Of a DNA stretch of 64,000 bases, positions 1-64,000 are shown piece by piece. The position numbers and the translations under genes are program-made. The notes below the pieces were generated by a model. It searched no databases. It was not told the origin of the DNA and saw only the letters and a program-made list of their open reading frames with translations. The stretch comes from Catenuloplanes niger. GTDB lineage: Bacteria > Actinomycetota > Actinomycetes > Mycobacteriales > Micromonosporaceae. Every line of letters starts with the position of its first letter. Within the stretch, counting starts at the first letter, position 1. Where the stretch lies: positions 8,976,501 through 9,040,500 of the forward strand of contig NZ_JAVDYC010000001.1 in NCBI RefSeq assembly GCF_031458255.1, written 5' to 3'.

Positions 1-618
1 GGCCAGCGCGGCCTCCTCCGCCTCGGCCAGCCGCCGCAGGTCGGGCACCGGCGGGGACCCGGCCGAGCTGTGGGCGCGCACCGCCAGCAGCGTCGCACCT
101 CGCGCCGCCGCCTCGGCGAAGGCCAGGCCCACCGCCTGTTCGCCACCGGGGGAGCCGTCCGTGCCGACGACGACCGGCCCGGCGCCGGGGTCGGCGTCGG
201 ACCGTCCGCGGACGATCACCACCGGCCGGTCCGCGTGTGCCGCCACCCGCTGGCCCACCGAGCCGAGCAGCAGGCTGGCGAACCCGCCACGGCCGCGGTT
301 GCCGACCACGACCAGCCGAGCGGACGAACGGCCCAGCAGCGCCGGGACCGTCTCCCCGACCACCACCTCGGCGCACACCGGCAGGCCGGGAGCGGTCTCC
401 CGCGCGGCACGCTCCGCCTCGGCGGCGATCCGTCTGGCGTGCGCGTCCACTCCCTCCCGGTACTCGACCGCGCCGGCGAAGCGGTCGGCCAGCCAGCCGA
501 AGTCGTAGGCGTGCACGACACGCAGGTGCACGTCGTCCCGGCGCGCCTGGCGTGCCGCCCACCGGACGGCGGCCCGGCCGTGCGTGGAGCCGTCCGTGCC
601 CACCACGATCTCATCCAT
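1..618 (-). CDS. Tandem universal stress protein (C-terminus off the window)
   Basis: Universal stress protein with two Usp domains, cytoplasmic, probably nucleotide-binding. The reading frame is open from ATG at 618 to the left edge, so 206 codons are visible and the C-terminus is missing. Domain 1 starts MDEIVVGTDGS and carries the ATP-binding signature VGNRGRGGFASLLLGS (G-2x-G-9x-GS) near residues 105-120. Domain 2 begins near residue 145 with VVVGTDGSPGG. A GGAGG ribosome binding site precedes the ATG. A DosR-like box lies 50-63 bases upstream. Tandem Usp proteins are classic members of hypoxia/dormancy regulons in actinobacteria, which fits the neighbourhood. Confidence 0.9.
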   Translation of the reverse strand, partial: MDEIVVGTDGSTHGRAAVRWAARQARRDDVHLRVVHAYDFGWLADRFAGAVEYREGVDAHARRIAAEAERAARETAPGLPVCAEVVVGETVPALLGRSSARLVVVGNRGRGGFASLLLGSVGQRVAAHADRPVVIVRGRSDADPGAGPVVVGTDGSPGGEQAVGLAFAEAAARGATLLAVRAHSSAGSPPVPDLRRLAEAEEAALA

Positions 619-667
619 CGACGTCCACCTCCGCCTTCACCGTCCGCCGGCGGTGACCCGGCGGACA

Positions 668-681
668 GGGGCGTTCGTCCC
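668..681 (-). promoter_or_regulatory. DosR/DevR-like box upstream of the tandem Usp gene
   Basis: On the minus strand the site reads GGGACGAACGCCCC, matching the core GGGAC-N4-GNCCC used by DosR/DevR. It lies 50 bases before the Usp start. One of several such sites in the first 17 kb. Assignment is by motif only. Confidence 0.5.
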
Positions 682-767
682 GGAGCCGCCGCACCGGTCG
701 GCCCTGCCGTTGCGAAGGCGTGCGGCGCCGGCCACGCCGGCCGTACCGGCGAAGGTGGTGGCGGGAT

Positions 768-2144
768 TCATGACCGCTGTCGCAGGGTGTGCGAGACTCC
801 GCCGGTGCGGGCGCCGGGGTCCAGCACCGTCCAGTCCTTGCACATGCCGGCCATCATCACCGGCAGGTCCGGGAACCGGCCGGCGTCGGCCTGGACGGTG
901 ATGCTCAGCCGGCCGGCGTACGACATCGCCAGAACGGACACGGCCAGGTTCCCCGCCAGGCTCCCGACCGGCACGATGTCCTGGACCGGCAAACCGAGCA
1001 CCCGGACCGGCTCCGCGGGACCGATCAGGTCGCTCTCCACCAGGTTGACCAGGTGCTGGTGCAGCGCGAACCAGCGAGCCACACCGAGCCGGGACAGCAG
1101 CGTCAGCAGCCGGTTGCCGGCGTCGGCCGCCTGCTCGCGCTTGGCCCGGCCGGTCTCGCGGGCGATCTCCCGCAGCCGGGCACCCGGATCCGGCTCACAG
1201 ACCGGAAGCCGCACCAGGAACCCGCCGGCCCGGTTGCCGGTCGCCGGCCCGGCCGCGTTCCCCGGGCGCAGCGACACCGCGACCGAGGTGTGCAGCCGGA
1301 CACCGTCCACCGGCTCGTGCCGCCCCCGCAACAACGCGCGGAGCCCACCCGTGGCCAGCGCCAGCACGAGATCGTTGATGGTGGCACCGTGCCGGTGCGC
1401 GGCCCGGCGTGCGTCGGCCAGGTCGACCCGCAGCACGGCCAGCCGGTGCTCACGCCCGACCGGCCCGTTCAGCGACGTCCGCGGTGCGCCCCGGGCCCGG
1501 CGAAGGATCCCGGCCGCCGGCCACCGGCCGCCCGGCCACCGTGCCCGGATCCGCCGGCTGCGCGGGTCGTCCCGGATCGGGTTCCGCCGGCACCGTACGT
1601 TGTCCAGGACCACGTCTCGCCACGGCGGCGCGGGTTCCGGCAGCCATGGCGCCGTGGATTCCGGGCCGTTCAGCAGGGCCGAGACCAGCCGGATCGCGCC
1701 GAGGCCGTCGGTCACCACGTGGTGCAGGACGAGGACGACCGCGACGGCCTCGCCGGCCGGCCCGGTGACCAGCCACAGGCGCCACAGCGGATGCGCGCGG
1801 TCCAGCAGCGGCATCATCAGGCGTTCGGTGAGCCGCAGCAACGCCGGTTCGTCACCGGGCGGCGGCGCGGCGACCTGGTGCACGTGCCGCGCGACCGCGA
1901 AGTCCGGGTCGTCGATCCACAGCGGCCGGCCGCCCGGGGACCACGGCCGATGGATGATCTGCCGCAGTCGGGGTGCCGCCGCCAGCCGCCGCTCGACCCG
2001 TGCACGCAGCGCGGCCAGCGGCACGTGGGAGCGCCGGCCCGGGGCCAGCACCGCCAGCGCCGCCATGTGCATCGGCGTCCGTGGCGACTCGACCGCGAGG
2101 TTGAGCAGATCCTCCGCGGTCAGACGCGGATATCGGCTGCTCAT
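768..2144 (-). CDS. WS/DGAT-family acyltransferase
   Basis: Wax ester synthase/acyl-CoA:diacylglycerol acyltransferase family (458 aa, the family's usual length), which transfers acyl groups from acyl-CoA to alcohols or diacylglycerol at the membrane. The active-site motif HHVVTDG is at residues 141-147. The PLDRAHPLW-type segment lies just before it, and the C-terminal conserved ND motif appears as TINDLVLALATGG. The start is ATG (MSSRYPRLTAEDLL). Mycobacterial relatives such as tgs1 are induced in dormancy. Here a weak DosR-like sequence (GGGGCGTGCGGCCC, 2177-2190) lies 33 bases upstream. The actual acceptor alcohol cannot be told from sequence. Confidence 0.9.
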   Translation of the reverse strand: MSSRYPRLTAEDLLNLAVESPRTPMHMAALAVLAPGRRSHVPLAALRARVERRLAAAPRLRQIIHRPWSPGGRPLWIDDPDFAVARHVHQVAAPPPGDEPALLRLTERLMMPLLDRAHPLWRLWLVTGPAGEAVAVVLVLHHVVTDGLGAIRLVSALLNGPESTAPWLPEPAPPWRDVVLDNVRCRRNPIRDDPRSRRIRARWPGGRWPAAGILRRARGAPRTSLNGPVGREHRLAVLRVDLADARRAAHRHGATINDLVLALATGGLRALLRGRHEPVDGVRLHTSVAVSLRPGNAAGPATGNRAGGFLVRLPVCEPDPGARLREIARETGRAKREQAADAGNRLLTLLSRLGVARWFALHQHLVNLVESDLIGPAEPVRVLGLPVQDIVPVGSLAGNLAVSVLAMSYAGRLSITVQADAGRFPDLPVMMAGMCKDWTVLDPGARTGGVSHTLRQRS

Positions 2145-2176
2145 CGGATCCCTCCTCGGTGGCCGGCGGCGCCGGC

Positions 2177-2190
2177 GGGGCGTGCGGCCC
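2177..2190 (-). promoter_or_regulatory. Weak DosR-like box upstream of the WS/DGAT gene
   Basis: GGGGCGTGCGGCCC matches GGG-N-C-N4-G-N-CCC except that G replaces the key A/T. It is placed 33-46 bases before the acyltransferase start. It overlaps a GC-rich inverted repeat, so it could be chance. Confidence 0.25.
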
Positions 2191-2216
2191 CGCCGGAGCC
2201 GCCGGGTGGGTGGGGG

Positions 2217-3575
2217 TCATCGGCACCGGATACCGGGGACGAGATCACGCATGAACACGTCCTCGTGGCCGTTGGTGTCGGCGAGGACCAGGCCGGTGTC
2301 CTCGGAACTGAAGCCGATGTGCCGGCCGTCCGCGCTGATGTCGACGGGGTTGGCTCCGGTCTCGTACGTCACCTGCCTGCCGCCGGTGGAGACGCTGACC
2401 CGGATCGTCGTCGTGGTGGCCCGGTCGTGCACGAACACGTCACCGACACCGTTGGTGTCGGCGGGGACCAGGTTGGACGCGGACGACGTGAACGCCACGT
2501 AGCGGCCGTCGCCGCTGATGGCCACGCGGACGCTGCCGTTGTCGGCCTGCTCACCGGTGCTCGACGCGCTGACCCGGGTGGTCCGGCCCGCGAGCAGCTC
2601 GCGGACGAAGATGTCTCCGACGCCGTTGGTGTCACGGGGCACCAGGTCCGACGCGGACGACCAGAACGCCACGGAACGGCCGTCCGGGCTGATCGCGGGA
2701 TCGCCGCTGCGCTCGTTGCCCGAGCTCGCGCTCAACGAGACGCTGACCAGGCGGGTGGTGCCGGTCAGCCGGTCCCGGACGAACGCGTCCGCCGCGTCGT
2801 TGACGTCGCCCGGCACCAGATTGTCTGCCAGCGACGCGAAGACGATGAAACGGCCGTCGTAGCTGAGCTGCGGGTGATAGCTGTGCCAGTTCCCCTGGGT
2901 GCCGTCGGTGGACGCGCTCACGCGTGTCGTCGTCGAGGTGACCAGGTCGCGGACGTACACGTCCATGGCGACGTTGTTCTCACCCGGGACCAGGTCGGAC
3001 GCCCAGGAGGTGAAGGCGACGAACCGGCCGTTCCCACTGATGCCCGCCCCGGAACTCTCGTAGTCCGCCTGAGCGCCGCCCGAGGAGACGCTGACCCTGT
3101 TGGTCGTTCCGGTGATGAGGTCCCGCACGAAGACGTCCGAAACGCCGTTGGTGTCCTCCGGCACCAGATCGGACGCGTATGACGTGAACGCCACGTACCT
3201 GCCGTCGGCGCTGATGCCGTCGACGTAGCTCGACCCGTTCGCTGGTTCTCCGCCGACGGCGGCGCTGACCCGCGTGACCCGGCCGCTGCTCCGATCGCGT
3301 ACGAACACGCCTACGCCCGCGTCGTCGTCGGCGGAGATCAGGTTGGTCGCGCCCGAGGTGAACGCGACATGGCGACCGGTGGCGCTCAGCCGGGGGTTGA
3401 TGCTCGGCCCGTCGGTCTGGAGGTTCCGGTCGGTCACGCTCACCCGGCACGTCACCCCCTCGGACGCGGAGCCGTCCACCGCCCCCGCCGGAGCGGCCGG
3501 CACGGCGGCGATCTGCAGCACGATGGCGACGGCCGACAGAACCTTCCAGCCGGCGCCGATGCCCGTCGACAACAT
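2217..3575 (-). CDS. Secreted TolB/PD40-like beta-propeller protein
   Basis: Predicted exported beta-propeller of 452 aa. The first ~35 residues form a signal peptide with a hydrophobic core and an Ala-rich cleavage region (AAPAGAVDG). The rest is six to seven repeats of about 58 residues with a recurrent pattern of S-x-DGRYVAFTSxASDLVP, DTNG-x-DVFVRD, then TTRVS, typical of PD40/WD40-like TolB propellers. I chose the ATG at 3575 over the GTG at 3584 because AGAGGTG sits at good spacing before it. A DosR-like box lies 72 bases upstream. Function is unknown; such proteins are usually surface or periplasmic-type scaffolds. Confidence 0.8.
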   Translation of the reverse strand: MLSTGIGAGWKVLSAVAIVLQIAAVPAAPAGAVDGSASEGVTCRVSVTDRNLQTDGPSINPRLSATGRHVAFTSGATNLISADDDAGVGVFVRDRSSGRVTRVSAAVGGEPANGSSYVDGISADGRYVAFTSYASDLVPEDTNGVSDVFVRDLITGTTNRVSVSSGGAQADYESSGAGISGNGRFVAFTSWASDLVPGENNVAMDVYVRDLVTSTTTRVSASTDGTQGNWHSYHPQLSYDGRFIVFASLADNLVPGDVNDAADAFVRDRLTGTTRLVSVSLSASSGNERSGDPAISPDGRSVAFWSSASDLVPRDTNGVGDIFVRELLAGRTTRVSASSTGEQADNGSVRVAISGDGRYVAFTSSASNLVPADTNGVGDVFVHDRATTTTIRVSVSTGGRQVTYETGANPVDISADGRHIGFSSEDTGLVLADTNGHEDVFMRDLVPGIRCR

Positions 3576-3646
3576 AGTGATCACCTCTGCTCGATGCGCT
3601 GATTCCCGGTCGAGGTCATTGACCCGCCCGGTGCTCGGTTGCCGAA

Positions 3647-3660
3647 GAGCCGAAGGTCCC
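3647..3660 (-). promoter_or_regulatory. DosR/DevR-like box upstream of the propeller gene
   Basis: On the minus strand the site reads GGGACCTTCGGCTC, one base off the GGGACCTTCGGCCC form found at 10055 and 13845. It is 72 bases before the ATG of the propeller gene. Confidence 0.5.
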
Positions 3661-3802
3661 GGTTTCTGACCGGCGAGGATGGGCCCTCACCGGCACGAGG
3701 GACATAGGGACAACATCCACCGCCCGCAGAGGACCTCGGCTACCTCGCGCCGGGCCGTGTTCTACCGGCGGCAGGACGCACACCACCCCGTCATTGCAGG
3801 GG

Positions 3803-4063
3803 TCATCGTGCGACGTCCTGCCGGGCGAGGTGGCCGGCGAGCAGTTCGGCGACGTCATCGGCGGCGGGTACGCGGCCGGCCACCAGCAACCGTTCGTCGA
3901 CGACCAGCGCCGGTGTGTTCAGCACACCGAAGGCGGCGATCTGGGCGTAATCGGTGACGTGACCGATCGTGGCCCGGAGACCGAGCCGGGCCAGCGCGGC
4001 GTGGACGGCGTCCTCCATCGCGGCGCAGGAGGCACAGCCCGGACCGAGAATCTTGATGATCAT
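3803..4063 (-). CDS. Small thioredoxin-fold protein (CASC redox motif)
   Basis: An 86-residue protein of the thioredoxin_3 / MTH895 redox-disulfide family: beta strand MIIKILGPG, then the CxxC motif CASC at residues 11-14, and the cis-Pro segment NTPALVVDE. These proteins act in the cytoplasm as small dithiol/disulfide carriers. The gene follows the permease by 12 bases on the same strand, a pairing (DUF318/ArsP permease plus small thioredoxin) seen widely in bacteria. The two probably share the DosR-like promoter in front of the permease. The substrate is unknown. Confidence 0.85.
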   Translation of the reverse strand: MIIKILGPGCASCAAMEDAVHAALARLGLRATIGHVTDYAQIAAFGVLNTPALVVDERLLVAGRVPAADDVAELLAGHLARQDVAR

Positions 4064-4075
4064 GGTGCTTTCCTC

Positions 4076-5116
4076 TCAGAGCATGGCGTTGAACAGGTAG
4101 CCGACGGCGAGGATGCCGGTGGCGACGACGGCGACGAACGCGGCCAGCAGGCGTGGGCGCAGCACGCGGCGGAGCAGGATCAGCTCGGGCAGGCTGAGCG
4201 CGACCGTGCTCATCATGAACGCCAGCAGCGTGCCCATCGCCAGTCCCTTGGCATGCAGGGCCTCGACCATCGGCAGGATGCCGGCGGCGTTGGAGTAGAG
4301 CGGTACGCCGACGGCCACCGCGATCAGCGGTGCGAACGGGTTGCCGGGCCCGGCATAGCGGGTGAAGAACGCCTCCGGCACCCAGCCGTGGATGACCGCG
4401 CCGAGTGCGATACCGGCCAGGAGATACGGCCAGATCCGGTGCAGCGTCGCGCGGGCCTCGTCGCGGCCGATCCGCATGCGCTGGGCCCAGCTCGGTCGTG
4501 CGCCCGGACCGGCTACGCCAGGCACCGTGATGCTCAGCACGAACGGCTCGACCCACCGATCGGCGCGCAGCCGGCCGAGCAGCCAGCCGGCGACGATCGC
4601 GATCAGCAACCCGGACCCCACGTACAGCGCGGCGATTCTGAATCCGAAGAGACCGTAGAGCAGCACCACGGCGACCTCGTTGACCAGCGGACTGGCGATC
4701 AGGAAGGACATGGTGACGCCGAGCGGCACGCCGGCGGCAAGGAATCCGATGAACGCGGGCACCGCGGAGCAGGAGCAGAACGGGGTGAGCACCCCCAGCC
4801 CGGCGGCCAGTACGTTGCCCGCGCCCGCGCGTCTGCCGTCCAGCAGCGCGCGGGTGCGTTCCAGCGGGACGTAGCTGCGCAGGACCGCGACCGCGAAGAT
4901 GATTCCGGCCAGCAACAGCGTGATCTTCACGGTGTCGGCGAGGAAGAAATGCACGGCCGAGCCCGCCCGCGTGTCCGCGCGCAGGCCCCACCAGCCGTAG
5001 ACGACGGCGTCCCACAGCGGACCGTTGACGAGCAGCGCGGCCGTCCAGCACACAGTGGCCAGGACGGCTGAGCCGGCGTGGCGCAGTGAGACGGCAGTGA
5101 CGACTGGTGTGCTCAC
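4076..5116 (-). CDS. DUF318/ArsP-YraQ-type permease
   Basis: Integral membrane permease of 346 aa with about eight hydrophobic segments and the family hallmark PFCSCSAVP in the first half (LTPFCSCSAVPAFIGFL), followed by PLGVTMSFLIASPLVNE. ArsP and YraQ-type permeases move organoarsenicals or unknown thiol-reactive solutes; the substrate here is not known. The start is GTG 5116 (VSTPVVTAV), preceded by GAGGAAGA. Upstream in-frame extension is Arg/Pro-rich and overlaps a DosR-like box, so it is not coding. The gene is the first of a pair with the CASC thioredoxin. Confidence 0.85.
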   Translation of the reverse strand: MSTPVVTAVSLRHAGSAVLATVCWTAALLVNGPLWDAVVYGWWGLRADTRAGSAVHFFLADTVKITLLLAGIIFAVAVLRSYVPLERTRALLDGRRAGAGNVLAAGLGVLTPFCSCSAVPAFIGFLAAGVPLGVTMSFLIASPLVNEVAVVLLYGLFGFRIAALYVGSGLLIAIVAGWLLGRLRADRWVEPFVLSITVPGVAGPGARPSWAQRMRIGRDEARATLHRIWPYLLAGIALGAVIHGWVPEAFFTRYAGPGNPFAPLIAVAVGVPLYSNAAGILPMVEALHAKGLAMGTLLAFMMSTVALSLPELILLRRVLRPRLLAAFVAVVATGILAVGYLFNAML

Positions 5117-5150
5117 CCGCTCATCGTCTTCCTCTGACCCGGTGTGCCCA

Positions 5151-5164
5151 GGGGCGAAGGTCCC
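5151..5164 (-). promoter_or_regulatory. DosR/DevR-like box upstream of permease-thioredoxin
   Basis: On the minus strand it reads GGGACCTTCGCCCC, a full match to GGGAC-N4-GNCCC. It lies 35-48 bases before the GTG start of the permease, a normal activator position. Confidence 0.5.
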
Positions 5165-5217
5165 GGCGTGGGCCGATCGGCCCCGCAGTCGTCGGCGGCC
5201 CCGGGCCAGCGTGGGAC

Positions 5218-5452
5218 ATGGCCGGTGCCGTACCGGTCGTCGAGGACGACCGGCAGCTGCGCGAACTGGTCCGGCGCCATCTGCAGCGGGCCGGGCACAC
5301 GGTGCACAGCACGGGCTCCGGCCCGGCGGCGATCGGTCGTTGCGGCTGGGCCGCATCGTGCAGGATCTCGCCGACCTGTCCGCAGCTGAATCGGCCGTGG
5401 CTGGACGCGGTCGTGCGGGTGGCCGACACCGGGCCGGCCGTCACCGTCGCAC
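5218..5452 (+). pseudogene. Remnant of a two-component system (receiver plus kinase pieces)
   Basis: From ATG 5218 the frame reads like the start of an OmpR-type receiver domain (PVVEDDRQLRELVRRHL, then RAGHTVHSTGSGPAAI). It then breaks. One frame over, RLGRIVQDLADLSAAESA resembles the second HisKA helix of a sensor kinase, and the first frame resumes with VVRVADTGP, an ATPase G1-box-like stretch. The order (regulator N-terminus, kinase HisKA, kinase ATPase) with everything between missing suggests large internal deletions in a former regulator-kinase operon. It lies between the permease and tauE-like genes and is surely nonfunctional. Confidence 0.6.
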
Positions 5453-6310
5453 ACCGCCGGCGGCGGCCCGGCGGCGCAGGCCGGTGAGGACCACGCCGAC
5501 GATGCCGGTCGCGAGCACGCCGATCGATGCCCACTGCGCCGGCGGGCTCCAGCAGCGGTCCGGCAGCTGCCCGGCGAGGACGAGGACACCCATCACCACC
5601 ACGAGCCAGCCGAACGCCGCACGCAGCGTGGTTGCCGGGACGCGGCCGGACAGGCGTGCGCCGAGCAGGCTGCCGGTGACGGCGGCGGCGGTGACGGCGG
5701 CGGCCGTACCCCAGGGAATCTGCACGCTGGACAGGTGCCCGGCGAGTCCGGCCGCCGACTGTGCGGCGATGACGAGCAGGGACGTGCCGATGGCGACCGG
5801 CATGGTCAGTCCGCCGAGCAGCACGAGCGCCGGCACGATCAGGAAGCCGCCGCCGGCACCGAGTAGTCCGGCGACCAGTCCGGTGGCCGTGCCGGTGAGC
5901 ACCGTGCGCCATGCCGGTGACGGCCGGACCGGGCGACCCGGCGCGGCGGGCCGCCCGCGGAGCATCGCGATCGCGGTGGCCAGCATCAGCAGCGCGAAGC
6001 CCGTGAGCAGCACCGCGTCCGGGATTGTGCCGGAGATCCGGCCCCCGGTGTAGGCCCCGGCCATGCCGGCCGTACCGAAGAGCAGACCGGTACGCCAGCG
6101 CACCCGCCCGGCCAGCGCGTGTGGGACCACGCCGATCGCCGCGGTGACGCTCACGACCAGTAGTGACGTGGCGATCGCCGGTTTGGCCGGCAGCCCGGCC
6201 AGGTAGACCAGCAGCGGTACCGCCAGGATCGACCCGCCGCCGCCGAGCAGGCCGAGGCTGACACCGATGCCGGCGGCCAGGACCACGGTGACCGTGAGCA
6301 TCACGGTCAC
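5441..6310 (-). CDS. TauE/SafE-type sulfite/organosulfonate exporter
   Basis: Membrane protein of the TauE/SafE family with two homologous halves, each opening with a glycine-rich helix: GVSLGLLGGGGSILAVPLL and GLVAGLLGAGGGFLIVPAL. The family exports sulfite or related sulfur anions. The GTG at 6310 overlaps the stop of the MBL-rhodanese gene in a GTGA; GTG 6304 and ATG 6301 are alternative starts in the same frame. The overlap indicates translational coupling. TauE next to rhodanese and an MBL persulfide dioxygenase-like enzyme matches the staphylococcal cst operon, where sulfite made from persulfide is exported. Confidence 0.88.
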   Translation of the reverse strand: MTVMLTVTVVLAAGIGVSLGLLGGGGSILAVPLLVYLAGLPAKPAIATSLLVVSVTAAIGVVPHALAGRVRWRTGLLFGTAGMAGAYTGGRISGTIPDAVLLTGFALLMLATAIAMLRGRPAAPGRPVRPSPAWRTVLTGTATGLVAGLLGAGGGFLIVPALVLLGGLTMPVAIGTSLLVIAAQSAAGLAGHLSSVQIPWGTAAAVTAAAVTGSLLGARLSGRVPATTLRAAFGWLVVVMGVLVLAGQLPDRCWSPPAQWASIGVLATGIVGVVLTGLRRRAAAGGVRR

Positions 6311-7662
6311 CGGTGGTCCAGCGGCAGTCCGGCGGCCGGGGCGTTGGCGAAGTCGTCGTCGACGGCGACCACCCGGTGGCCGGCCGCGGCCAGGAGCGAG
6401 GCGGCGATCGACGCGCGGTAACCGGCGGCGCAGTGCACCCACACCTCGTCGCGTGGTACCTCGCCGATGCGGCGGGGCAGCTCGTGCAGCGGGATGTGCA
6501 CGGCGCCGTCGATACGCGCCTCGCCCGCCTCGAGGTTCCTCCGGACGTCGAGTACGACGACGGTCCGGTGGTGTCGTACCCGGCCCAGATCGGCGAACGT
6601 GGCGCGCGGGAAGGTCGCCGGATCACCGTCGGCCACCCACCCGGCCGGTCCGCCGGTGGCCTGTGCGGCGGGCCGGTCGATGCCGATGCGGACCAGCTCA
6701 CGCTGTGCCTCAGCGATCTGTTCGGGAGTCTCGGCGAGCAACGTGAGCGGCGCATCCCAGGGAATGAGCCAGCCCAGGTACGTGGCGAAGCTGCCGTCCA
6801 GTCCGATGTTCAGCGTGCCGGCGACGTGCCCGGCCGCGAACGCGACGCGGTGGCGCAGGTCGACGACCCACTCGCCGGCGGCGATCGAGGCGCGGATGCC
6901 GTCGGCGTCGGCGCGCCGTGGCGGGCTCAGGTCCGGGGCGGCCGGGCCGGCGGCGTTGGCCGGTGCCATGTGCGCGTAGTAGGCGGGCCAGGCATCCAGG
7001 CCGGCCAGTAGATCGGCGACGAAGTCCTGCTCGGCGCGGGTCAGAGCCGGGTTGGCGCGTTTCTCGGCGCCGATGGTGGAGGCGGCTGCGTCGGCCTGGG
7101 TGGCGGCGCAGAAGCTGCCGAAGCCGTGGGTCGGATAGACGCCGGCGGTGTCCGGCAGTTCGGCCAGCCGGTGCACCGAGCGGTACTGATGGTGGACCAG
7201 GTCGTGGGTGTGGCCGGGGCCGAGCAGGTCGGGTCGGCCGACCGCGCCGTACAGCAGCGAGCCGCCGGAGAAGACCGCCACGGGTACGCCCGCCACCTCC
7301 AGCGCGTACGACAGGTGGGTGAACGTGTGGCCGGGCGTCGCGAGGACGCGGACCCGCAGCGTCTCCCCGACGTCGATCACGTCGCCGTCCCGGATCGGAA
7401 CGCGGGCGAAGGACACGGGATCCGCCGCGTTGACGTGGTATGCCGCCCCGGTCTTCTCGGCCAGCGCGTGACCGCCGGTGACGTAGTCGTTGTGGATGTG
7501 CGTCTCGAAGACGTGGGTGATGCGGATCCGCTCGGTGGCGGCGAGGTCGAGCACCCGGTCGATGTCGCGCTGCGGGTCGACGACGAACGCTGCGCTGCCG
7601 TCGTGCACGAGGTAACTGCGGTCGCCGAGTGTGGGTGTGTCGATGGACAGAATCCGGAACAC
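6307..7662 (-). CDS. MBL-fold hydrolase/persulfide dioxygenase-like protein with two rhodanese domains
   Basis: A 451-residue fusion. The N-terminal metallo-beta-lactamase domain carries THIHNDYVTGG (metal ligands H55, H57, D59) and ATPGHTFTHLSY, as in persulfide dioxygenases. A first rhodanese domain (about 265-350) lacks a catalytic Cys. A second (about 360-451) has the active loop HCAAGYRAS with Cys near 411. Related enzymes (CstB, ETHE1) oxidise glutathione or protein persulfides to sulfite/thiosulfate. The gene follows the single-domain rhodanese by 15 bases and overlaps tauE, so the three form one operon controlled from the 7996-8185 operator region. Confidence 0.9.
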   Translation of the reverse strand: MFRILSIDTPTLGDRSYLVHDGSAAFVVDPQRDIDRVLDLAATERIRITHVFETHIHNDYVTGGHALAEKTGAAYHVNAADPVSFARVPIRDGDVIDVGETLRVRVLATPGHTFTHLSYALEVAGVPVAVFSGGSLLYGAVGRPDLLGPGHTHDLVHHQYRSVHRLAELPDTAGVYPTHGFGSFCAATQADAAASTIGAEKRANPALTRAEQDFVADLLAGLDAWPAYYAHMAPANAAGPAAPDLSPPRRADADGIRASIAAGEWVVDLRHRVAFAAGHVAGTLNIGLDGSFATYLGWLIPWDAPLTLLAETPEQIAEAQRELVRIGIDRPAAQATGGPAGWVADGDPATFPRATFADLGRVRHHRTVVVLDVRRNLEAGEARIDGAVHIPLHELPRRIGEVPRDEVWVHCAAGYRASIAASLLAAAGHRVVAVDDDFANAPAAGLPLDHR

Positions 7663-7677
7663 GGTACGGCCTCCGGC

Positions 7678-8455
<778 letters not shown>

Positions 8456-8496
8456 CCCCGCTCGCCCGCTGCGGGTGACGTCGTCGGCCGCAGCCG

Positions 8497-8531
8497 CACG
8501 GCGGGGGCGGCGGACCGTCCCCGCCGCCGTG
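8497..8531. terminator. GC-rich hairpin between convergent genes
   Basis: CACGGCGG ... CCGCCGTG arms with an inner GGG/CCC pairing, just past the cstR-like stop and before the DUF2202 stop. Probably a shared terminator; the stem has a bulge. Confidence 0.4.
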
Positions 8532-8535
8532 GCGC

Positions 8536-9219
8536 CTACCGAGCTGCCCAGCGGGTGAACGCGGCCAGTTGCCGCTCCGAGGCCGCGAGCAGGTTCGTGT
8601 ACGCCTGCGTGACGTCCGGGGCGGTCAGCCCGTCCCGGGCGGCCCGCAGGGCGGCGATGTCGTCGCGTTCCACCCGCTGACCGACGGCCAGGGCCGCGGC
8701 CAGACTCCGCCCGCCCCGGGCCAGCAAACCGTCGTAGACGCCTTGGACCACGCCGTCACTGAACGAGCCGGCCGGCCGCTCGGTGGTCGGGTCCGCGACG
8801 CCGTAACGGCGCAGCAGCACCCGGATGGCGTCCAGGTGCCGGGCCTCGGCCGCGACGAAGTGGTCGAAGACGGCAGCGTCGTAGCTGATGGCGAACGCCG
8901 CGTACAGGTCGTGCGCGAGCTTCTCCTCCTGCGCCATCGAGGCCAGCGTGGTCTTCTGCGCCGCGGTGAGAGTGCCCTGCGCGGCGGTGATCGCCTGCCG
9001 TGGGCAGGCACCGTCGCCACGACCGAGCCCGTAACCCATGTCGTGACCGAGCCCGGCCCCGTAACCCATGCCGTGCCCCGGGCCGGCGGTCGCGGTCCCC
9101 GCCGGGCCGGGACCGGACGGGCCGTTGCCGGCCAGAGCCGGAACCGCGACCGCCGGACCACCCAGCATCAGCGCCCCAGCCGTCACGAACGTGGCCGTAC
9201 GGTGAATGACGATCCTCAT
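8536..9219 (-). CDS. Secreted DUF2202 (ferritin-like) protein
   Basis: A 227-residue exported protein. Residues 1-32 look like a signal peptide (ALMLGGPAVAVPALA). Next comes a Gly/Met/His-rich linker with two copies of a GHGMGYG / GHDMGYG unit. The DUF2202 domain follows from about residue 75, with ferritin-like helices bearing EEKLAHDLY, EARHLDAI and VERDDI, the usual Glu/His metal-ligand pattern. The function of DUF2202 is not established; metal binding is inferred. ATG 9219 has RBS AAGGAAGGAG. Upstream, a lone half-site GATACCCC resembles the nearby CstR operators but lacks its second arm. Confidence 0.85.
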   Translation of the reverse strand: MRIVIHRTATFVTAGALMLGGPAVAVPALAGNGPSGPGPAGTATAGPGHGMGYGAGLGHDMGYGLGRGDGACPRQAITAAQGTLTAAQKTTLASMAQEEKLAHDLYAAFAISYDAAVFDHFVAAEARHLDAIRVLLRRYGVADPTTERPAGSFSDGVVQGVYDGLLARGGRSLAAALAVGQRVERDDIAALRAARDGLTAPDVTQAYTNLLAASERQLAAFTRWAAR

Positions 9220-9327
9220 GGCCTGCTCCTTCCTTCGCTGTCTGATACCCCTCGGTCGCGCACTGCCGTGACGACGGCGTGCAGCCGGTGCGCAGACCGA
9301 GTGGACAACCACCGCCAGGCGCGCTGA

Positions 9328-9891
9328 TCAGGCGTAGCCGTGCGCCGTCTGCCCGGCGCGCACCAGGTCGTAGGCCTCCTCGACGGCCCGCATGGCGTCC
9401 GGCGCGCGACAGGCGCCGAACCGGATACCGGCAGCGGTCCGGACCGCGTCCAACCGCAGCCGGCCGGTCAACGCGGTGAACGCGCCGAGCAGCGCCGCGA
9501 CCGGCTCAGGTCCGGCCGCGGGTACGCGCGGCAGCCGCACGGCCGGGACGACCGCCAGGTCCCAGCCGTCGCGCGGCGGGTCGAGAACGGCAGGCCCGGC
9601 CGAGCCGGCGATGACCAGTCCGCCGGGCGGCAGCCCGACCGTCGCATCCGGCAGGCCGGGTAGCCCGGCGTCGATCACGATCAGGCAGTCCGGCGTGCGT
9701 ACCGGGCCGGACGCCCGGATCAACCGCCGGTCGAGCCGGCACCAGCCGACGTGGTCCCGGTGGGGCCGAGGAGCCCGAGGCGGCGGGCCGATCTGGAAGT
9801 ACACGTGATCGACGACCGCGGCGAGCGCCATGGTCTCCATGGCGGCGCAGACGAGCAGGTGGTCCCGGCCGTGCACGCGAACCTCGTACAT
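9328..9891 (-). CDS. Stand-alone, degenerate 2-oxoacid:acceptor oxidoreductase gamma-like protein
   Basis: A 187-residue protein that begins MYEVRVHGRDHLLVCAAM, where PorC/POR gamma subunits begin MYEVRVHGRGGQGV. Later segments keep the family order: a strand with CRLDRRLIR, then TPDCLIVIDAGLPG, then GGLVIAGSAG. The GGQG nucleotide/cofactor loop has become DHLL, and no alpha or beta subunit gene is nearby, so it cannot act as a normal pyruvate:ferredoxin oxidoreductase part. RBS GGAGGGAGG supports the ATG. It is divergent from OsmC with a DosR-like box between. I infer a repurposed domain, possibly regulatory. Confidence 0.65.
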   Translation of the reverse strand: MYEVRVHGRDHLLVCAAMETMALAAVVDHVYFQIGPPPRAPRPHRDHVGWCRLDRRLIRASGPVRTPDCLIVIDAGLPGLPDATVGLPPGGLVIAGSAGPAVLDPPRDGWDLAVVPAVRLPRVPAAGPEPVAALLGAFTALTGRLRLDAVRTAAGIRFGACRAPDAMRAVEEAYDLVRAGQTAHGYA

Positions 9892-10054
9892 GCTCGCCTC
9901 CCTCCGATGCCGACCGTAGGCGCACCGTCCGGCTGTTCCAGGGTCGAACGCCCCGAAGCCGTCGTACGGGCCTCGCCCGGTGAGAGGGGTGCCGGCACCG
10001 GCCATGGACGGGCCCCGCGTGACAGCTGACCTCGCGCCGGTCCGGTCGTGCGAC

Positions 10055-10068
10055 GGGCCGAAGGTCCC
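10055..10068. promoter_or_regulatory. DosR/DevR-like box between the POR-gamma-like and OsmC genes
   Basis: GGGCCGAAGGTCCC, identical to the site at 13845. It is 83 bases before the OsmC start and 164 before the divergent gene, so it may serve either direction. Confidence 0.55.
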
Positions 10069-10150
10069 GGCAGGCGGAGTCGGCCGGCCGTGTCCGGCGC
10101 CGTCGGCGGACGTGACGATGCTGGTGGGCTCCGCGAGGCGAGGAGGCGTC

Positions 10151-10552
10151 ATGTCGGTCAACATGGTGGAGGTCGGCCACGTAGATGCCGACGTCTACGA
10201 CATCCGGGTACGCGACCACCTGCTGTCGGTCGACCAGCCGGTCGAGGCGGGCGGCTCGGACAAGGCGCCGACACCGGTCGAACTGTTCGTGGCGTCACTG
10301 GCCTCGTGCGTGGCGTTCTACGCCGGCCGTTACCTGCACCGGCACGGCATCGACCGGACCGGTCTGCGGGTGCACGCCGAATACGACCTGGCCACGGACC
10401 GGCCGGCCCGGGTCGTCAGCCTGCGGATCACGATCCGGCCGCCGGACGGGTTTCCCGCCGAGCGGGTCGCCGCGCTGACCGCGGTTGCGGCGCACTGCAC
10501 CGTCCACAACACGCTCACCGTACCGCCCGATGTCTCGATCGTCGTGGGTTAG
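10151..10552 (+). CDS. OsmC/Ohr-family protein
   Basis: A 133-residue OsmC-fold protein, which reduces organic hydroperoxides by a reactive Cys pair. The two Cys positions are present: C53 in VASLASCVAFYAG and C116 in VAAHCTVHNTL. Length matches the YhfA/OsmC subgroup. The ATG at 10151 has RBS AGGAGG; the frame upstream has no support. A DosR-like box lies 83 bases upstream, so it is probably co-induced with the stress genes around it. Confidence 0.9.
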   Translation: MSVNMVEVGHVDADVYDIRVRDHLLSVDQPVEAGGSDKAPTPVELFVASLASCVAFYAGRYLHRHGIDRTGLRVHAEYDLATDRPARVVSLRITIRPPDGFPAERVAALTAVAAHCTVHNTLTVPPDVSIVVG

Positions 10553-11026
10553 CACGGGCGTCGCGTCGCGGAACGGACTGGGCCACGGGCGGGGCGGGCC
10601 GACGTGCCTGGTACGTGCCGGAACCGTTCGGCGGCGTGGTCCGCCGGCGGCCAGCCGATGACCTGAATCGGATCATCCTCGGGGGACAGATCGTGGTGGT
10701 GGCCGGGCCGCCGACGATCCGTACGCTGATCCGGGCACCAGCCGCGAGCGGGTGTGCGCGGCACCGGAAGCCGGCCGGTGGACCACCCGCCGGCCGGCTT
10801 CCGGTCTACCCGAGCGGTACCCGCCACACCAGCGAGGTGCCGTGGCCGTCCGGACCCGGGCCGGCGTGCGGTCCGCCCCAGCCGCTCCGCACGGACGAGT
10901 GACCGCCGCGGCCCGGTGCCGTCGTCGACACCCGGGCCGGACGGCCCTGCCGGACCCGTCAGTCCCGGGAGAACCTGCGGATGAGGGCCGCCGGGCAGCG
11001 CGGCCACGGACCGAGGGGGTGCCGGC
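10553..11026. other. Intergenic region with hairpin and kinase remnant
   Basis: No intact gene. A long inverted repeat with 13-base arms (GGAAGCCGGCCGG / CCGGCCGGCTTCC, about 10767-10803) could end transcription of OsmC or of the remnant on the other strand. The minus strand from about 10900 to 10806 resembles a histidine-kinase C-terminus. The rest shows no recognisable coding. Confidence 0.5.
10806..10900 (-). pseudogene. Possible C-terminal remnant of a sensor histidine kinase
   Basis: In one minus-strand frame ending in TAG at 10806-10808 the last residues are DGHGTSLVWRVPLG, like the final ATPase-domain strand and C-terminus of actinobacterial GAF/PAS sensor kinases, preceded by SGWGGPHAGPGP. 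Nothing upstream continues the kinase, so this would be a decayed end of a deleted gene. Evidence is a short resemblance only. Confidence 0.35.
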
Positions 11027-11194
11027 ATGACCGTGATCTGGCTGGTGGCGTGGCTGATCGACAGCACACCTGAGGTGGCGTCCTGGGGACCCTGGAATGC
11101 CTGGGGCATCGCCCTTTTCGTCTGCCTCGCACTGGACCTGCTGGGCGCGTTGCGCGGGCGCCCGGTGCGAGAACGGGGCAGAGGAACACGATGA
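11027..11194 (+). CDS. Small membrane protein, 55 aa
   Basis: ATG 11027 to TGA 11194 encodes 55 residues: a Trp-rich N-terminal half (MTVIWLVAWLIDST), a second hydrophobic stretch (WGIALFVCLALDLLGAL) and a basic tail (RGRPVRERGRGTR). A GAGGGGG ribosome binding site precedes the ATG, and a strong GAAA-loop hairpin follows 11 bases after the stop. Two short membrane helices with a positive cytoplasmic tail are likely. I recognise no family. Confidence 0.6.
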   Translation: MTVIWLVAWLIDSTPEVASWGPWNAWGIALFVCLALDLLGALRGRPVRERGRGTR

Positions 11195-11205
11195 GCTGGA
11201 TACGT

Positions 11206-11239
11206 GTCACGCCGGTGACCGAAAGGTCACCGGCGTGAC
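11206..11239. terminator. Perfect hairpin with GAAA tetraloop, bidirectional
   Basis: Fifteen-base perfect arms (GTCACGCCGGTGACC and its complement) around GAAA. It lies between the stop of the 55-aa gene on the plus strand and the stop of the ABC permease on the minus strand, so it can terminate both. Confidence 0.75.
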
Positions 11240-11245
11240 GGCGCC

Positions 11246-12877
11246 TCATGTCGGCGCGTCCCGGTGGCGACCCGCCACCAGCAGCGCAAACGCCGTCCAG
11301 ACGATGAGGACGGCCAGGTGGCCGAGCGCGACGCCGGAGCCGCCGGCGGCCGGGTCGGTAGCGGCGAGCACCGCGTGGAGCAGGTGACGCAGCGGGAAGA
11401 CGTCCGCCGCGGTGGTGAGCCAGCCGGGCAGCGGAGTGTCGCCGACGACGAAGATCTCCGAGGCGAAACAGAGCGGCAGCAGTGTGCCGAGCGTGATCGC
11501 GACGATCGAACGAGCCGACGGTAGCAGCGCGACGAGCGCCAGTCCGATCGCGGAGAAGCAGAGCGACCCCACGACGATGGCCAGCAGCAGCGCCGGGACA
11601 CGCGCCGGGTCGAGCCTGACCCCGAGGAAGGCCGTGCCGACCAGCGCGAGCAGCAGGGCGGCGAACAGCGAGATCAGCAGGGCCGCCGCGGTGCGGCCCG
11701 CGTAGTACCACCGGAACGGCAGCGGCGTGCCGCGCAGCCGCTTGAGCACCCCGGCCGACCGGGCGCCCACGACCGACTCCGGCATGTCGACATAGCCGGT
11801 GAGCGCGGCGGTATAGGCGACCATGCCCGCGAACAGGTACTGCTCCATCGGCATCCCGTGTGTCAGCCCGTGCCCGAACACGGCCGGGAACAGAGCCAGC
11901 AGGGCGGCCGGGAAGACCAGTGCGAAGAAGACCGCCAGCGCGTCCCGGCGCAGTCCGAGCAGTGCGTGTCCGGTTTGCGCGGACAGCACGGCCGTCCATG
12001 AGCGGCGCTGCGAGACCGGCGGTGACAGCTCGCGCCGGTACACCCTCGCTGCGTCCGCCGCTGCCGGTGGCCGCGCCGCGCCACGCGGCTGCCAGCCGAA
12101 CCGCAGGCGTGCGACCACCATGCCGGCCGCGCCCCAGACGGTCAGCACGGCGAGATGACCGGGGGAGAAACCGTACCCGGGTGAGGTGTCGAAGGTCTCG
12201 GCCATCGCCAGGGCGAAGTGCTTCAGCGGGAACACGGTGCCGAGCGCGTCCAGCCAGCGGGGCAGCGTCGCACCGACGATGAAGACCTCGGAGACGAAGG
12301 CCAGCATGACCAGGACGGCCTGGGCCAGGGACTGCGCGGCCGCCACCGTGCGGGTCAGCGAGGACAGGGCCAGGCCCAGCGCGGCGCAGCAGGCGATGCC
12401 GATGAGTAGGGTCAGCACCATCGCCGGGGTCTTGCGCCAGACGATCTGCACGCCGTACCCGAGCGCGCCCACCGTGGTCAGCAGCGCGACCGCGGTACCG
12501 GCGGAGACCATCGCGGCGGCGATCCGGGACGCGAGCACGGCCCACGCCGGCACCGGAGCGGACCGGAACCGCAGCAGCACGCCGCTCTCCCGCAGGCCGG
12601 CCATGTCGACCGCGACCAGCACGAACGAGGCCTGTGCCACCCCGAAGACGGCGAACGGGGCGACCAGGAACTGCGTCACCGGTACGTCCGCGCCGGTCGT
12701 CGCCCCGCCAACGATCGACGACACGATGACCAGGAAGGCAAGCGGGAACACGAGCGTGAAGAACGCACCGACCGGGTTTCGGGCGAACGCGCGCACGGCG
12801 TGCCCGGTCAGTGCACCGACCGCGGCCGTGCGCCGCGCCGCCCGGCCGCGTACGGCGAGGTCAGGCAGCGCGGTCAT
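11246..12877 (-). CDS. Fused tandem ABC-2 permease of a DrrAB-like exporter
   Basis: A 543-residue membrane protein made of two ABC-2 (DrrB-like) permease domains in one chain: domain 1 about 20-265, domain 2 about 300-540, each with six hydrophobic segments and a similar C-terminal LxxFPLKH / VFPLRH element. Usual DrrB-type proteins are one domain of about 240-280 aa and dimerise, so this fusion supplies both halves. The ATG at 12877 overlaps the ATPase gene by 17 bases, indicating coupling. Substrate unknown; DrrAB systems export drugs or lipids. Confidence 0.88.
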   Translation of the reverse strand: MTALPDLAVRGRAARRTAAVGALTGHAVRAFARNPVGAFFTLVFPLAFLVIVSSIVGGATTGADVPVTQFLVAPFAVFGVAQASFVLVAVDMAGLRESGVLLRFRSAPVPAWAVLASRIAAAMVSAGTAVALLTTVGALGYGVQIVWRKTPAMVLTLLIGIACCAALGLALSSLTRTVAAAQSLAQAVLVMLAFVSEVFIVGATLPRWLDALGTVFPLKHFALAMAETFDTSPGYGFSPGHLAVLTVWGAAGMVVARLRFGWQPRGAARPPAAADAARVYRRELSPPVSQRRSWTAVLSAQTGHALLGLRRDALAVFFALVFPAALLALFPAVFGHGLTHGMPMEQYLFAGMVAYTAALTGYVDMPESVVGARSAGVLKRLRGTPLPFRWYYAGRTAAALLISLFAALLLALVGTAFLGVRLDPARVPALLLAIVVGSLCFSAIGLALVALLPSARSIVAITLGTLLPLCFASEIFVVGDTPLPGWLTTAADVFPLRHLLHAVLAATDPAAGGSGVALGHLAVLIVWTAFALLVAGRHRDAPT

Positions 12878-13778
12878 CGGACTTGTCCTCGGTGAGCGCG
12901 AGGTAGACATCCTCCAACGCCGGGGGGCTGACAGCGAGGTCCGGCAGGGTCAGCCCCCGTTCCACGGCCCAGCCGGTCAGCCGCCACACGTCGGCGACCG
13001 GCGCATGCGAGCCGACCCGGACCTCCGCACCGACAACCGTCGGCTCGGCGCTCAGCGCGGGCAGACCGGCATCGGCAGCCTCCGCGGGCAGCGCGAAACT
13101 GATCACGGTCGGCAGGCCGCTGCCGGCGCGTAACTGCTCCGGGGTTCCGAGCGCGAGCAGCCGGCCGGACCGCATCACGGCGACGCGGTCGGCGAGCCGC
13201 TGAGCCTCCTCCAGGTAGTGGGTGGTCAGCAGGATCGTGGTGCCACTCGTGCGCAGAGCGGCCACGAGATCCCATGCGCGGTGCCGGGCGGCCGGGTCGA
13301 AACCGGTCGTCGGCTCGTCGAGGAAGAGCAGCTCCGGTGCACCGGCCAGCCCCAGCGCAAGGTCGAGGCGGCGGCGCTGCCCACCGGACAGGCCTTTCAC
13401 CCGGGCAGTTCGTTTCCCGGCCAGGCCGACCAGATCGATCAGCTCGTCCGGGTCGTACGCGCGCGGATAGAGCCCGGCCTGCAGGCGGACCAGTTCGCGG
13501 ACGCTGAACTCCTCCTCGAAACCGGCCGACTGCAGCACCACACCGATCCGCGCGCGATGGTCCGGCCCGCCGTCCGCCGGGTCGCACCCGAGAACGCGCA
13601 CCGATCCGGCATCCCGCGTGCGGTAGCCCTCCAGGATCTCGGCCGTGGTGGTCTTCCCGGCGCCGTTCGGCCCGAGCAGCGCGAAGATCTCTCCGTCGCC
13701 GACCTCGAACGTCACACCGTCCACTGCGCGTACCGGCCCGTACGCGCGAACCAGATTTCGAACCTCGATCGCAGGCAT
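12861..13778 (-). CDS. DrrA-like ABC transporter ATPase
   Basis: A 305-residue ATP-binding subunit. Walker A GPNGAGKTT near residue 40, signature LSGGQRRRLDLAL, Walker B LLFLDEPTTGFD and switch LTTHYLEEA are all present. A C-terminal domain of about 80 residues follows, as in DrrA/CcmA-type exporters. It powers the fused permease encoded immediately downstream. ATG 13778 has RBS GAGGAGG. A perfect copy of the local DosR-like box lies 67 bases upstream, suggesting induction with the stress genes. Confidence 0.93.
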   Translation of the reverse strand: MPAIEVRNLVRAYGPVRAVDGVTFEVGDGEIFALLGPNGAGKTTTAEILEGYRTRDAGSVRVLGCDPADGGPDHRARIGVVLQSAGFEEEFSVRELVRLQAGLYPRAYDPDELIDLVGLAGKRTARVKGLSGGQRRRLDLALGLAGAPELLFLDEPTTGFDPAARHRAWDLVAALRTSGTTILLTTHYLEEAQRLADRVAVMRSGRLLALGTPEQLRAGSGLPTVISFALPAEAADAGLPALSAEPTVVGAEVRVGSHAPVADVWRLTGWAVERGLTLPDLAVSPPALEDVYLALTEDKSDDRAA

Positions 13779-13844
13779 GCTGTGCCTCCTCGCGCGGACG
13801 CCACCACAACCCCAGGTTGTCCTCCCTCGGAGGCACGCGGCGAA

Positions 13845-13858
13845 GGGCCGAAGGTCCC
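13845..13858 (-). promoter_or_regulatory. DosR/DevR-like box upstream of the ABC exporter
   Basis: On the minus strand it reads GGGACCTTCGGCCC, the best form of the motif, 67-80 bases before the ATPase start. Confidence 0.55.
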
Positions 13859-13994
13859 GTACCGTGCGCCGTCGAGCTCCGGTCACGTGCGTATCGCGGC
13901 TCGTCGCGGCGGCCGGGACCAACGACCCTGTCTCGCGTGGACGTGCACCGGACGATGAGGGCAGCGGATCCCTCAGACCCGTGGGAGGTGCGAG

Positions 13995-15196
13995 ATGTCC
14001 GGATCAACCATGCCGATGGTGCCGCCCGTCGAGGACGGCACTCCACCCGGCGCCCCGAATCGCCGGCGCACCGGGCGAGCGGTGCTCATCGCCGCACTCT
14101 TCGCGTGCGTCCTGCTGGCACCGGTCGCCGTGGTCATGCTGGTGCGTGATGGCGGCGCACCACCGAGCGGAGCACCGGTCGCGGTGCCGTCCGCCGTGCC
14201 GTCCGTCACGTCCCCGGTCGCCGGCGGCCCGGCCGCCGCAACGTCCGCGCCGGGCACCGGCGCACCCACCGCTGCCCGGCCGCCGGACGGCCGGATACCG
14301 GCCGGTGTGCTGAAGAACGCGCTGCTGGACGTGCCACCATGGCCGGCCGACAACGTGCAGGGCCCGTCCGGCCCGCTGCGGTTCCGGAACGGGCTGTTCA
14401 CCATTCCGGACCAGACCGTCGACGAGGGGACGGCGTGGGGGAAGCAGATCGCCATCGGAACGGTGAGCTACGGCGACGTGGACCGGGACGGCGCCGACGA
14501 GACGGTCGCCGTACTCGACTGCATGATCCAGAACAGCAGTCAGCAGGTTGTCGCGTTCGACCGGGACCGCGCCGGGGACATCATCACGCTCGGGCCGGTC
14601 GTGGCGACCACCGGCCAGGTCCGGGTCGTCGCCCCGGCAGCGTCCGGGTCACCCCGGACGGCGCGGTCGCCGCGCGGGTCGGCGACATCCAGAACTGCTG
14701 CGGTGGCACGGTACCGGTGACGTGGCAGGACCGTGCCTACCGGTGGGACGGGCACCGGTTCCGGCGGATCGACGGGACGGTGCCCATCCCGCTCAACCCG
14801 CACGTCACGGAGACCACCGTCACCGCCGGTGAGTTGACGCTCGGCCCGGTCGCCGACGGTTACCGCACCGGGACGGTGACCGTCACGGTCACCCACCGGT
14901 GGGGCACACCACCGGCCACGGTACGGCTGCGGTTCACCACCTCCGGAGGACTCGAGCCCACCGGCCCGGCCTGGCCGTCGATCACGACCGAACCGGTCGG
15001 GGGTTACCTGATCAGTGTGCCGGGACCGGCGCCGCTGACGGCGCAGACCCGGCGGTACGCGTTCCGGCAGCCCGCTGCCGCAGCCGGCGGGGAGATGACC
15101 GTCGCGATGATGGCCTCGTGGTCCGCCGCGGGCCGGTCGCTCGCGGAGGCGGTGCCGGGCAGCGGCGTGCCGGTTCCGGTCCGTACCGCCGGGTGA
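13995..15196 (+). pseudogene. Membrane-anchored VCBS-like protein, frameshifted
   Basis: ATG 13995 (RBS GGGAGGTG) starts a protein with a single membrane helix at about 30-52 (AVLIAALFACVLLAPVAVV), a Pro/Ala/Ser-rich spacer, then an extracellular domain with a calcium-loop-like DVDRDGADE. The frame runs to a spurious stop at 14720. From about 14635 the plausible protein continues in another frame (VRVTPDGAVAARVGDIQNC onward) to the stop at 15196. One C missing from the CCCC run at 14632-14635 would join the two into about 400 aa. This may be a true frameshift or a sequencing slip. Function unknown. Confidence 0.65.
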
Positions 15197-15224
15197 ACCG
15201 ACCCGGCCGGACCCGCACGTGGTC

Positions 15225-15238
15225 GGGCCCTTCGGCCC
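15225..15238. promoter_or_regulatory. Candidate DosR-like box upstream of the SPFH gene
   Basis: GGGCCCTTCGGCCC differs by one base (C for A at position 4) from GGGACCTTCGGCCC. It lies 78-91 bases before the SPFH start. Confidence 0.35.
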
Positions 15239-15315
15239 TGACCGCGCCGGTCCGGCCGGGCGACGGTCGACATGCGCGGCTCTTCCGCGCAGAACACCGC
15301 TGGAAGGAGCAGATC

Positions 15316-16179
15316 ATGGATCTCTGGACCGTGATCGGTGTGACCGCCGCCGCCGCGCTGGTGCTGCTGGGACTCAGCCTCAGGCTGGTGCAGCAGTACC
15401 AGCGGGGCATCGTCTTCCGGTTCGGGCGGGTAGACGACCGCGTCCGGCAGCCCGGGCTTCGCGTGATCATCCCGGTCGTGGACCGGATGGTGAAGGTGAC
15501 CATGCAGACCGTGGTCATGCCGGTCCCGGCGCAGGGCGCGATCACCCGCGACAACGTCACGCTCACCGTCGACGCGGTCGTCTACTACCGGGTCGTCGAC
15601 CCGGTCCGGGCGCTGGTGAACGTGCGGGACTACCCACGGGCCGTGCTGCAGGTCGCGCAGACGTCGCTGCGTGCCGTCATTGGCCGCGCCGACCTCGACA
15701 CGTTGCTCAGCGACCGGGGAAAGGTCAACGCGGAACTGAAGGAGGTCATCGACGCACCGACCGAGAAACCGTGGGGTGTGCTGGTCGAGCGGGTCGAGAT
15801 CAAGGACGTCACGCTGCCGGACTCGATGAAACGGTCGATGTCCCGGCAGGCCGAGGCGGAGCGGGAACGCCGCGCGCGGGTGATCGCCGCGGACGGCGAG
15901 TACCAGGCGTCCCGCCGACTCGCCGATGCGGCACGGGCCATGGCGGACACGCCAGGCGCGTTCCAGCTACGGCTGCTGCAGACCGTGGTGGACGTCGCCG
16001 CGGAGAAGAACAGCACGCTGGTGATGCCGTTCCCGGTGGAACTGCTGCGGTTCGTCGACCAGGCGACCGCGACCGGCCGGCCCGGCTCCGGCAGTGGCAC
16101 GCCGCAGGTGGAGGCGGTGCTGGCCACTCTCGGCCTCAGCGAGCCGCGGCTGCTCGGCAAGGAGACACACCCCAGCTGA
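15316..16179 (+). CDS. SPFH/band 7 (slipin-type) membrane protein
   Basis: A 287-residue stomatin/slipin-like protein. One N-terminal membrane helix (about 5-25) is followed by the SPFH domain (QYQRGIVFRFGRV, PGLRVIIPVVDRM, TRDNVTLTVDAVVYYRV) and an alpha-helical, charged segment (SRQAEAERERRARVIAADGEYQASR) typical of slipin oligomers. Such proteins scaffold membrane microdomains and often regulate proteases. No NfeD partner is adjacent. ATG 15316 has RBS GGAAGGAG. The DosR-like variant box upstream links it to the stress cluster. Confidence 0.92.
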   Translation: MDLWTVIGVTAAAALVLLGLSLRLVQQYQRGIVFRFGRVDDRVRQPGLRVIIPVVDRMVKVTMQTVVMPVPAQGAITRDNVTLTVDAVVYYRVVDPVRALVNVRDYPRAVLQVAQTSLRAVIGRADLDTLLSDRGKVNAELKEVIDAPTEKPWGVLVERVEIKDVTLPDSMKRSMSRQAEAERERRARVIAADGEYQASRRLADAARAMADTPGAFQLRLLQTVVDVAAEKNSTLVMPFPVELLRFVDQATATGRPGSGSGTPQVEAVLATLGLSEPRLLGKETHPS

Positions 16180-16189
16180 CCGGCCCACA

Positions 16190-16228
16190 CCTGACTCCCT
16201 CCGCGGCGCACCCCCGGAGGGAGTCAGG
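16190..16228. terminator. Bidirectional terminator between SPFH and Usp genes
   Basis: Perfect 14-base arms (CCTGACTCCCTCCG and CGGAGGGAGTCAGG) around an 11-base loop. The right arm contains the stop codon of the minus-strand Usp gene. Confidence 0.75.
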
Positions 16229-16718
16229 CACCGGTCAGGTCCGCCAGCTCACGCAGCAGCAGCCGGGTGGCGCCCCGCCGTGCGGCCTCGCGGGCCAGCG
16301 CATCCGGCGGCACCACCAGCAGCGGGCAGCGCGCGTGCGCCACGCACCGGTCGGCCACGGACCGGTGGAACAGCCGCCACCACCACGGACGGTCCGGCCG
16401 GCCGACGACCAGCACGTCCTCGTCCCGGGTGTAACCGGTCAGCGCGCGGGCCGGGCGGTCCACGACGGTCAGCACCTCCACCGTCACGCCGTCGGGCAAC
16501 CCGCCCATCGTGGCCTCGAAGCAGTCCGTGACGACCCGGCGGGCCTCCCGCCGGCCGACCAGGTACGCGCTGCCGTAGCTGCCCGACTCCCAGGCGTGCA
16601 CCGCGTGCAACGGCATCCCGCGCCGGCGGGCCTCAGCCGTCGCGACCCGCAGCGCGCGCAGCCCGGCGGGCGACGGTGACACCCCGACGATGACTCGTGG
16701 TTCCGATGTCTCCACCAT
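16224..16718 (-). CDS. Universal stress protein, single domain, atypical nucleotide motif
   Basis: A 164-residue Usp-fold protein (RVIVGVSPSPAGLRALRVA at the start, CPLLVVPPDAL at the last strand). The usual G-2x-G-9x-G(S/T) motif appears as VVGRPDRPWWWRLFHRSVAD, with the glycines lost and three Trp inserted, so ATP binding is doubtful. ATG 16718 is chosen because the extension upstream is Pro/Arg-rich. A poor DosR-like match (GGGCCGGACGTGCC, 16755-16768) lies 37 bases upstream. It is the second Usp gene bounding the stress cluster. Confidence 0.82.
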   Translation of the reverse strand: MVETSEPRVIVGVSPSPAGLRALRVATAEARRRGMPLHAVHAWESGSYGSAYLVGRREARRVVTDCFEATMGGLPDGVTVEVLTVVDRPARALTGYTRDEDVLVVGRPDRPWWWRLFHRSVADRCVAHARCPLLVVPPDALAREAARRGATRLLLRELADLTGA

Positions 16719-16754
16719 GCGCCCGATGGTCGGCGGCCACGGCCGGCGCGGACA

Positions 16755-16768
16755 GGGCCGGACGTGCC
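16755..16768 (-). promoter_or_regulatory. Weak DosR-like sequence upstream of the second Usp gene
   Basis: Three mismatches from GGGCCGAAGGTCCC. Listed for its position (37-50 bases upstream) more than its score. Confidence 0.2.
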
Positions 16769-16971
16769 GCGGCAACACGACGAAGGGCCTGCACCACCGA
16801 ACTCGTCAGCCGGCGACCGACACGGTCACGCGGCCGGCCGCCGGCCGTACCGACCGCACGTCCACCGGACCCGGCCCTCCACCGACGCAGCCGGAGACCA
16901 GGTGCGGCATCAACGGTGGAACGCATCGGCCGTTGCCCGGCGCCGAGGCCGTGGTGTGGGACCCTGCCGAC

Positions 16972-17427
16972 ATGGACGTGAACGGCCTGCTGCCCGGCGC
17001 CCGGACTCCGGCGGACTATCTGCGGATCGTGGACGATCCGCGGCTGGACGACGGCGGGCTCCTCGAGCTGGCGCGCAGTCCCTACTCCTTCGTGCGGCTC
17101 GCCGTCGCCCGGCAGCGGCGCGCCGGGACCGCGCATCTGCTGGCCCTCCTGGACGGCGAGTTGACCGGCTGGGACGACAACAAGCTTCTGTTCCTGATCG
17201 CCGGCCACCCGCGGGCCGACCGTCACGTGCTGCTCGCGGTCCTGCATCGAGTGGCCGGCCTGCTCAACCGCCCGGGACGGCGTCCCTACGCGGCCGCCTG
17301 CACGCTCGCCGGCCGCTCCGCGCTGACCCCCGACGAAATCCGTACGCTCGCGCACCTGCCGGGCGCCTCCAGGCGCATGCGCCGCGGCCTGAACACCGCC
17401 CTGGCCGCCCGCACAACAGCGGCATGA
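16972..17427 (+). CDS. Hypothetical protein, short helical-repeat (HEAT/LRV-like)
   Basis: A 151-residue soluble protein with repeated helical units such as LLELARSPYSFVRLAVARQ and LLFLIAGHPRADRHVLLAVL, resembling variant leucine-rich/HEAT repeats found in the larger proteins at 19-21 and 35-36.6 kb. ATG 16972 (MDVNGLL) is the start most consistent with the composition; upstream in-frame sequence is Pro/Arg-rich. No catalytic motif. Probably a protein-binding module; function unknown. Confidence 0.7.
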   Translation: MDVNGLLPGARTPADYLRIVDDPRLDDGGLLELARSPYSFVRLAVARQRRAGTAHLLALLDGELTGWDDNKLLFLIAGHPRADRHVLLAVLHRVAGLLNRPGRRPYAAACTLAGRSALTPDEIRTLAHLPGASRRMRRGLNTALAARTTAA

Positions 17428-17523
17428 CCGGCCGTGCGATACGCGGGCCGGCGCGCGTCCTTGGGGGAGTGGGTCTCCCACAGGTCTTCCCGCCACACGA
17501 CGTGCTGTCGGCGACCGTTGCGA

Positions 17524-18174
17524 CTACCGCGGGGTGTCCAGCCAGGCGGTGAGCAGCGGCACCACCGCGCGCAGGTCGCCTCCCTCGGCTGCCGCGTGGG
17601 CGGCGGAACGAGCCGCTCGGGTGGCGTTGAAGGCGACGGCCAGACCGACCGCGGCGAAGAGCGGAAGGTCGGACCGGCTGTCACCGACGGCGGCGCAGCG
17701 GGCCGGGCTCACACCGAGCTCGGCAGCCACGGCGAGCGCGAAGTCACGCTTGCCCAGCTCGTCGAAGTGCTCGGCGACCGCACCGCTGTAGCGGCCCTCG
17801 ATCACCTCAAGCCGGGGACCACTGGCGTACGTGAAGCCGAAGCGCCCACACAGGTACTCTCCGACCGGCTTCCACGCCAGGGTGGTCAGTACGGGCGCCA
17901 GGTCCTGCGCTCGGCACCAGGAGACGGTCTCGGTGATGCCCTCGACCAGCGGCAGGGACTCCAGGAAGCCGCGTACCTCCGCCGGGGTGCGTCCGGTCCA
18001 GCCTCGCGCGTCGAGAACGGAAACCTCCTGGTTGGTCAGAGTCCCCGCGTCGTAGCCGGCCTCCGCCTCGCGCACCACATCCGCATGACCCAACAGGTCT
18101 GCCAGGTGCTGTCCACTGCTGGTCTGTGGGACCAGCGTCCCGTCCACGTCGAAGAACACCACTCCGCGCACCAC
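17524..18174 (-). CDS. HAD-superfamily phosphatase (SerB-like, subfamily IB)
   Basis: A 216-residue haloacid-dehalogenase phosphatase. Motif I FFDVDGTLVP has the nucleophile and acid Asp pair (D9, D11), motif II is VLTTLAWKP, and motif III/IV is AVGDSRSDLPLF. Between them is a helical cap, as in SerB/HAD-IB enzymes that dephosphorylate phosphoserine and related small molecules. GTG 18174 is used (VVRGVVFFDVDGT). The substrate cannot be told. Confidence 0.88.
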   Translation of the reverse strand: MVRGVVFFDVDGTLVPQTSSGQHLADLLGHADVVREAEAGYDAGTLTNQEVSVLDARGWTGRTPAEVRGFLESLPLVEGITETVSWCRAQDLAPVLTTLAWKPVGEYLCGRFGFTYASGPRLEVIEGRYSGAVAEHFDELGKRDFALAVAAELGVSPARCAAVGDSRSDLPLFAAVGLAVAFNATRAARSAAHAAAEGGDLRAVVPLLTAWLDTPR

Positions 18175-18462
18175 ACCCGAAGGCTACTGACCGCCCCGTC
18201 AGCGGATGCGCTGCCGGCCGAAGGTGTCCGGGCCCACCCGACGCCGCCATCGATTGACCGCGGCACGGCCACGCAATGGAGGCTCGTCACGCCCCGGGTT
18301 CAGGGACGACCGCACCGGCGCGCTCCCCGGCGCCCGGGTCCGGCGAGGCGGCCGGTCCGCACGACATGGCCGCATCGCGGTCGGCTCGGTGACCGAGGCG
18401 GTGCCTTCGGCCCGATCCCGCCGACGAGCGAACGCCGTGGGTACGCGGCCCGGCTGGCTAGT

Positions 18463-19056
18463 GTGAGCGTCGTGTACCGGGATCCGACGTCGGCGCTCGC
18501 CGCCACCGCCGTCCTGCCGGTGGCGAACTGTCCCGAAGGAGGCCCGACGCTCGGGCCGCCGGAGGCGTACCTTCGCGGCCGCTGGGAGGACCGCGACTGG
18601 CGTAACGTGCCGGGTCCGTTCTACGGCGCCCGGACCGATTCGTGCTGGGTGGGCCGGGAGGTCGCACCCCGTCATGTCGTCTACGAGGACGAGTTCGGCA
18701 GCGAGATCGTGTACCGGCAGCCCACGGACGCCGGCGAGGTGCATCTTGTGCTCTCGGCCGCGTGGAACGATCCGTTCCGCTCCTACGCCGCCGACGGTGA
18801 CGAACACTGGACGCTCGACCTCGTGTCCGGGTGGTGGGCCGACCGCGGCCGGCTGACCGCCTGGATCGACGACGTGCAACGCTGCTGGTCCGTCAGCGAC
18901 CGGGCCGACGAGCGCGACAACGCGGCCGGACTGCAGGATTTCGCCCGGTACGTGGACGACGGACTCGAGACAGACCTCCGCGTGTACGGATTCTGGCTCG
19001 ACAACCGGCGGCCACCCCGGTCGAACGAGACGCTTCCTCGTCTGCGCACCCGGTAG
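18463..19056 (+). CDS. Hypothetical protein, 197 aa
   Basis: Soluble, acidic, Trp- and Asp-rich protein starting at GTG 18463 in the context CTAGTGTGAGC, which looks leaderless. It has the segments CPEGGPTLGPPEAYLRGRW and HVVYEDEFGSEIVYRQP and a C-terminal FARYVDDGLETDLRVYGFWL. I recognise no family. The long upstream frame is the antisense of the HAD gene and is not coding. Its 3' end overlaps the apparent end of the convergent HEAT gene by 274 bases. Confidence 0.7.
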   Translation: MSVVYRDPTSALAATAVLPVANCPEGGPTLGPPEAYLRGRWEDRDWRNVPGPFYGARTDSCWVGREVAPRHVVYEDEFGSEIVYRQPTDAGEVHLVLSAAWNDPFRSYAADGDEHWTLDLVSGWWADRGRLTAWIDDVQRCWSVSDRADERDNAAGLQDFARYVDDGLETDLRVYGFWLDNRRPPRSNETLPRLRTR

Positions 19057-20822
19057 CGGCCACCCGGCCCTTCACCGACGGCCGGCTCGGCCGAGCAGGG
19101 TGGTGGCGGCCGCCCGCCCAGGCGGCCGGCCAGCTCGGTGAGGACGGCGACCGCGAGGGCCGGATCGGCGGTGACGCGGTAGTGGGCGTACGCGGCCTCG
19201 TTCCGTACCCAATCGTTGTGTGATCGGGAGAGCCCGCGCAGTCGGTCGGCCTCGCCGGCCGCGAGCGGGCCGAGGTCACCCAGTCTGCGCAGGTCGTGAG
19301 GGTGAGTGACGCCGGTCAGGGCGTCCAACGCGAGCGCCGGGTCGGCGGTGACCCGCCAGTGCGCCCACGCCGCGGCGGGCGTCGACGCGTGCCGTCGCAG
19401 GTCGGCGGCGGCGTCGGCGGCGGCCGGTCCGATGCCGCCGAGCGTCTCCGCCGCGGTCACCTGGAGGTCGCGCCGATCGAGCAGGGGTACGAGCTGTGGC
19501 ACCGCGGGCGCGGCGACGGCACCCCAGGCGCCCAGCAGCCGGCACAGGGCGTGTGAGGAGCCGACCCGAACGGCCGGAACCAGGCTTGCCGCGTGCGCGG
19601 CCAACGGGGTCAGTGCCTCGTCGACGGCGGGCAGCCAGAATCCGCCGCACGATCCCACCGGTGTTGTGTAGAAGAGGCCGTTCGGGGCGAAACCGAGCCG
19701 GGATCCGGCGAGCCGCTGCCTGATCAGGGGCACGCAGCGGGCGTCGCCGAGGCGGGCCAGCGCCCACACGGCCGCGTCGCCGACCGTGACGCCCTCGGGG
19801 GAGTCACGGACAGCGGTGTCGGCGGACAGGGCGGCGAGGGCATCGGCCGCCGCGGGCGACGGCACGCAGGCCAGCAGGAACGCGGCCCGGAACCGGACCT
19901 CGGCATCGTCGTCGGCGAGCCGCTCGACGAGGAAGTCGTGCAGTGCCGGCGGGAGCGTCCGCCACTGTGCGAGCAGGGCTGCGGCCCGCTGCAGGCCGGC
20001 GAGCCGCTCGGCACGGTCCGGTCCACGGCCGATCGCCAGGGCGAAGCCGGTCGCTACGACCGGATCGTGCTGCAGCAGGCGGCCGGTGCCGTCGACGACG
20101 GATGCACCGCGCCACGCGGAGCTCCGCCAGGCTTCGACGCCGGGGTCCCGGATCGCGGCCAGCAGTTGCGGCGTACGGGTGAGCGGCACGTCCGGGTCGG
20201 TGCCGGCCAGCGCGTGCACGGCGGCGAGCCCGGTCTGCACGTCGGCGTCGTCGAGGAGCGCGTGCAACAGCGCGCGGATGTCGCCGGCGCCACGGTCCCG
20301 TTCGAGCAACGCACCGAACGCTGCGATGAGATCCCAGCAGGTGACCCGGTCGTCCTCCACCTGCCAGCGCCGCCGGATCGCCGCGGTGACCGCCTGCTGC
20401 GGCAGCCCGTCCCGGCTCAGCAGCCAGGTCGTCTCGCGCCGGACGGCCGGCTCGGGGTCGTCCAGAAGCACCGTCAGCCGCGGGACCTCCCGCTCCACGG
20501 CGGCCGGCCAGGCCGGGTCGACGTTCTTTCGATCGACCAGTGCGGCCTCGTCGATGAACCGGGCGATCAATCTGACGATCACCGGTCGATGGTGGACGGC
20601 TCGGCCGGCGGCGAGGTCGACAAGGTACGGCAGGGCAGCCGGCGCAGCCGGGCAGATCCAGCCACCCTGGTGGTAGACGGCCGTGTCGAAGTCGTCGAGC
20701 GCCGCCGCGGCCCGTTCGGCGTCGTCACCCGCACAGTCACGAAGCCATCCGGGCACGTCGGACGCCGTGCCGTAATTGTGCTCCAGCCGGTGCCAGGCGA
20801 TCTGCTCAAGGTCATCCCACAC
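18783..20822 (-). CDS. Large HEAT-repeat protein
   Basis: A 679-residue protein beginning MWDDLEQIAWHRLEHNYG, with helical repeats such as VRRETTWLLSRDGLPQQAV, AEVRFRAAFLLACVPS and GDAAVWALARLGDARC over residues 40-590. HEAT solenoids bind proteins; no enzyme domain is seen. After about residue 590 the repeat pattern stops and the chain becomes Arg/Ser/Pro-rich while running antisense over the neighbouring plus-strand gene. The natural stop may have been lost: another frame has a TGA near 19070. Treat the C-terminal 90 residues as doubtful. Confidence 0.78.
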   Translation of the reverse strand: MWDDLEQIAWHRLEHNYGTASDVPGWLRDCAGDDAERAAAALDDFDTAVYHQGGWICPAAPAALPYLVDLAAGRAVHHRPVIVRLIARFIDEAALVDRKNVDPAWPAAVEREVPRLTVLLDDPEPAVRRETTWLLSRDGLPQQAVTAAIRRRWQVEDDRVTCWDLIAAFGALLERDRGAGDIRALLHALLDDADVQTGLAAVHALAGTDPDVPLTRTPQLLAAIRDPGVEAWRSSAWRGASVVDGTGRLLQHDPVVATGFALAIGRGPDRAERLAGLQRAAALLAQWRTLPPALHDFLVERLADDDAEVRFRAAFLLACVPSPAAADALAALSADTAVRDSPEGVTVGDAAVWALARLGDARCVPLIRQRLAGSRLGFAPNGLFYTTPVGSCGGFWLPAVDEALTPLAAHAASLVPAVRVGSSHALCRLLGAWGAVAAPAVPQLVPLLDRRDLQVTAAETLGGIGPAAADAAADLRRHASTPAAAWAHWRVTADPALALDALTGVTHPHDLRRLGDLGPLAAGEADRLRGLSRSHNDWVRNEAAYAHYRVTADPALAVAVLTELAGRLGGRPPPPCSAEPAVGEGPGGRYRVRRRGSVSFDRGGRRLSSQNPYTRRSVSSPSSTYRAKSCSPAALSRSSARSLTDQQRCTSSIQAVSRPRSAHHPDTRSSVQCSSPSAA

Positions 20823-20933
20823 CGTTCAGTTGTACGGCCACGGAGGCGGGGCCCCCACGCCGGGCCCACCTGACGGCTCCGCGAGCACACCGCCCGCAGC
20901 GGGTCGTACCTGCCTCGACGACGGCAACCCGGT

Positions 20934-21239
20934 GTGCGGGTCGCCGTTCTGGATGGGGTGTCCGCGAGAGGACTCAGCCGGATCGCTCGTCTCGAGCGGA
21001 ACGATCTCGGCCCCGGAGCCGCGGCGGCGGCGCTGAAGGCATGGCACGAATTCGCTCACGCCCCGGACGGCGAACGCGCGGACAGGCGCTACTACGGCCA
21101 TGCCGGATGCTGCCCCGATCCATCGGCTGATCGTGAGATCTTGGAGCGCGTGGTGCGGGTACTGCCGCCCAGGGACGCGAGAGCGGTCCGGCGTCGCATC
21201 GAGGCGCTGGACGACCGGATCGGATGCGGCGAAGACTGA
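20934..21239 (+). CDS. Hypothetical protein, about 101 aa
   Basis: Frame from GTG 20934 to TGA 21239 (start uncertain). The C-terminal half looks genuine: AWHEFAHAPDGERADRRYYG, CCPDPSADREILERVVRVLP, then ARAVRRRIEALDDRIG, an amphipathic helical composition with a Cys pair. No clear RBS. No family recognised. The divergent neighbour is the HEAT protein. Confidence 0.5.
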   Translation: MRVAVLDGVSARGLSRIARLERNDLGPGAAAAALKAWHEFAHAPDGERADRRYYGHAGCCPDPSADREILERVVRVLPPRDARAVRRRIEALDDRIGCGED

Positions 21240-21373
21240 GGTGCCGCGGCGCCGCGACCGTGAGCGCGGTCGGCATCGGGGGTGTCCGGCAGGCTTCCGC
21301 AACCGGCGTACCGGTGTTCGGCACGACGTCTAGGCTTGCGGGGGTTCGGATCGCTGGCAGCGGGAGACTGGGC

Positions 21374-21805
21374 ATGGGTGCGTGGGATGTCGGGCCGTTC
21401 GACAACGACAGTGCGGCGGACTGGTGCGGTGAGCTGAACGACGCCGCGCCGGAGCAGCGAGTGGCGTTCGTCCGGGCGGCGCTGAGCCGGGTCGCCGAGC
21501 ACGGCGACGCGTTTCTCGACAGCCGCTACGCGGAGCAGGCGATCGCCGCCGCGGCCGTCGTCGCGTCGCAGCTGCCGGGCGGGACGACGGTCGACACCCC
21601 GTACGCACCCGACTTTCTGTTGAATGGTGGCCGGGTCGAGATGGCCGGTGACGTTCCCGCGATCGCGGTCCGGGCCCTGGACCGGGTCGTCGGCGACGAC
21701 TCGGAGTGGCGTGAGTTGTGGGCGGAGGCCGAGACGTCGTATCCGCAGGCGCTGGCCTCGGTGCGGGCCATCCGCGACACGCTCGCACAAGCGGTCGGCC
21801 GCTGA
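21374..21805 (+). CDS. DUF4259 protein
   Basis: A 143-residue protein opening MGAWDVGPFDNDSAADWCGE, the hallmark N-terminus of DUF4259, and continuing with an all-helical domain (AEQAIAAAAVVASQLPG, ALDRVVGDDSEWRELWAEA). Function unknown; members are common as small stand-alone genes in actinomycetes and sometimes near toxin/immunity loci. ATG 21374 follows a GGGAGACTGGGC stretch. Likely cotranscribed with 21826. Confidence 0.88.
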   Translation: MGAWDVGPFDNDSAADWCGELNDAAPEQRVAFVRAALSRVAEHGDAFLDSRYAEQAIAAAAVVASQLPGGTTVDTPYAPDFLLNGGRVEMAGDVPAIAVRALDRVVGDDSEWRELWAEAETSYPQALASVRAIRDTLAQAVGR

Positions 21806-21825
21806 GCCGACCACCGCGGTAGTTT

Positions 21826-22491
21826 GTGGCGGTGACGTCGCTGCTGTCGTTGGCTGTCGACCGCCTCCGGGTGATCGTGTGTATCGACGGCGTCGACATC
21901 AGCCGCGCGGACGGCAACGACGGTGCCGATCCGTGGCACGTTCTGGTGCCGGTCAACCGTTTCGTGGCCACCGGCGAGTTCACGACCGCGGTCATCGCCT
22001 GCTGTCCGGGCTGCGGACCGGACTGTCACGCCGTCGAGGCGCGCATCCGCCGCGAGGGTGATGTCGTGCGCTGGGAGTGGGGCCGGCGCGGCGCACGGTG
22101 GGAAGGCGAGCGCGGCACGGCACTGTTCGGCGCCGCGGCCTATGACGCCGAGGTGTCCCGCCTCGGCGCCGACCACGGCTGGGAGACCGCGACACACCGG
22201 GCCGGGCGGCTCATCCTCACAGATCTTGAGCTGCCGGCGGCGGTCAAGGGCGTCCGGGTGCGTACGGACGACGCCGGCACGCTCGAGGTGTGGCTGGAGG
22301 AGCCGGACGAGTACCAGATCTTCGTGCGCGTGCCCTGGGACGAGCGGCGGCCGGACGAAAGCGCCGCCGCGGTGCGGGACGTACTCGCGGGACCGCCCCG
22401 GCGATGGCACGCGGAGTGGCACAGCACAACGGGCAGGCAGACCCCACCGGCGTACGCCGGTCCGTCCTGGCAGCAGGTCGGCTGGGCCTGA
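21826..22491 (+). CDS. Hypothetical protein with a Cys cluster, 221 aa
   Basis: Soluble protein with a beta-rich N-terminus (LSLAVDRLRVIVCIDGVDIS) and a Cys/His cluster VIACCPGCGPDCHAVEAR near residues 63-80 that could bind a metal. Later segments YDAEVSRLGADHGWETATH and EYQIFVRVPWDERR are well behaved. GTG 21826 or GTG 21832 may be the start. No family recognised. It follows the DUF4259 gene by 20 bases and precedes another small gene by 22, so the three may be one operon. Confidence 0.7.
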   Translation: MAVTSLLSLAVDRLRVIVCIDGVDISRADGNDGADPWHVLVPVNRFVATGEFTTAVIACCPGCGPDCHAVEARIRREGDVVRWEWGRRGARWEGERGTALFGAAAYDAEVSRLGADHGWETATHRAGRLILTDLELPAAVKGVRVRTDDAGTLEVWLEEPDEYQIFVRVPWDERRPDESAAAVRDVLAGPPRRWHAEWHSTTGRQTPPAYAGPSWQQVGWA

Positions 22492-22513
22492 TCGGGGCGG
22501 TTAGGTTCTCACC

Positions 22514-22924
22514 ATGAGCACCGACGAGCCGAACGGCGGGCCACGCCGATACAAGGTCGATCCGGATCCGGCCTGGGACGGGTACGACGTGGAGGACGGC
22601 GTACTCGTCGTCGAGTTGTCATGGATGCCCGACCCGCTGGCCGGCCGCCCCCCGGAGCTCGTTGCCGGCCCCGAGCTCGTCGCGGCGATGTCGGCCGAGG
22701 GGTTCACCGGCTACGTCACCGGCGCCGCCCGGGCCCACTTCGGCGACGGCGCCTTCGGTGTCGACGACGATACGGCCGCGCCCGAGCTGGTTCGCCTCGT
22801 CGTCGGCGAGGAGCCGGCGGCTGACTTCTCTTACGAGCGCGGCCAGGGATTGATCGTCTCGGAGCGGGCCCTCGCCCTGCTGCAATCCCACTGCCAGAAC
22901 CTCCGGGCGAACCCACTCGGCTGA
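22514..22924 (+). CDS. Hypothetical protein, 136 aa
   Basis: Small acidic protein starting at ATG 22514 (MSTDEPNGGPRRYKVDPDPA). It reads as a single alpha/beta domain with VEDGVLVVELSWMPDP and VSERALALLQSHC. The MSAEGFTGYVTGAARA stretch suggests a binding loop. No family recognised; composition and the third-position GC pattern fit a real gene. Last gene of the possible 21374-22924 operon. Confidence 0.68.
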   Translation: MSTDEPNGGPRRYKVDPDPAWDGYDVEDGVLVVELSWMPDPLAGRPPELVAGPELVAAMSAEGFTGYVTGAARAHFGDGAFGVDDDTAAPELVRLVVGEEPAADFSYERGQGLIVSERALALLQSHCQNLRANPLG

Positions 22925-23443
22925 GGCCACCGCGGTCACGCGGCCACGCCATGTTCCCGCCCGTCCGGCGGCCAGGTACTCCGCGGCGAAGATCCGCGAC
23001 AACCTCCTCGCCCGTATCGCCGGAGCCGAACGCGTTCCAACCCCGCGAACCCTGAGATTCGGGCCGGGTCGGCGGCGACCAACCAGGACACCGTTCGCCT
23101 GTCACGCGTGCGGCCGCCCCGTGAGCCGCCTCTTACTGCCGCCGGTTCGGTCTCAAGACCTCGGGCACCCCGGCCGAGCACCTGGCTCCTGCTCGACCGC
23201 CGGTTCCTGCCGGGTGACGGCCGCGGGCATGGTCTGGTTCTCGCGGACATGAGCACGCTGCGCCTGCGGCGGCACTTCGGCGGGTTCTCCGCCGGACGCC
23301 CGGGCGTGCAGCACGCTGAGTTGCAGGTAGTCGACGCATGAGACGTCGGCCGTGCAGAGTCGCTGGCTCGCGGTCCTGTAACGCTGGGGCGATGGAGCGG
23401 ACGGCGTGCCTCGTGGCCGGAGCCGCTGCGAGAGTATGTCGCT
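22925..23443. other. Intergenic region without recognisable genes
   Basis: About 520 bases with only short or Arg/Ser/Pro-rich frames on both strands. No strong hairpin or mobile-element end seen. GC is slightly lower than in the neighbouring genes. Confidence 0.4.
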
Positions 23444-23632
23444 GTGGAAGCGGCAGAATTCCGTCCCGTTCTGGCGATCAACGATCAGGGCTTGGTGCTG
23501 GGTGTCCGCGCCGACGGCAGCTGGGCGGTCGGCGGTCTGAGCGGTGTTCTTGACGAAGCGGGGCAGATGCCCGCCCGGTCGCAGCAGTTCCGGCATCGCG
23601 TCCTGCGGTTGCGTCGACACCGGACTTGGTAG
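23444..23632 (+). CDS. Doubtful small ORF, 62 aa
   Basis: GTG 23444 opens a frame whose first 40 residues look protein-like (EFRPVLAINDQGLVLGVRAD), but the end is Arg/Gln-rich and no RBS is evident. It could be the start of a truncated gene. Low confidence. Confidence 0.2.
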   Translation: MEAAEFRPVLAINDQGLVLGVRADGSWAVGGLSGVLDEAGQMPARSQQFRHRVLRLRRHRTW

Positions 23633-23684
23633 AGCCGGCGCGCATGCCCGGATCTGGCCGATGAGAGATTCTCGGTCGTGGCCG

Positions 23685-24041
23685 TCAATAGCTGTCGGCT
23701 ATTGAGAGCGCAAGGGCGGCGGTCGCAAGGATGAGGTATGCGGCCGGGAAGGCTATGTTGTGGTATACGCCCGCGCGGATATGGGCAACGATCGCCCCGA
23801 TGAAGAACAATACGAGTCCCGTGGCCGCGGCTAGCCCGATCGGTTCCCATCCGAGCATGCCCATGAGCAAGCCGGCCGCTCCGGCCAACTTCAGGGCCGC
23901 CAGGAAGGGCAGCCAGGCCGAGGGCACCTTGACCTCGGCCGAGTTGGCGACGACGAAGTTCGCCTTTACGAGGTCGGCAACAGCAATACCCGCGTTGGCG
24001 GCGACAGTGATGACGCCGATTGCGCAATAGTAGACATTCAT
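23685..24041 (-). CDS. DoxX-like membrane protein
   Basis: A 118-residue, four-helix membrane protein of the DoxX-like family (YYCAIGVITVAANAGIAVAD, KLAGAAGLLMGMLGWEPIG, GLVLFFIGAIVAHIRAG, ILATAALALSI). ATG 24041 is preferred over 24062 because AAAGGAAAA sits at RBS distance from it. It is divergent from a LysR regulator 92 bases away, so it is the regulator's probable target. The exact role of these DoxX-like proteins is unsettled; some act in redox or quinone-linked stress. Confidence 0.85.
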   Translation of the reverse strand: MNVYYCAIGVITVAANAGIAVADLVKANFVVANSAEVKVPSAWLPFLAALKLAGAAGLLMGMLGWEPIGLAAATGLVLFFIGAIVAHIRAGVYHNIAFPAAYLILATAALALSIADSY

Positions 24042-24091
24042 CGCATGCTTTTCCTTTCGCATGTCAGGTGGCCGGTTCCAGGCTCGGCGAA

Positions 24092-24124
24092 TTATCGATG
24101 GCCGTCCAATGCCTTCTTCGATAA
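24092..24124. promoter_or_regulatory. Possible LysR operator
   Basis: Inverted arms TTATCGA (24092-24098) and TCGATAA (24118-24124) span the DoxX/LysR divergent region, ending 9 bases before the LysR ATG. Spacing and position suit a LysR autoregulatory site. Confidence 0.45.
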
Positions 24125-24133
24125 CCTGCCGGT

Positions 24134-25024
24134 ATGGATGTTGAGACTCGGCTGCTTCGCTACTTCGCCGCGGTGGCCGAGGAGGGGAACCTGACCCGGG
24201 CCGCGCAGCGGCTGTTCATCTCGCAGCCGGCGCTCACGAAGCAGGTCAGGCAGCTGGAGGACCGGCTCGGCGTTCAGCTGTTCGTCCGGTCGCGAGCCGG
24301 AATGACCCTGACCCCGCCCGGGCGGGTGCTGGCTGAGCACATCCCGAAACTGCTGAGCGACTGGGATACGGCGGTGAAAGACGTCGAGTGTGCGGCACGG
24401 CGGAGTTCCCAGGTGCTGCGCGTCGGGTTTCTCGCCAGCGCCGCCAACGAGGCCACGCCTCGCATCATCGCGGCGTTCACTCGTACCCGGCCCGGCTGGC
24501 ACATCGAGATGCGGCAGGCGGCCTGGTCCAATCCGACCGCCGGGCTGCTCACCGGCGAAGCGGACGTGGCCTTTCTTCGGCTGCCCTGCCCCGACCAGCA
24601 TCGTCTGCGGGTCTGGGAACTGTTCGCTGAACCTCGTGGGGTCGCTCTTCCCACCGGGCACCGGCTGGCGGCCCGGAAGCGGATCGAGTTCCATGAGCTG
24701 TGGGACGAACCGTTCGTTGCCTCGCGCGCAGACCCTCACGGGTGGCGCGACTATTGGCTGGCAACAGCGGAGCGCGGACACCGCGCCGTTCGCGTCGGAG
24801 CCGTCGCCGACCACCCTGACGAATGGCTCAACGCCATTGCCAACGGGGACGGCATCGCACTTGCCCCGGCGTCGGCGGCCCGCTACTACGCACGTCCCGG
24901 TGTCGTGTTCATTCCGGTCGCCGGAATAACCGAAAGCCGGGTAGCCGTCGCCTGGATGCCCGCCGCGGACAACGATTCCGCGGTTCAGGCGTTCGTCCGT
25001 AGCTGTGCCGTGGCGGTGACCTAG
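24134..25024 (+). CDS. LysR-family transcriptional regulator
   Basis: A 296-residue LTTR. N-terminal winged helix (residues 1-60) with the classic AAQRLFISQPALTKQVRQLE recognition region, a linker helix, then a substrate-binding domain (LRVGFLASAANEATPRII; GEADVAFLRLP; GDGIALAPASAARYY). The inducer is unknown. It is divergent from the DoxX-like gene, and an inverted repeat overlaps both promoters, so it probably controls that gene and itself. Confidence 0.93.
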   Translation: MDVETRLLRYFAAVAEEGNLTRAAQRLFISQPALTKQVRQLEDRLGVQLFVRSRAGMTLTPPGRVLAEHIPKLLSDWDTAVKDVECAARRSSQVLRVGFLASAANEATPRIIAAFTRTRPGWHIEMRQAAWSNPTAGLLTGEADVAFLRLPCPDQHRLRVWELFAEPRGVALPTGHRLAARKRIEFHELWDEPFVASRADPHGWRDYWLATAERGHRAVRVGAVADHPDEWLNAIANGDGIALAPASAARYYARPGVVFIPVAGITESRVAVAWMPAADNDSAVQAFVRSCAVAVT

Positions 25025-25122
25025 CGTAACGCGCCTCAGTGAGCAAGGTTCACCCCTCGTGGGATTGCTGGCAGAGGCGTACGAGGCGCTCCGCACGGGT
25101 CTTGGCAGGGGCAATCCGGATC

Positions 25123-25932
25123 TCAGAACACCGACGGGAACAGCCAGGCGAGGCTGCGTTCGGCGGCCCGGGTGTACTCGCTGCGCCTGTGCTCACGGCC
25201 GTAGGCGAGGTCCTCCAAGGCAGCGCAGCGGGCGAAGAACGTGATCCGCTCGCGGACGTCATCGGTTTCGGGCAGACCGCCGTACGCGTTCACCACCTGC
25301 GTGCGGAAATCGGGTCCGAAGTCCCGGTACAGCCGGGCGAAGTCCAGGGCCGGGTCGGTGACGGCGGCGTCGGACCAGTCGATCACACCCGTGATGGCGC
25401 CGCCGGATTCCAGGATGTGTTCGGCGCCCAGATCGGCATGGGCGAGCACGCGTCGCCGGGCAGGCCGCGGCACGTTGTCGCGGAGGATCCGGAGCATCTC
25501 AGGCGGTCCGTCGAGGTTCTCCAGCCACTCACCGGGGTGGGTGTCCTCCAGCGGCGCCAGACCGTCAACAGTCGCGGTGTCGATGGCGTGCAGCTCGCTC
25601 AGGAGGCGCCCCAGCGGGCGGGCGAGGCGGGAGACCGCACCGCGGCGGCCCAGCAGGGGCCGGCCCGGCAGCAGTGGATAGGCCAGGACGCCGGCGTCCT
25701 GGTCGACGAACCGGACAGCGGGTACGGGCACCGACACATGCGGTGCGATCGCTGTCAGGAGACCGGCTTCCCGGAGCACGCTGTGCCCCTGCGCGACGCG
25801 CAGGACCAGGCCGCCGGCGAGGAAGGCGGTATTGTCCAGCCCTTGCCCCAGCTCACCGACCGCGACAGCGGCCAGCTCGGGAACGTGTGTGCGAAGCGAT
25901 CGCGTGGCGCGCCGGCGAGGTGTCGAATCCAT
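25123..25932 (-). CDS. APH/MPH-type aminoglycoside-macrolide phosphotransferase family protein
   Basis: A 269-residue kinase-fold protein. The catalytic loop reads LAHADLGAEHIL and the Mg-binding segment GVIDWSDAAVTDPALDFA. The Asn of the usual HxDxxxxN loop is His here, a change also seen in macrolide phosphotransferases. N-lobe strand LGQGLDNTAFLAGGLVLRVA. It may phosphorylate an antibiotic or another small alcohol; resistance cannot be asserted from sequence. Confidence 0.85.
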   Translation of the reverse strand: MDSTPRRRATRSLRTHVPELAAVAVGELGQGLDNTAFLAGGLVLRVAQGHSVLREAGLLTAIAPHVSVPVPAVRFVDQDAGVLAYPLLPGRPLLGRRGAVSRLARPLGRLLSELHAIDTATVDGLAPLEDTHPGEWLENLDGPPEMLRILRDNVPRPARRRVLAHADLGAEHILESGGAITGVIDWSDAAVTDPALDFARLYRDFGPDFRTQVVNAYGGLPETDDVRERITFFARCAALEDLAYGREHRRSEYTRAAERSLAWLFPSVF

Positions 25933-26077
25933 GCGCGCTCCTCAACACCACCGATTCCCACCGCAGGCGGACGGGAGCATCCCTATCACGGCGGCGGGCA
26001 GTTCGAAGCATTCGCTCGTCGGCGATTCGAAGGGCGCGCTCTCGATCGGACCTCGGGATGAGGGTGATGATCGGTGG

Positions 26078-26482
26078 CTAGTCCGGAAGCGCGGCGGTGA
26101 GGTCGATCTCGACGAGTTGTCCCTGATAGCCGAGTGAGGCGACGCCCAGCAGCGTGCTGGCGCTCGTGAACGCCTCGGCCAGCGGGGACGCGTGGAGTTG
26201 TTGCCACACCGCGGACAGGACCGCGCTGTCCGGGCTCACCACGTAGACGACCGACCGGACGACGTCAGCCGGGCCGGCGCCGGAGGCCTGGAGCGCCGCG
26301 AGGCAGTTCGTGATCACCTGCTCGGTTTGCGCGGCGTGGTCGCCGGGCTCGCCGACGACGGTTCCGGAGAGGTCGACCGGGCACTGGCCGGCGAGATGCG
26401 CGAGCCGGCCGGCGCTGGAGATCGTCACGTGGCTGTAGCGGTCCGGCTCATGAATGGTGGACGGGCTGAATTTCTCGATCAT
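26078..26482 (-). CDS. RidA-family (YjgF/YER057c/UK114) protein lacking the catalytic Arg
   Basis: A 134-residue trimeric Rid-fold protein (YSHVTISSAGRLAHLAGQCP; SVVYVVSPDSAV; LVEIDLTAAL). In enamine/imine deaminases the C-terminal motif has an Arg (ARSTVxV); here the aligned stretch is ASTLLGVASL, with no Arg, so archetypal RidA activity is unlikely. Such Rid variants occur in catabolic or secondary pathways. ATG 26482. It stands alone between the phosphotransferase and a hypothetical gene. Confidence 0.85.
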   Translation of the reverse strand: MIEKFSPSTIHEPDRYSHVTISSAGRLAHLAGQCPVDLSGTVVGEPGDHAAQTEQVITNCLAALQASGAGPADVVRSVVYVVSPDSAVLSAVWQQLHASPLAEAFTSASTLLGVASLGYQGQLVEIDLTAALPD

Positions 26483-26580
26483 AACGGTCCATTATCGACG
26501 CATCGTGGACGGCGACCACCGAATAATCGAACGGCGCCGTCCGCAGGGAGGGCCGGGCCGGTATGTCGCGGCCACAGCCG

Positions 26581-27123
26581 CTATCGCGTCGCCTCGGCGC
26601 CGCGAGGAAAGAGCCGCAGGAGATAGGCCTCCACGCCGACGTGGTTGACGTCCAGGTAGGCGACCTGCTCGAGAACCGGAAGGCCGTCGATGTACGCGAT
26701 GTGTTCGCGGTAGGCGCGTACCGCGTCGGCGCGTCCCCGGTGGAGCACCTCCACCCGGTAGTGACCCGGCCCGGCCGGTGCGGCGATTCCGGTCAACGGC
26801 ACGCTTGAGGCGTCGGAGACGAGCAGTTCGCCGGTCGGGCACTCCAGCCGGAACGACAGGGGAGCCGACCAGGCGGACTCGTCCGCGACTCCGGTCGAGC
26901 CCGGCCCGGGCCGGCTGGTCCAGGTCTGCACCTCCACCGCGACCTTGAACATGTCCTGGGCGCGAGCTATCCATACCTCGAGGCCCGTGCCGGCGGCGAC
27001 GTCGCGATGCGCTTTCTCGATGGCCCGTGACGCTCCGACGCCGGCGTCGCAGTCGACGTCCCTCAGCGAGAACACACCATGACCGGGCCGCCACTCGACG
27101 CGATACCTGTCCACCGGAGCCAT
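26581..27123 (-). CDS. Hypothetical protein, 180 aa
   Basis: Soluble protein from ATG 27123 (MAPVDRYRVEWRPGHGVF). It seems to be mainly beta with alternating hydrophobic strands (TGLEVWIARAQDMFKVAVEV, APLSFRLECPTGELLVSD) and a helical C-terminus (VEAYLLRLFPRGAEATR). No motif or family recognised; reading frame and base composition support it. Confidence 0.68.
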   Translation of the reverse strand: MAPVDRYRVEWRPGHGVFSLRDVDCDAGVGASRAIEKAHRDVAAGTGLEVWIARAQDMFKVAVEVQTWTSRPGPGSTGVADESAWSAPLSFRLECPTGELLVSDASSVPLTGIAAPAGPGHYRVEVLHRGRADAVRAYREHIAYIDGLPVLEQVAYLDVNHVGVEAYLLRLFPRGAEATR

Positions 27124-27226
27124 GGTCCATTCTGGCGTGTCCCGGGTGCTGTGCTGCACGGGTCCGCCGCCCCGTGGGAGACCTCGGTGCCGGGCCGGTT
27201 CACGGGCGTTCCGGTGCCGGGCCGGT

Positions 27227-28602
27227 TCACGGGCGTGCCGGTGTCGTGGTGGGGGAGGCGGGCGTGTGGGCGTGCCGGACCAGCTCCGCCCGGTTCGCGA
27301 TCTTGGTGCGGTGGCGGTGCCGGGCCGCTCCGAGTGCGCGTTCGGCGGCGTCGATGCGCAGCCAGCCGTTCCAGTCGATCGGGGTCAGACCTCGTTGCCG
27401 GAGGAGGTGATCTGCCCCGTCGCGGTCCTGTCCGTGGTGCCGCGCGCCGAGCAGTGTTTCGACGGTCTGCCGTGCGTCGGACCGGGTGGAGCCGATCAGG
27501 CCGACGCAGCCGCGTTTGATCCATCCCGTGACGTAGAGCCCCGGTATGACTCGCCCGTGGTCGTCGAGCACCGCTCCGGCGCGATGCGGAACGGTGTGGG
27601 TGGCGGGGTCGAACGGCACTCCGTCCAGTGGGGTGGCGGCGTATCCGACCGCGCGGTAGACCGCCCGGACCGGCTGGTCCCGGTATTCACCGGACCCGGT
27701 GACGTGCCCGTAGCCGTCGGGCACCGCGCGTTCGGTGCGCAGTCCCTCGACCCGGGTGGTGCCGAGAACCGCCGACGGGATCCGGTGGAAGTGCAGGTGG
27801 ACGCGCCGGGACGCGGTCCGGTCGGCGGGTGGGATCCGGGACCAGTGGCGCAGCGTCTCGACGACCTGCCGGGTGGGGGCGAACTGCCTCGTCATGCGTT
27901 CGACGTGCCGGTCGGTGACCAGGTCGGCCGGGTCGACGATCACGTCGACGTCGGTCTGCTGACCGAGTTCGCGCAGCTCGGTGGGGGAGAAGCGGGTGTC
28001 GGCGGGGCCGCGTCGCGCGTACAGGTGGATGTCGCTTATGGGGTTGGTGGCGAGCGCGGCCATGACGTTCGGCGCGATGTCGGTGTCGGCGAGGGTGCGC
28101 GCGTGCCTGATGAGCATTCTGGTGACGTCGAGCGCGACGTTGCCGGCACCGATCACGGCGACGGATGCGGCTTCCAGCGGCCACGTCGGTGCGGCGTCCG
28201 GGTGACTGTCGTACCAGGCGACGAAGTCCGCCGCGCCGAAGGAGCCGGGCAGACCGATCCCGGGCAGATCGAAGGGTACGTCGCGGAGCGCGCCGGTGGC
28301 GACGATCACGGCGTCGTAGTGGCCGCGCAGCTCGTCCACGGTGAGGTCGCCGCCGATCTCGACGTCGCAGAACAGCCGCACGTCGCTGCCGTCGAGCATG
28401 TCGTGCAACGAGTCCACGATGCGCCTGATCCGGGGATGGTCCGGCGAGACGCCGTAACGGACGAGGCCGTACGGGGTGGGTAGCCGTTCGAAGATGTCGA
28501 CGCGGGTGCCGGGCGCGAGGTCGCCGAGATGTCGGCGGCGTGGATCCCGGCCGGGCCGGCGCCGACGACCGCGACCGTCAGGGCGGAGGATGCGGTGGTC
28601 AT
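27227..28602 (-). pseudogene. fprA: FprA-type ferredoxin/NADP reductase, one-base frameshift
   Basis: Adrenodoxin-reductase-like FAD enzyme that passes electrons between NADPH and ferredoxin. From ATG 28602 the FAD site VAVVGAGPAGIHAADI is read, then the frame breaks near 28527. The rest continues in another frame: RVDIFERLPTPYGLVRYGVS, the NADP site VAVIGAGNVALDVTRML and the C-terminal WIKRGCVGLIGSTRSD. Adding one base (ATC-TCGGC to ATCCTCGGC) restores about 458 codons, the length of mycobacterial FprA. Everything else is intact, so this is either a very recent mutation or a sequencing slip. Confidence 0.88.
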
Positions 28603-28679
28603 GGCGCGAACGCTAGAACCTCCACCACGCTTCACCTCAAGCCGGCGAACCCGGCCCGGGGCCCGAGCCGGCGGCCCGT

Positions 28680-28735
28680 CCCGGCCCGGCCCGGCCCGGC
28701 CCGGCCCAGGATCGTGTGCCGGGCCGGGCCGGGAC
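28680..28735. repeat. CCCGG tandem repeat with complementary tail
   Basis: Five CCCGG units plus CCC (28680-28707), followed 11 bases later by a GGGCCGGGCCGGG tract that can pair with them. It lies just after the stop of the DUF5996 gene on the minus strand and may act as its terminator, or may be slippage-prone filler. Confidence 0.6.
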
Positions 28736-28759
28736 GCACCTGACGCGGGTACGGAACCG

Positions 28760-29656
28760 TCACGGCTCCAGCGCGGAGCGGTTCCAGCCGGCCAGGTCGG
28801 CGGCCGCCTCGTAGGTCGTGCGGAGGAACTCGTCGAGCACCGCGTCCGGGTCGGCCGCGTCGGCGACCCGTTCGTAGGGCAGGACGCATTCGCGCAGCGA
28901 CGTGTCGTAGAACGCGGCCGTGCGCTCGGCGTACCCGGGCGGCTCGGGGTAGGCGTACGCGTAGAACGCGCCCTCCGCGCCGCCACCCGGCCAGAACCCG
29001 AAGCTGGCCAGCTCGTGCGAGTAGCCCTCGTGCATCACCGACGGCGGGCAGTTCGGCGCGCCGCCCGGGTGCGGCGGTGCGGCGTCGCCGGAGAACCGGG
29101 TGTAGGCCAGGTCCATCGCGCCCCAGAAGAAGTGCACGGGGCTCGCCTTGCCCACGAACCCGCCGCGGAAGCGGGCCAGCGCCCGCTCGGCCCGCAGCAG
29201 CTGCCGCCAGAACAGGTGCGCGGCCGCGCCGTCGTACGTGTCGTTGCGGTGATCCTCGGCGAACGGCACCGCGGACTCGACCTCGTTGGGCGCGGCGTGG
29301 ATCCGCGGTTCGATGCCCAGCGAGCCCAGCGCCTCCATCGTCTCGGCGTAGAACGTCGCCACCGACTTGGGTTCCAGAGCCACCTCACGCGTACGGCCGT
29401 CGCTCGTGCGCACGTGCAGGCGGTGTGCGACGAAGTCGAACTCGATGTCGAAGACCCCGTGCTCGTACGGCACCGCCCCGGTGGTCAGGCCGCGCGCGGT
29501 GGGATAGAGCGTCACATGCCACCAGTGGTTGGCCACCGGCGCGTACGCCATGCGTACCTTCCCGACGATCTGGGTCCACATGTGCAGGGTGTCGCGGGTG
29601 CCGGTCCAGTCGGCCACGCGCAGCCGGGGCCAGTCGTGGGTGGTCGTCTTCTCCAT
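28760..29656 (-). CDS. DUF5996 protein
   Basis: A 298-residue cytoplasmic protein matching DUF5996: start WPRLRVADWTGTRDTLHMW, then VANHWWHVTLYPTARGL, FWGAMDLAYTRFSGD, HEGYSHELASFGFWPGGG and EPPGYAERTAAFYDTSLREC. Trp/His-rich conserved segments suggest an enzyme, but no activity is established. ATG 29656. A palindrome with a near-copy at 45730 lies about 94 bases upstream and may be an operator. Confidence 0.88.
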   Translation of the reverse strand: MEKTTTHDWPRLRVADWTGTRDTLHMWTQIVGKVRMAYAPVANHWWHVTLYPTARGLTTGAVPYEHGVFDIEFDFVAHRLHVRTSDGRTREVALEPKSVATFYAETMEALGSLGIEPRIHAAPNEVESAVPFAEDHRNDTYDGAAAHLFWRQLLRAERALARFRGGFVGKASPVHFFWGAMDLAYTRFSGDAAPPHPGGAPNCPPSVMHEGYSHELASFGFWPGGGAEGAFYAYAYPEPPGYAERTAAFYDTSLRECVLPYERVADAADPDAVLDEFLRTTYEAAADLAGWNRSALEP

Positions 29657-30008
29657 CGTGCTGCCTTTCCGGGCCGTAGTGGACGGCGCCCCGGTCCGGC
29701 CGATCGCCGGTGCCGGGCCCCACCGGAGCCGTCACGCGGACCAGTGGAAACCGTGTTCCGGCCACACGGTCAACTCTAGGTCGCATGCCCGGCAGCGCCG
29801 TCCACGGCCGTGGCGGGGAACGTCACCCCCCGGCGCGGCGGGCCGAGGTGCGGAAGCCGGGTGTCATCACACCACCCGGCCGTCGCGTTGCCGTGCGCCG
29901 CGCCACCTGTTACACAGGGCCGATGCGTCACCACGCCGTCAGCACCCGGCCGGGCCGGGCCGCACCCGCGCCGACCGGGACCCGTCCATCCAGCGGAAGA
30001 AGTACGTC
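29657..30008. other. Divergent intergenic region
   Basis: Promoter region for DUF5996 (minus) and the acyltransferase (plus). It holds the imperfect palindrome at 29750-29774. No coding sequence recognised. Confidence 0.4.
29750..29774 (-). promoter_or_regulatory. Palindromic operator candidate (copy 1)
   Basis: Arms CCGTGT and ACACGG around seven bases, followed by GTCAAC. On the minus strand TTGACC, a -35-like hexamer, directly abuts the palindrome. A 25-base near-copy (22 of 25 identical) occurs at 45730-45754 upstream of an ABC exporter. Confidence 0.4.
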
Positions 30009-30671
30009 ATGAAGCGCGATCGTTCTGCCGCTGACACGCACGACACGGTACGGATCCCGCCGGTCTACCGCGCGGTCATGGCGGCGGCCGGGCCGATCGT
30101 GCGCTGGTGGGGCCGCCTCGAGGTGGTCGGCCTGCACCTCCTTCCGGCGCACGGCGCGACGCTGGTCGCGGCCAACCACGACAGCGCCTGGGACCCCGTC
30201 GTCATCGCCTACGCCGCCCGCCGGCGCCGGCACATCCAGGCCCTCGCCAAGGCGTCGCTGTGGAAGAACCCGGTGCTGCGTCGCGTGCTCGACGGGATGG
30301 GACAGATCCCCGTCCGCCGCGGCCAGGCGGACACGGACGCGCTCGACGCCGCGGTGCAGTGCCTGTCCGCCGGCGGCTGCCTCGGCATCTTCCCCGAGGG
30401 CACCCGCTCACAGGGCAAGCAACTACGCGCCCGCAGCGGAGCCGGCCGGCTCGCCCACGCCGTCCCGCAGGCCCGCATCGTCTGCGCCGCCGTCTCGGGG
30501 ACCGTGGACATCGCCCGCTTCCCCCGGCGCCCCCGACTCAAGGTCACGTTCTTCGAGCCGACACCGTCGCCACCGTCGGAGTCCGCGCTCGCACTGGCCA
30601 CCAGGCTCACCGCCGAACTCCGTGCCGTCGCACCGGTGCCGGCCGCGGGACGGGACCCGCGGGACGGGTAG
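30009..30671 (+). CDS. PlsC-type 1-acylglycerol-3-phosphate acyltransferase
   Basis: A 220-residue membrane-associated acyltransferase. Block I NHDSAWD (HxxxxD), block II-like GQIPVRRGQADTDA, block III FPEGTRSQGK and block IV-like IVCAAVSGT are in order, as in PlsC enzymes that acylate lysophosphatidic acid. ATG 30009 with RBS GGAAGAAG. Solitary gene followed by a hairpin. It may act on phospholipid or another glycerolipid; actinomycetes carry several paralogues. Confidence 0.9.
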   Translation: MKRDRSAADTHDTVRIPPVYRAVMAAAGPIVRWWGRLEVVGLHLLPAHGATLVAANHDSAWDPVVIAYAARRRRHIQALAKASLWKNPVLRRVLDGMGQIPVRRGQADTDALDAAVQCLSAGGCLGIFPEGTRSQGKQLRARSGAGRLAHAVPQARIVCAAVSGTVDIARFPRRPRLKVTFFEPTPSPPSESALALATRLTAELRAVAPVPAAGRDPRDG

Positions 30672-31017
30672 CGACGTGCGCTCGGTCACCCGCGAGCCGT
30701 CCGGACATCGCCGAGACCCGCGCGGGCGGACAGCCGCCCGCGCGGCGGCTGTCCAGCTCACCTGACTGCACCGGCGACGCACCGCCGGCCCGCGCGCCCG
30801 GACCGGTGGATCAGCCCGGCCGGGTCGCTCGGTGTGCGCGGGGCGTGCCGGCCGGCCCCGAGCGTCTCGGTGTGCCGCCGGCGCACCGCACCCGTGGTGC
30901 CGCGCCGCGGCCGGTGGCGAGAATCCGTCGGGTATTGGCCGTGGACGCTCTCGTGCCGCCCGGTGGCCGGCGCTAGCGTCCTGGGCAGATGCGGGTCGGA
31001 GCGTCGGGAGGATGCCG
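30672..31017. other. Intergenic region with a terminator hairpin
   Basis: Apart from the hairpin at 30728-30754 and the methyltransferase promoter, nothing recognisable is seen; open frames here are Arg/Pro-rich. Confidence 0.4.
30728..30754 (+). terminator. Hairpin downstream of the acyltransferase
   Basis: Perfect 11-base arms GGACAGCCGCC / GGCGGCTGTCC around CGCGC, 57 bases past the acyltransferase stop. Confidence 0.55.
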
Positions 31018-31842
31018 GTGAGCGACGGCGAGACGTACGTGCTGGGCTACTCGGACGCGGAGCACCGACGCCTTCGGGCCCAGGCACGACTGCTGCAACC
31101 GTGGACGGAGCACTTCCTCACCGCCGGCGGCCTGCGCGAGAACATGGTGGTGCTCGACCTCGGTTCCGGGGCCGGTGACGTGACGATGGCGGCCGCGGAC
31201 GTCGTGGGCCCGGGCGGACGGGTGATCGGTATCGACCGGGACGCCGGCTCCGTCGCACGGGCCACCCGGCGCGCGGCGGAGGCGGGTTACGCCGGGCGGG
31301 TCGAGTTCCGGGTGGGCACGCTGGAGGACGTCGAGACCGACATCGTGTTCGACGCGGTCATCGGCCGTTACATCCTGCTGTACCTGCGGACCCCCGCGAG
31401 TGCGCTGCGCCGTGTCGCGGGCCTGCTGCGTACCGGCGGAGTGACGATCTTCCACGAGATCGACCTGACCGAACCGCAGCCGACCTGGCCGGCGTGTGAC
31501 GTCTGGGACGACAGCTACCGGCTGCTGGCGACGGTCTACCGAGCCGCCGGCGCGGTACCGGACTTCGGACGACGGTTCCACCGGACGTTCCTCGACGCCG
31601 GCCTACCCGCGCCGGAGATCGAATCGGTCACCCCGGTGGGCGGTCCGGCGTCGACGGTCGTCGACTGGCTGGCCATGTCGCTGATGAGCCTGCAACCCGC
31701 ACTGACCGCGGCCGGTCTGCCGCTGCCCCGCGGGCTGTCCTTCGACGACTCGCTGGCCGACCGGCTCCGGGCCGCCCTGGCCGAGCGGAACAGCCAGATC
31801 ATCGGACCGGCACAGTACGGCGCGTGGGCGCGCAAGCGATGA
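31018..31842 (+). CDS. SAM-dependent methyltransferase (class I)
   Basis: A 274-residue UbiE/COQ5-like methyltransferase: SAM motif I VVLDLGSGAGDVTMAAAD, post-I GRVIGIDRDAGSV, motif II-like FDAVIGRYILLYL and motif III LRTGGVTIFHEID. The GTG at 31018 is preferred because GGGAGG is 7 bases upstream; the ATG at 31012 is too close to that RBS. The substrate is unknown. Solitary gene between the acyltransferase and a DUF4240 gene. Confidence 0.9.
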   Translation: MSDGETYVLGYSDAEHRRLRAQARLLQPWTEHFLTAGGLRENMVVLDLGSGAGDVTMAAADVVGPGGRVIGIDRDAGSVARATRRAAEAGYAGRVEFRVGTLEDVETDIVFDAVIGRYILLYLRTPASALRRVAGLLRTGGVTIFHEIDLTEPQPTWPACDVWDDSYRLLATVYRAAGAVPDFGRRFHRTFLDAGLPAPEIESVTPVGGPASTVVDWLAMSLMSLQPALTAAGLPLPRGLSFDDSLADRLRAALAERNSQIIGPAQYGAWARKR

Positions 31843-31957
31843 TGCGTTCGGCCCCGGTGCGCGGCGGCCCCGTCGCCCACGCCCGCCGCGCACCGGGTCC
31901 GGAGCGCTCCGGTCCGGTGCCGGCGGGTGGGCCGTACCGTGACGGCAGAATGCGGGC

Positions 31958-32482
31958 GTGGACAGGGACAGTTTCTGGCAGATCGTCGACGCCGCGCGCG
32001 CCCGGTCGGGCGATGTCGAGGAGGTGCCGGCGGCGCTCGTGGAGCTGTTGCGTGGCCGTCCGCTCGCCGAGGTGGTGGCCTTTCGCGAGGTGCAGGACGA
32101 GCTGTTCGAGCGGGACGCCCACCGCTGGGATCTGTGGGCGGCGGCGTACGTCATCAACGGTGGCGCTTCCCGGGACGGCTTCGAGTACTTCCTCGGCTGG
32201 CTGATGGCGCAGGGGCGGACGCGGTGGGAGGCGACGCTCGCCGACCCGGACTCGCTCGCTGACGTCGTCGACGTGGACACCGACGACCTCGACTGCGAGG
32301 AGATGCTGTACGTGGCGCCCGGTGCCGCCGCGGACGAGGAGGCGTTCTGGGCGGCGCTGCCGGACCGGGGTGAGCATCTGCCGCCCGGACCGGCGGGGAA
32401 GCGCTTCGACTTCGAGGACGAGACCCGGATGCGCCGGCTCCTGCCTCGCCTGACCGCGGTCTTCTACGACCAACAGCCCTGA
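31958..32482 (+). CDS. DUF4240 protein
   Basis: A 174-residue protein starting at GTG 31958 with the family N-terminus (DRDSFWQIVDAARAR), then LWAAAYVINGGASRDGFEYF and LGWLMAQGR, typical of DUF4240. It is helical and acidic, with no catalytic residues known. Many such small proteins in actinomycetes accompany toxin-immunity or regulatory loci, but nothing here shows that. Confidence 0.88.
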   Translation: MDRDSFWQIVDAARARSGDVEEVPAALVELLRGRPLAEVVAFREVQDELFERDAHRWDLWAAAYVINGGASRDGFEYFLGWLMAQGRTRWEATLADPDSLADVVDVDTDDLDCEEMLYVAPGAAADEEAFWAALPDRGEHLPPGPAGKRFDFEDETRMRRLLPRLTAVFYDQQP

Positions 32483-32573
32483 CGCGCCGCTGTATCGGCC
32501 GATCGGGTGGGGTGCGGCGATGATCGGCTGTTTCCATGTGCGAGGGGCCGTCCGTGGCGCCTAGGAAGGAGCC

Positions 32574-33293
32574 ATGACCAACGAGGTGACCGTTCCCCTG
32601 CTGCCCTGCGCGTCGATCGACGACGTCGCCGCCTTCTACACGGCTCTCGGCTTCAGCACCACGTACCGGCAGCGCAAACCCAGCCCCTACGTGACGCTGC
32701 AGCGGGAGGATCTGCACCTGCACTTCTTCGAGATGGCCGGGTTCGACCCGGAGCAGTCCTACGGATCCTGTCTCGTGCTCACTCCGGACGTCGCGGAGCT
32801 GCACCGGGCGTTCGCCGCCGGGATGCGGGCCGCGTACGGCAAGGTCCTGGTCTCCGGGCTGCCGCGGATGACCCGGCCCAGGGCGCGAAAGAACGCGGAC
32901 GGGCTGGGCGGGTTCAGCGTCATCGACCCGGGCGGCAACTGGATCCGCGTCGTCCAGAACGCCGCCACGGCACCCACCCCGCCACCCGCACCCACCGGAC
33001 GGCTCGCCACCGCACTGGCGAACGCGGTCGTGCTGGCCGACTCCAAGGGCGACGCCGTCCAGGCGGTCCGCGTCCTCGACGGCGCGCTGGCCCGCGCGGA
33101 GGCCGGCGACGACCCGGTCACGTACGTGGAGGTCCTGGTGTACCGCGCGGAACTGGCGTTGACGCTGCACGACCGGGAAACCGCGACGGAGATGCTCGCC
33201 CGCGCCGCGCGCACAGCGCTGAACGCGGACGAGACCGAACGGGCGGCGCCGACCTTCGAGATCGCCGCCGACCTGACGGCGGCGCTGCGATAG
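32574..33293 (+). CDS. VOC (glyoxalase/bleomycin-resistance) domain protein with a helical tail
   Basis: A 239-residue protein. Residues 1-130 form a VOC domain (PCASIDDVAAFYTALGFSTT; LHLHFFEMAGFD; GGFSVIDPGGNWIRVVQ), as in bleomycin-binding and glyoxalase-like proteins. After a Pro/Thr linker, residues 145-239 are helical and TPR-like (LANAVVLADSKGDAVQAVRV; EMLARAARTALN). Metal ligands are not obvious. ATG 32574 with AAGGAG. Confidence 0.86.
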   Translation: MTNEVTVPLLPCASIDDVAAFYTALGFSTTYRQRKPSPYVTLQREDLHLHFFEMAGFDPEQSYGSCLVLTPDVAELHRAFAAGMRAAYGKVLVSGLPRMTRPRARKNADGLGGFSVIDPGGNWIRVVQNAATAPTPPPAPTGRLATALANAVVLADSKGDAVQAVRVLDGALARAEAGDDPVTYVEVLVYRAELALTLHDRETATEMLARAARTALNADETERAAPTFEIAADLTAALR

Positions 33294-33337
33294 GGCCGGG
33301 GCGCGGCGGGAACGTCGCGCCCCACCGGGCGCGGGAC

Positions 33338-33374
33338 GGGACCGGTCACCAGGTTCTTCGAGACGACCGGTCCC
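33338..33374. terminator. Hairpin between convergent genes
   Basis: Arms GGGACCGGTC / GACCGGTCCC with a 17-base loop between the VOC gene and the hydrolase gene. Confidence 0.5.
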
Positions 33375-33418
33375 GACCGGCATGCGCGAGGCGCGGGACC
33401 TCGCCACCGAGCCCGCGC

Positions 33419-34117
33419 CTATCTCCTCAGCAGCGCCCGCGCGACCACCTCGGGGTGGGTCACCATCGACTGGTGGCCGCGGCCGACGATCTCCGGGACG
33501 AGCCCGAGGCGAGCCGCGAACTCCGCTCCCGGGCGTACCAGCACCAGGTCGTTGTCGCTGAGCAGGTAGCGCAGCGGGAGACCGAGCCCGGTGACGTCCG
33601 CCGCGTCGAGCGCCTCGGTGAAGTAGGCGCCGGGCATCGGTACCGCCAGGTCGAGGAAGAGCCCGCGCAGTTCCTCGCCCGAATCCGGCAGCAGCAGCGG
33701 CAGGAACTCGGGCAGCAGCGGGATGGTCCCGTCCGGGGCGGCGGCGATCGCAGCGTGGATCATCGCCGCCTGTTCGTCGTTCTCGCCGGTCACCGGGATG
33801 CCCCGGCGCGGGACCATGGCGTTGACGAAGACGAGTTCCGCGATCCGGCCCGGCAGCCGATTCGCGGCGCCGGTCACCGGGTATCCGCCCCAGCTGTGCG
33901 CGACCAGCACCACGTCGTGCAGGTCGCGCTTCTCGATCTCGAGCACCAGCGCGTCGACCGCGCCGGAGAGGTGCAGGTCACCGCGGTCGTCGCCGTCGGC
34001 CAGCCCGGGCAGGGTGACGGTGACGGCGTCGTGGCCGGCCGCGCGCAGCCGCCGGGCGACCCCCTGCCAGGCCCAGCCGCCCTGCCAGGCGCCGGGAACG
34101 AGGACATACGTGGACAT
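33419..34117 (-). CDS. Alpha/beta hydrolase (esterase type)
   Basis: A 232-residue alpha/beta-hydrolase: oxyanion region LVPGAWQGGWAW, nucleophile elbow VAHSWGGYP, acid near LLSDNDLVL and catalytic His in GRGHQSMVTHP. It resembles small plant/bacterial esterases of the salicylate-methyl-esterase (EstC) type. Substrate unknown. ATG 34117. It follows an ECF sigma factor with a C-terminal SnoaL-like domain by 61 bases on the same strand, so it may be that factor's target. Confidence 0.9.
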   Translation of the reverse strand: MSTYVLVPGAWQGGWAWQGVARRLRAAGHDAVTVTLPGLADGDDRGDLHLSGAVDALVLEIEKRDLHDVVLVAHSWGGYPVTGAANRLPGRIAELVFVNAMVPRRGIPVTGENDEQAAMIHAAIAAAPDGTIPLLPEFLPLLLPDSGEELRGLFLDLAVPMPGAYFTEALDAADVTGLGLPLRYLLSDNDLVLVRPGAEFAARLGLVPEIVGRGHQSMVTHPEVVARALLRR

Positions 34118-34178
34118 GATGTGCCTTCCGCGTCGGGTGTAAAACCACAGGACGCGCCGGCACCGCGAAATGCTCGGT

Positions 34179-35081
34179 CTAACCGCGCTGAAAAATCCGC
34201 AGTTCGCTCACTCTGCCGTCGTGCATGCTCAGCAGCCAGTACGCGTCGGCGGCGCAGACACGCTCGGGGCCGGTCTGCACCACGTCGATCTGCCACAGGG
34301 CCAGGTCACGGCTCGCCGACACGTCCCGCACCCGGGGCAGCATGCCCGCCGCCACGTTGCTGTCCATGATCCGGATCAGCGGTGCGAAGCCGTGCTCGCG
34401 TCGCCCACCGGCCCACGCCGACCGTACGTGTGGGTCCCAGCCGTCCCGGAGGTAGGCGCCGAACGTACCGCCGATGCCCGCCTCCGCCGCCGCCTCGGCC
34501 GCCGCGCGGGACCGCCGCCAATCCCCCGCACCGTCGAAGGGACGCGAGCGCGCCGCGGCCAGCTTCGCCGACAGGGCGCGACGGGCCTCGTGCAGGCGGC
34601 GTCGCACGGTGCCGGCGGGTATGCCGCAGAGCGCGGCCATGTCGTGCGTCGACGACACCGCGGTGAAATAGCGCAACATGGTCACGGTACGTAGCGATGG
34701 TGGGAGGTCGGCGACGGCCTGGGCCACCCAGTCCCGCAGCGCGTGCCGCTCCAGCAGGTCGTCGGGGTTGCCGAGGCCGGCGACGGCCCGCAGCTCGTCG
34801 ACCGGGGTGGGCGCGGGGGAGCGCAGCGCCGTGCGGCAGCGGTTGCGGACGATCATCTTCAGCCAGGGGCCGGCCGCGGCGGGATCGCGCAGGTCGCCGA
34901 TGCGGACCAGGGCGGTCAACGCGGCGTCCTGCACCGCGTCCTCGGCGTCGGCGGGCTGGGACAGCAGGCTCAGCGCGACCGCCATCATCGCCGGGCGATG
35001 GTGGGCGATCAGAGCACCGAGGGCCCCGGCGTCCCCGTCCTGCGCGGCCCGGACGAGATCAGCGGTGTCCACCCGGTCCAC
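34179..35081 (-). CDS. ECF sigma factor with C-terminal SnoaL-like domain
   Basis: A 300-residue extracytoplasmic-function sigma factor. Region 2 (residues 15-85, DAEDAVQDAALTALV) and region 4 (about 125-180, YFTAVSSTHDMAALCGIPAG) are followed by about 110 residues (190-300) with a SnoaL/NTF2-like pattern (WQIDVVQTGPERVCAADAYW). In such ECF groups the extra domain replaces an anti-sigma factor and tunes activity. No anti-sigma gene is adjacent. GTG 35081 in an ACTAGAGTGG context looks leaderless. Confidence 0.9.
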   Translation of the reverse strand: MDRVDTADLVRAAQDGDAGALGALIAHHRPAMMAVALSLLSQPADAEDAVQDAALTALVRIGDLRDPAAAGPWLKMIVRNRCRTALRSPAPTPVDELRAVAGLGNPDDLLERHALRDWVAQAVADLPPSLRTVTMLRYFTAVSSTHDMAALCGIPAGTVRRRLHEARRALSAKLAAARSRPFDGAGDWRRSRAAAEAAAEAGIGGTFGAYLRDGWDPHVRSAWAGGRREHGFAPLIRIMDSNVAAGMLPRVRDVSASRDLALWQIDVVQTGPERVCAADAYWLLSMHDGRVSELRIFQRG

Positions 35082-35186
35082 TCTAGTGACCCCGCCGGGA
35101 GACGTTCGACTCGCGCGGCGGAGGGAGCACCCCGACGCCGCCGCGGGTACGGCGACGCGTGACCCGTCGAGGTGCGCCGGCGGGCG

Positions 35187-36656
35187 CTACCGGAACGCCG
35201 CGATGACCGGCCGCCAGTCGAGGGACGGGTTCGCGGCGGCGAGGACGGCCAGGTCCGGGTCGTCGAGCAGGGCGGTGATCCGGTCGGCGGGCAGGCGGGG
35301 GGAGCGGGCCGCGTCCACGCGCACGCACCGGTGCGGGTCGGTGAGCAGCGACGTGAGCAGCTCCGGGTCGGCGTCGACGTCGCGGGCCGCGAGCCGCCGC
35401 ACGTGCGGGTCCGGGTGGGTGGCGAACCGGGACAGCCCGGAGCGCGGGAACCGGGGCCGGGCGAGCAGACCGCTGTGGCGCGAATCCTCCACATAGCAGC
35501 GCAGCAGCAGCGCTCCGGGTGCTTCGGGGTGGTGGAGGGCCAGCGCCCTCCGTACCGTGGCGTCGGGGTCGGCGGTGAGCACCGCGACCGTCCCGGACGG
35601 TAGGCCCGGGTGTTGCGCCGCGCGACACCGCAGCCGGGGGTTCGGCGCGCCCGCCCATCGCAGGGCCCGCTCCCGGCTCAGCTCCGCGGCGCCGGCGAGG
35701 ATCGCGCGTTCCTCGCCGGAGAGGTACGCGTGACCGGCGACGGCGTCGCGGACGGCCTCGTCCGGGTCGGCGGCCAGCGCGGCGATCTGCTCCGGGGTGA
35801 GATCGGCGCGGGTGGCGGCGACCGCGCGGACCGCCGGGCTCGGGTCGGCGACGACCGCGGTCACCTGGGCGGCGGTGAGGTCCGCACGGGCGGCGACGCC
35901 GGACCGGACCTCGGGATCGGCATGCCGGGACAGGGCGTCGACGATGCCGGGCGTGACCGTCGGGTTGGCGGCGATCGTTCGGACGGCCTCGACGTCGTCC
36001 CCGGCGGCCACCCGCGCGGCGAGTGCCGGGGACAGCGGCCGGTGCAGCACGTCCCAGAACGCGTGACAGTGGTGGTCCGGCAGGTCGGCCGGTTCCATGA
36101 CCCGCTCGTGCTCGGCGATCGACGCGGTCGCCGCCGCGGCGACGCCCGGATCCGGATCGGAGGACAGGAAGCGCAGGTCGTCGCGCCAGGCGTACGGGGC
36201 GGCGAATCGGCGGATCCGCGGGTCGGGATGCCGGGCGGTGACCGGGACCCGGCTCCAGTCCGCGGTGAACAGCTCCTCGAACAGCTCGCCGTCGGTGATG
36301 AAGCGGTCGGCGGGCAGGTCGTCGAGCAGCACCGGCAGCAGGCGGGTCAACGCCTCCGCGGAGAGCGCCGGGTGCTGCTCCCGCCGGCACAGGACGGCCA
36401 GCCGGACCCGCCAGTCGGGATCGCGGGCCAGCCGGTCCCGGATCTCCGCGTCCAGCCCGACCCGGTTGCCGACGGCCTGCCGGACCCGGTACGACTCGTG
36501 GCCCGCCAGCCACCGCTGCACCGCGACGGGCAGCTCGGTACGGCCGGCGAGTCCCGCGGCGACCGGCTCGGGCCGGTCGCGCATCAGGCCGGCCAGCACC
36601 TCGACCGGCACCGAAGGGTTCTCCGCCAGCCCGCGTAGGACGCTGTCACTCCGCAC
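35187..36656 (-). CDS. Leucine-rich-repeat-variant (LRV/HEAT-like) protein
   Basis: A 489-residue solenoid of about 24-residue units such as LARDPDWRVRLAVLCR, SRHADPEVRSGVAARADL, AVVADPSPAVRAVAATRADL and LAADPDEAVRDAVAGHAYL: the LRV pattern (DPxxxVRxAVAxRxDL). No enzyme domain. GTG 36656 (VRSDSVLRGLAENPS) is chosen since the repeat starts at once; upstream sequence is a palindromic terminator and another gene. Probably a protein-interaction scaffold; it resembles the short 151-aa protein at 16972. Confidence 0.85.
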   Translation of the reverse strand: MRSDSVLRGLAENPSVPVEVLAGLMRDRPEPVAAGLAGRTELPVAVQRWLAGHESYRVRQAVGNRVGLDAEIRDRLARDPDWRVRLAVLCRREQHPALSAEALTRLLPVLLDDLPADRFITDGELFEELFTADWSRVPVTARHPDPRIRRFAAPYAWRDDLRFLSSDPDPGVAAAATASIAEHERVMEPADLPDHHCHAFWDVLHRPLSPALAARVAAGDDVEAVRTIAANPTVTPGIVDALSRHADPEVRSGVAARADLTAAQVTAVVADPSPAVRAVAATRADLTPEQIAALAADPDEAVRDAVAGHAYLSGEERAILAGAAELSRERALRWAGAPNPRLRCRAAQHPGLPSGTVAVLTADPDATVRRALALHHPEAPGALLLRCYVEDSRHSGLLARPRFPRSGLSRFATHPDPHVRRLAARDVDADPELLTSLLTDPHRCVRVDAARSPRLPADRITALLDDPDLAVLAAANPSLDWRPVIAAFR

Positions 36657-36685
36657 GGGAGCGAGCGTAGATCGTTCGCTCGGGT

Positions 36686-36735
36686 CCGAGCACCGGGGCG
36701 TGCGGCGCGAGGACCGCGTACGCCCCGGTGCTCGG
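36686..36735 (-). terminator. Long perfect hairpin
   Basis: Sixteen-base perfect arms (CCGAGCACCGGGGCGT / ACGCCCCGGTGCTCGG) with an 18-base loop, just past the stop of the epoxide-hydrolase-like gene. Confidence 0.65.
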
Positions 36736-36757
36736 GGGATGTCAGTGTGTCCGGTCG

Positions 36758-37771
36758 TCAGCGCAGGAACTCGAGGAGCATCGTGGTGAGCGCCCGCGGT
36801 CGTTCCTCGGTGAGCCAGTGACCGGTGTCCGCCATGACCTGAGTCTCGACATCGGCGGCGTAGCCCTGCCACTGTGTTCCCACGGCGCTGCCGAGGGCTT
36901 CCTCGCCGCCGACGGCCAGGACGGGCATCCGCAGCAGACCCGCCTCGCGGAACTTCTCGTTCTGGGCGATGTCCGTGTGCAGGGCCTGGTACATGTCCAT
37001 CCACGCCCTGTAGCGGCCGGGCTCGCGGAGGTACCGGGCGTAGAACTCGTAGTCGCGGTCGTCGAAGGCGCCGTCCACCGCCAGGTACTGCTCGATGAAT
37101 CCCTTGACCAGTTCGCGCTCGTGTCCACGGACCAGGTCCTGCGCGAAGTCCTTCTGGAAGAACCCGAGGTGCCACGTCGACAGCTCCCCCTCCGCGGGGA
37201 AGGCCGGGAACGTGTAGAGGGACCGGTCGGGGATGGGACCTTCCATCACGACCATCCGGCTGACCTCGTCGGGCCACATGGCGGCGTACGGGTAGGCGAT
37301 CCACGCGCCGATGTCGTGGGCGACGATCTGGACGCCCTTGTGCAGCTTGAGCTGGGTGAGCAGCTCGTGTACGTCGTCGGCCAGCTGCGCCGTGTCGTAG
37401 CCCTCCTTCGGGACGGCGGAGTTACCGGTCCCGCGCAGGTCGACCGCGATCACGGTGTGGTCCTCGGCGAGTGCCTCGAGCTGCGGCTCCCACTCCGCGG
37501 AGGTCTGCGGGAAGCCGTGCAACAGCACCACCGGTGAGCCGCTGCCGCCGCGCATATAATGCATCCGGAACTCGTTGACCTGCGCGTACTTCGACGTGAA
37601 GCCGTCCGGCAGCCGGTAGGGCAGCCCGTTGGTGGTGCCCTGCGCGGTGGCCTGCTCCGGCCGGGGGTTCATGCCGGCGTTCGCCGGTACCAGGCCGGTC
37701 CCGGTCAGCACGGCGGCTGCGGTGACCGCGGCGACGGCGGTCCCGATCCGGACGGCCATTCTTCTTCTCAT
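36758..37771 (-). CDS. Secreted epoxide-hydrolase-like alpha/beta hydrolase
   Basis: A 337-residue protein with a signal peptide (RRRMAVRIGTAVAAVTAAAV to about residue 32). The hydrolase has HGFPQTS at the oxyanion site, nucleophile AHDIGAW (Asp), a cap domain rich in Tyr/Phe, and catalytic His in DTGHWLTEE. An Asp nucleophile in this context points to epoxide hydrolase or haloalkane dehalogenase relatives. ATG 37771 with RBS CAGGAGAG. Substrate unknown. Transcribed alone from the region before the aldo/keto reductase. Confidence 0.9.
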   Translation of the reverse strand: MRRRMAVRIGTAVAAVTAAAVLTGTGLVPANAGMNPRPEQATAQGTTNGLPYRLPDGFTSKYAQVNEFRMHYMRGGSGSPVVLLHGFPQTSAEWEPQLEALAEDHTVIAVDLRGTGNSAVPKEGYDTAQLADDVHELLTQLKLHKGVQIVAHDIGAWIAYPYAAMWPDEVSRMVVMEGPIPDRSLYTFPAFPAEGELSTWHLGFFQKDFAQDLVRGHERELVKGFIEQYLAVDGAFDDRDYEFYARYLREPGRYRAWMDMYQALHTDIAQNEKFREAGLLRMPVLAVGGEEALGSAVGTQWQGYAADVETQVMADTGHWLTEERPRALTTMLLEFLR

Positions 37772-37905
37772 GGTTCTCTCCTGCAACGATCGGCCTCGAG
37801 TGGCCTGGTGAGATGAGCGGGGGCCGCCGGCGACGACCGCGACGGCATCCGCGATCGAGGGAGCGTCCCGGGTCGATGCCGGGATCGGCTCCGGGGACGG
37901 TCCAC

Positions 37906-38877
<972 letters not shown>

Positions 38878-38920
38878 CGTGGTGATCCTCTTCCTGATGG
38901 GGGGCGCGACCCTTTAAGTT

Positions 38921-38962
38921 CCGGTCGGTCCAGAAAGACGCTAGCACATCCGGACCGATCGG
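38921..38962. promoter_or_regulatory. TetR operator candidate
   Basis: CCGGTCGGTCC (38921-38931) and GGACCGATCGG (38952-38962) form an inverted repeat with one mismatch, lying between the divergent AKR and TetR starts. Confidence 0.5.
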
Positions 38963-39037
38963 GAGTAAAGTCGGCTGTGAGGAGCGAGACAGTTGGCCGC
39001 ACCGGCCCGCCGACCCCGGATCGAGGAGGATGCCGTC

Positions 39038-39643
39038 ATGAGTGGATCCCAGAGCACAGTGTTCGGTCGCCCGCGGGAGTTCGACGTCGACGAGGCACTG
39101 GAACGCGCCATGCAGGTGTTCTGGGCGCGGGGTTACGACGGCACCAGCCTCACGGACCTGACCGGCGCGATGGGGATCACCAAGTCGAGCATGTACGCCG
39201 CCTTCGGCAACAAGGAGCAGCTCTTCCGCAAGGCCGTGCAGCGCTACGCCGAGGGTCCGGCCTCCTACGCGACACGCGCGCTGCGGGAGCCCACCGCGCG
39301 CGCGGTGGCCGAGACCTTCCTCCGGGGAGCCGTCCGGACGACGACGTCGCCCGGCCGCCCCACGGGATGTCTGTCCGTCCAGGGTGCGCTGGCGTTGAGT
39401 GAGCAGAGCCGGCCGGCGCACGACGTGCTGGTCGGCTGGCGCGTCGATGCCGGTGACCAGCTCGAGGCGCGCTTCCGGCGCGCCGTCGAGGAGGGTGACC
39501 TCCCGGGCGACGCCGACCCGGGACGCCTCGCCCGATTCGTCATGACGACGGGATTCGGCATCGCCGTGCAGGCCGCGAACGGCTTCGGGCCCGACGTGCT
39601 CGACGAGATCGTCGACACGGCACTGCTCGCCTGGCCGGCGTGA
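39038..39643 (+). CDS. TetR-family regulator
   Basis: A 201-residue repressor. N-terminal HTH (residues 15-60, [20 protein letters not shown], then FGNKEQLF) and an all-helical ligand domain with Cys in [14 protein letters not shown] 39038 with RBS CGAGGAGG. The best target is the divergent aldo/keto reductase, judging by the shared promoter and inverted repeat. Ligand unknown. Confidence 0.92.
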
Positions 39644-39755
39644 CCACGCCGCGCCCCTCTCGTCAGCCGCGATGCGAGGCGACGTTCTCATCCTCGCTTC
39701 AGGTTCACCGGGGAGGATGAGCGGCAAAGCATCGACTGGGAGGGGGCGGGCCGGC

Positions 39756-40448
39756 GTGCGGATTCTGATCGCGGATGACGACGGGGCCATCCGTGAGTCG
39801 CTGGAGCGGGTGCTCCTGGTCGAGGGGTACGACGTCAGCACCGTCGCCAACGGTCTCGCCGTGCTCGACGTGGTCGGTGGGCCGGACGGTGACGAGCTGG
39901 ACCTGCTGATCCTCGACGTGATGATGCCTCGCCTCGGCGGGTTGGAGACCTGCCGGCGGTTGCGGGCGGCGGGCCGGGATCTGCCGGTGCTGATGCTGAC
40001 CGCCCGGGACCAGGTCTCCGATCGGGTCGCGGGGCTGGACGCGGGCGCCGACGACTACCTGCCCAAGCCGTTCGCCACCGAGGAGTTGCTGGCCCGGGTC
40101 CGGGCCCTGCTGCGCCGCCGCGCGCCGGGCGACGATGACGCGCATCTCCTGACGTTCGCCGACGTCCGGCTCGATCCCGACAGGTTCGAGGCGTGGCGGG
40201 GCGGGCGGCCGCTCCACCTGACCCGGACCGAGTTCTCCCTGCTGGAGGTCCTCATGCGCAACGCGACCCGGGTGTTGACGCGCGACGCGCTGTTCGAGGC
40301 GATCTGGGGCTTCGACATGAGCACCACCGCCAACAATCTCCAGGTGTACGTGAGTTACCTGCGCCGCAAGACGGAGGCCGAGGGTGAGCCGCGACTGATC
40401 TACACGCTGCGCGGCTTCGGGTACACGTTGCGGGAGACCCCTCCGTGA
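39756..40448 (+). CDS. OmpR/PhoB-type response regulator
   Basis: A 230-residue regulator. Receiver domain with acidic pocket ADDD (7-9), phosphoacceptor D54 (LILDVMMP) and conserved Lys in YLPKPF, then a winged-helix domain ([30 protein letters not shown]). The GTG at 39756 ([10 protein letters not shown]) has a GGGAGGGGG RBS; the longer frame upstream adds no domain. It overlaps the kinase gene by four bases (GTGA), so the pair is coupled. Resembles MprA-type systems. Confidence 0.92.
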
Positions 40449-41842
40449 GCGGTCCCGGCCGGGAACCGCGCCGGCCGGCCCGATGGTGGCGCCGGCTGTC
40501 CCTGCGGACCAGGCTGACGGTGATCGCGGCGACGGCCATCGCGGTCAGCGTGTTCCTGGCCTTCCAGGTGGCCAGCGAGCTGATGGACCGGGAGCTGCGG
40601 GACACCGCCGAGAACGAGCTGCGCGCCGACTCCCGCGTCCTGGCGGCGGCCGCGGAGCGCGCCGGTCCGGCGCGGGTCGAGCTGGCGCCGTATCCCGGAG
40701 CGGGCCGGCTGTCACGGGTCATCCTGGCCGACGGCTCGACCCGGACGCCGGCCGGCCAGCCCGCACTGCCCCCGGTCAGCGAGCACGCGCTGCGTGTGGC
40801 GCGGGGCGAGTCGGCCGACCTGATGGAGTCGGAGGACACCGACGACGACGGCTACCACGTCTACACGCTGCGGGCGGGCGACGGCGCGGTCCAGGTGGCC
40901 CGCGCCACCGACGACAGCCCGCTCAACCAGTTCGGGTTCGGCATGCTGCTGATCGGGCTGCTCTGCGTGGCCGGGGGCGCGCTCGTCGGGCGGACCGTGG
41001 CGCGGACCGGGCTGGCACCGATCGACCGGCTGACCGCCGCGGCGGTCCGTGTCGCGTACACCCGGGACATCGACGCGGACATCCCGGACGAGGGCGGTGG
41101 GGAGATCCGGCGGCTGATCCAGTCGATCAACGACATGCTCGCCGCGCTCCGCGACTCCCGGCGGGCTCAGCGGCTGCTCGCCGAGGACGCCGCGCACGAG
41201 CTCAAGACCCCGCTCACCAGCCTGCGCCTCAACGTCGAGCTGCTGATCCGGCTCGATCGGCGGGGCACCCTCGACACCGCCCTCTCGGCACGGAGCCGGA
41301 CCCGGCTGCTCGACGATCTCGGCGCGCAGGTGGCCGAGTTGAGCACCCTCGTCGCCGAGCTGACCGATCTGGCGCGCGGTGACGTCAACGACGAGAGCAC
41401 CGAGGCGCTCGACCTCGCGGACGTCGTGGTCGCGGCCGCGACCCGGGCGCGTTCCCGGGTGCCCGACATCGAGATCGCGCTCGACGTCACGCCCGTGTGG
41501 GTGAGCGGGCGTCCCGCCGCGCTCCAGCGGGCGGTGCTCAACCTCATCGACAACGCCGGCAAGTGGTCTCCCGCGGACCGCCCGGTCCAGGTCCGGCTCC
41601 GCGCCGAGGGCGCGTCGGCCGTGCTCGAGGTCGACGACGCCGGGCCCGGCATCGACGCCGCCGACGTGCCGAGGGTGTTCGACCGGTTCTACCGTGCCGA
41701 CAGCGCCCGGGCGCTGCCCGGATCCGGCCTGGGGCTGTCGATCGTGCAGCGGGTCGTCGACGCCCACGGCGGCCGGGTCGCCGTCGCCCGGTCCGCCCGC
41801 GGCGGCGCGCTCCTGCGGGTCAGCCTTCCCGCCGCTACCTGA
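40445..41842 (+). CDS. Sensor histidine kinase (MprB-like)
   Basis: A 465-residue membrane kinase: helix 1 about 22-45, an extracellular sensor of about 110 residues, helix 2 about 160-182, HAMP, HisKA with phosphoacceptor H251 ([10 protein letters not shown]), then HATPase (N box [11 protein letters not shown]1 [10 protein letters not shown]2 GSGLGLSIV). It pairs with the regulator it overlaps. The gene immediately downstream, on the other strand, is a ruined MMPL transporter that may once have been its target. Confidence 0.93.
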
Positions 41843-41963
41843 CCAGCCCGCCCGGATCAGGCGGCCCACCGCCCGGGAGGGCACGGTGGCGCACTGACCC
41901 GCCGCGTCCATGCCGAGGTCCCGGCGTGCGGCACAACGGGCGCGCCGGCCGCGGTCGTGACGA

Positions 41964-41997
41964 AGATCCGGGACGGGCCTGAGCCCGTCCCGGATCT
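41964..41997. terminator. Hairpin between kinase and MMPL remnant
   Basis: Fifteen-base perfect arms (AGATCCGGGACGGGC and its complement) around CTGA. A strong bidirectional terminator for the kinase gene and the gene opposite. Confidence 0.75.
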
Positions 41998-42014
41998 CGA
42001 CGGTGCCGCCGCGC

Positions 42015-42680
42015 CTACCGTTGCAGCGCGGGCTCCTCGTCGTCCACGAGTGGCCGTTGATCGCCCGGCAGCTCCACCGGCCGGGACAGCCGGCTCGGCC
42101 ACCACATCCGCCGGCCGAGCAGCAGCGTGAGGGCGGGCACCAGGACCGACCGCACCAGCAGGGCGTCGAGCAGCACGCCGAAGGCGACCAGGAAACCGAC
42201 CTCGATCAGCAACACCAGCGGAAGTGTCGCGAGGACCGCGAGTTCTGCTCGTTGACCACGATGCCGAAGCCCTCGACGAGCAGGTGGACGGTCGCCATCG
42301 CGGTCAGGGCCGCCGCGCTCACGACCACCAGCGGGATCAACCACAACACCGGGCTGCGGTACGTGAGGATGAGCAGCAGCGTGACGACGACGACCGTGGT
42401 GAGGAAGACCTGCAGGTCGATGCCGTCGAAGACGGCGTCCATGTCGCCGTCGACCGCGGCCGGGCCGGTCACCTCGAGTTCCAGCCCGGCGGGGCGGTCC
42501 GTCGCGGCGTCACGCCGGCCGGAAGGGTGTCCACGGCTCGGTCGGTGGTGACCGAGCTCAACCTCCCGCTCAACGGCACCATGACCGCGGACAGCACCCA
42601 CAACCCGATCACCGACCAGGGCACCCACCGGCCCGCCAACCGGCCGGCGCTTCCCTGGGCGGCGCTGCGTTGACCTTCAT
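42015..42680 (-). pseudogene. Collapsed MMPL-family transporter
   Basis: Three pieces of an MmpL/RND-type lipid or drug transporter remain, in order but in different frames, in only 666 bases (normal about 2.1 kb). N-terminus: ATG 42680 with perfect AGGAGG, then after a shift GRWVPWSVIGLWVLSAVMVP. Middle: VFLTTVVVVTLLLILTYRSP. C-terminus: GFLVAFGVLLDALLVRSVLV to the stop at 42015. Extracellular loops are deleted. It cannot make a working transporter. Confidence 0.85.
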
Positions 42681-42896
42681 CAACAGCCTCCTGACGGCGT
42701 GCATCGATTGTCCGAGGCCAACTTCGTACCGAGCGAATCTGAGACGACCGTGAGAGACGGCGCTCGGCCGGACCCGCCCGGCGGGCGGTTGTCGGACGCC
42801 GGGAATCGAGGTATGCGTGGCAGTTGCCGTTCCTCGCGCGCGTGCAATGTGGTGGCACGGTGTCAGTCGCGGGGAAGGCGTCCGAGGAGGAGTGAC

Positions 42897-43823
42897 ATGC
42901 GTGCACTGATCGTCGATCACGGTCGTCCGTCCGGTGTCCGGCTGGCCGACGTGCCGACGCCGACGCCCGCCGCCGGTGAGGTGCTGGTCAGGGTGGGAGC
43001 GTTCGCGTTGAACAACGGCGATCTCGCCACCGCGGCCGGTCTGGCCGACGGGCGCGTACCCGGGTGGGAGGCGGCCGGTCACGTCGTGGCGGCGGCGGCC
43101 GACGGGTCCGGTCCGGCCGTCGGCACCCCGGTCACCACCTTCGGCCCGGACGGGGGCTGGGCCGAGTTCCGGGCGGTCGGGGTGGACATGCTCGGCACCG
43201 CCCCCGAGGGCGCGGATCTCGCGTCGCTCAGCACCGTTCCGGTGGCGGCCAACAGCGCGCTGCGCGCCCTGCGTACCGGGGGCGCGACGCTCGGGCGGCG
43301 GATCATGGTGACCGGAGCCACCGGTGGCGTCGGCCGGTACGCGGTCCAGCTCGCGCGGATGGGCGGCGCGCTGCCGATCGCGGTGACCAGGTCCGTGGAA
43401 CGGTACGGCGACGAGCTGCGCGGCCTCGGAGCCGGTGTCGTGGTCGCCGACCCGGCCGACTACGACGGCACCGTCCACACCGTCGTCGACACCGTCGGTG
43501 GCGCACTGCTCGTCCGCGCGTTCGACCGGCTCGGCAACGGCGGCGTGCTCGTCGCGCTCGGGCATCTGGCCGTGGAGGAGGAGGCGTTCCCGCGCGGTGC
43601 GCTGATGGCCGACCCGGGGCGCAACAACCGGACCGTCGTCAGCTTCCACCAGTTCGACGGCACACCGTTGCCGCCGGACTTCACCTGGCTCGGCGAGCAG
43701 CTGGCGCGCGGCGCCCTGCGGCCGTCCATCTCCTGGCGCGGCTCATGGCAGCAGGCGGACGACGCGATCGAGGCCCTGCGTACCGGTGCCCTGCACGGTA
43801 AGGCCGTGGTCGTCACCGGCTGA
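42897..43823 (+). CDS. Zinc-free quinone oxidoreductase/alcohol dehydrogenase-like protein
   Basis: A 308-residue medium-chain dehydrogenase. GroES-like N-terminal half (VRLADVPTPTPAAGEVLVRV; ALNNGDLATAAG) and a Rossmann half with MVTGATGGVGRYAVQLAR. No catalytic or structural zinc ligands are seen, as in QOR/zeta-crystallin types that reduce quinones or enals with NADPH. ATG 42897 with RBS GAGGAGGAG. Solitary. Confidence 0.9.
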   Translation: MRALIVDHGRPSGVRLADVPTPTPAAGEVLVRVGAFALNNGDLATAAGLADGRVPGWEAAGHVVAAAADGSGPAVGTPVTTFGPDGGWAEFRAVGVDMLGTAPEGADLASLSTVPVAANSALRALRTGGATLGRRIMVTGATGGVGRYAVQLARMGGALPIAVTRSVERYGDELRGLGAGVVVADPADYDGTVHTVVDTVGGALLVRAFDRLGNGGVLVALGHLAVEEEAFPRGALMADPGRNNRTVVSFHQFDGTPLPPDFTWLGEQLARGALRPSISWRGSWQQADDAIEALRTGALHGKAVVVTG

Positions 43824-43829
43824 CGTGGC

Positions 43830-43869
43830 GCGGTCCTGAGCCCGTGCCCGGCACGCGGGTCAGGACCGC
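43830..43869. terminator. Hairpin between convergent genes
   Basis: Arms GCGGTCCTGA / TCAGGACCGC with inner CCCG/CGGG pairing, past the dehydrogenase stop and before the ABC permease stop. Confidence 0.65.
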
Positions 43870-43877
43870 ACCGTGCG

Positions 43878-44594
43878 TCACCGGCGGGGTTCCCAGCGGA
43901 ACAGCCGCAGGGCGAGTACGGCGGCCAGCACGACCCAGCCGAGCGCCGGGACCAGCAGCGGCAGTGACCCGGTCAGCGGCACACCGCCGTTCCAGGCGTT
44001 GATGATCAGTTCGGCGGCGGCTCCGCCGGGCAGCGCCCGCTTCAGCGCGGCCAGGTCCTCCGTGCCGGTGATGCCCACCCAGGACGCGACGCCGATCGTG
44101 GTGAGGCTGATCGGCAGCGTGGTCACCTGGGCCTGCTCGGGTGAGCCGGTCAGGCCGGCGGTGGCCATCGCGAGCGCGAGCATCGTCAGGAACGCCAGCA
44201 GGATGGCCCCGGTCAGCAGCACCGGGTCGGCCGGGCCGCCGGTCACCGCGGCGAACACGCCGAGCACCGCGCCGACCTGGACCAGCGCGGTCACCGCGAC
44301 CGGCAGCGTCAGGCCGGACAGGATCGCCGCGTCACCGGCCGTGGTGGAGCGCAGCCGCTTGAGGAACAGGTCCTGCCGGCGGGCGGCCAGCGTGGTCACC
44401 GCCGTGGTGTAGAGGCTGAACGCGGCGATCGTGAAGGCGAGCGTCGCCGCGACGTAGCCGGTGCCGCCGAGCGCGGTGAACGTGTCGCGGCGGTAGATGA
44501 AGAACGCGCTGACGGCCAGCGGCATGAGGGTGGAGATCAGCACGGCGCGGTTGCGGAAGATCTGCGTGAATTCGCTGTACGCGATGGGGTACAT
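43878..44594 (-). CDS. ABC-2 permease (DrrB-like)
   Basis: A 238-residue permease with six membrane helices (GYVAATLAFTIAAFSLYTTA; LLTGAILLAFLTMLALAMAT; LVPALGWVVLAAVLAL) and the usual MYPIAYSEFTQIFRNRAVL entry. It follows its ATPase by 10 bases. One-domain form, so it should dimerise, unlike the fused permease at 11.2-12.9 kb. Substrate unknown. Confidence 0.9.
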   Translation of the reverse strand: MYPIAYSEFTQIFRNRAVLISTLMPLAVSAFFIYRRDTFTALGGTGYVAATLAFTIAAFSLYTTAVTTLAARRQDLFLKRLRSTTAGDAAILSGLTLPVAVTALVQVGAVLGVFAAVTGGPADPVLLTGAILLAFLTMLALAMATAGLTGSPEQAQVTTLPISLTTIGVASWVGITGTEDLAALKRALPGGAAAELIINAWNGGVPLTGSLPLLVPALGWVVLAAVLALRLFRWEPRR

Positions 44595-44604
44595 GACGAC
44601 GCCT

Positions 44605-45525
44605 CTATCGGGTCGGTGCGGGGGTGGGGACCGGTTCGGTCTCGATGGACCGGAAGACGTCGTCGAGCCGGGTCGGTGCGGCGGACAGGTCCCGCAGGTC
44701 GACGTCGTGCGCGGCCGCCCAGTCGAGCAACAGCTTGAGATCGGCCTGCAACCGGAACGTCTCGGCCGCGTACGCCGTGCCGTCCGCCGCCCGGGCGCCG
44801 ATCGGCGGGGGCGGGGTGCCGGGGGACAGCGAGAACCGGATCGACGCGGGCAGCTGCCGGGTCAGTTCGGACACCGTACCCTCGCGCCGGAGGGTTCCCC
44901 GGTGCATCAGCCCGATCCGGTCGGCGTACTGCTGGGCCTCCTCCAGGTAGTGCGTGGTCAGCACGACGGTGGAGCCGTGGCCGCGCAACTCGGACACGGC
45001 GGCCCAGAGCGCGTCCCGGGACTGGATGTCCAGCCCGGTGGTCGGCTCGTCGAGGAAGATCAGCTCCGGCCGGCCGTAGACGGCGGTGGCGAAGTCGAGC
45101 CGTCGCTTCTCACCGCCGGACAGCTGCCCCACCCGCACGTCGGCCTTGCGGGTGAGGTCGACGGTGCCGAGGACCCGGTCGACCGAGTCGGTGCGGCCGG
45201 AGAGCCGGCCGATGAGCCGGACGGACTCCGCGACGGTGAGATCGGCGGAGAATCCGCTCTCCTGCAGCATGATGCCCATCCGGGCGCGCACCGCCCGCCG
45301 GTCCGCCGGCGTCGTGCCGAAGACCCGCACGGTGCCCGACGACGGCTTCCGGTGCCCCTCGACGGTCTCCAGCGCGGAGGTCTTGCCGGCCCCGTTCGTG
45401 CCGAGCAACGCGTACAGCTCGCCCTGCTCGACCCGGAAGGACAGATCCTTGACCGCGTGGAAGTCGCCGTACGAGATGTTCAGCCGGTCGACGTCGATGA
45501 CCGTACGCGATGATGTGTGTGCCAT
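44605..45525 (-). CDS. ABC exporter ATPase (DrrA-like)
   Basis: A 306-residue ATPase: Walker A GTNGAGKTSALE, signature LSGGEKRRLDFA, Walker B LIFLDEPTTGLD, switch LTTHYLEEAQQ, and a C-terminal extension of about 90 residues. It partners the permease downstream. ATG 45525 (MAHTSSRTVIDVDRLNISYG) preceded by AGAGGCAGG. A palindrome with an abutting TTGACC lies about 205 bases upstream and may control the operon. Confidence 0.92.
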   Translation of the reverse strand: MAHTSSRTVIDVDRLNISYGDFHAVKDLSFRVEQGELYALLGTNGAGKTSALETVEGHRKPSSGTVRVFGTTPADRRAVRARMGIMLQESGFSADLTVAESVRLIGRLSGRTDSVDRVLGTVDLTRKADVRVGQLSGGEKRRLDFATAVYGRPELIFLDEPTTGLDIQSRDALWAAVSELRGHGSTVVLTTHYLEEAQQYADRIGLMHRGTLRREGTVSELTRQLPASIRFSLSPGTPPPPIGARAADGTAYAAETFRLQADLKLLLDWAAAHDVDLRDLSAAPTRLDDVFRSIETEPVPTPAPTR

Positions 45526-45729
45526 GTCGGACCTGCCTCTACGACCGGTCGCGGTCCCGATCCTCGTCATGGTTCTCGTCCTTCTCGATGCGCCGTCGGA
45601 CGGCTGCGCTGGTGAACTCGTGCCGGTCGGTGCGGTCCGTCGTCGTTCGGCGACGGCGCCCGCCGGCACGGGCCGAGGAATCCCTCAACCGGTCCGCCGG
45701 CTCGTGGCCGGCGGGTGAGGTGAGTCGAC

Positions 45730-45754
45730 ACCGTGTGCCCGGCACACGGTCAAC
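45730..45754 (-). promoter_or_regulatory. Palindromic operator candidate (copy 2)
   Basis: CCGTGTGCC-C-GGCACACGG is a perfect 19-base palindrome, followed by TCAAC. On the minus strand TTGACC abuts it. The 25-base near-copy at 29750 shares the same layout. It faces the ABC exporter. Confidence 0.45.
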
Positions 45755-45791
45755 AACCGCGCGCCGCCGTGGCGGATCGCGCCGCGGGCGG

Positions 45792-45947
45792 TCAGCCGCG
45801 GCAGGTGTTGCCGCAGAACGGCCGCCGCACCGACCGGCCGCACGCGCACAGCGCCATCCGGGACTCCGGGCGCCCACCCCGGTCGACGAGCTGCGGACCG
45901 ACCGTGATGCCGGCCCGGTGGTACGACGTCGGCACCGGGTCAGTCAT
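45792..45947 (-). CDS. Variant CDGSH-type iron-sulfur protein, 51 aa
   Basis: ATG 45947 to TGA 45792. The C-terminal motif ALCACGRSVRRPFCGNTC follows the CDGSH pattern C-x-C-x2-S-x3-P-x-C but the terminal D-G-S-H has become G-N-T-C, so the single His ligand of the 2Fe-2S cluster is replaced by Cys. The start overlaps the GNAT stop by eight bases, so the two are translationally coupled. Small, soluble. CDGSH proteins bind 2Fe-2S and may sense redox; with four Cys this one should have a different potential. Confidence 0.75.
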   Translation of the reverse strand: MTDPVPTSYHRAGITVGPQLVDRGGRPESRMALCACGRSVRRPFCGNTCRG

Positions 45948-46266
45948 CGGTCTCGCCCAGCACGGCCCGCCGCCGCTCGACGGCCCGGGTCAGGTCCTGG
46001 TACTCCGCGTGCGTGCGGATGAACTTCGCGAAGAACGGGCAGGCCGGCACCACCCGCAGCGCCCGGCCACGGACGTCGTCGAGCGCACCGCGGGCAAGGC
46101 GGCTGCCCAGACCGCGTCCCTCGTACTCGACCGCGACCTCGGTGTGGATGAAGACGATGCGCTGCCCTTCCCGGTAGTACACGGCGAAACCGGCGAGGTC
46201 ACCGTCCACTGTGATCTCGTACCGGTGCTGGGCGGGGTTGTCGTACACGCTGATGGTGTCGCTCAT
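45940..46266 (-). CDS. Small GNAT-type N-acetyltransferase
   Basis: A 108-residue protein of the short YjdJ/NATD1-like acetyltransferase family: beta strand RYEITVDGDLAGFAVYY, acetyl-CoA loop VEYEGRGLGSRLARGAL and LRVVPACPFFAKFIRTH. It acetylates an unknown acceptor with acetyl-CoA. ATG 46266 with RBS GGAGAGGAAA. First gene of a two-gene operon with the variant CDGSH protein, a pairing known in actinobacteria. Confidence 0.9.
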   Translation of the reverse strand: MSDTISVYDNPAQHRYEITVDGDLAGFAVYYREGQRIVFIHTEVAVEYEGRGLGSRLARGALDDVRGRALRVVPACPFFAKFIRTHAEYQDLTRAVERRRAVLGETDD

Positions 46267-46508
46267 CGGGTTTCCTCTCCTGGGGCTTCCCACCGCCGCG
46301 GGCGGGAAGCCTCGACGTGACCGGGCACTACCTCGATCCCGACGCAGTCTGCCCGCCGCACCCGTTTGCGGAACTCCCGGGCGGTGGGCCGCGAGCGGCC
46401 CGTCGCCCGAACGGGGCGCCGGGATTCCACCGTGTGTTCCCACCACCGGGTCAAGCGACGTGACGGCGGCGTACCCCGCGCGCCGGATCGTCGTCGGACC
46501 CCGGTCCG

Positions 46509-47723
46509 TCAGTCGCGCTCGACGCCGTCCGCGGGGGTCCCGGTGGTGGCCAGGCGCCGGCGGGTCGTCGCCCAGAGGAGCAGCGCGGTGAGCGTGACGC
46601 CGATCGCGGCTGACATGATCGCCGCCCAGCCGCCGGCGGCCCAGAGCGGGCCGGCGACGGCCGAGCCGACGGCGCCACCGAGGAAGTTGCTGACCACGAC
46701 CGCGGTGTTCACCCGGCTGCGGGCCGGGCCGGCGAGCGCGAACAGCCGGGTCTGGCCGAGCAGCAGGACGGCCTGCACGGCGACGTCGAGCAGGACGACG
46801 GCGACGATCAGCACGATGATCGAATCCTGGCCGGCCCACGCGATCGTCAGGGACAGCGCGAGCAGGGCGAGCGCGGCACCGGTGGCGGCCACCGACCGGC
46901 CGCGGTCGTGCAGCGCGCCGGCCTGCCGCGCGGCGAGCGCGCCGGCGAGGCCGGCCAGCCCGACGAGTCCGATCCGGGTCACCGAGTAACCGAACGGCGG
47001 CGCGGTGAGCAGGAACGTCAGCGACGTCCAGAACAGCGAGAACACCGCGAAGCCGGCCGCGGAGATGAGCAGGGTCGGCGGCGCGGCGCGAAGCTGCCCG
47101 ACGGTGGTGAAGACCGAGCGGAGCAGGCGCGGGTACGGGATGGGCTCGCGCGGTGCGAGCGCCGGGATGATGCCGTGGAGCACGGCGGCGGCGACCACGG
47201 TCGCACCGGCGGCGAGGAGGAAGATCGCCCGCCAGCCGAACAGGTCCGCGACGACGCCGCTGACGGTGCGGGACAGCAGGATGCCGACCAGTACCCCGGA
47301 CGCGACGGTGCCGACGACGCTGCCCCGGCGGTCCGGTGCGGCCAGTTCGCTGGCCAGCGGGGTGAGCAGCTGCGCCCCGACGGTCGTCATCCCGAGCCCG
47401 CCGAGCGCGGCGAACAGCACCGGATATCCCGGTGACGCGGCCGCGGCCAGCAGCATCCCGGCCGACAGCAGCAGCATCAGCGGGACGAGGCGCCGCCGGT
47501 TGAGCACGTCGCCGAGCGGGACCAGCAGGAAGATGCCGGCGGCGTAGCCGACCTGGGTGACGGTCACGAGCGCGGCGGCCGCGGGGGAGGAGACGCCGAA
47601 CGTGCCGGCGATCACCTCGATCAGCGGCTGTGCCCAGTAGAGGTTCCCGACCGCGAGCCCGGCGGCGACGGCGAAGACCGTCGTACGTACCGGCGTCATG
47701 TGGGGTGTTGCACTGAGCGTCAT
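46509..47723 (-). CDS. MFS transporter (drug:H+ antiporter type)
   Basis: A 404-residue, twelve-helix major facilitator. Motif A-like GDVLNRRRLVP in the first loop and TVASGVLVGILLSRTVSGVV in helix 5 (motif C-like) suggest an exporter of the YnfM/arabinose-efflux type. ATG 47723 (MTLSATPHMTPVR) with GAGAGAAA upstream. Substrate unknown. No adjacent regulator on the same strand. Confidence 0.9.
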   Translation of the reverse strand: MTLSATPHMTPVRTTVFAVAAGLAVGNLYWAQPLIEVIAGTFGVSSPAAAALVTVTQVGYAAGIFLLVPLGDVLNRRRLVPLMLLLSAGMLLAAAASPGYPVLFAALGGLGMTTVGAQLLTPLASELAAPDRRGSVVGTVASGVLVGILLSRTVSGVVADLFGWRAIFLLAAGATVVAAAVLHGIIPALAPREPIPYPRLLRSVFTTVGQLRAAPPTLLISAAGFAVFSLFWTSLTFLLTAPPFGYSVTRIGLVGLAGLAGALAARQAGALHDRGRSVAATGAALALLALSLTIAWAGQDSIIVLIVAVVLLDVAVQAVLLLGQTRLFALAGPARSRVNTAVVVSNFLGGAVGSAVAGPLWAAGGWAAIMSAAIGVTLTALLLWATTRRRLATTGTPADGVERD

Positions 47724-47890
47724 CACGCGTTTCTCTCGCCGGTGGGAGTGGTGCTGGGCAGGCGGGACCCACCCACCTTTCCCCGGCCGGTGGCCGATCA
47801 TCCGGCGTTCCACGATCGTATCGGTGCCGGCCCGGTGCGCATGATCGCTACCATGGGCGCCGTCAGCCACGACGGGACAGGAGTTCCGGT

Positions 47891-48274
47891 ATGAGCCTGA
47901 GCATCTCGGTGTGGGTGCCGGACGAGGACGCCTACGCCGGCCGGAGAGGCGTCGAGAACCCGCCGGGCGTCAACACCGGGGTGGGGGCCGAGAACTTCCG
48001 TTACACGCTCTGGGGGTCCGAGGCTGCGCGAAGCCTCGGTGCGACCCTTCTACCGCAACTCGCTGACATCACGGTGGAGAACCGCGGCAACCTGCAGGTC
48101 TCGCCCGAGCAACTCGACGCCTTCGCGCGGGAATGCCGGTTGCTGGAGGACAACGTCGATTATCTCTCCGAGCGGACGATCGGCGACAGCGACCGCATCC
48201 TCCACTACCTCGCCACCATGAAAGAGGCGGTACGTCGCGCCGAGGCGGTGGGCGGCGGCATCATCGTGTGGTAG
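47891..48274 (+). CDS. Hypothetical protein, 127 aa
   Basis: Soluble protein from ATG 47891 (MSLSISVWVPDEDAYAGRRG). Its last half is a helical region (LDAFARECRLLEDNVDYLSE; HYLATMKEAVRRAEA) ending GGGIIVW. The pattern of an N-terminal strand plus helical pair is like small immunity-type proteins, but I recognise no family. Convergent with the AAA regulator. Confidence 0.75.
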   Translation: MSLSISVWVPDEDAYAGRRGVENPPGVNTGVGAENFRYTLWGSEAARSLGATLLPQLADITVENRGNLQVSPEQLDAFARECRLLEDNVDYLSERTIGDSDRILHYLATMKEAVRRAEAVGGGIIVW

Positions 48275-48329
48275 GGATCTCGCTGTGCGCCCTCGGCCGG
48301 CCGGCCGCCGCGGATCACGAGGATCGGCG

Positions 48330-50372
48330 TCACCGGTCGCGGTGGGCGGCCATCTCCCGCAGCCACAGGCGCTCGGCGACCCGGTCCACCGCCCGGTTCA
48401 GGTGCCGCCGGTACGTGGTCATGGGCATCGTCAGCCGCGCCGCCGCGGCCTCCTGCGACGGCAGGCCCTCGAAGTAGGTGACCCGGAGCGTCTCGTACAG
48501 CCGCTGATGCGGTGACGACTCCGGGCCGATCTCCTCGACCGCCTCGGTGAGCAGCCGGTCCAGCGCGGTCGCCGGGTCGGGTGCCGGGTACTCACGGATC
48601 AGCCGGGTGCCGAGGAGGGGGTTCGCCGCCCCGCGGTCCGGATCGTGCCGCCGGCGCAGGGCGTCGCGGACCGCGGCGTCGAAACCGGACCGGGACAGCA
48701 CGGTGTAGCCGTCGGGCGCCGTACCGTCCGGTTCCGGCCGGCTGCCGAACAGATCCTCGGCGCCGACGCCGTCCAGCCAGCCGGCCAGCGGCCGGGCCCG
48801 CCAGTCGTGGCCGTAGAGCGCGCCCTGCGGCAGCTTCGTCACCAGATCGTGCTGCGAGTACCGCATCAGCTCGTCCCAGGACGGGTCCGACCAGAGCGTG
48901 TAGCTCCAGGCCGGCCGGGCCGCGGTGAGGTACGTGCCGACGAGCCGCTGAAGCACCAGATCCATGATCTCCGACGGCCGCTGGTACGTGACCGGGTCGA
49001 CGATGAACCGGGCGATCCCGATGTGCTCCTCCTCGCGCAACGGCGCGGTGGCGTCGGTGTGCGCCCAGGCCGCGGCGGTGACCGGGTCGGTGGAGGCGAG
49101 CCGTTCGTCCGCGGTCCCCAGCCGCAGCAGGGTGAGGAACCCGACCGGCTCGTCCGTGCCGGCCCGGCGGTGCACGTGGAAGGCGTCCGGTTGATGCCGC
49201 AGCCAGTGCGCGACCAGCTCGGCGGACTCCGGGCCGTCCACCCGGCCGGTCATGTCGATCAGCGCCGCGTGGTCCCCCGCACGCAGCCGGGTCTCGGCGA
49301 CCCCACCGCGTCCGGTGAAACGGTAGTAGCGCCGCTTGATCCGGCCGTTGCGGTGCAGGTAGTTGACCGCGTCGACCCGGTGCAGCAGCGATCCCGGCGC
49401 GGCCGCCTGCACCTCGCGGACCAGGTGCGCCAGCATGCCGCGGTGCATCGCCTGATACGTCACCGGATCGCGCCACCGCAGGTCGGTGTCGAGGACGTCG
49501 CGGACCATGTCGTGCGGCCGCAGACCGTCGCGCCCCTCCTCGATGTACGGCTGATCGCGGAGCCATTCGAAGATCGGTGCGGTGTCCTGGCCGGGCAGGG
49601 CCGCGCGCAGCAGCGCCTCGGTGGTTCCACGCGCGTGCGCGCAGATGTGCAACGCCTGGCGGTGCGCCGGTGACGGCACCTCCTCGACCAGCCGGCGCAG
49701 CAGCGCGGACGTGAGGTCCTGCGACGGCTGCCAGGCGCCCTCACGGACGGCCACCTCGGCGGCGAGCGACAGCGCGAGCGGGTGGCCGTTGGCGTAGGCC
49801 ACCAGGTCCGGCTGCTGTTCCGCGGCGACGCCCCGGGCGCGGAGCAGCTCGGCCGACTCCGCCGCGGTGAGCGCGCCGACCGGCAGCACCCGGACCAACG
49901 GGCCCCAGCCGGGGTCGGTGCGCCAGCCGAGATCCAACGGCCGCCGGCCGGCCACCGCGATGACCGTCCGGTCGGGCAGCCGGGGCAGGAAGCGGTCCCG
50001 GAGCCAGCCTTCGAGCCCCTGGCAGTGCTCGAAGGCGTCGATCAGCAGGACCGGCAGCTCGGCGGCGAACACGCCGGCGGCCTCGGACTCGAACGCGGCG
50101 GTGCCGCCGATGACGGCCTTGCCGTCGACCTCGACCGCGGTGCGTCCCCGGGTGACCGCCAGGTCCGCGAAGCGGCGCAGCAACGCGGACTTGCCGATTC
50201 CCGCGGGCCCGTGGAGATACAGCAGCACGGGCGCGTCGGGCAGCCCGTCGAGGGCGTCACCGAACGCGCGCAGGTGGTCGTGCCGGCCGATGAACGTCGT
50301 GCGCCGGGTCTCTCTGAGCCGGTCCGCGAGACGGCGGTTCGGCGCTTCGGCGGGGACTGGCACGCCGGCCAT
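48330..50372 (-). CDS. Large AAA-type (STAND-like) ATPase regulator
   Basis: A 680-residue protein. AAA_16/STAND ATPase at residues 25-260 with Walker A GPAGIGKSALLRR and Walker B LPVLLIDAFEH, then a long helical middle (about 270-560) that may sense a ligand or partner, then a C-terminal helix-turn-helix of sigma-70 region-4 type (SPHQRLYETLRVTYFEGLP; AAAARLTMPMTTYRRHL). It should bind DNA as an ATP-dependent activator. ATG 50372. It is divergent from the SRPBCC-SDR operon, its likeliest target. Confidence 0.86.
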   Translation of the reverse strand: MAGVPVPAEAPNRRLADRLRETRRTTFIGRHDHLRAFGDALDGLPDAPVLLYLHGPAGIGKSALLRRFADLAVTRGRTAVEVDGKAVIGGTAAFESEAAGVFAAELPVLLIDAFEHCQGLEGWLRDRFLPRLPDRTVIAVAGRRPLDLGWRTDPGWGPLVRVLPVGALTAAESAELLRARGVAAEQQPDLVAYANGHPLALSLAAEVAVREGAWQPSQDLTSALLRRLVEEVPSPAHRQALHICAHARGTTEALLRAALPGQDTAPIFEWLRDQPYIEEGRDGLRPHDMVRDVLDTDLRWRDPVTYQAMHRGMLAHLVREVQAAAPGSLLHRVDAVNYLHRNGRIKRRYYRFTGRGGVAETRLRAGDHAALIDMTGRVDGPESAELVAHWLRHQPDAFHVHRRAGTDEPVGFLTLLRLGTADERLASTDPVTAAAWAHTDATAPLREEEHIGIARFIVDPVTYQRPSEIMDLVLQRLVGTYLTAARPAWSYTLWSDPSWDELMRYSQHDLVTKLPQGALYGHDWRARPLAGWLDGVGAEDLFGSRPEPDGTAPDGYTVLSRSGFDAAVRDALRRRHDPDRGAANPLLGTRLIREYPAPDPATALDRLLTEAVEEIGPESSPHQRLYETLRVTYFEGLPSQEAAAARLTMPMTTYRRHLNRAVDRVAERLWLREMAAHRDR

Positions 50373-50554
50373 CGTATGCCGGTTCCGGGACGACCCGGTC
50401 GCCGGTGGCGGTGGGTGGACGGGATCCGGCGGTGGATCGGAGGTGGAACGGCCCGGATCGGTGGTGTTCCGGACTGGGCCGCGGCCGCCCGGTCCCGAAG
50501 TCTTGATGTCGCACGGCCGTGATCGGTGCGTGCGACACGAGCACAGGGAGTGAC

Positions 50555-50989
50555 ATGAGCAGGGCCTACGTCAGCACCGTCGTCCCCGGGGAGGCCGGGC
50601 GGGTCTGGGCGGTGATCCGCGACTTCGGCGGGCTCGCCGGCTGGCACCCGGGGATCGCCCGCAGCGACATCGCCACCGGCGACCCGGCCGCGGTCGGCGC
50701 GGTCCGTGTGGTGCGGTTCGCCGCCGCGGACATCGGCACCGAGGAAAGGCTGGTGACGCTCGACGACGCCGGGCGGACCATGGGCTACGAGGTCGCCGAG
50801 CACCCGTTCCCGGCGCGCCGGATCACCGCGGTGATCCGGGTCAGCCCGGTGACCGACAGCGGTGCGGCGTTCGTCGAGTGGTGGGCCGACGTCGACGTCG
50901 ACGCCGCCGACGAATCGGACAGCGTCGGCTTCGTGACCGACCTCTACGGCGCCGGCCTGGCCGCGCTGCGGGAGCGGTTCGCGGCATGA
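50555..50989 (+). CDS. SRPBCC (polyketide cyclase/START-like) protein
   Basis: A 144-residue hydrophobic-pocket fold: AYVSTVVPGEAGRVWAVIRD with DFGGLAGWHPGI, an antiparallel sheet, and a long C-terminal helix (SVGFVTDLYGAGLAALRERF). Family members bind or cyclise lipophilic substrates. ATG 50555 with GGGAG. It overlaps the SDR gene in an ATGA, so the pair acts on one substrate or pathway. Confidence 0.9.
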   Translation: MSRAYVSTVVPGEAGRVWAVIRDFGGLAGWHPGIARSDIATGDPAAVGAVRVVRFAAADIGTEERLVTLDDAGRTMGYEVAEHPFPARRITAVIRVSPVTDSGAAFVEWWADVDVDAADESDSVGFVTDLYGAGLAALRERFAA

Positions 50990-51795
50990 GCACCCCACAC
51001 GGCAACGACATCGACGGCACGGTGCCCGCGAACGGCCCGCTGACCGGCCGGACCGCCCTGGTGACCGGCGGCGGCCGCGGTATCGGGGCGGAGATCAGCC
51101 GCGGACTGGCCCGGGCCGGCGCCCGGGTCGCGCTGCTCGGCAACGGCCTGGAGCATCTCACCCGGCTCGCCGGTGAGCTCCCGCACGACCCGATCGTGGT
51201 GCGGGCCGACCTGTCCCGGCCCGAGGCGCCCGAGGCGGCGCTGCGGGAGGTGACGGACCGGTTCGGGCGGCTCGACATCCTGGTCAACAACGCCGGCTTC
51301 GGTACCTTCGGGCCGAGCGACGAGGTGACCCCGGAGATGTACGACGACTTCATGGCCGTCAACCTGCGGGCGCCCCTGCTGCTGGCCGGGCAGGCCGCGC
51401 GGCACATGGCCGACCACGGCGGCGGAAGCATCGTCCACATCTCGTCCGGCATCGGGGCGTCCGGCAACACCGGATGGGTCCTCTACTCCGCCGCCAAGGG
51501 TGGCATGGAGGCCGCCGCCCGCACCCTCACCGCGGAGTGGGGCCCGCACAACGTCCGCTTCAACACGGTGCGTCCCGCCGTCATCCGTACCTCGGCGGCC
51601 TGGCCACCGCCGGGCTGGGACGAGGCGGCCTATCTGCGCTCCGTGCCGCTGCGCCGGATGCAGGAGGCCACCGACGTGGCCGACGCCGTGCTGTTCCTGG
51701 CCGGCGACTCGGCACGCAACATCAGCGGCGCGTTCGTCGACGTCGACGGCGGCTGGGGCGCTGTCAAACCGTCGGTCGTCGGCGCCGACGCCTGA
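50986..51795 (+). CDS. Short-chain dehydrogenase/reductase
   Basis: A 269-residue SDR: cofactor loop VTGGGRGIGAE, NNAG, catalytic Ser (HISSGIG) and Tyr-Lys pair in YSAAK, and C-terminal GAFVDVDGGW. NAD(P)-dependent reduction or oxidation of an unknown alcohol or ketone. The ATG overlaps the SRPBCC stop by four bases. The divergent AAA-type regulator is probably the controller. Confidence 0.93.
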   Translation: MSTPHGNDIDGTVPANGPLTGRTALVTGGGRGIGAEISRGLARAGARVALLGNGLEHLTRLAGELPHDPIVVRADLSRPEAPEAALREVTDRFGRLDILVNNAGFGTFGPSDEVTPEMYDDFMAVNLRAPLLLAGQAARHMADHGGGSIVHISSGIGASGNTGWVLYSAAKGGMEAAARTLTAEWGPHNVRFNTVRPAVIRTSAAWPPPGWDEAAYLRSVPLRRMQEATDVADAVLFLAGDSARNISGAFVDVDGGWGAVKPSVVGADA

Positions 51796-51813
51796 CAACC
51801 TTCCGGGGGGTAC

Positions 51814-51839
51814 GCACGGCAGGGTCACCCCTGCCGTGC
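51814..51839 (+). terminator. Hairpin after the SDR gene
   Basis: Arms GCACGGCAGGG / CCCTGCCGTGC separated by TCAC, 18 bases past the SDR stop. Confidence 0.65.
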
Positions 51840-52003
51840 GGAGGCGCACACCATGCCGGTCCCGTAGAGGGCCCCGAAGTCGAACACCCGGCTTGAGCGG
51901 TAACTGCGACTGCGGCACGTGCGGCCGCCGCCCGCGGTCCGGGTGAGGGCCGGGGCCCGGACGGGCGCGGGCCGTCCGGCAGGACCGCTCGCTGGCGCCT
52001 CGC

Positions 52004-52651
52004 CTAGCGTCCGGCCGGCGGGTTCGGGGTGGCGGTGCCGAGGGTGAGGGTGTGCGCGGCGAGGGATGCCTCGTCGTGGTCGTGGCTGGCGATGATGACG
52101 GCCGCGCCGGCCCGGACCCGGTCGCGGAGCAGGTCGTGGACGTGCCGGCGGGTGCGGGTGTCGAGCGCTGCGGTGGGCTCGTCGAGGACGTAGACGTCGG
52201 CCTGCTGGACGAACGCCTGGGCGAGCAGGGTGCGCTGGCGCTGGCCGCCGGACAGTTCCCGCAGGCGGCGCCGGGCCAGGTGGGCGATCTCCAGCCGGTC
52301 CATCACGTCGGCCGTCGCGGCCCGGTCCTGCCGGGTGCGGCGGGGCAGCAGCCGGGACGGCGTGAACGTGCCGATCCGCACGCACTCGGCGACGGTGAGC
52401 GGGAGCGCGTCGATGTCGCCGGTGCGTTGCGGCAGCAGGGCGACGCGGGTGGCCGGGGCTCGCCGGACGACGCCCTCCGACGGCCGGACGACGCCGGCGA
52501 GCAGGTGCAGCAGCGTGCTCTTGCCGGAGCCGTTCGGGCCGGTCACGGCGAGCATCGAGGCGGGCTCGACCCGCAGGTTCACGCCGTGCAGCACGGGCGT
52601 GCCGGCGTACCGGAAGCCGAGGTTCTCGGCGGTCAGTGGTGCGGTACCCAA
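52004..52651 (-). CDS. aztA: Zinc ABC transporter ATPase
   Basis: A 215-residue ATPase of the manganese/zinc uptake type: Walker A GPNGSGKSTLL, signature LSGGQRQRTLLAQ, Walker B VYVLDEPTAALD, switch IASHDHDE. TTG 52651 is the best start (AAGGGG six bases upstream; no ATG or GTG nearby fits). It is divergent from the permease gene with a Zur-like box between, matching the azt (aztABCD) layout. Provides energy for zinc import with AztB and AztC. Confidence 0.87.
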   Translation of the reverse strand: MGTAPLTAENLGFRYAGTPVLHGVNLRVEPASMLAVTGPNGSGKSTLLHLLAGVVRPSEGVVRRAPATRVALLPQRTGDIDALPLTVAECVRIGTFTPSRLLPRRTRQDRAATADVMDRLEIAHLARRRLRELSGGQRQRTLLAQAFVQQADVYVLDEPTAALDTRTRRHVHDLLRDRVRAGAAVIIASHDHDEASLAAHTLTLGTATPNPPAGR

Positions 52652-52662
52652 CGGAACCCCTT

Positions 52663-52682
52663 AACGATAACGATTTTCAATC
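52663..52682. promoter_or_regulatory. Zur-like box in the divergent azt promoter
   Basis: AACGATAACGATTTTCAATC resembles the Fur/Zur-type operator TGAAAATCATTTTCA-like consensus. It lies 12 bases upstream of the aztA start and 18 before the aztB start, so one bound repressor could shut both. Confidence 0.7.
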
Positions 52683-52695
52683 CTAGTATACTAGG
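52682..52695. promoter_or_regulatory. Perfect 14-base palindrome in the azt promoter
   Basis: CCTAGTATACTAGG, AT-rich at the centre and unlike its surroundings. It abuts the Zur-like box and sits four bases from the aztB start. It may be the -10 region or a second operator. Confidence 0.6.
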
Positions 52696-52699
52696 CCCG

Positions 52700-53551
52700 G
52701 TGATCTCGTCATTGCTCGAGCCGTTCACCGTCTCCTTCGTCCTGCGCGCCCTGGCCGGCGGCGTTCTGCTGGCCGCCGTCTGTGCCCTGGTCGGGGTGTG
52801 GGTGATCGCCCGCGGGATGACGTTCCTCGGCGAGGCGATGAGCCACGGCATGCTGCCCGGCGTCGCGGTCGCGTCGATCCTCGGCGGCAACCTCGTCGCC
52901 GGGGCCGCGGTGAGCGCGCTCGCCATGGTGGCCGGGGTCAACGCACTGCGCGACAGCCGCGAGTTCGGCCGCGACACCAGCATCGGGCTGCTGTTCGTCG
53001 GCATGCTCTCGGTCGGCGTGATCGTGGTGTCGCACTCGCGCTCGTTCGCCACCGACCTGACCGCGTTCCTCTTCGGTGACGTGCTGGCGATCCGGCAGGC
53101 CGACCTCGTGCTGCTCGCCGGGGCGGGCGTCGTGGTGGCGGTGGTGTCGCTGGTGTTCCACCGGCCGTTCCTGGCGCTGACGTTCGACCCGCGCAAGGCC
53201 CGCACGCTCGGCCTGCGGCCCGGACTGACCAACGCCGTGATGATGATCATGCTGACCGTGACGATGGCGGTCGCGTTCAGCGTGGTCGGCACGCTGCTGG
53301 CCTTCGGGATGCTCATCGCGCCGTCCGCCGCGGCGATGCTGGTCGCCCGGCGACTGCTGGCGGTGATGCTGACCAGCTTCGCGATCGGCGCGACCGCCAC
53401 GGTCGCCGGCCTGTGGATCTCCTGGTTCGCCGCGACCGCCGCCAGCGCCACGATCGCGGCCGTCGCCGTCGCGATCTTCTTCCTCGTCCTCGCCGCCCGC
53501 CGCGTCGCCGACGGCGTGCTGCGGCGCCACTCCCCGAAAGGAGCTTTGTGA
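52700..53551 (+). CDS. aztB: Zinc ABC transporter permease
   Basis: A 283-residue ABC-3 family permease with eight helices (LAGGVLLAAVCALVGVWVIA; GMTFLGEAMSHGMLPGVA; VGTLLAFGMLIAPSAAA), the hallmark of ZnuB/AztB metal importers. GTG 52700 is the only start after the promoter palindrome. It overlaps the next gene by four bases (GTGA). Works with AztA and AztC. Confidence 0.9.
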   Translation: MISSLLEPFTVSFVLRALAGGVLLAAVCALVGVWVIARGMTFLGEAMSHGMLPGVAVASILGGNLVAGAAVSALAMVAGVNALRDSREFGRDTSIGLLFVGMLSVGVIVVSHSRSFATDLTAFLFGDVLAIRQADLVLLAGAGVVVAVVSLVFHRPFLALTFDPRKARTLGLRPGLTNAVMMIMLTVTMAVAFSVVGTLLAFGMLIAPSAAAMLVARRLLAVMLTSFAIGATATVAGLWISWFAATAASATIAAVAVAIFFLVLAARRVADGVLRRHSPKGAL

Positions 53552-54720
53552 TCACGCACAGATTCGCCGGCGTCGCCGCGCTGAGCCTGGCGCTGGCCGT
53601 CTCGGCCTGTGCCTCCGGGCAACAGACCGAGGAACCACCGCACGGGTACGTCGCCGGCGCCGAGGAACTGCCGGAGGCACAGTCCGCGATCGCCTACGCG
53701 GCCCGGGACTCGAGGCAGCTGAGCCTGCTCGACCTCGCGACCGCACAGGAGAAGCAGGTCGGGCTCTCCGTCGGCGCGCAGCAGCTCACCGAGGACGGCC
53801 GGTTCGTCTACGTCGGTGACGGCGACCGCACGCTGGAGATCGTCGATGCCGGCGTGTGGACCGTCGACCACGCCGACCACGTCCACTACTACCGGGCGCC
53901 GGCCACCGCGCTCGGCACCGTGACCGTCGACGCCCCGATCGTGTCCGTGACCGGGTTCGAGGCGCACACCACGGTCGGCACCGCGGACGGCCGGATCCGC
54001 GTCCTCGACCGGCACCGGCTGGCGGAGGGCGCGGTCGCGGAGCTGGCCACGATCGACTCCGGGAGCGCGACCGCGCTGGCCGTGCCGTACGCCGGGCAGC
54101 TGCTGGTCGCCGTCGGCGACGCCCGGGACCGGCCCGCGAACCGCATCGTGGCGATGGGCGCCGACGGCCGGGAGACCGGCGCGCTGCGGGTGCCGTGCGC
54201 GGCGCCGCGCGGTGGGGTGGTGCTGCGCGGCGGCGCGGTCATCGCCTGCGAGGACTCCCTGATCCGGGTACGGCACGACCGGGACGCGCTGACGGCCACG
54301 GTCCTCGACTCGCCCGCCGGGCCGGTCGCGCCGGGCGGCTTCGGGTTCCGCCCGCGCAGCAACGAGGCGGCCGTGGCCGACCGTGGCGGCATCTGGTCGG
54401 TCAACGCCTCCAAGGTCACCCTCAGGCACCTGCCCGCGGGCGGCCGCGAGCTCGTCGCCGCCGCCTCGCCCGCGGACGGCGACACCGTCCTCGCGCTCGA
54501 TGCCGCCGGCACGCTGATCAGCTACGACCTGGAGACGGGCGAGCCGCTGGCGGAGGCCCTGCTGCGGGCCACGACGCTCACCGTCGACGTCAACCGGGCC
54601 TACCTGGCCGCGCCGCAGACACGGGTGATCCACGAGATCGACTACCGCGACGGGCTGCGTACCGCCCGTACGCTCGCCGCCTCGCAGCAGCCGGACCTGG
54701 CCGTGGAGGTGGGCCGGTGA
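53548..54720 (+). CDS. aztD: AztD-like zinc chaperone lipoprotein
   Basis: A 390-residue lipoprotein (lipobox VSAC near residue 16-19 after ALSLALAVSAC) with a beta-propeller of repeated strands (LLDLATAQEKQVGLSVGAQQ; GRIRVLDRHRLAEGAVAELA). A His/Asp cluster, DHADHVHYY, is the kind of zinc-binding loop used by AztD to hand zinc to AztC. GTG 53548 overlaps aztB; the stop overlaps aztC (GTGA). The order aztB-aztD-aztC supports the assignment. Confidence 0.83.
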   Translation: MITHRFAGVAALSLALAVSACASGQQTEEPPHGYVAGAEELPEAQSAIAYAARDSRQLSLLDLATAQEKQVGLSVGAQQLTEDGRFVYVGDGDRTLEIVDAGVWTVDHADHVHYYRAPATALGTVTVDAPIVSVTGFEAHTTVGTADGRIRVLDRHRLAEGAVAELATIDSGSATALAVPYAGQLLVAVGDARDRPANRIVAMGADGRETGALRVPCAAPRGGVVLRGGAVIACEDSLIRVRHDRDALTATVLDSPAGPVAPGGFGFRPRSNEAAVADRGGIWSVNASKVTLRHLPAGGRELVAAASPADGDTVLALDAAGTLISYDLETGEPLAEALLRATTLTVDVNRAYLAAPQTRVIHEIDYRDGLRTARTLAASQQPDLAVEVGR

Positions 54721-55625
54721 GAAGGCTGACCGCCGCCCTGGCCGTCACGGCCGCGATCCTGACCGGCGGCACCGCGTGCGCCGTCGGCGGCGCACCGCGC
54801 ATCGTGGTGACCACCAACATCCTCGGCGACGTCGTCGGGCAGATAGCCGGCGATCAGGCCGAGGTCACCGTGCTGATGAAGGCGGGCGCCGACCCGCACT
54901 CGTTCGGGATCTCGGCCCGGGAGGCGCACGCGATGCAGAGCGCCGACCTGGTCGTCTACAACGGCCTGGGGCTCGAGGAGGGCGTGCTGAAACACGTCGA
55001 CTCGGCCCGGTCCGAGGGCGTCGCGGCCGTCGAGGTGGGCGCGCGGGCCGAGCCGATGGACTACCGGGACGGCGACGCGGCGGGCCTGCCCGACCCGCAC
55101 TTCTGGACCGACCCGGCCCGGATGAGCGCGGCGGTGCGGCTGCTCGCCGACGAGATCATCACCCACGTGGACGGCGTGGACGCCGCGGTCGTGCGCGCGC
55201 GGGCCGAGGCGTACGCGACGCAGGTGGACGAGCTGGACGCGGAGCTCGCGGCGCGGTTCGCGCGGATCCCGGCGGAGCGCCGGGTCCTGGTCACCAACCA
55301 TCACGTGTTCGGCTACCTCGCCGACCGCTACGACCTCGAGGTGGTCGGCGCGGTCCTGCCGAGCGGCACGACGCTCGCCTCGCCGAGCGCGTCCGACCTG
55401 GCGTCGCTGGTCGCCGCGATCGAGGAGCACCGGGTGCCGGCGATATTCGCCGACACCGCGCAGCCCGCCCGGCTGGCGGAGGTGCTGGCCGCGGAGGCCG
55501 GCGTGACCGTGCGGGTGGTCGGGCTGTACTCGGAGTCGCTCGGCGAGCCCGACGGCGACGCCGCGACGTACCTGGCGATGATGCGGTTCAACGCCGACGC
55601 GATCATCGGCGGCCTGTCCGGCTAG
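54717..55625 (+). CDS. aztC: Zinc-binding ABC solute receptor
   Basis: A 302-residue cluster A-I metal receptor. The zinc ligand positions of AztC are visible: H61 (ADPHSF), H128 (DPHFW), H195/H196 (NHHVFGY) and an Asp near 246 (FADTAQP). The signal peptide ends near C21, so a lipid anchor is possible though the lipobox is weak. GTG 54717 overlaps aztD in a GTGA. It lacks the long His-rich loop of ZnuA, which fits loading by AztD. Confidence 0.92.
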   Translation: MRRLTAALAVTAAILTGGTACAVGGAPRIVVTTNILGDVVGQIAGDQAEVTVLMKAGADPHSFGISAREAHAMQSADLVVYNGLGLEEGVLKHVDSARSEGVAAVEVGARAEPMDYRDGDAAGLPDPHFWTDPARMSAAVRLLADEIITHVDGVDAAVVRARAEAYATQVDELDAELAARFARIPAERRVLVTNHHVFGYLADRYDLEVVGAVLPSGTTLASPSASDLASLVAAIEEHRVPAIFADTAQPARLAEVLAAEAGVTVRVVGLYSESLGEPDGDAATYLAMMRFNADAIIGGLSG

Positions 55626-55663
55626 ACCCCCCGGTTCCGTACCCGGGCCTCGCCTGTACCTTT

Positions 55664-55685
55664 AATGAAAATGATTGTCGTTTTA
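55664..55685 (+). promoter_or_regulatory. Second Zur-like box
   Basis: TGAAAATGATTGTCGTTTT lies 18-35 bases before the next gene start and shares the GAAAAT-GAT-NTC core of the box at 52663. It gives the downstream gene its own zinc-responsive promoter. Confidence 0.7.
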
Positions 55686-55701
55686 GCTAGAGGAGTTCGC
55701 A

Positions 55702-56874
55702 GTGAATCGACGTAAGGTCCGCGGTGTGGCCGTCCTGGCCGCCGGCTCGCTGGCGCTGGCCGCCTGCGCCAACCAGGCGGCGTCCACGCCGGCCGCCGCG
55801 CCGCCCTCCGCCGGCGTCACCGAGCCCGTCACCATCACCTACGACGGCGGCATCCTCGTCCTCGACGGCCGGACGCTGACGGTCGCGCACGACATCCCGC
55901 TGGACGGGTTCAACCGGGTCAACCCGGCCGGTGACGCCGGCAGCGTCTTCGTCTCCACCGCCGACGGCTTCCGGGTCCTCGACGCCGCCGCCGGCCGGCT
56001 GACCGACGTCACCTATCCCGGTGCGAAGCCCGGCCACGTCGTCCGGCACGGCGAGCGCACCATCCTGTTCACCGACGGCACCGGCGAGGTCAACAGCTTC
56101 GACCCGAAGGACCTGGCCGCCGGCAAGCCGCAGGGCCGCCGGTACACGGCCGCCGCCCCGCACCACGGCGTGGCCGTCGAGCTCGCCGACGGCACCCTGA
56201 TCGTCACCCTCGGCACCGAGGAGTCCCGGACCGGCGCGATCGCGCTCGACGCCGGCGGCAAGGAGATCGCCCGCAACGAGCAGTGCCCCGGCGTGCACGG
56301 CGAGGCCGTCGCCCGGGGTGACGTCGTCGGGCTCGGCTGCGAGGACGGTGTCCTGCTGTACAAGAACGGCGCGTTCGTCAAGGTGCAGAGCGAGCTGGAG
56401 TACAGCCGGATCGGCAACCAGGCCGGCAGTGACGCCTCCCCGGTCCTGCTCGGCGACTACAAGATCGAGCCGGACGCCGAACTGGAGCGGCCGGAGAACT
56501 TCTCGCTGATCGACACCACGACGGACAAGCTCACCGTGGTGCCGATGCCGAAGGGCGTCAGCTACACCTTCCGCTCGCTGAACCGCGGCCCGGACGGCGA
56601 GGGCCTGATCCTCGGCACCGACGGCAACCTGCACGTCATCGACCCGGCCACCGGGAAGATCACGAACTCGTGGCCGGTCGTCGCGGCCTGGGAGGAGCCG
56701 CTGGAGTGGCAGCAGCCGCGCCCGGCGATATTCGTCCGCGGGGCCACCGCCTACATCACCGAGCCGGCCACCAACGAGGTGCACCAGCTGGACCTGACCA
56801 CCGGCAAGGTCGTCACCTCCGCTACCCTGGAGGCGACCCCGAACGAGATCAGCGGCCCCGTCGCGGGCCACTGA
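55702..56874 (+). CDS. Second AztD-like beta-propeller lipoprotein
   Basis: A 390-residue lipoprotein, same length as the first AztD-like protein. Perfect lipobox LALAAC near residue 19-22. Propeller strands such as GGILVLDGRTLTVAHDIPLD and GNLHVIDPATGKITNSW, plus APHHGVAVEL and CPGVHGEA segments that could hold metal and WEEPLEWQQPRP near the end. GTG 55702 has an AGAGGAG RBS. Transcribed from its own Zur-like box rather than as part of aztBDC. A paralogue or rival form of AztD; which one loads AztC is unknown. Confidence 0.82.
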   Translation: MNRRKVRGVAVLAAGSLALAACANQAASTPAAAPPSAGVTEPVTITYDGGILVLDGRTLTVAHDIPLDGFNRVNPAGDAGSVFVSTADGFRVLDAAAGRLTDVTYPGAKPGHVVRHGERTILFTDGTGEVNSFDPKDLAAGKPQGRRYTAAAPHHGVAVELADGTLIVTLGTEESRTGAIALDAGGKEIARNEQCPGVHGEAVARGDVVGLGCEDGVLLYKNGAFVKVQSELEYSRIGNQAGSDASPVLLGDYKIEPDAELERPENFSLIDTTTDKLTVVPMPKGVSYTFRSLNRGPDGEGLILGTDGNLHVIDPATGKITNSWPVVAAWEEPLEWQQPRPAIFVRGATAYITEPATNEVHQLDLTTGKVVTSATLEATPNEISGPVAGH

Positions 56875-56880
56875 CCCGGT

Positions 56881-56917
56881 CCCGGCGGCGGGCCCGTACA
56901 CCGGGCCCGCCGCCGGG
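56881..56917 (+). terminator. Perfect hairpin after the second aztD-like gene
   Basis: Sixteen-base perfect arms (CCCGGCGGCGGGCCCG and its complement) around TACAC, immediately after the stop. Confidence 0.75.
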
Positions 56918-57304
56918 TCGTGCGCCGGGGGCCGCCGCCGGGCCGGTCGTCCACCTCGGTGCCGCCGCCCTTCGAAGGCTCGTCGAGCCGGGCTGCCTCC
57001 GATCGATCTATCCGATTTTCCGCTGCTCTGCTCGTCTGTCGGGTGATTCGGTCCGATTCGTCGCGTACATCAATCGATCACCATGAGTAATTATGTCTGT
57101 GACGTGGAGCACATTAACGGACGTCGAAACAAGGTTTGAAAAATCTACTCGTGAGCACGCCTAGCGGTTGATCAAAGTGCGTCCGCCCCGACGGTCCGCA
57201 GCGTGATCACCGCTCGCATTCGGGGTCGCGGCCGGCCGTGGACGCCACCAAGAATGAGCCCGTCCACGGTGGACGAGTACGGGCTAACAGTAGGGAAGCC
57301 TGCG
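56918..57304. promoter_or_regulatory. AT-richer leader of the YD/RHS gene
   Basis: About 390 bases with clearly lower GC from 57000 to 57180. An 18-codon frame (57083-57139) is present but lacks an RBS. Probably promoter and 5' untranslated region of the secreted YD/RHS gene. Confidence 0.45.
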
Positions 57305-60300
57305 ATGAGTCATGCCCTTTTCAGGGTGAGCAAGAGGCAGCTGAGCGTCGCTCTGGCTGCCGTGACGGTGGCCGGATCCGTTCCGGTGCTGGCCACCTCC
57401 GCAGCTGCCGCGCCGGTTCGGGCGGAGGCGGCCCGGCCGGCGGCTGCGGACTGTGGTGCACAGCCGGACGAGTGGCAGGCGATGTCCGCCGCGCTGCTGT
57501 GCGGCACGCCGGTCGAGAACCTGGCGGCCCGCAGCGAGACCGGCGAGACCGTCGCCAATCCGGACGGCACCTGGACCGCGAAGATCTACGCGGGTCAGGT
57601 GCGGATGCGGGACGACAGGGGCACGCTCGTCACGATCGACACCACGCTGCGGGCCGCCGCCGACGGCTCCGTCGCGCCGGTCGCGCACCCGGGTGGCCTG
57701 AGGCTGTCCGGCGCGGCGGGGGAGGGCCGGCACGAGTTGCTGAGCATCGACGTGGGCGGTGAACGGGTCAGCCTCGGCTGGACCGGCCGGCTGCCCGCGC
57801 CGTCGCTGGACGGCAGCCGGGCCACGTACGCGGAGATCCGTCCCGGTGTCGACCTGGTGGTCCAGGCCGACCGTACCGGCGTGGAGCAGTTCTTCGTGGT
57901 CAAGAACCGGGAGGCGGCCGCGGCCGTCACCGACATCGCGGTGCCGATCACCGCGGACGGCCTGACCATCGCCAAGGACGGCGACGGCGGCCTGCTGTTC
58001 AAGGAGAAGGACGTCGTGGTCGGCACCTCGCCGACGCCGGAGATGTGGGACTCCTCGATCGACCCGGCGACCGGCGGCCCGAAGCGGATCGCGAAGGTGC
58101 CCGCGGAACAGAGCATCCCGTCGGCCGGCCGGGCCACCGTCGCGCTGCGTCCGGACCGCTCGTTCTTCGCCGACCCGGCGACCGTCTACCCGGTCGTCGT
58201 CGACCCGCAGATCAACCCGCTGGGTGTCGCCTTCGACACCTACGTCCGGGAGGGTGAGTCGGTCGACCGGTCCGGCGCCAACGACCTGCAGTCCGGCCTG
58301 ACGTCCGGCGACCGGACGCGCTCGTTCGTGCAGTGGGACACCAGCCGGCTCGTCGGCCGGCAGGTCACCTCGGCGACGATCAACCTCTACAACTGGTACT
58401 CGCAGTCCTGCACCGCCGCACAGTGGGAGGTGTGGACCACCGGCGCGGCCAGCTCGGCGACCCGCTGGAGCAACCAGCCCGCCTGGCAGACCAGGGAGGT
58501 CACCAGCACCGCGACCAAGGGCCACAGCTCCTCCTGCGCCGACGGCTGGGTGTCGGTCAACGGCACCTCGTTCATCCAGCGTGCCGTGAACGCCGGCCAG
58601 AACCGCGCGCACATGGGCATCCGCGCGACGGACGAGACCTCGATCAACAGCATCGGCTTCAAGCAGTTCCGGTCCAGCCAGCCGGCCGAGCCGGAACAGC
58701 AGGGGCAGCAGCCGTACGCGGTGGTCAACTACAACAGCTACCCGAACGCCCTGGACCCGCTGAAGTTGCAGCCCGGTGACGCCGCGGAGACCGGCACCCG
58801 TACCCCGGTGATGAAGGGTGTCTTCAGCGACGCCGACGCGGGCACCGGTCGCGTCGACTTCGAGGTCTACGACCGCACCGGCGCGACCCTGCTGACCAAC
58901 GGGTCGGGCGGCACGGTCAGCAACGGCAGCGAGTCCAGCTGGACCGTGCCGAAGGACAAGCTCAACGCGAACACCACGTACCGGTGGCGGGCCCGCGGCC
59001 ACGACGGGTCGCTGGCCGGGCCGTGGTCGGAGTGGCGGTTCATGACGACCTCGGACGGTTCGCCGGCCGGTGACCAGAGCCGCTTCTCCTTCCAGGAGCA
59101 GAAGCTCACCGACAGGCTGGAGCTGAAGGCCAACGTCGCCAACGGCAACCTGCTGCTCAAGGCCACCGACCTGCAGGTTCGCGGCACCGGCACCGATCTC
59201 GCGCTGGAGCGCTACTACAACTCCCGCTCCACCGCGGTCTCCGCGCTCGGCAAGGGCTGGTCGCTGGGCACCGGGCAGGACGTCTCGCTCAGCTTCTCCA
59301 AGGCCGACCACGCCACGGCCGACATCACCTACCGCGCGCCGAGCGGCTTCACCGCGACGTTCGTCAACGACGGCGCCGGTGCCTGGCGCACACCGCCGGC
59401 CATCGACGCGAAGCTGACCCGGAACACCGACACCGGCGAGCTGCGGCTGAAGTTCGACAAGAGCGAGGGCAGCTTCTACTTCGCCGACTCCACCGGCCGT
59501 CTGCTGCGCAGCGTCGACAAGAACGACAACAAGATCACCTTCGGGTACGACGCGGCCGGCAACGTCACCACGATCACCGACACCCAGGACCGGGTCGTGC
59601 GGCTCGCCTACTCCGGCAGCCGGCTCGCCACGATCACCGACTCGATCGGACGGGTGGTCCGGTTCACCTACAACTCCGCGCAGGACCTGGAGACGGTGAC
59701 CGACACCGCCAACGGCGTCACCCGCTTCGACTACACCGCCGACCGGCTGTCGAAGATCACCACGGGCGAGGGCCGGGTGGTCAACCTCGGGTACGAGGCG
59801 GACACCTCCCGCATGCTCGACTTCTACGAGCAGACCAATCCCGGTGGCACGCCGGCCCAGGCGCGCCACGTCTTCACGTACTACACCGGGAAGACCGAGG
59901 TGACCGACCCCAACGGCTCGGCCACGTCGTCCACCACGGACGGGATCACGACCCACACCTACGAGACGCGGGACCGGGTGACCGAGGTCAAGGACGCGCT
60001 CGGGCACAAGCGGTCCAAGAAGTACAACGCGAACGACAACGTGGAGAGCACCACCGACGCGCTGACCAACACCACCACGTTCGGCTACGACGTCAACACG
60101 AACAACCTGACGTCGGTCGGCATCGCGACCGGTGCGAAGTCCACGATGGACTACGGCAACTCGTCCCACCCGCACTCGGTCTCCGAGCAGACCGACCCGC
60201 AGGGCAACACCCTCAGCTACTCCTACGACGCGGCGGGGAACAAGACCGGCGCGGAGAGCTCGCAGTACCCGGGCCGGAAGATCGACGAGTCGGACTACAA

Positions 60301-62077
60301 CGACGACGGCACGGTCAACTGGCGCGAGGACGCCAAGGACGTCCGCACGCACTACACCTACGACGCCAAGGGCAACCTCACCGAGGTGGACAACCCGGCG
60401 CCGCTCGGCGACGTCACCGTCGTGCCGGACCAGGTGTCCCGGATGAGCGAGCAGACGGACGGCAAGGGGCAGAAGACCGTCTACGAGTACGACCCGCTGG
60501 ACCGGATCGACAAGATCACGTTCGCCGACGGCTCGGTGGTCGACTACGCCTACGACCGGGACGGCAACCTCACCCAGATCACCGACCCGACCGGGCCGAC
60601 CACGCTGACCTACGACCGGTTCGGCCGGATGACCGGCAAGACCGCGCCGAACGCGACGCCGATCGGCTACACCTACGACGCCAACGGCAACCTGAAGACG
60701 TTCACCGACGGCGGCGGCACGGTGACCTACGCGTACAACGCGGTCAACCTGGTCACCTCGGTCACCGAGCCGGGCGCGTCCGGGCCGATCACCATGTCCT
60801 ACGACGACAACAACCGGCGCACGTTCCTCTACCTGCCGACCACGCCACGGATCACCGTGCAGATGACGTACGACAAGTCCGGCCGGCAGGAGTCGATCGT
60901 CGCGACGAACGACTCCACCAAGGCGAAGCTGACGTCGTTCACGTACGACTACAGCAAGTCGGGGGCGGACACCGCGGTGCGCCAGTCGATGACCGACCTG
61001 TCCGGCACGACGAACTACTCCTACGACAAGCTCAACCGGCTCACCGGGGCGTCCGGGGCGATCTCGCGCAGCTACGGCCACGACGAGAACTTCAACCGCA
61101 CGTCCAAGACGGAGAGCGGCACGGACACGTCGTACAGCTACAACGACGCGCACCAGCTGACCAAGGCCGGCTCGACCACCTACTCCTACGACGCCAACGG
61201 CAACACCACCGGCTCGTCGTCCGGCTGGGCGTTCGACTACAACGCGGTCAACAACCAGACCACGTCGATCACCGCACCGGGCGGGAACCCGCTGTCGCCG
61301 CTGACCTACGGCGGTGCCGACCAGACCGAACGCCGTACCGTCGGTAACGTCGGCTACGGCACCTCGGCGCTCGGCGTGTCCTCGGCCACGTCGCAGATCG
61401 GCGCGGAGGTCCCGGTGCTGCCGAACTCGGTGCACCCCGCGCCGGGAACGTCGCACCACTACACCCGGGACAACAGCGGCGGCCTGCTCGGTTTGCGCAC
61501 CGGCAACGAGCGGTACTACTACCTCCTCGACGGGCTCGGATCGGTGGTGGCCTTGGTGAACAGCAACGCCCTCAAGGTCAACAGCTACAGCTACGACCCG
61601 TACGGCATCCAGCTGTCCGCCACCCAGAAGATCGCCAACCCGTGGCGGTACGCGTCCGGCTACTTCGACGGCGGCACCGGCCTCACCAAGTTCGGCGCCC
61701 GCTACTACGACCCGGCGCTCGGCCGCTTCACCCAGCGCGACCCGAGCGGTCAGGACCTGCCGTACACGTACGGCTCCGCGGACCCGGTCAACCACACCGA
61801 CCCGACCGGTCTCGTCAGCGAGGGCGAGTCGGACGACGCCATGGGCGTGCTGTTCGGCGGGCTGGCGGCGATCGGCGTCACCGCGCTCACGCTGTCCCTG
61901 GGCGGAGCGCCGATCCTCGCCGGCGCGCTGGCCGGATGTGCCGCCGGCGCGGTGGGTTCGTTCGCCTCCCAGCACGGCAACGTCAGCGCCGGCGGCCTCG
62001 CCCTCAACTGCGGCGTCGGCGCGGTCATCGGCCTCGCCGGCGGCGTGTTCCTTCCGAAGGCATTCCGGAGCTTCTGA
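57305..62077 (+). CDS. Secreted YD-repeat/RHS protein
   Basis: A 1590-residue exported protein. Signal peptide 1-38 (VALAAVTVAGSVPVLATSAA). A DNRLRE-type domain near 309-460 (FDTYVREGES onward), then a fibronectin-like segment near 500-610, a DUF6531-like start of the shell near 637 (LALERYYNSRST), about 25 YD repeats from 730 to 1316 (YDAAGNVTTITD; YDANGNLKTFTD) and the RHS core near 1402-1500 (YYYLLDGLGSVVALV; GARYYDPALGRFTQRD). The C-terminal 85 residues are Gly/Ala-rich and hydrophobic (SLGGAPILAGALAGCAAGAV), not a known nuclease or deaminase. Start at ATG 57305 with GGGAAG. Likely wall- or surface-linked, possibly a polymorphic toxin or a adhesion shell. Confidence 0.9.
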   Translation: MSHALFRVSKRQLSVALAAVTVAGSVPVLATSAAAAPVRAEAARPAAADCGAQPDEWQAMSAALLCGTPVENLAARSETGETVANPDGTWTAKIYAGQVRMRDDRGTLVTIDTTLRAAADGSVAPVAHPGGLRLSGAAGEGRHELLSIDVGGERVSLGWTGRLPAPSLDGSRATYAEIRPGVDLVVQADRTGVEQFFVVKNREAAAAVTDIAVPITADGLTIAKDGDGGLLFKEKDVVVGTSPTPEMWDSSIDPATGGPKRIAKVPAEQSIPSAGRATVALRPDRSFFADPATVYPVVVDPQINPLGVAFDTYVREGESVDRSGANDLQSGLTSGDRTRSFVQWDTSRLVGRQVTSATINLYNWYSQSCTAAQWEVWTTGAASSATRWSNQPAWQTREVTSTATKGHSSSCADGWVSVNGTSFIQRAVNAGQNRAHMGIRATDETSINSIGFKQFRSSQPAEPEQQGQQPYAVVNYNSYPNALDPLKLQPGDAAETGTRTPVMKGVFSDADAGTGRVDFEVYDRTGATLLTNGSGGTVSNGSESSWTVPKDKLNANTTYRWRARGHDGSLAGPWSEWRFMTTSDGSPAGDQSRFSFQEQKLTDRLELKANVANGNLLLKATDLQVRGTGTDLALERYYNSRSTAVSALGKGWSLGTGQDVSLSFSKADHATADITYRAPSGFTATFVNDGAGAWRTPPAIDAKLTRNTDTGELRLKFDKSEGSFYFADSTGRLLRSVDKNDNKITFGYDAAGNVTTITDTQDRVVRLAYSGSRLATITDSIGRVVRFTYNSAQDLETVTDTANGVTRFDYTADRLSKITTGEGRVVNLGYEADTSRMLDFYEQTNPGGTPAQARHVFTYYTGKTEVTDPNGSATSSTTDGITTHTYETRDRVTEVKDALGHKRSKKYNANDNVESTTDALTNTTTFGYDVNTNNLTSVGIATGAKSTMDYGNSSHPHSVSEQTDPQGNTLSYSYDAAGNKTGAESSQYPGRKIDESDYNDDGTVNWREDAKDVRTHYTYDAKGNLTEVDNPAPLGDVTVVPDQVSRMSEQTDGKGQKTVYEYDPLDRIDKITFADGSVVDYAYDRDGNLTQITDPTGPTTLTYDRFGRMTGKTAPNATPIGYTYDANGNLKTFTDGGGTVTYAYNAVNLVTSVTEPGASGPITMSYDDNNRRTFLYLPTTPRITVQMTYDKSGRQESIVATNDSTKAKLTSFTYDYSKSGADTAVRQSMTDLSGTTNYSYDKLNRLTGASGAISRSYGHDENFNRTSKTESGTDTSYSYNDAHQLTKAGSTTYSYDANGNTTGSSSGWAFDYNAVNNQTTSITAPGGNPLSPLTYGGADQTERRTVGNVGYGTSALGVSSATSQIGAEVPVLPNSVHPAPGTSHHYTRDNSGGLLGLRTGNERYYYLLDGLGSVVALVNSNALKVNSYSYDPYGIQLSATQKIANPWRYASGYFDGGTGLTKFGARYYDPALGRFTQRDPSGQDLPYTYGSADPVNHTDPTGLVSEGESDDAMGVLFGGLAAIGVTALTLSLGGAPILAGALAGCAAGAVGSFASQHGNVSAGGLALNCGVGAVIGLAGGVFLPKAFRSF

Positions 62078-62079
62078 CG

Positions 62080-62460
62080 ATGACGCAATCCGCATACCGT
62101 CCGACGACGGCGACCCGTGTGCTCCTCACGCTCGTCGTCGTGGGCTGGCTGACCTTCCTGGCGGCCCTGTTCGCGCGACCGTTCGGGCCCTGGGCGCTCG
62201 TCGTCCCGGCCGGTCTGGTCGCGGTCGCCCTGATCGGGCAGCGGCTCGCGCGACGGCCGTGGCGGATCACCGTGACCGCCGAGCTGGCCGCCGTCCACCT
62301 GGCGGTGGGCGTGGTCGGCCTGGCGGCCTCGGTGCTCTTTCTCCTCCTGCCGTACGGCCGTGAGGTCATGGGGGCGGTGCCACTCGTCGTTCTCGGGCTG
62401 ACGACGGCCTGCACGATCGCCCTGGGCCTGACCGGCCGAAGGGAGGCCGCGCGCCGCTGA
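62080..62460 (+). CDS. Small membrane protein, possible immunity partner
   Basis: A 126-residue protein with four predicted helices (VLLTLVVVGWLTFLAALFA; WALVVPAGLVAVALIGQ; AAVHLAVGVVGLAASVLFLL; AVPLVVLGLTTACTIALGLT). ATG 62080 begins two bases after the YD/RHS stop, so the pair is cotranscribed and probably coupled. In polymorphic toxin loci the gene behind the RHS toxin encodes immunity; a membrane protein would suit a membrane-acting tip. No family recognised. Confidence 0.75.
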   Translation: MTQSAYRPTTATRVLLTLVVVGWLTFLAALFARPFGPWALVVPAGLVAVALIGQRLARRPWRITVTAELAAVHLAVGVVGLAASVLFLLLPYGREVMGAVPLVVLGLTTACTIALGLTGRREAARR

Positions 62461-62472
62461 GTGACGGTCCGA

Positions 62473-62510
62473 CGCGAGGCCGGGACGCCAGGACGGCGCC
62501 CGGCCTCGCG
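62473..62510. terminator. Hairpin between convergent genes
   Basis: Twelve-base perfect arms CGCGAGGCCGGG / CCCGGCCTCGCG with a 14-base loop between the small membrane gene and the TetR gene. Confidence 0.65.
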
Positions 62511-62516
62511 CCGTGG

Positions 62517-63134
62517 TCACTCCCGCGGACGGGCGGGTGCGGTCAGGAGCGCGTGCAGGAGCCGGTGGAACGGTGCCGCGAGGTCGTCCTGACCGGCGGC
62601 GGCGAGCGGTTCCAGCGGCATCGAGACGCGCAGCATCGCCAGGCCCAGCACGGTCGCGAGCGCGATCTCGGCGCCGAGCAGCAGCCGGTCGCCGTCGGGG
62701 TGGTCGGGGTGCCAGCCGGCGGCGGCCGCCACGCGTTCGACGATGACCCGGACGCGGTCGAGGCGCAGCCGGTCGGCCCGGGCGTCGCCGGAGGTGCGCA
62801 GCAGCATCAGGATCTGGTGGACCTGCCGGTCGGCCGACGGGCCGGCGAGGTGCCGGGCCATCGAGTCGGCCACCAGGTCGATGGACACGTTCTCGCCGAC
62901 GGTACGGGTGAGGTCGTCCGCGGCGCCGACCAGGCAGGCCTCGAACAGCCCTTCCTTGGACGTGAAGTATCGGTTGATCAGTGCGACGTTGACGCCGGCG
63001 CGGTCGGCGATGTCCCGCACCGTGGTGGCGGCGTAGCCGTGCCGGGCGAACCGCTGCCCGGCCGCGTCGAGCAGCCGCTGCCGGGTGGCGGCGGAGTCCC
63101 GGCGGCGGGCGGCGGGGGAAGGGTCGGCGTTCAT
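62517..63134 (-). CDS. TetR-family regulator
   Basis: A 205-residue repressor. HTH at 20-65 (ATTVRDIADRAGVNVALINR, then YFTSKEGLFEACL) and a helical ligand domain (DRQVHQILMLLRTSGDARA; ALATVLGLAMLRV). ATG 63134. It is divergent from an MFS exporter 112 bases away, the classical arrangement for a repressor of drug efflux. Repeated CGTTGAC elements in the gap may be its operator. Confidence 0.92.
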   Translation of the reverse strand: MNADPSPAARRRDSAATRQRLLDAAGQRFARHGYAATTVRDIADRAGVNVALINRYFTSKEGLFEACLVGAADDLTRTVGENVSIDLVADSMARHLAGPSADRQVHQILMLLRTSGDARADRLRLDRVRVIVERVAAAAGWHPDHPDGDRLLLGAEIALATVLGLAMLRVSMPLEPLAAAGQDDLAAPFHRLLHALLTAPARPRE

Positions 63135-63167
63135 GGCCTCGTCACCCTACCCGTCACGCGGTGTGAC

Positions 63168-63230
63168 GTAAACAGACGTTGACTCGCTTCCCGAGATGGT
63201 TGTAGCGTGCACGTAATCAATCGTTGACAT
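63168..63230. promoter_or_regulatory. Divergent TetR/MFS promoter region
   Basis: Contains two copies of CGTTGAC (about 63176 and 63222) in an AT-richer stretch. The second includes TTGACA, a -35-like hexamer for the exporter. A plausible repressor target. Confidence 0.4.
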
Positions 63231-63246
63231 CTAGGTTCGAGGATCA

Positions 63247-64000
63247 ATGGCGCACAACAACCCCAGCCTCGCCCCGGGTACGGGACGGAGCAGCACGATG
63301 CTGGTGCTCTACCTGTCGCTCGGCGGCCTGGCGTTCGCGGTCCTCCAGTCGCTGGTCGCACCCGCGATGCCGACCATCGCCCGCGACCTCGGCGTCGGCA
63401 CCGGCGACATCAGCTGGATCCTCACGGCGTACCTGCTGGCCGCGTCGGTCCTGACCCCGATCCTGGGCCGGCTCGGTGACATGGTCGGCAAACGCCGCGT
63501 CCTGATCGGCGTGCTCGCCACGCTCGCCGCCGGCACGCTGCTGGCCGCGCTCGCCCCGAACCTGACCGTGCTGATCGTCGCCCGGGTGCTGCAGGGCGCG
63601 GCCGGCGCGGTGATGCCGCTGTCGATCGGCATCGTCCGCGACGAACTGCCCCGGGACCGGGTCGGCGTCACCATCGGACTGCTGTCGGCGATCTTCGGCA
63701 TCGGCGCCGGTGTCGGCATCGTGGCCGCCGGCCCGATCGTGGAGAACCTGTCCTGGCACTGGCTGTTCTGGCTGCCGCTGACGCTGGTCGTCGTGGCGCT
63801 GCTCGGCGCGATCTTCGGTATGCCGGACTCCGCGGTCCGCAAGCCCGGCCGCCTCGACGTGCTCGGCGCCGGCATCCTGTCGGTGTCGCTGGTCGCGCTG
63901 CTGCTGGCGATCAGCAAGGGCCAGTCCTGGGGCTGGGCCTCGGCGAACACGATCGGCCTGCTCGCGCTCGGCGTCGTCGCGCTGGCCGTCTTCGTCGCCG
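63247..64000 (+). CDS. MFS drug exporter (DHA2/EmrB-QacA type), cut by the window edge
   Basis: The first 251 residues of a 14-helix exporter are visible from ATG 63247. Motif A is GRLGDMVGKRRV, and QGAAGAVMPLSIGIVRDELP followed by GIGAGVGIVAAGPIVE (motif C) marks a proton-drug antiporter of the DHA2 family. A FKxxPD-like break and further helices up to the edge are normal. Controlled probably by the divergent TetR gene. The substrate is unknown; the C-terminal half lies outside the window. Confidence 0.92.
   Translation, partial: MAHNNPSLAPGTGRSSTMLVLYLSLGGLAFAVLQSLVAPAMPTIARDLGVGTGDISWILTAYLLAASVLTPILGRLGDMVGKRRVLIGVLATLAAGTLLAALAPNLTVLIVARVLQGAAGAVMPLSIGIVRDELPRDRVGVTIGLLSAIFGIGAGVGIVAAGPIVENLSWHWLFWLPLTLVVVALLGAIFGMPDSAVRKPGRLDVLGAGILSVSLVALLLAISKGQSWGWASANTIGLLALGVVALAVFVA

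Follow-up and report, generated by a model that had tools for sequence, protein, structure and literature searches.

A 51-residue CDGSH-like protein coupled to a GNAT gene is a probable deletion remnant of a Fer4_19-CDGSC protein

The window analysed here, a stretch of 64,000 nucleotides from the Catenuloplanes niger genome, encodes a 51-residue protein that we consider, with a probability of roughly 0.7, to be the deletion remnant of a longer, GNAT-coupled protein in which a Fer4_19 domain is followed by a CDGSH-type domain with Cys in place of the cluster His (CDGSC). On this reading, the Cys was inherited and the intact relatives of the protein are likely to be redox partners carrying a four-Cys [2Fe-2S] cluster. 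Descriptions of NEET proteins centre on the single His ligand, and in the excerpts of the literature used here the Cys version appears mainly as a mutant made in the laboratory. Natural proteins with a fixed Cys offer a built-in comparison of what the NEET His is for, and their pairing with a small acetyltransferase, which is also found in E. coli yjdI-yjdJ, gives a handle on that gene pair. The window copy matters less in itself, beyond showing that each iron-sulfur half can be lost without the other; the biology worth following is that of the intact relatives.

Results

A sequence-only reading of this DNA had described a CDGSH-like protein with Cys in place of the cluster His, giving no strand. 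The open reading frame (ORF) is present and runs on the minus strand (Table 1); its translation, from 45947 to 45792, is MTDPVPTSYHRAGITVGPQLVDRGGRPESRMALCACGRSVRRPFCGNTCRG. The CDGSH signature (PF09360) is C-x-C-x2-[ST]-x3-P-x-C-D-G-[SAT]-H. Its first part, C-x-C-x2-S-x3-P-x-C, is present in the 51-residue protein, and D-G-S-H is replaced by G-N-T-C, giving C-x-C-x2-S-x3-P-x-C-G-N-T-C. The four Cys (C34-x-C36, C45 and C49) stand at CDGSH spacing, and the C-x3-C spacing at the end of the motif matches the canonical C-x3-H. The codon for the last ligand, TGC at 45803-45801, encodes Cys as had been claimed, and the same Cys is found in the relatives described below. The match to Pfam zf-CDGSH (E 3.2e-6) falls just below the 29.5-bit gathering cut-off; together with the homology to full-length relatives, it bears out the proposed CDGSH ancestry. 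In the region of the beta-cap, the N-strand RMALC is retained, and the lid-proline stretch reads GPQLV, with Gln at the first hydrophobic place of GP-Phi-x-Phi and the next strand residues absent. Neither the protein nor its locus shows a Fer4_19 domain in a Pfam scan. No promoter came up in a sigma-70 scan, and one terminator-like site is on the opposite strand. The structure model of the protein has a pLDDT of 54.5 and another model one of 63.7, neither of them confident.

Table 1. Positions of the 51-residue ORF, its segments and the coupled GNAT gene in the window
Feature	Position	Strand	Evidence or remark
51-residue ORF, probable remnant of a Fer4_19-CDGSC protein	45792..45947	minus	ORF and translation; zf-CDGSH 27.8 bits; homology to relatives of 129-136 residues
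Codons 1-16, kept N-terminus (MTDPVPTSYHRAGITV)	45900..45947	minus	83% DNA identity to L007 and to sibling G004
13-codon junction (GPQLVDRGGRPES)	45861..45899	minus	78-85 residues of full-length relatives missing; exact breakpoints not placed
Codons 30-51, CDGSC segment with four Cys	45795..45860	minus	In DNA, 77-85% identical over 22 codons to each of six full-length relatives
Cys codons of the CDGSC segment	C34 45848-45846; C36 45842-45840; C45 45815-45813; C49 45803-45801	minus	
GNAT gene, 108 residues, PF14542 Acetyltransf_CG (YjdJ-like)	45940..46266	minus	89.3 bits over the whole profile

When 300 genomes of the same family were searched with the 51-residue protein, 46 genomes gave matches at E <= 0.01. 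The strong matches (E <= 6.2e-7) come from the window itself and from five further genomes (L007-L011), and all five of the latter are full-length proteins ending in CDN[TA]C; among the strong matches in these 300 family genomes, the window copy is the only short form. The weaker matches that were read are canonical CDGSH proteins, proteins with another Cys spacing (L013-L015, L019) or proteins without such a motif. The sequences of L008, L009 and L011 are those of records from Actinoplanes solisilvae, Paractinoplanes polyasparticus and Actinoplanes sp. M2I2, and Kutzneria sp. 744 has a full-length protein of the same CDN[TA]C form, which makes six full-length relatives, of 129-136 residues, with the five in the family. 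A search of genome contigs with the full-length alignment A3 led to 14 loci. Fer4_19 followed by zf-CDGSH, both above the Pfam cut-offs, was found in the three of the six that were scanned, L007, L068 and L069 (the same protein as L008); across the nine full-length relatives scanned, zf-CDGSH scored 33.6 to 58.3 bits and Fer4_19 was present in every one. Searches of genome contigs and plasmids returned no named relative of the 51-residue protein itself. The idea of a second full-length copy in the same genome was rejected, as the sole other CDGSH match there is a canonical CDGTH protein and the two Fer4_19 matches (L034, L035) lie elsewhere; L034 is just downstream of an ORF recognised by eye as P450-like.

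DNA identity between the window ORF and L007 is 83% over codons 1-16, 17% over the next 18 nt and 85% over codons 30-51, and in all seven sequences compared it falls to 17-28% in the 18 nt after codon 16. With 83% and 85% identity to a full-length relative on either side, the resemblance is not due to chance. Because homology breaks off beyond codon 16 and is picked up again at codon 30, the window copy, which is 83 residues shorter than L007 (51 versus 134), has undergone internal loss. The junction could not be placed, since its best DNA match is within the range of shuffled sequence: the best L007 placement of its first 18 nt reaches 67%, against a shuffled median of 61% and a 95% point of 72%. 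The window copy has lost its Fer4_19 half and the initial strands of the CDGSH domain. It also has Gly instead of the Asp that follows the third Cys, a residue conserved in all 14 full-length rows of A4 but lacking in some His forms of the wider survey. The sequence-only reading missed that this small protein is not complete, being by homology what is left of a Fer4_19-CDGSC protein. Judging from sequence, its Cys is inherited from an intact ancestor, whose relatives carry the same Cys.

The adjacent same-strand PF14542 gene is one feature of the YjdI-YjdJ type pair; the other, a Fer4_19 partner protein, is absent from this locus. The stop codon of the GNAT gene (TGA, 45942-45940) is contained in ATGACTGA, the start of the 51-codon ORF, and this 8-nt overlap agrees with the translational coupling that had been proposed. 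The same overlap arrangement, as ATGAGTGA or ATGAGTAG, is seen in L008-L011 and in the sibling genome G004. Relatives of the window GNAT protein in the PDB are 5i0c (YjdJ) and 1r57. A CP[FY] motif is present in 48 of the 58 distinct GNAT ORFs found, and its Cys is a possible contact point.

Parts of this module have been lost one at a time in the siblings and elsewhere. Among the five genomes of the genus, none other than the window genome matches the Cys segment at E <= 0.01; all five have a PF14542-like match, with a close one (84% identical to the window protein) only in G004 besides the window. The coupled gene in G004 encodes a 76-residue Fer4_19 protein that ends in the linker before the CDGSC half (L081:1820-2050, plus strand), the reverse of the window. 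In the 3.2-kb locus of sibling G002 (L141), a Fer4_19 fragment lacks the first Cys pair and there is no GNAT match. L135, L136 and L140 combine Fer4_19 and a GNAT match with no CDGSx motif in frame, and L137 (G093) has Fer4_19 with a GNAT match and a CDGSx motif in another frame. In L007, an intact Fer4_19-CDGSC gene lies behind a GNAT stub (1059-1190, plus strand) of 28% of the model, the last part of the frame.

Over codons 1-16, the window copy differs from G004 by one synonymous and seven non-synonymous changes (pN/pS 2.4) and has a pN/pS of 2.3 against L007, 1.5 against L008 and 1.6 against L009, compared with 0.52-1.16 in six pairs of intact or sibling copies without the window, in a stretch whose codons are few and loosely conserved in intact copies too. 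The N-terminus of the window copy is apparently relaxed. For the CDGSC segment, pN/pS between the window and six relatives is 0.20-0.51, within the 0.09-0.66 of intact pairs, and much of this divergence may predate the deletion.

A comparison of His with Cys in GNAT-linked homologues, suggested by the sequence-only reading, was made on 90 distinct proteins (identical ones counted once) with a Fer4_19-like pattern and then a CDGSx motif in one frame. Cys forms served as seeds for the searches, the flanks were mostly 1.5 kb and a GNAT match was counted within 900 bp. The 30 proteins with a GNAT match comprise 5 C-x3-C, 23 C-x5-C and 2 His forms, and the 60 without one comprise 5, 13 and 42, respectively; in this Cys-seeded sample, Cys forms are 28/30 with a GNAT gene or stub versus 18/60 without. 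The GNAT match covers at least 95% of the model in 29 of the 30, and because the remaining one, L007, is a stub, near-complete GNAT genes accompany Cys forms in 27 of 29 cases. The GNAT model found the annotated acetyltransferases of E. coli, Enterococcus and two Deinococcus, loci that are within its own iteration set. Three fetched records, all His forms, were missed by the survey pattern: two from Deinococcus and one from Haladaptatus, the last with no annotated GNAT gene nearby. His forms can be GNAT-linked too: on Deinococcus plasmids (L176, L178), a GNAT gene is transcribed divergently from a His-form Fer4_19-CDGSH gene.

With the trait residues left out, a tree was built from 70 of the 90 rows, 62 of which have a single CDGSx motif and 8 a pair of them. 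On this tree, the His/Cys label requires at least 3 changes and GNAT 11, and there is only one well-supported independent pair. Cys, as opposed to His, marks whole branches of this tree, and the association of Cys with GNAT could be explained by shared descent alone. The raw Fisher p of 5e-9 ignores both the kinship of the rows and the seeding of the searches with Cys forms, and it was set aside for these reasons. C-x5-C is the commoner Cys form (36/90; for example CDHSGPC, CDRSGAC and CDNNEAC) and is two residues longer than the CDGSH spacing. Two positions beyond its third Cys, the residue may be H, R, G, L or N, which makes the distal Cys the probable fourth ligand in this form. Carriers of C-x5-C include L013-L015, L019, L036, L038, L071, L072 and most of L145-L174 (L173 is a His form).

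Discussion

We propose that the ancestor of the window gene encoded a two-cluster protein, Fer4_19 plus a CDGSH-type domain with Cys for His, and overlapped a PF14542 gene. An in-frame internal deletion would then have produced the 51-residue ORF, with the Cys carried over from the intact ancestor. In the intact relatives, a four-Cys [2Fe-2S] cluster most likely sits beside the Fer4_19 cluster, and these proteins are most likely partners of the GNAT protein in electron transfer or redox chemistry. The window ORF is most likely a decaying deletion derivative and at best a minimal four-Cys [2Fe-2S] protein. The ferredoxin-like four-Cys centre foreseen by the sequence-only reading is reasonable for the intact relatives, given the stable, ferredoxin-like cluster reported in excerpts on engineered His-to-Cys NEETs, but own cluster binding by the truncated protein is doubtful, because it has neither the Fer4_19 half nor the initial CDGSH strands and is without the Asp that is constant in 14 relatives. 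A redox sensor governing acetylation, at which the same reading hinted, is a conjecture.

Several features count against decay. The frame is still open, and the four Cys, the strand preceding them and the coupled start are all retained; a deletion whose length is a multiple of three would also fit selection. The 51-residue protein could instead be a functional minimal four-Cys [2Fe-2S] protein that arose by adaptive domain loss, still partners the GNAT protein and perhaps forms a dimer like single-motif CDGSH proteins. The canonical spacing of its Cys, the preserved GNAT overlap, the pN/pS of 0.20-0.51 in the CDGSC segment and a GPxLV stretch that resembles the lid-proline motif of the fold (excerpt of PMC3174974) fit such a protein. 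We nevertheless think it unlikely: the constant Asp and the first CDGSH strands are gone, the N-terminus looks relaxed, the strong matches in the family hold no second short form, the sibling G004 retained the opposite half, and the structure model, which is of a single chain, is not confident.

A sequencing or assembly error hiding a full-length gene with His is hardly credible. The sequence does come from one assembly, but a His codon (CAY) is two substitutions from TGC, so a single base error cannot explain the Cys, which recurs in independent genomes; moreover, the frame is open despite the missing stretch, and the genome is one contig and 99.97% complete. Four-Cys sites often bind zinc in general, and the Pfam family is still named a zinc finger, so the Cys form might be a zinc rather than an iron-sulfur site. 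This seems improbable, as engineered His-to-Cys NEETs, in the excerpts cited below, retain [2Fe-2S] and the partner half, Fer4_19, is named by Pfam as a 4Fe-4S domain. The decaying deletion derivative remains our preferred reading of the window copy. A broader proposal is tentative: the Cys proteins (C-x3-C and C-x5-C) may form a natural four-Cys NEET-type branch, fused to Fer4_19 and paired with PF14542, in which the replacement of the labile His by Cys would have made a stable low-potential electron carrier out of a cluster donor or sensor. This carrier would set the acetyltransferase's redox state or activity, and the module would be losing parts singly in the window and its relatives.

Fer4_19 is the later name of DUF1271. 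The type 7 CISD proteins of subtype DC have DUF1271 and then one CDGSH domain (Lin et al. 2011, excerpt of PMC3174974), which is the domain order of the intact relatives; the relatives differ in having a terminal Cys ligand (C-x3-C or C-x5-C) and often an adjacent GNAT gene, and the window copy differs further in lacking the Fer4_19 half. Among CISD types 5 and 6, 17% have one degenerate motif and about half of these have Cys for His (same excerpt). This substitution is also natural, but it affects one of two tandem motifs, whereas here it affects the sole CDGSH-type site. Neither the Fer4_19-CDGSH fusion nor the His-to-Cys change is new, the latter being known from types 5/6 and from engineered NEETs. 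CDGSH with Fer4_19 is also described in the part of PMC5859297 consulted, and the words 'acetyltransferase', 'GNAT' and 'cysteine' are all absent from the main text of that paper. Our searches of an open-licence library turned up no description of a natural four-Cys, GNAT-linked branch.

Replacing His by Cys in three NEETs gives a stabilisation like that of a ferredoxin cluster (excerpt of PMC6006223), and NEET mutants, not specified in that excerpt, can have potentials near -300 mV, roughly tenfold more negative. In H87C mitoNEET, higher temperature is without effect on cluster lability (excerpt of PMC8463382). The crystal structure 6AVJ, identified in a figure legend as the H75C/H113C mutant of human CISD3 (excerpt of PMC10937110), is shown with Fe2S2 clusters. 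Engineered H87C mitoNEET, H114C NAF-1 and H75C/H113C CISD3 have the same C-x3-C spacing as the window protein and keep [2Fe-2S], with the cluster stabilised in the first two; all three are complete NEET folds.

GNAT is a recurrent neighbour of Fer4_19 and Fer4_19-CDGSx genes. In E. coli yjdI-yjdJ, a PF06902 (Fer4_19) gene adjoins a putative N-acetyltransferase gene, whose product YjdJ has the structure 5i0c; YjdI lacks the CDGSH half, whereas the window gene lacks the Fer4_19 half. A single 173-residue ORF (L139:1492-2013, plus strand) fuses Fer4_19 to PF14542 Acetyltransf_CG, which would support a joint function of the YjdI-YjdJ type pair. This fusion, yjdI-yjdJ and the GNAT matches of 30 of the 90 surveyed proteins extend the GNAT link beyond the window, in keeping with the sequence-only reading. 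On an Enterococcus faecalis plasmid (L179), overlapping genes for a (4Fe-4S)-binding protein and a GNAT protein lie just downstream of a heavy-metal P-type ATPase gene.
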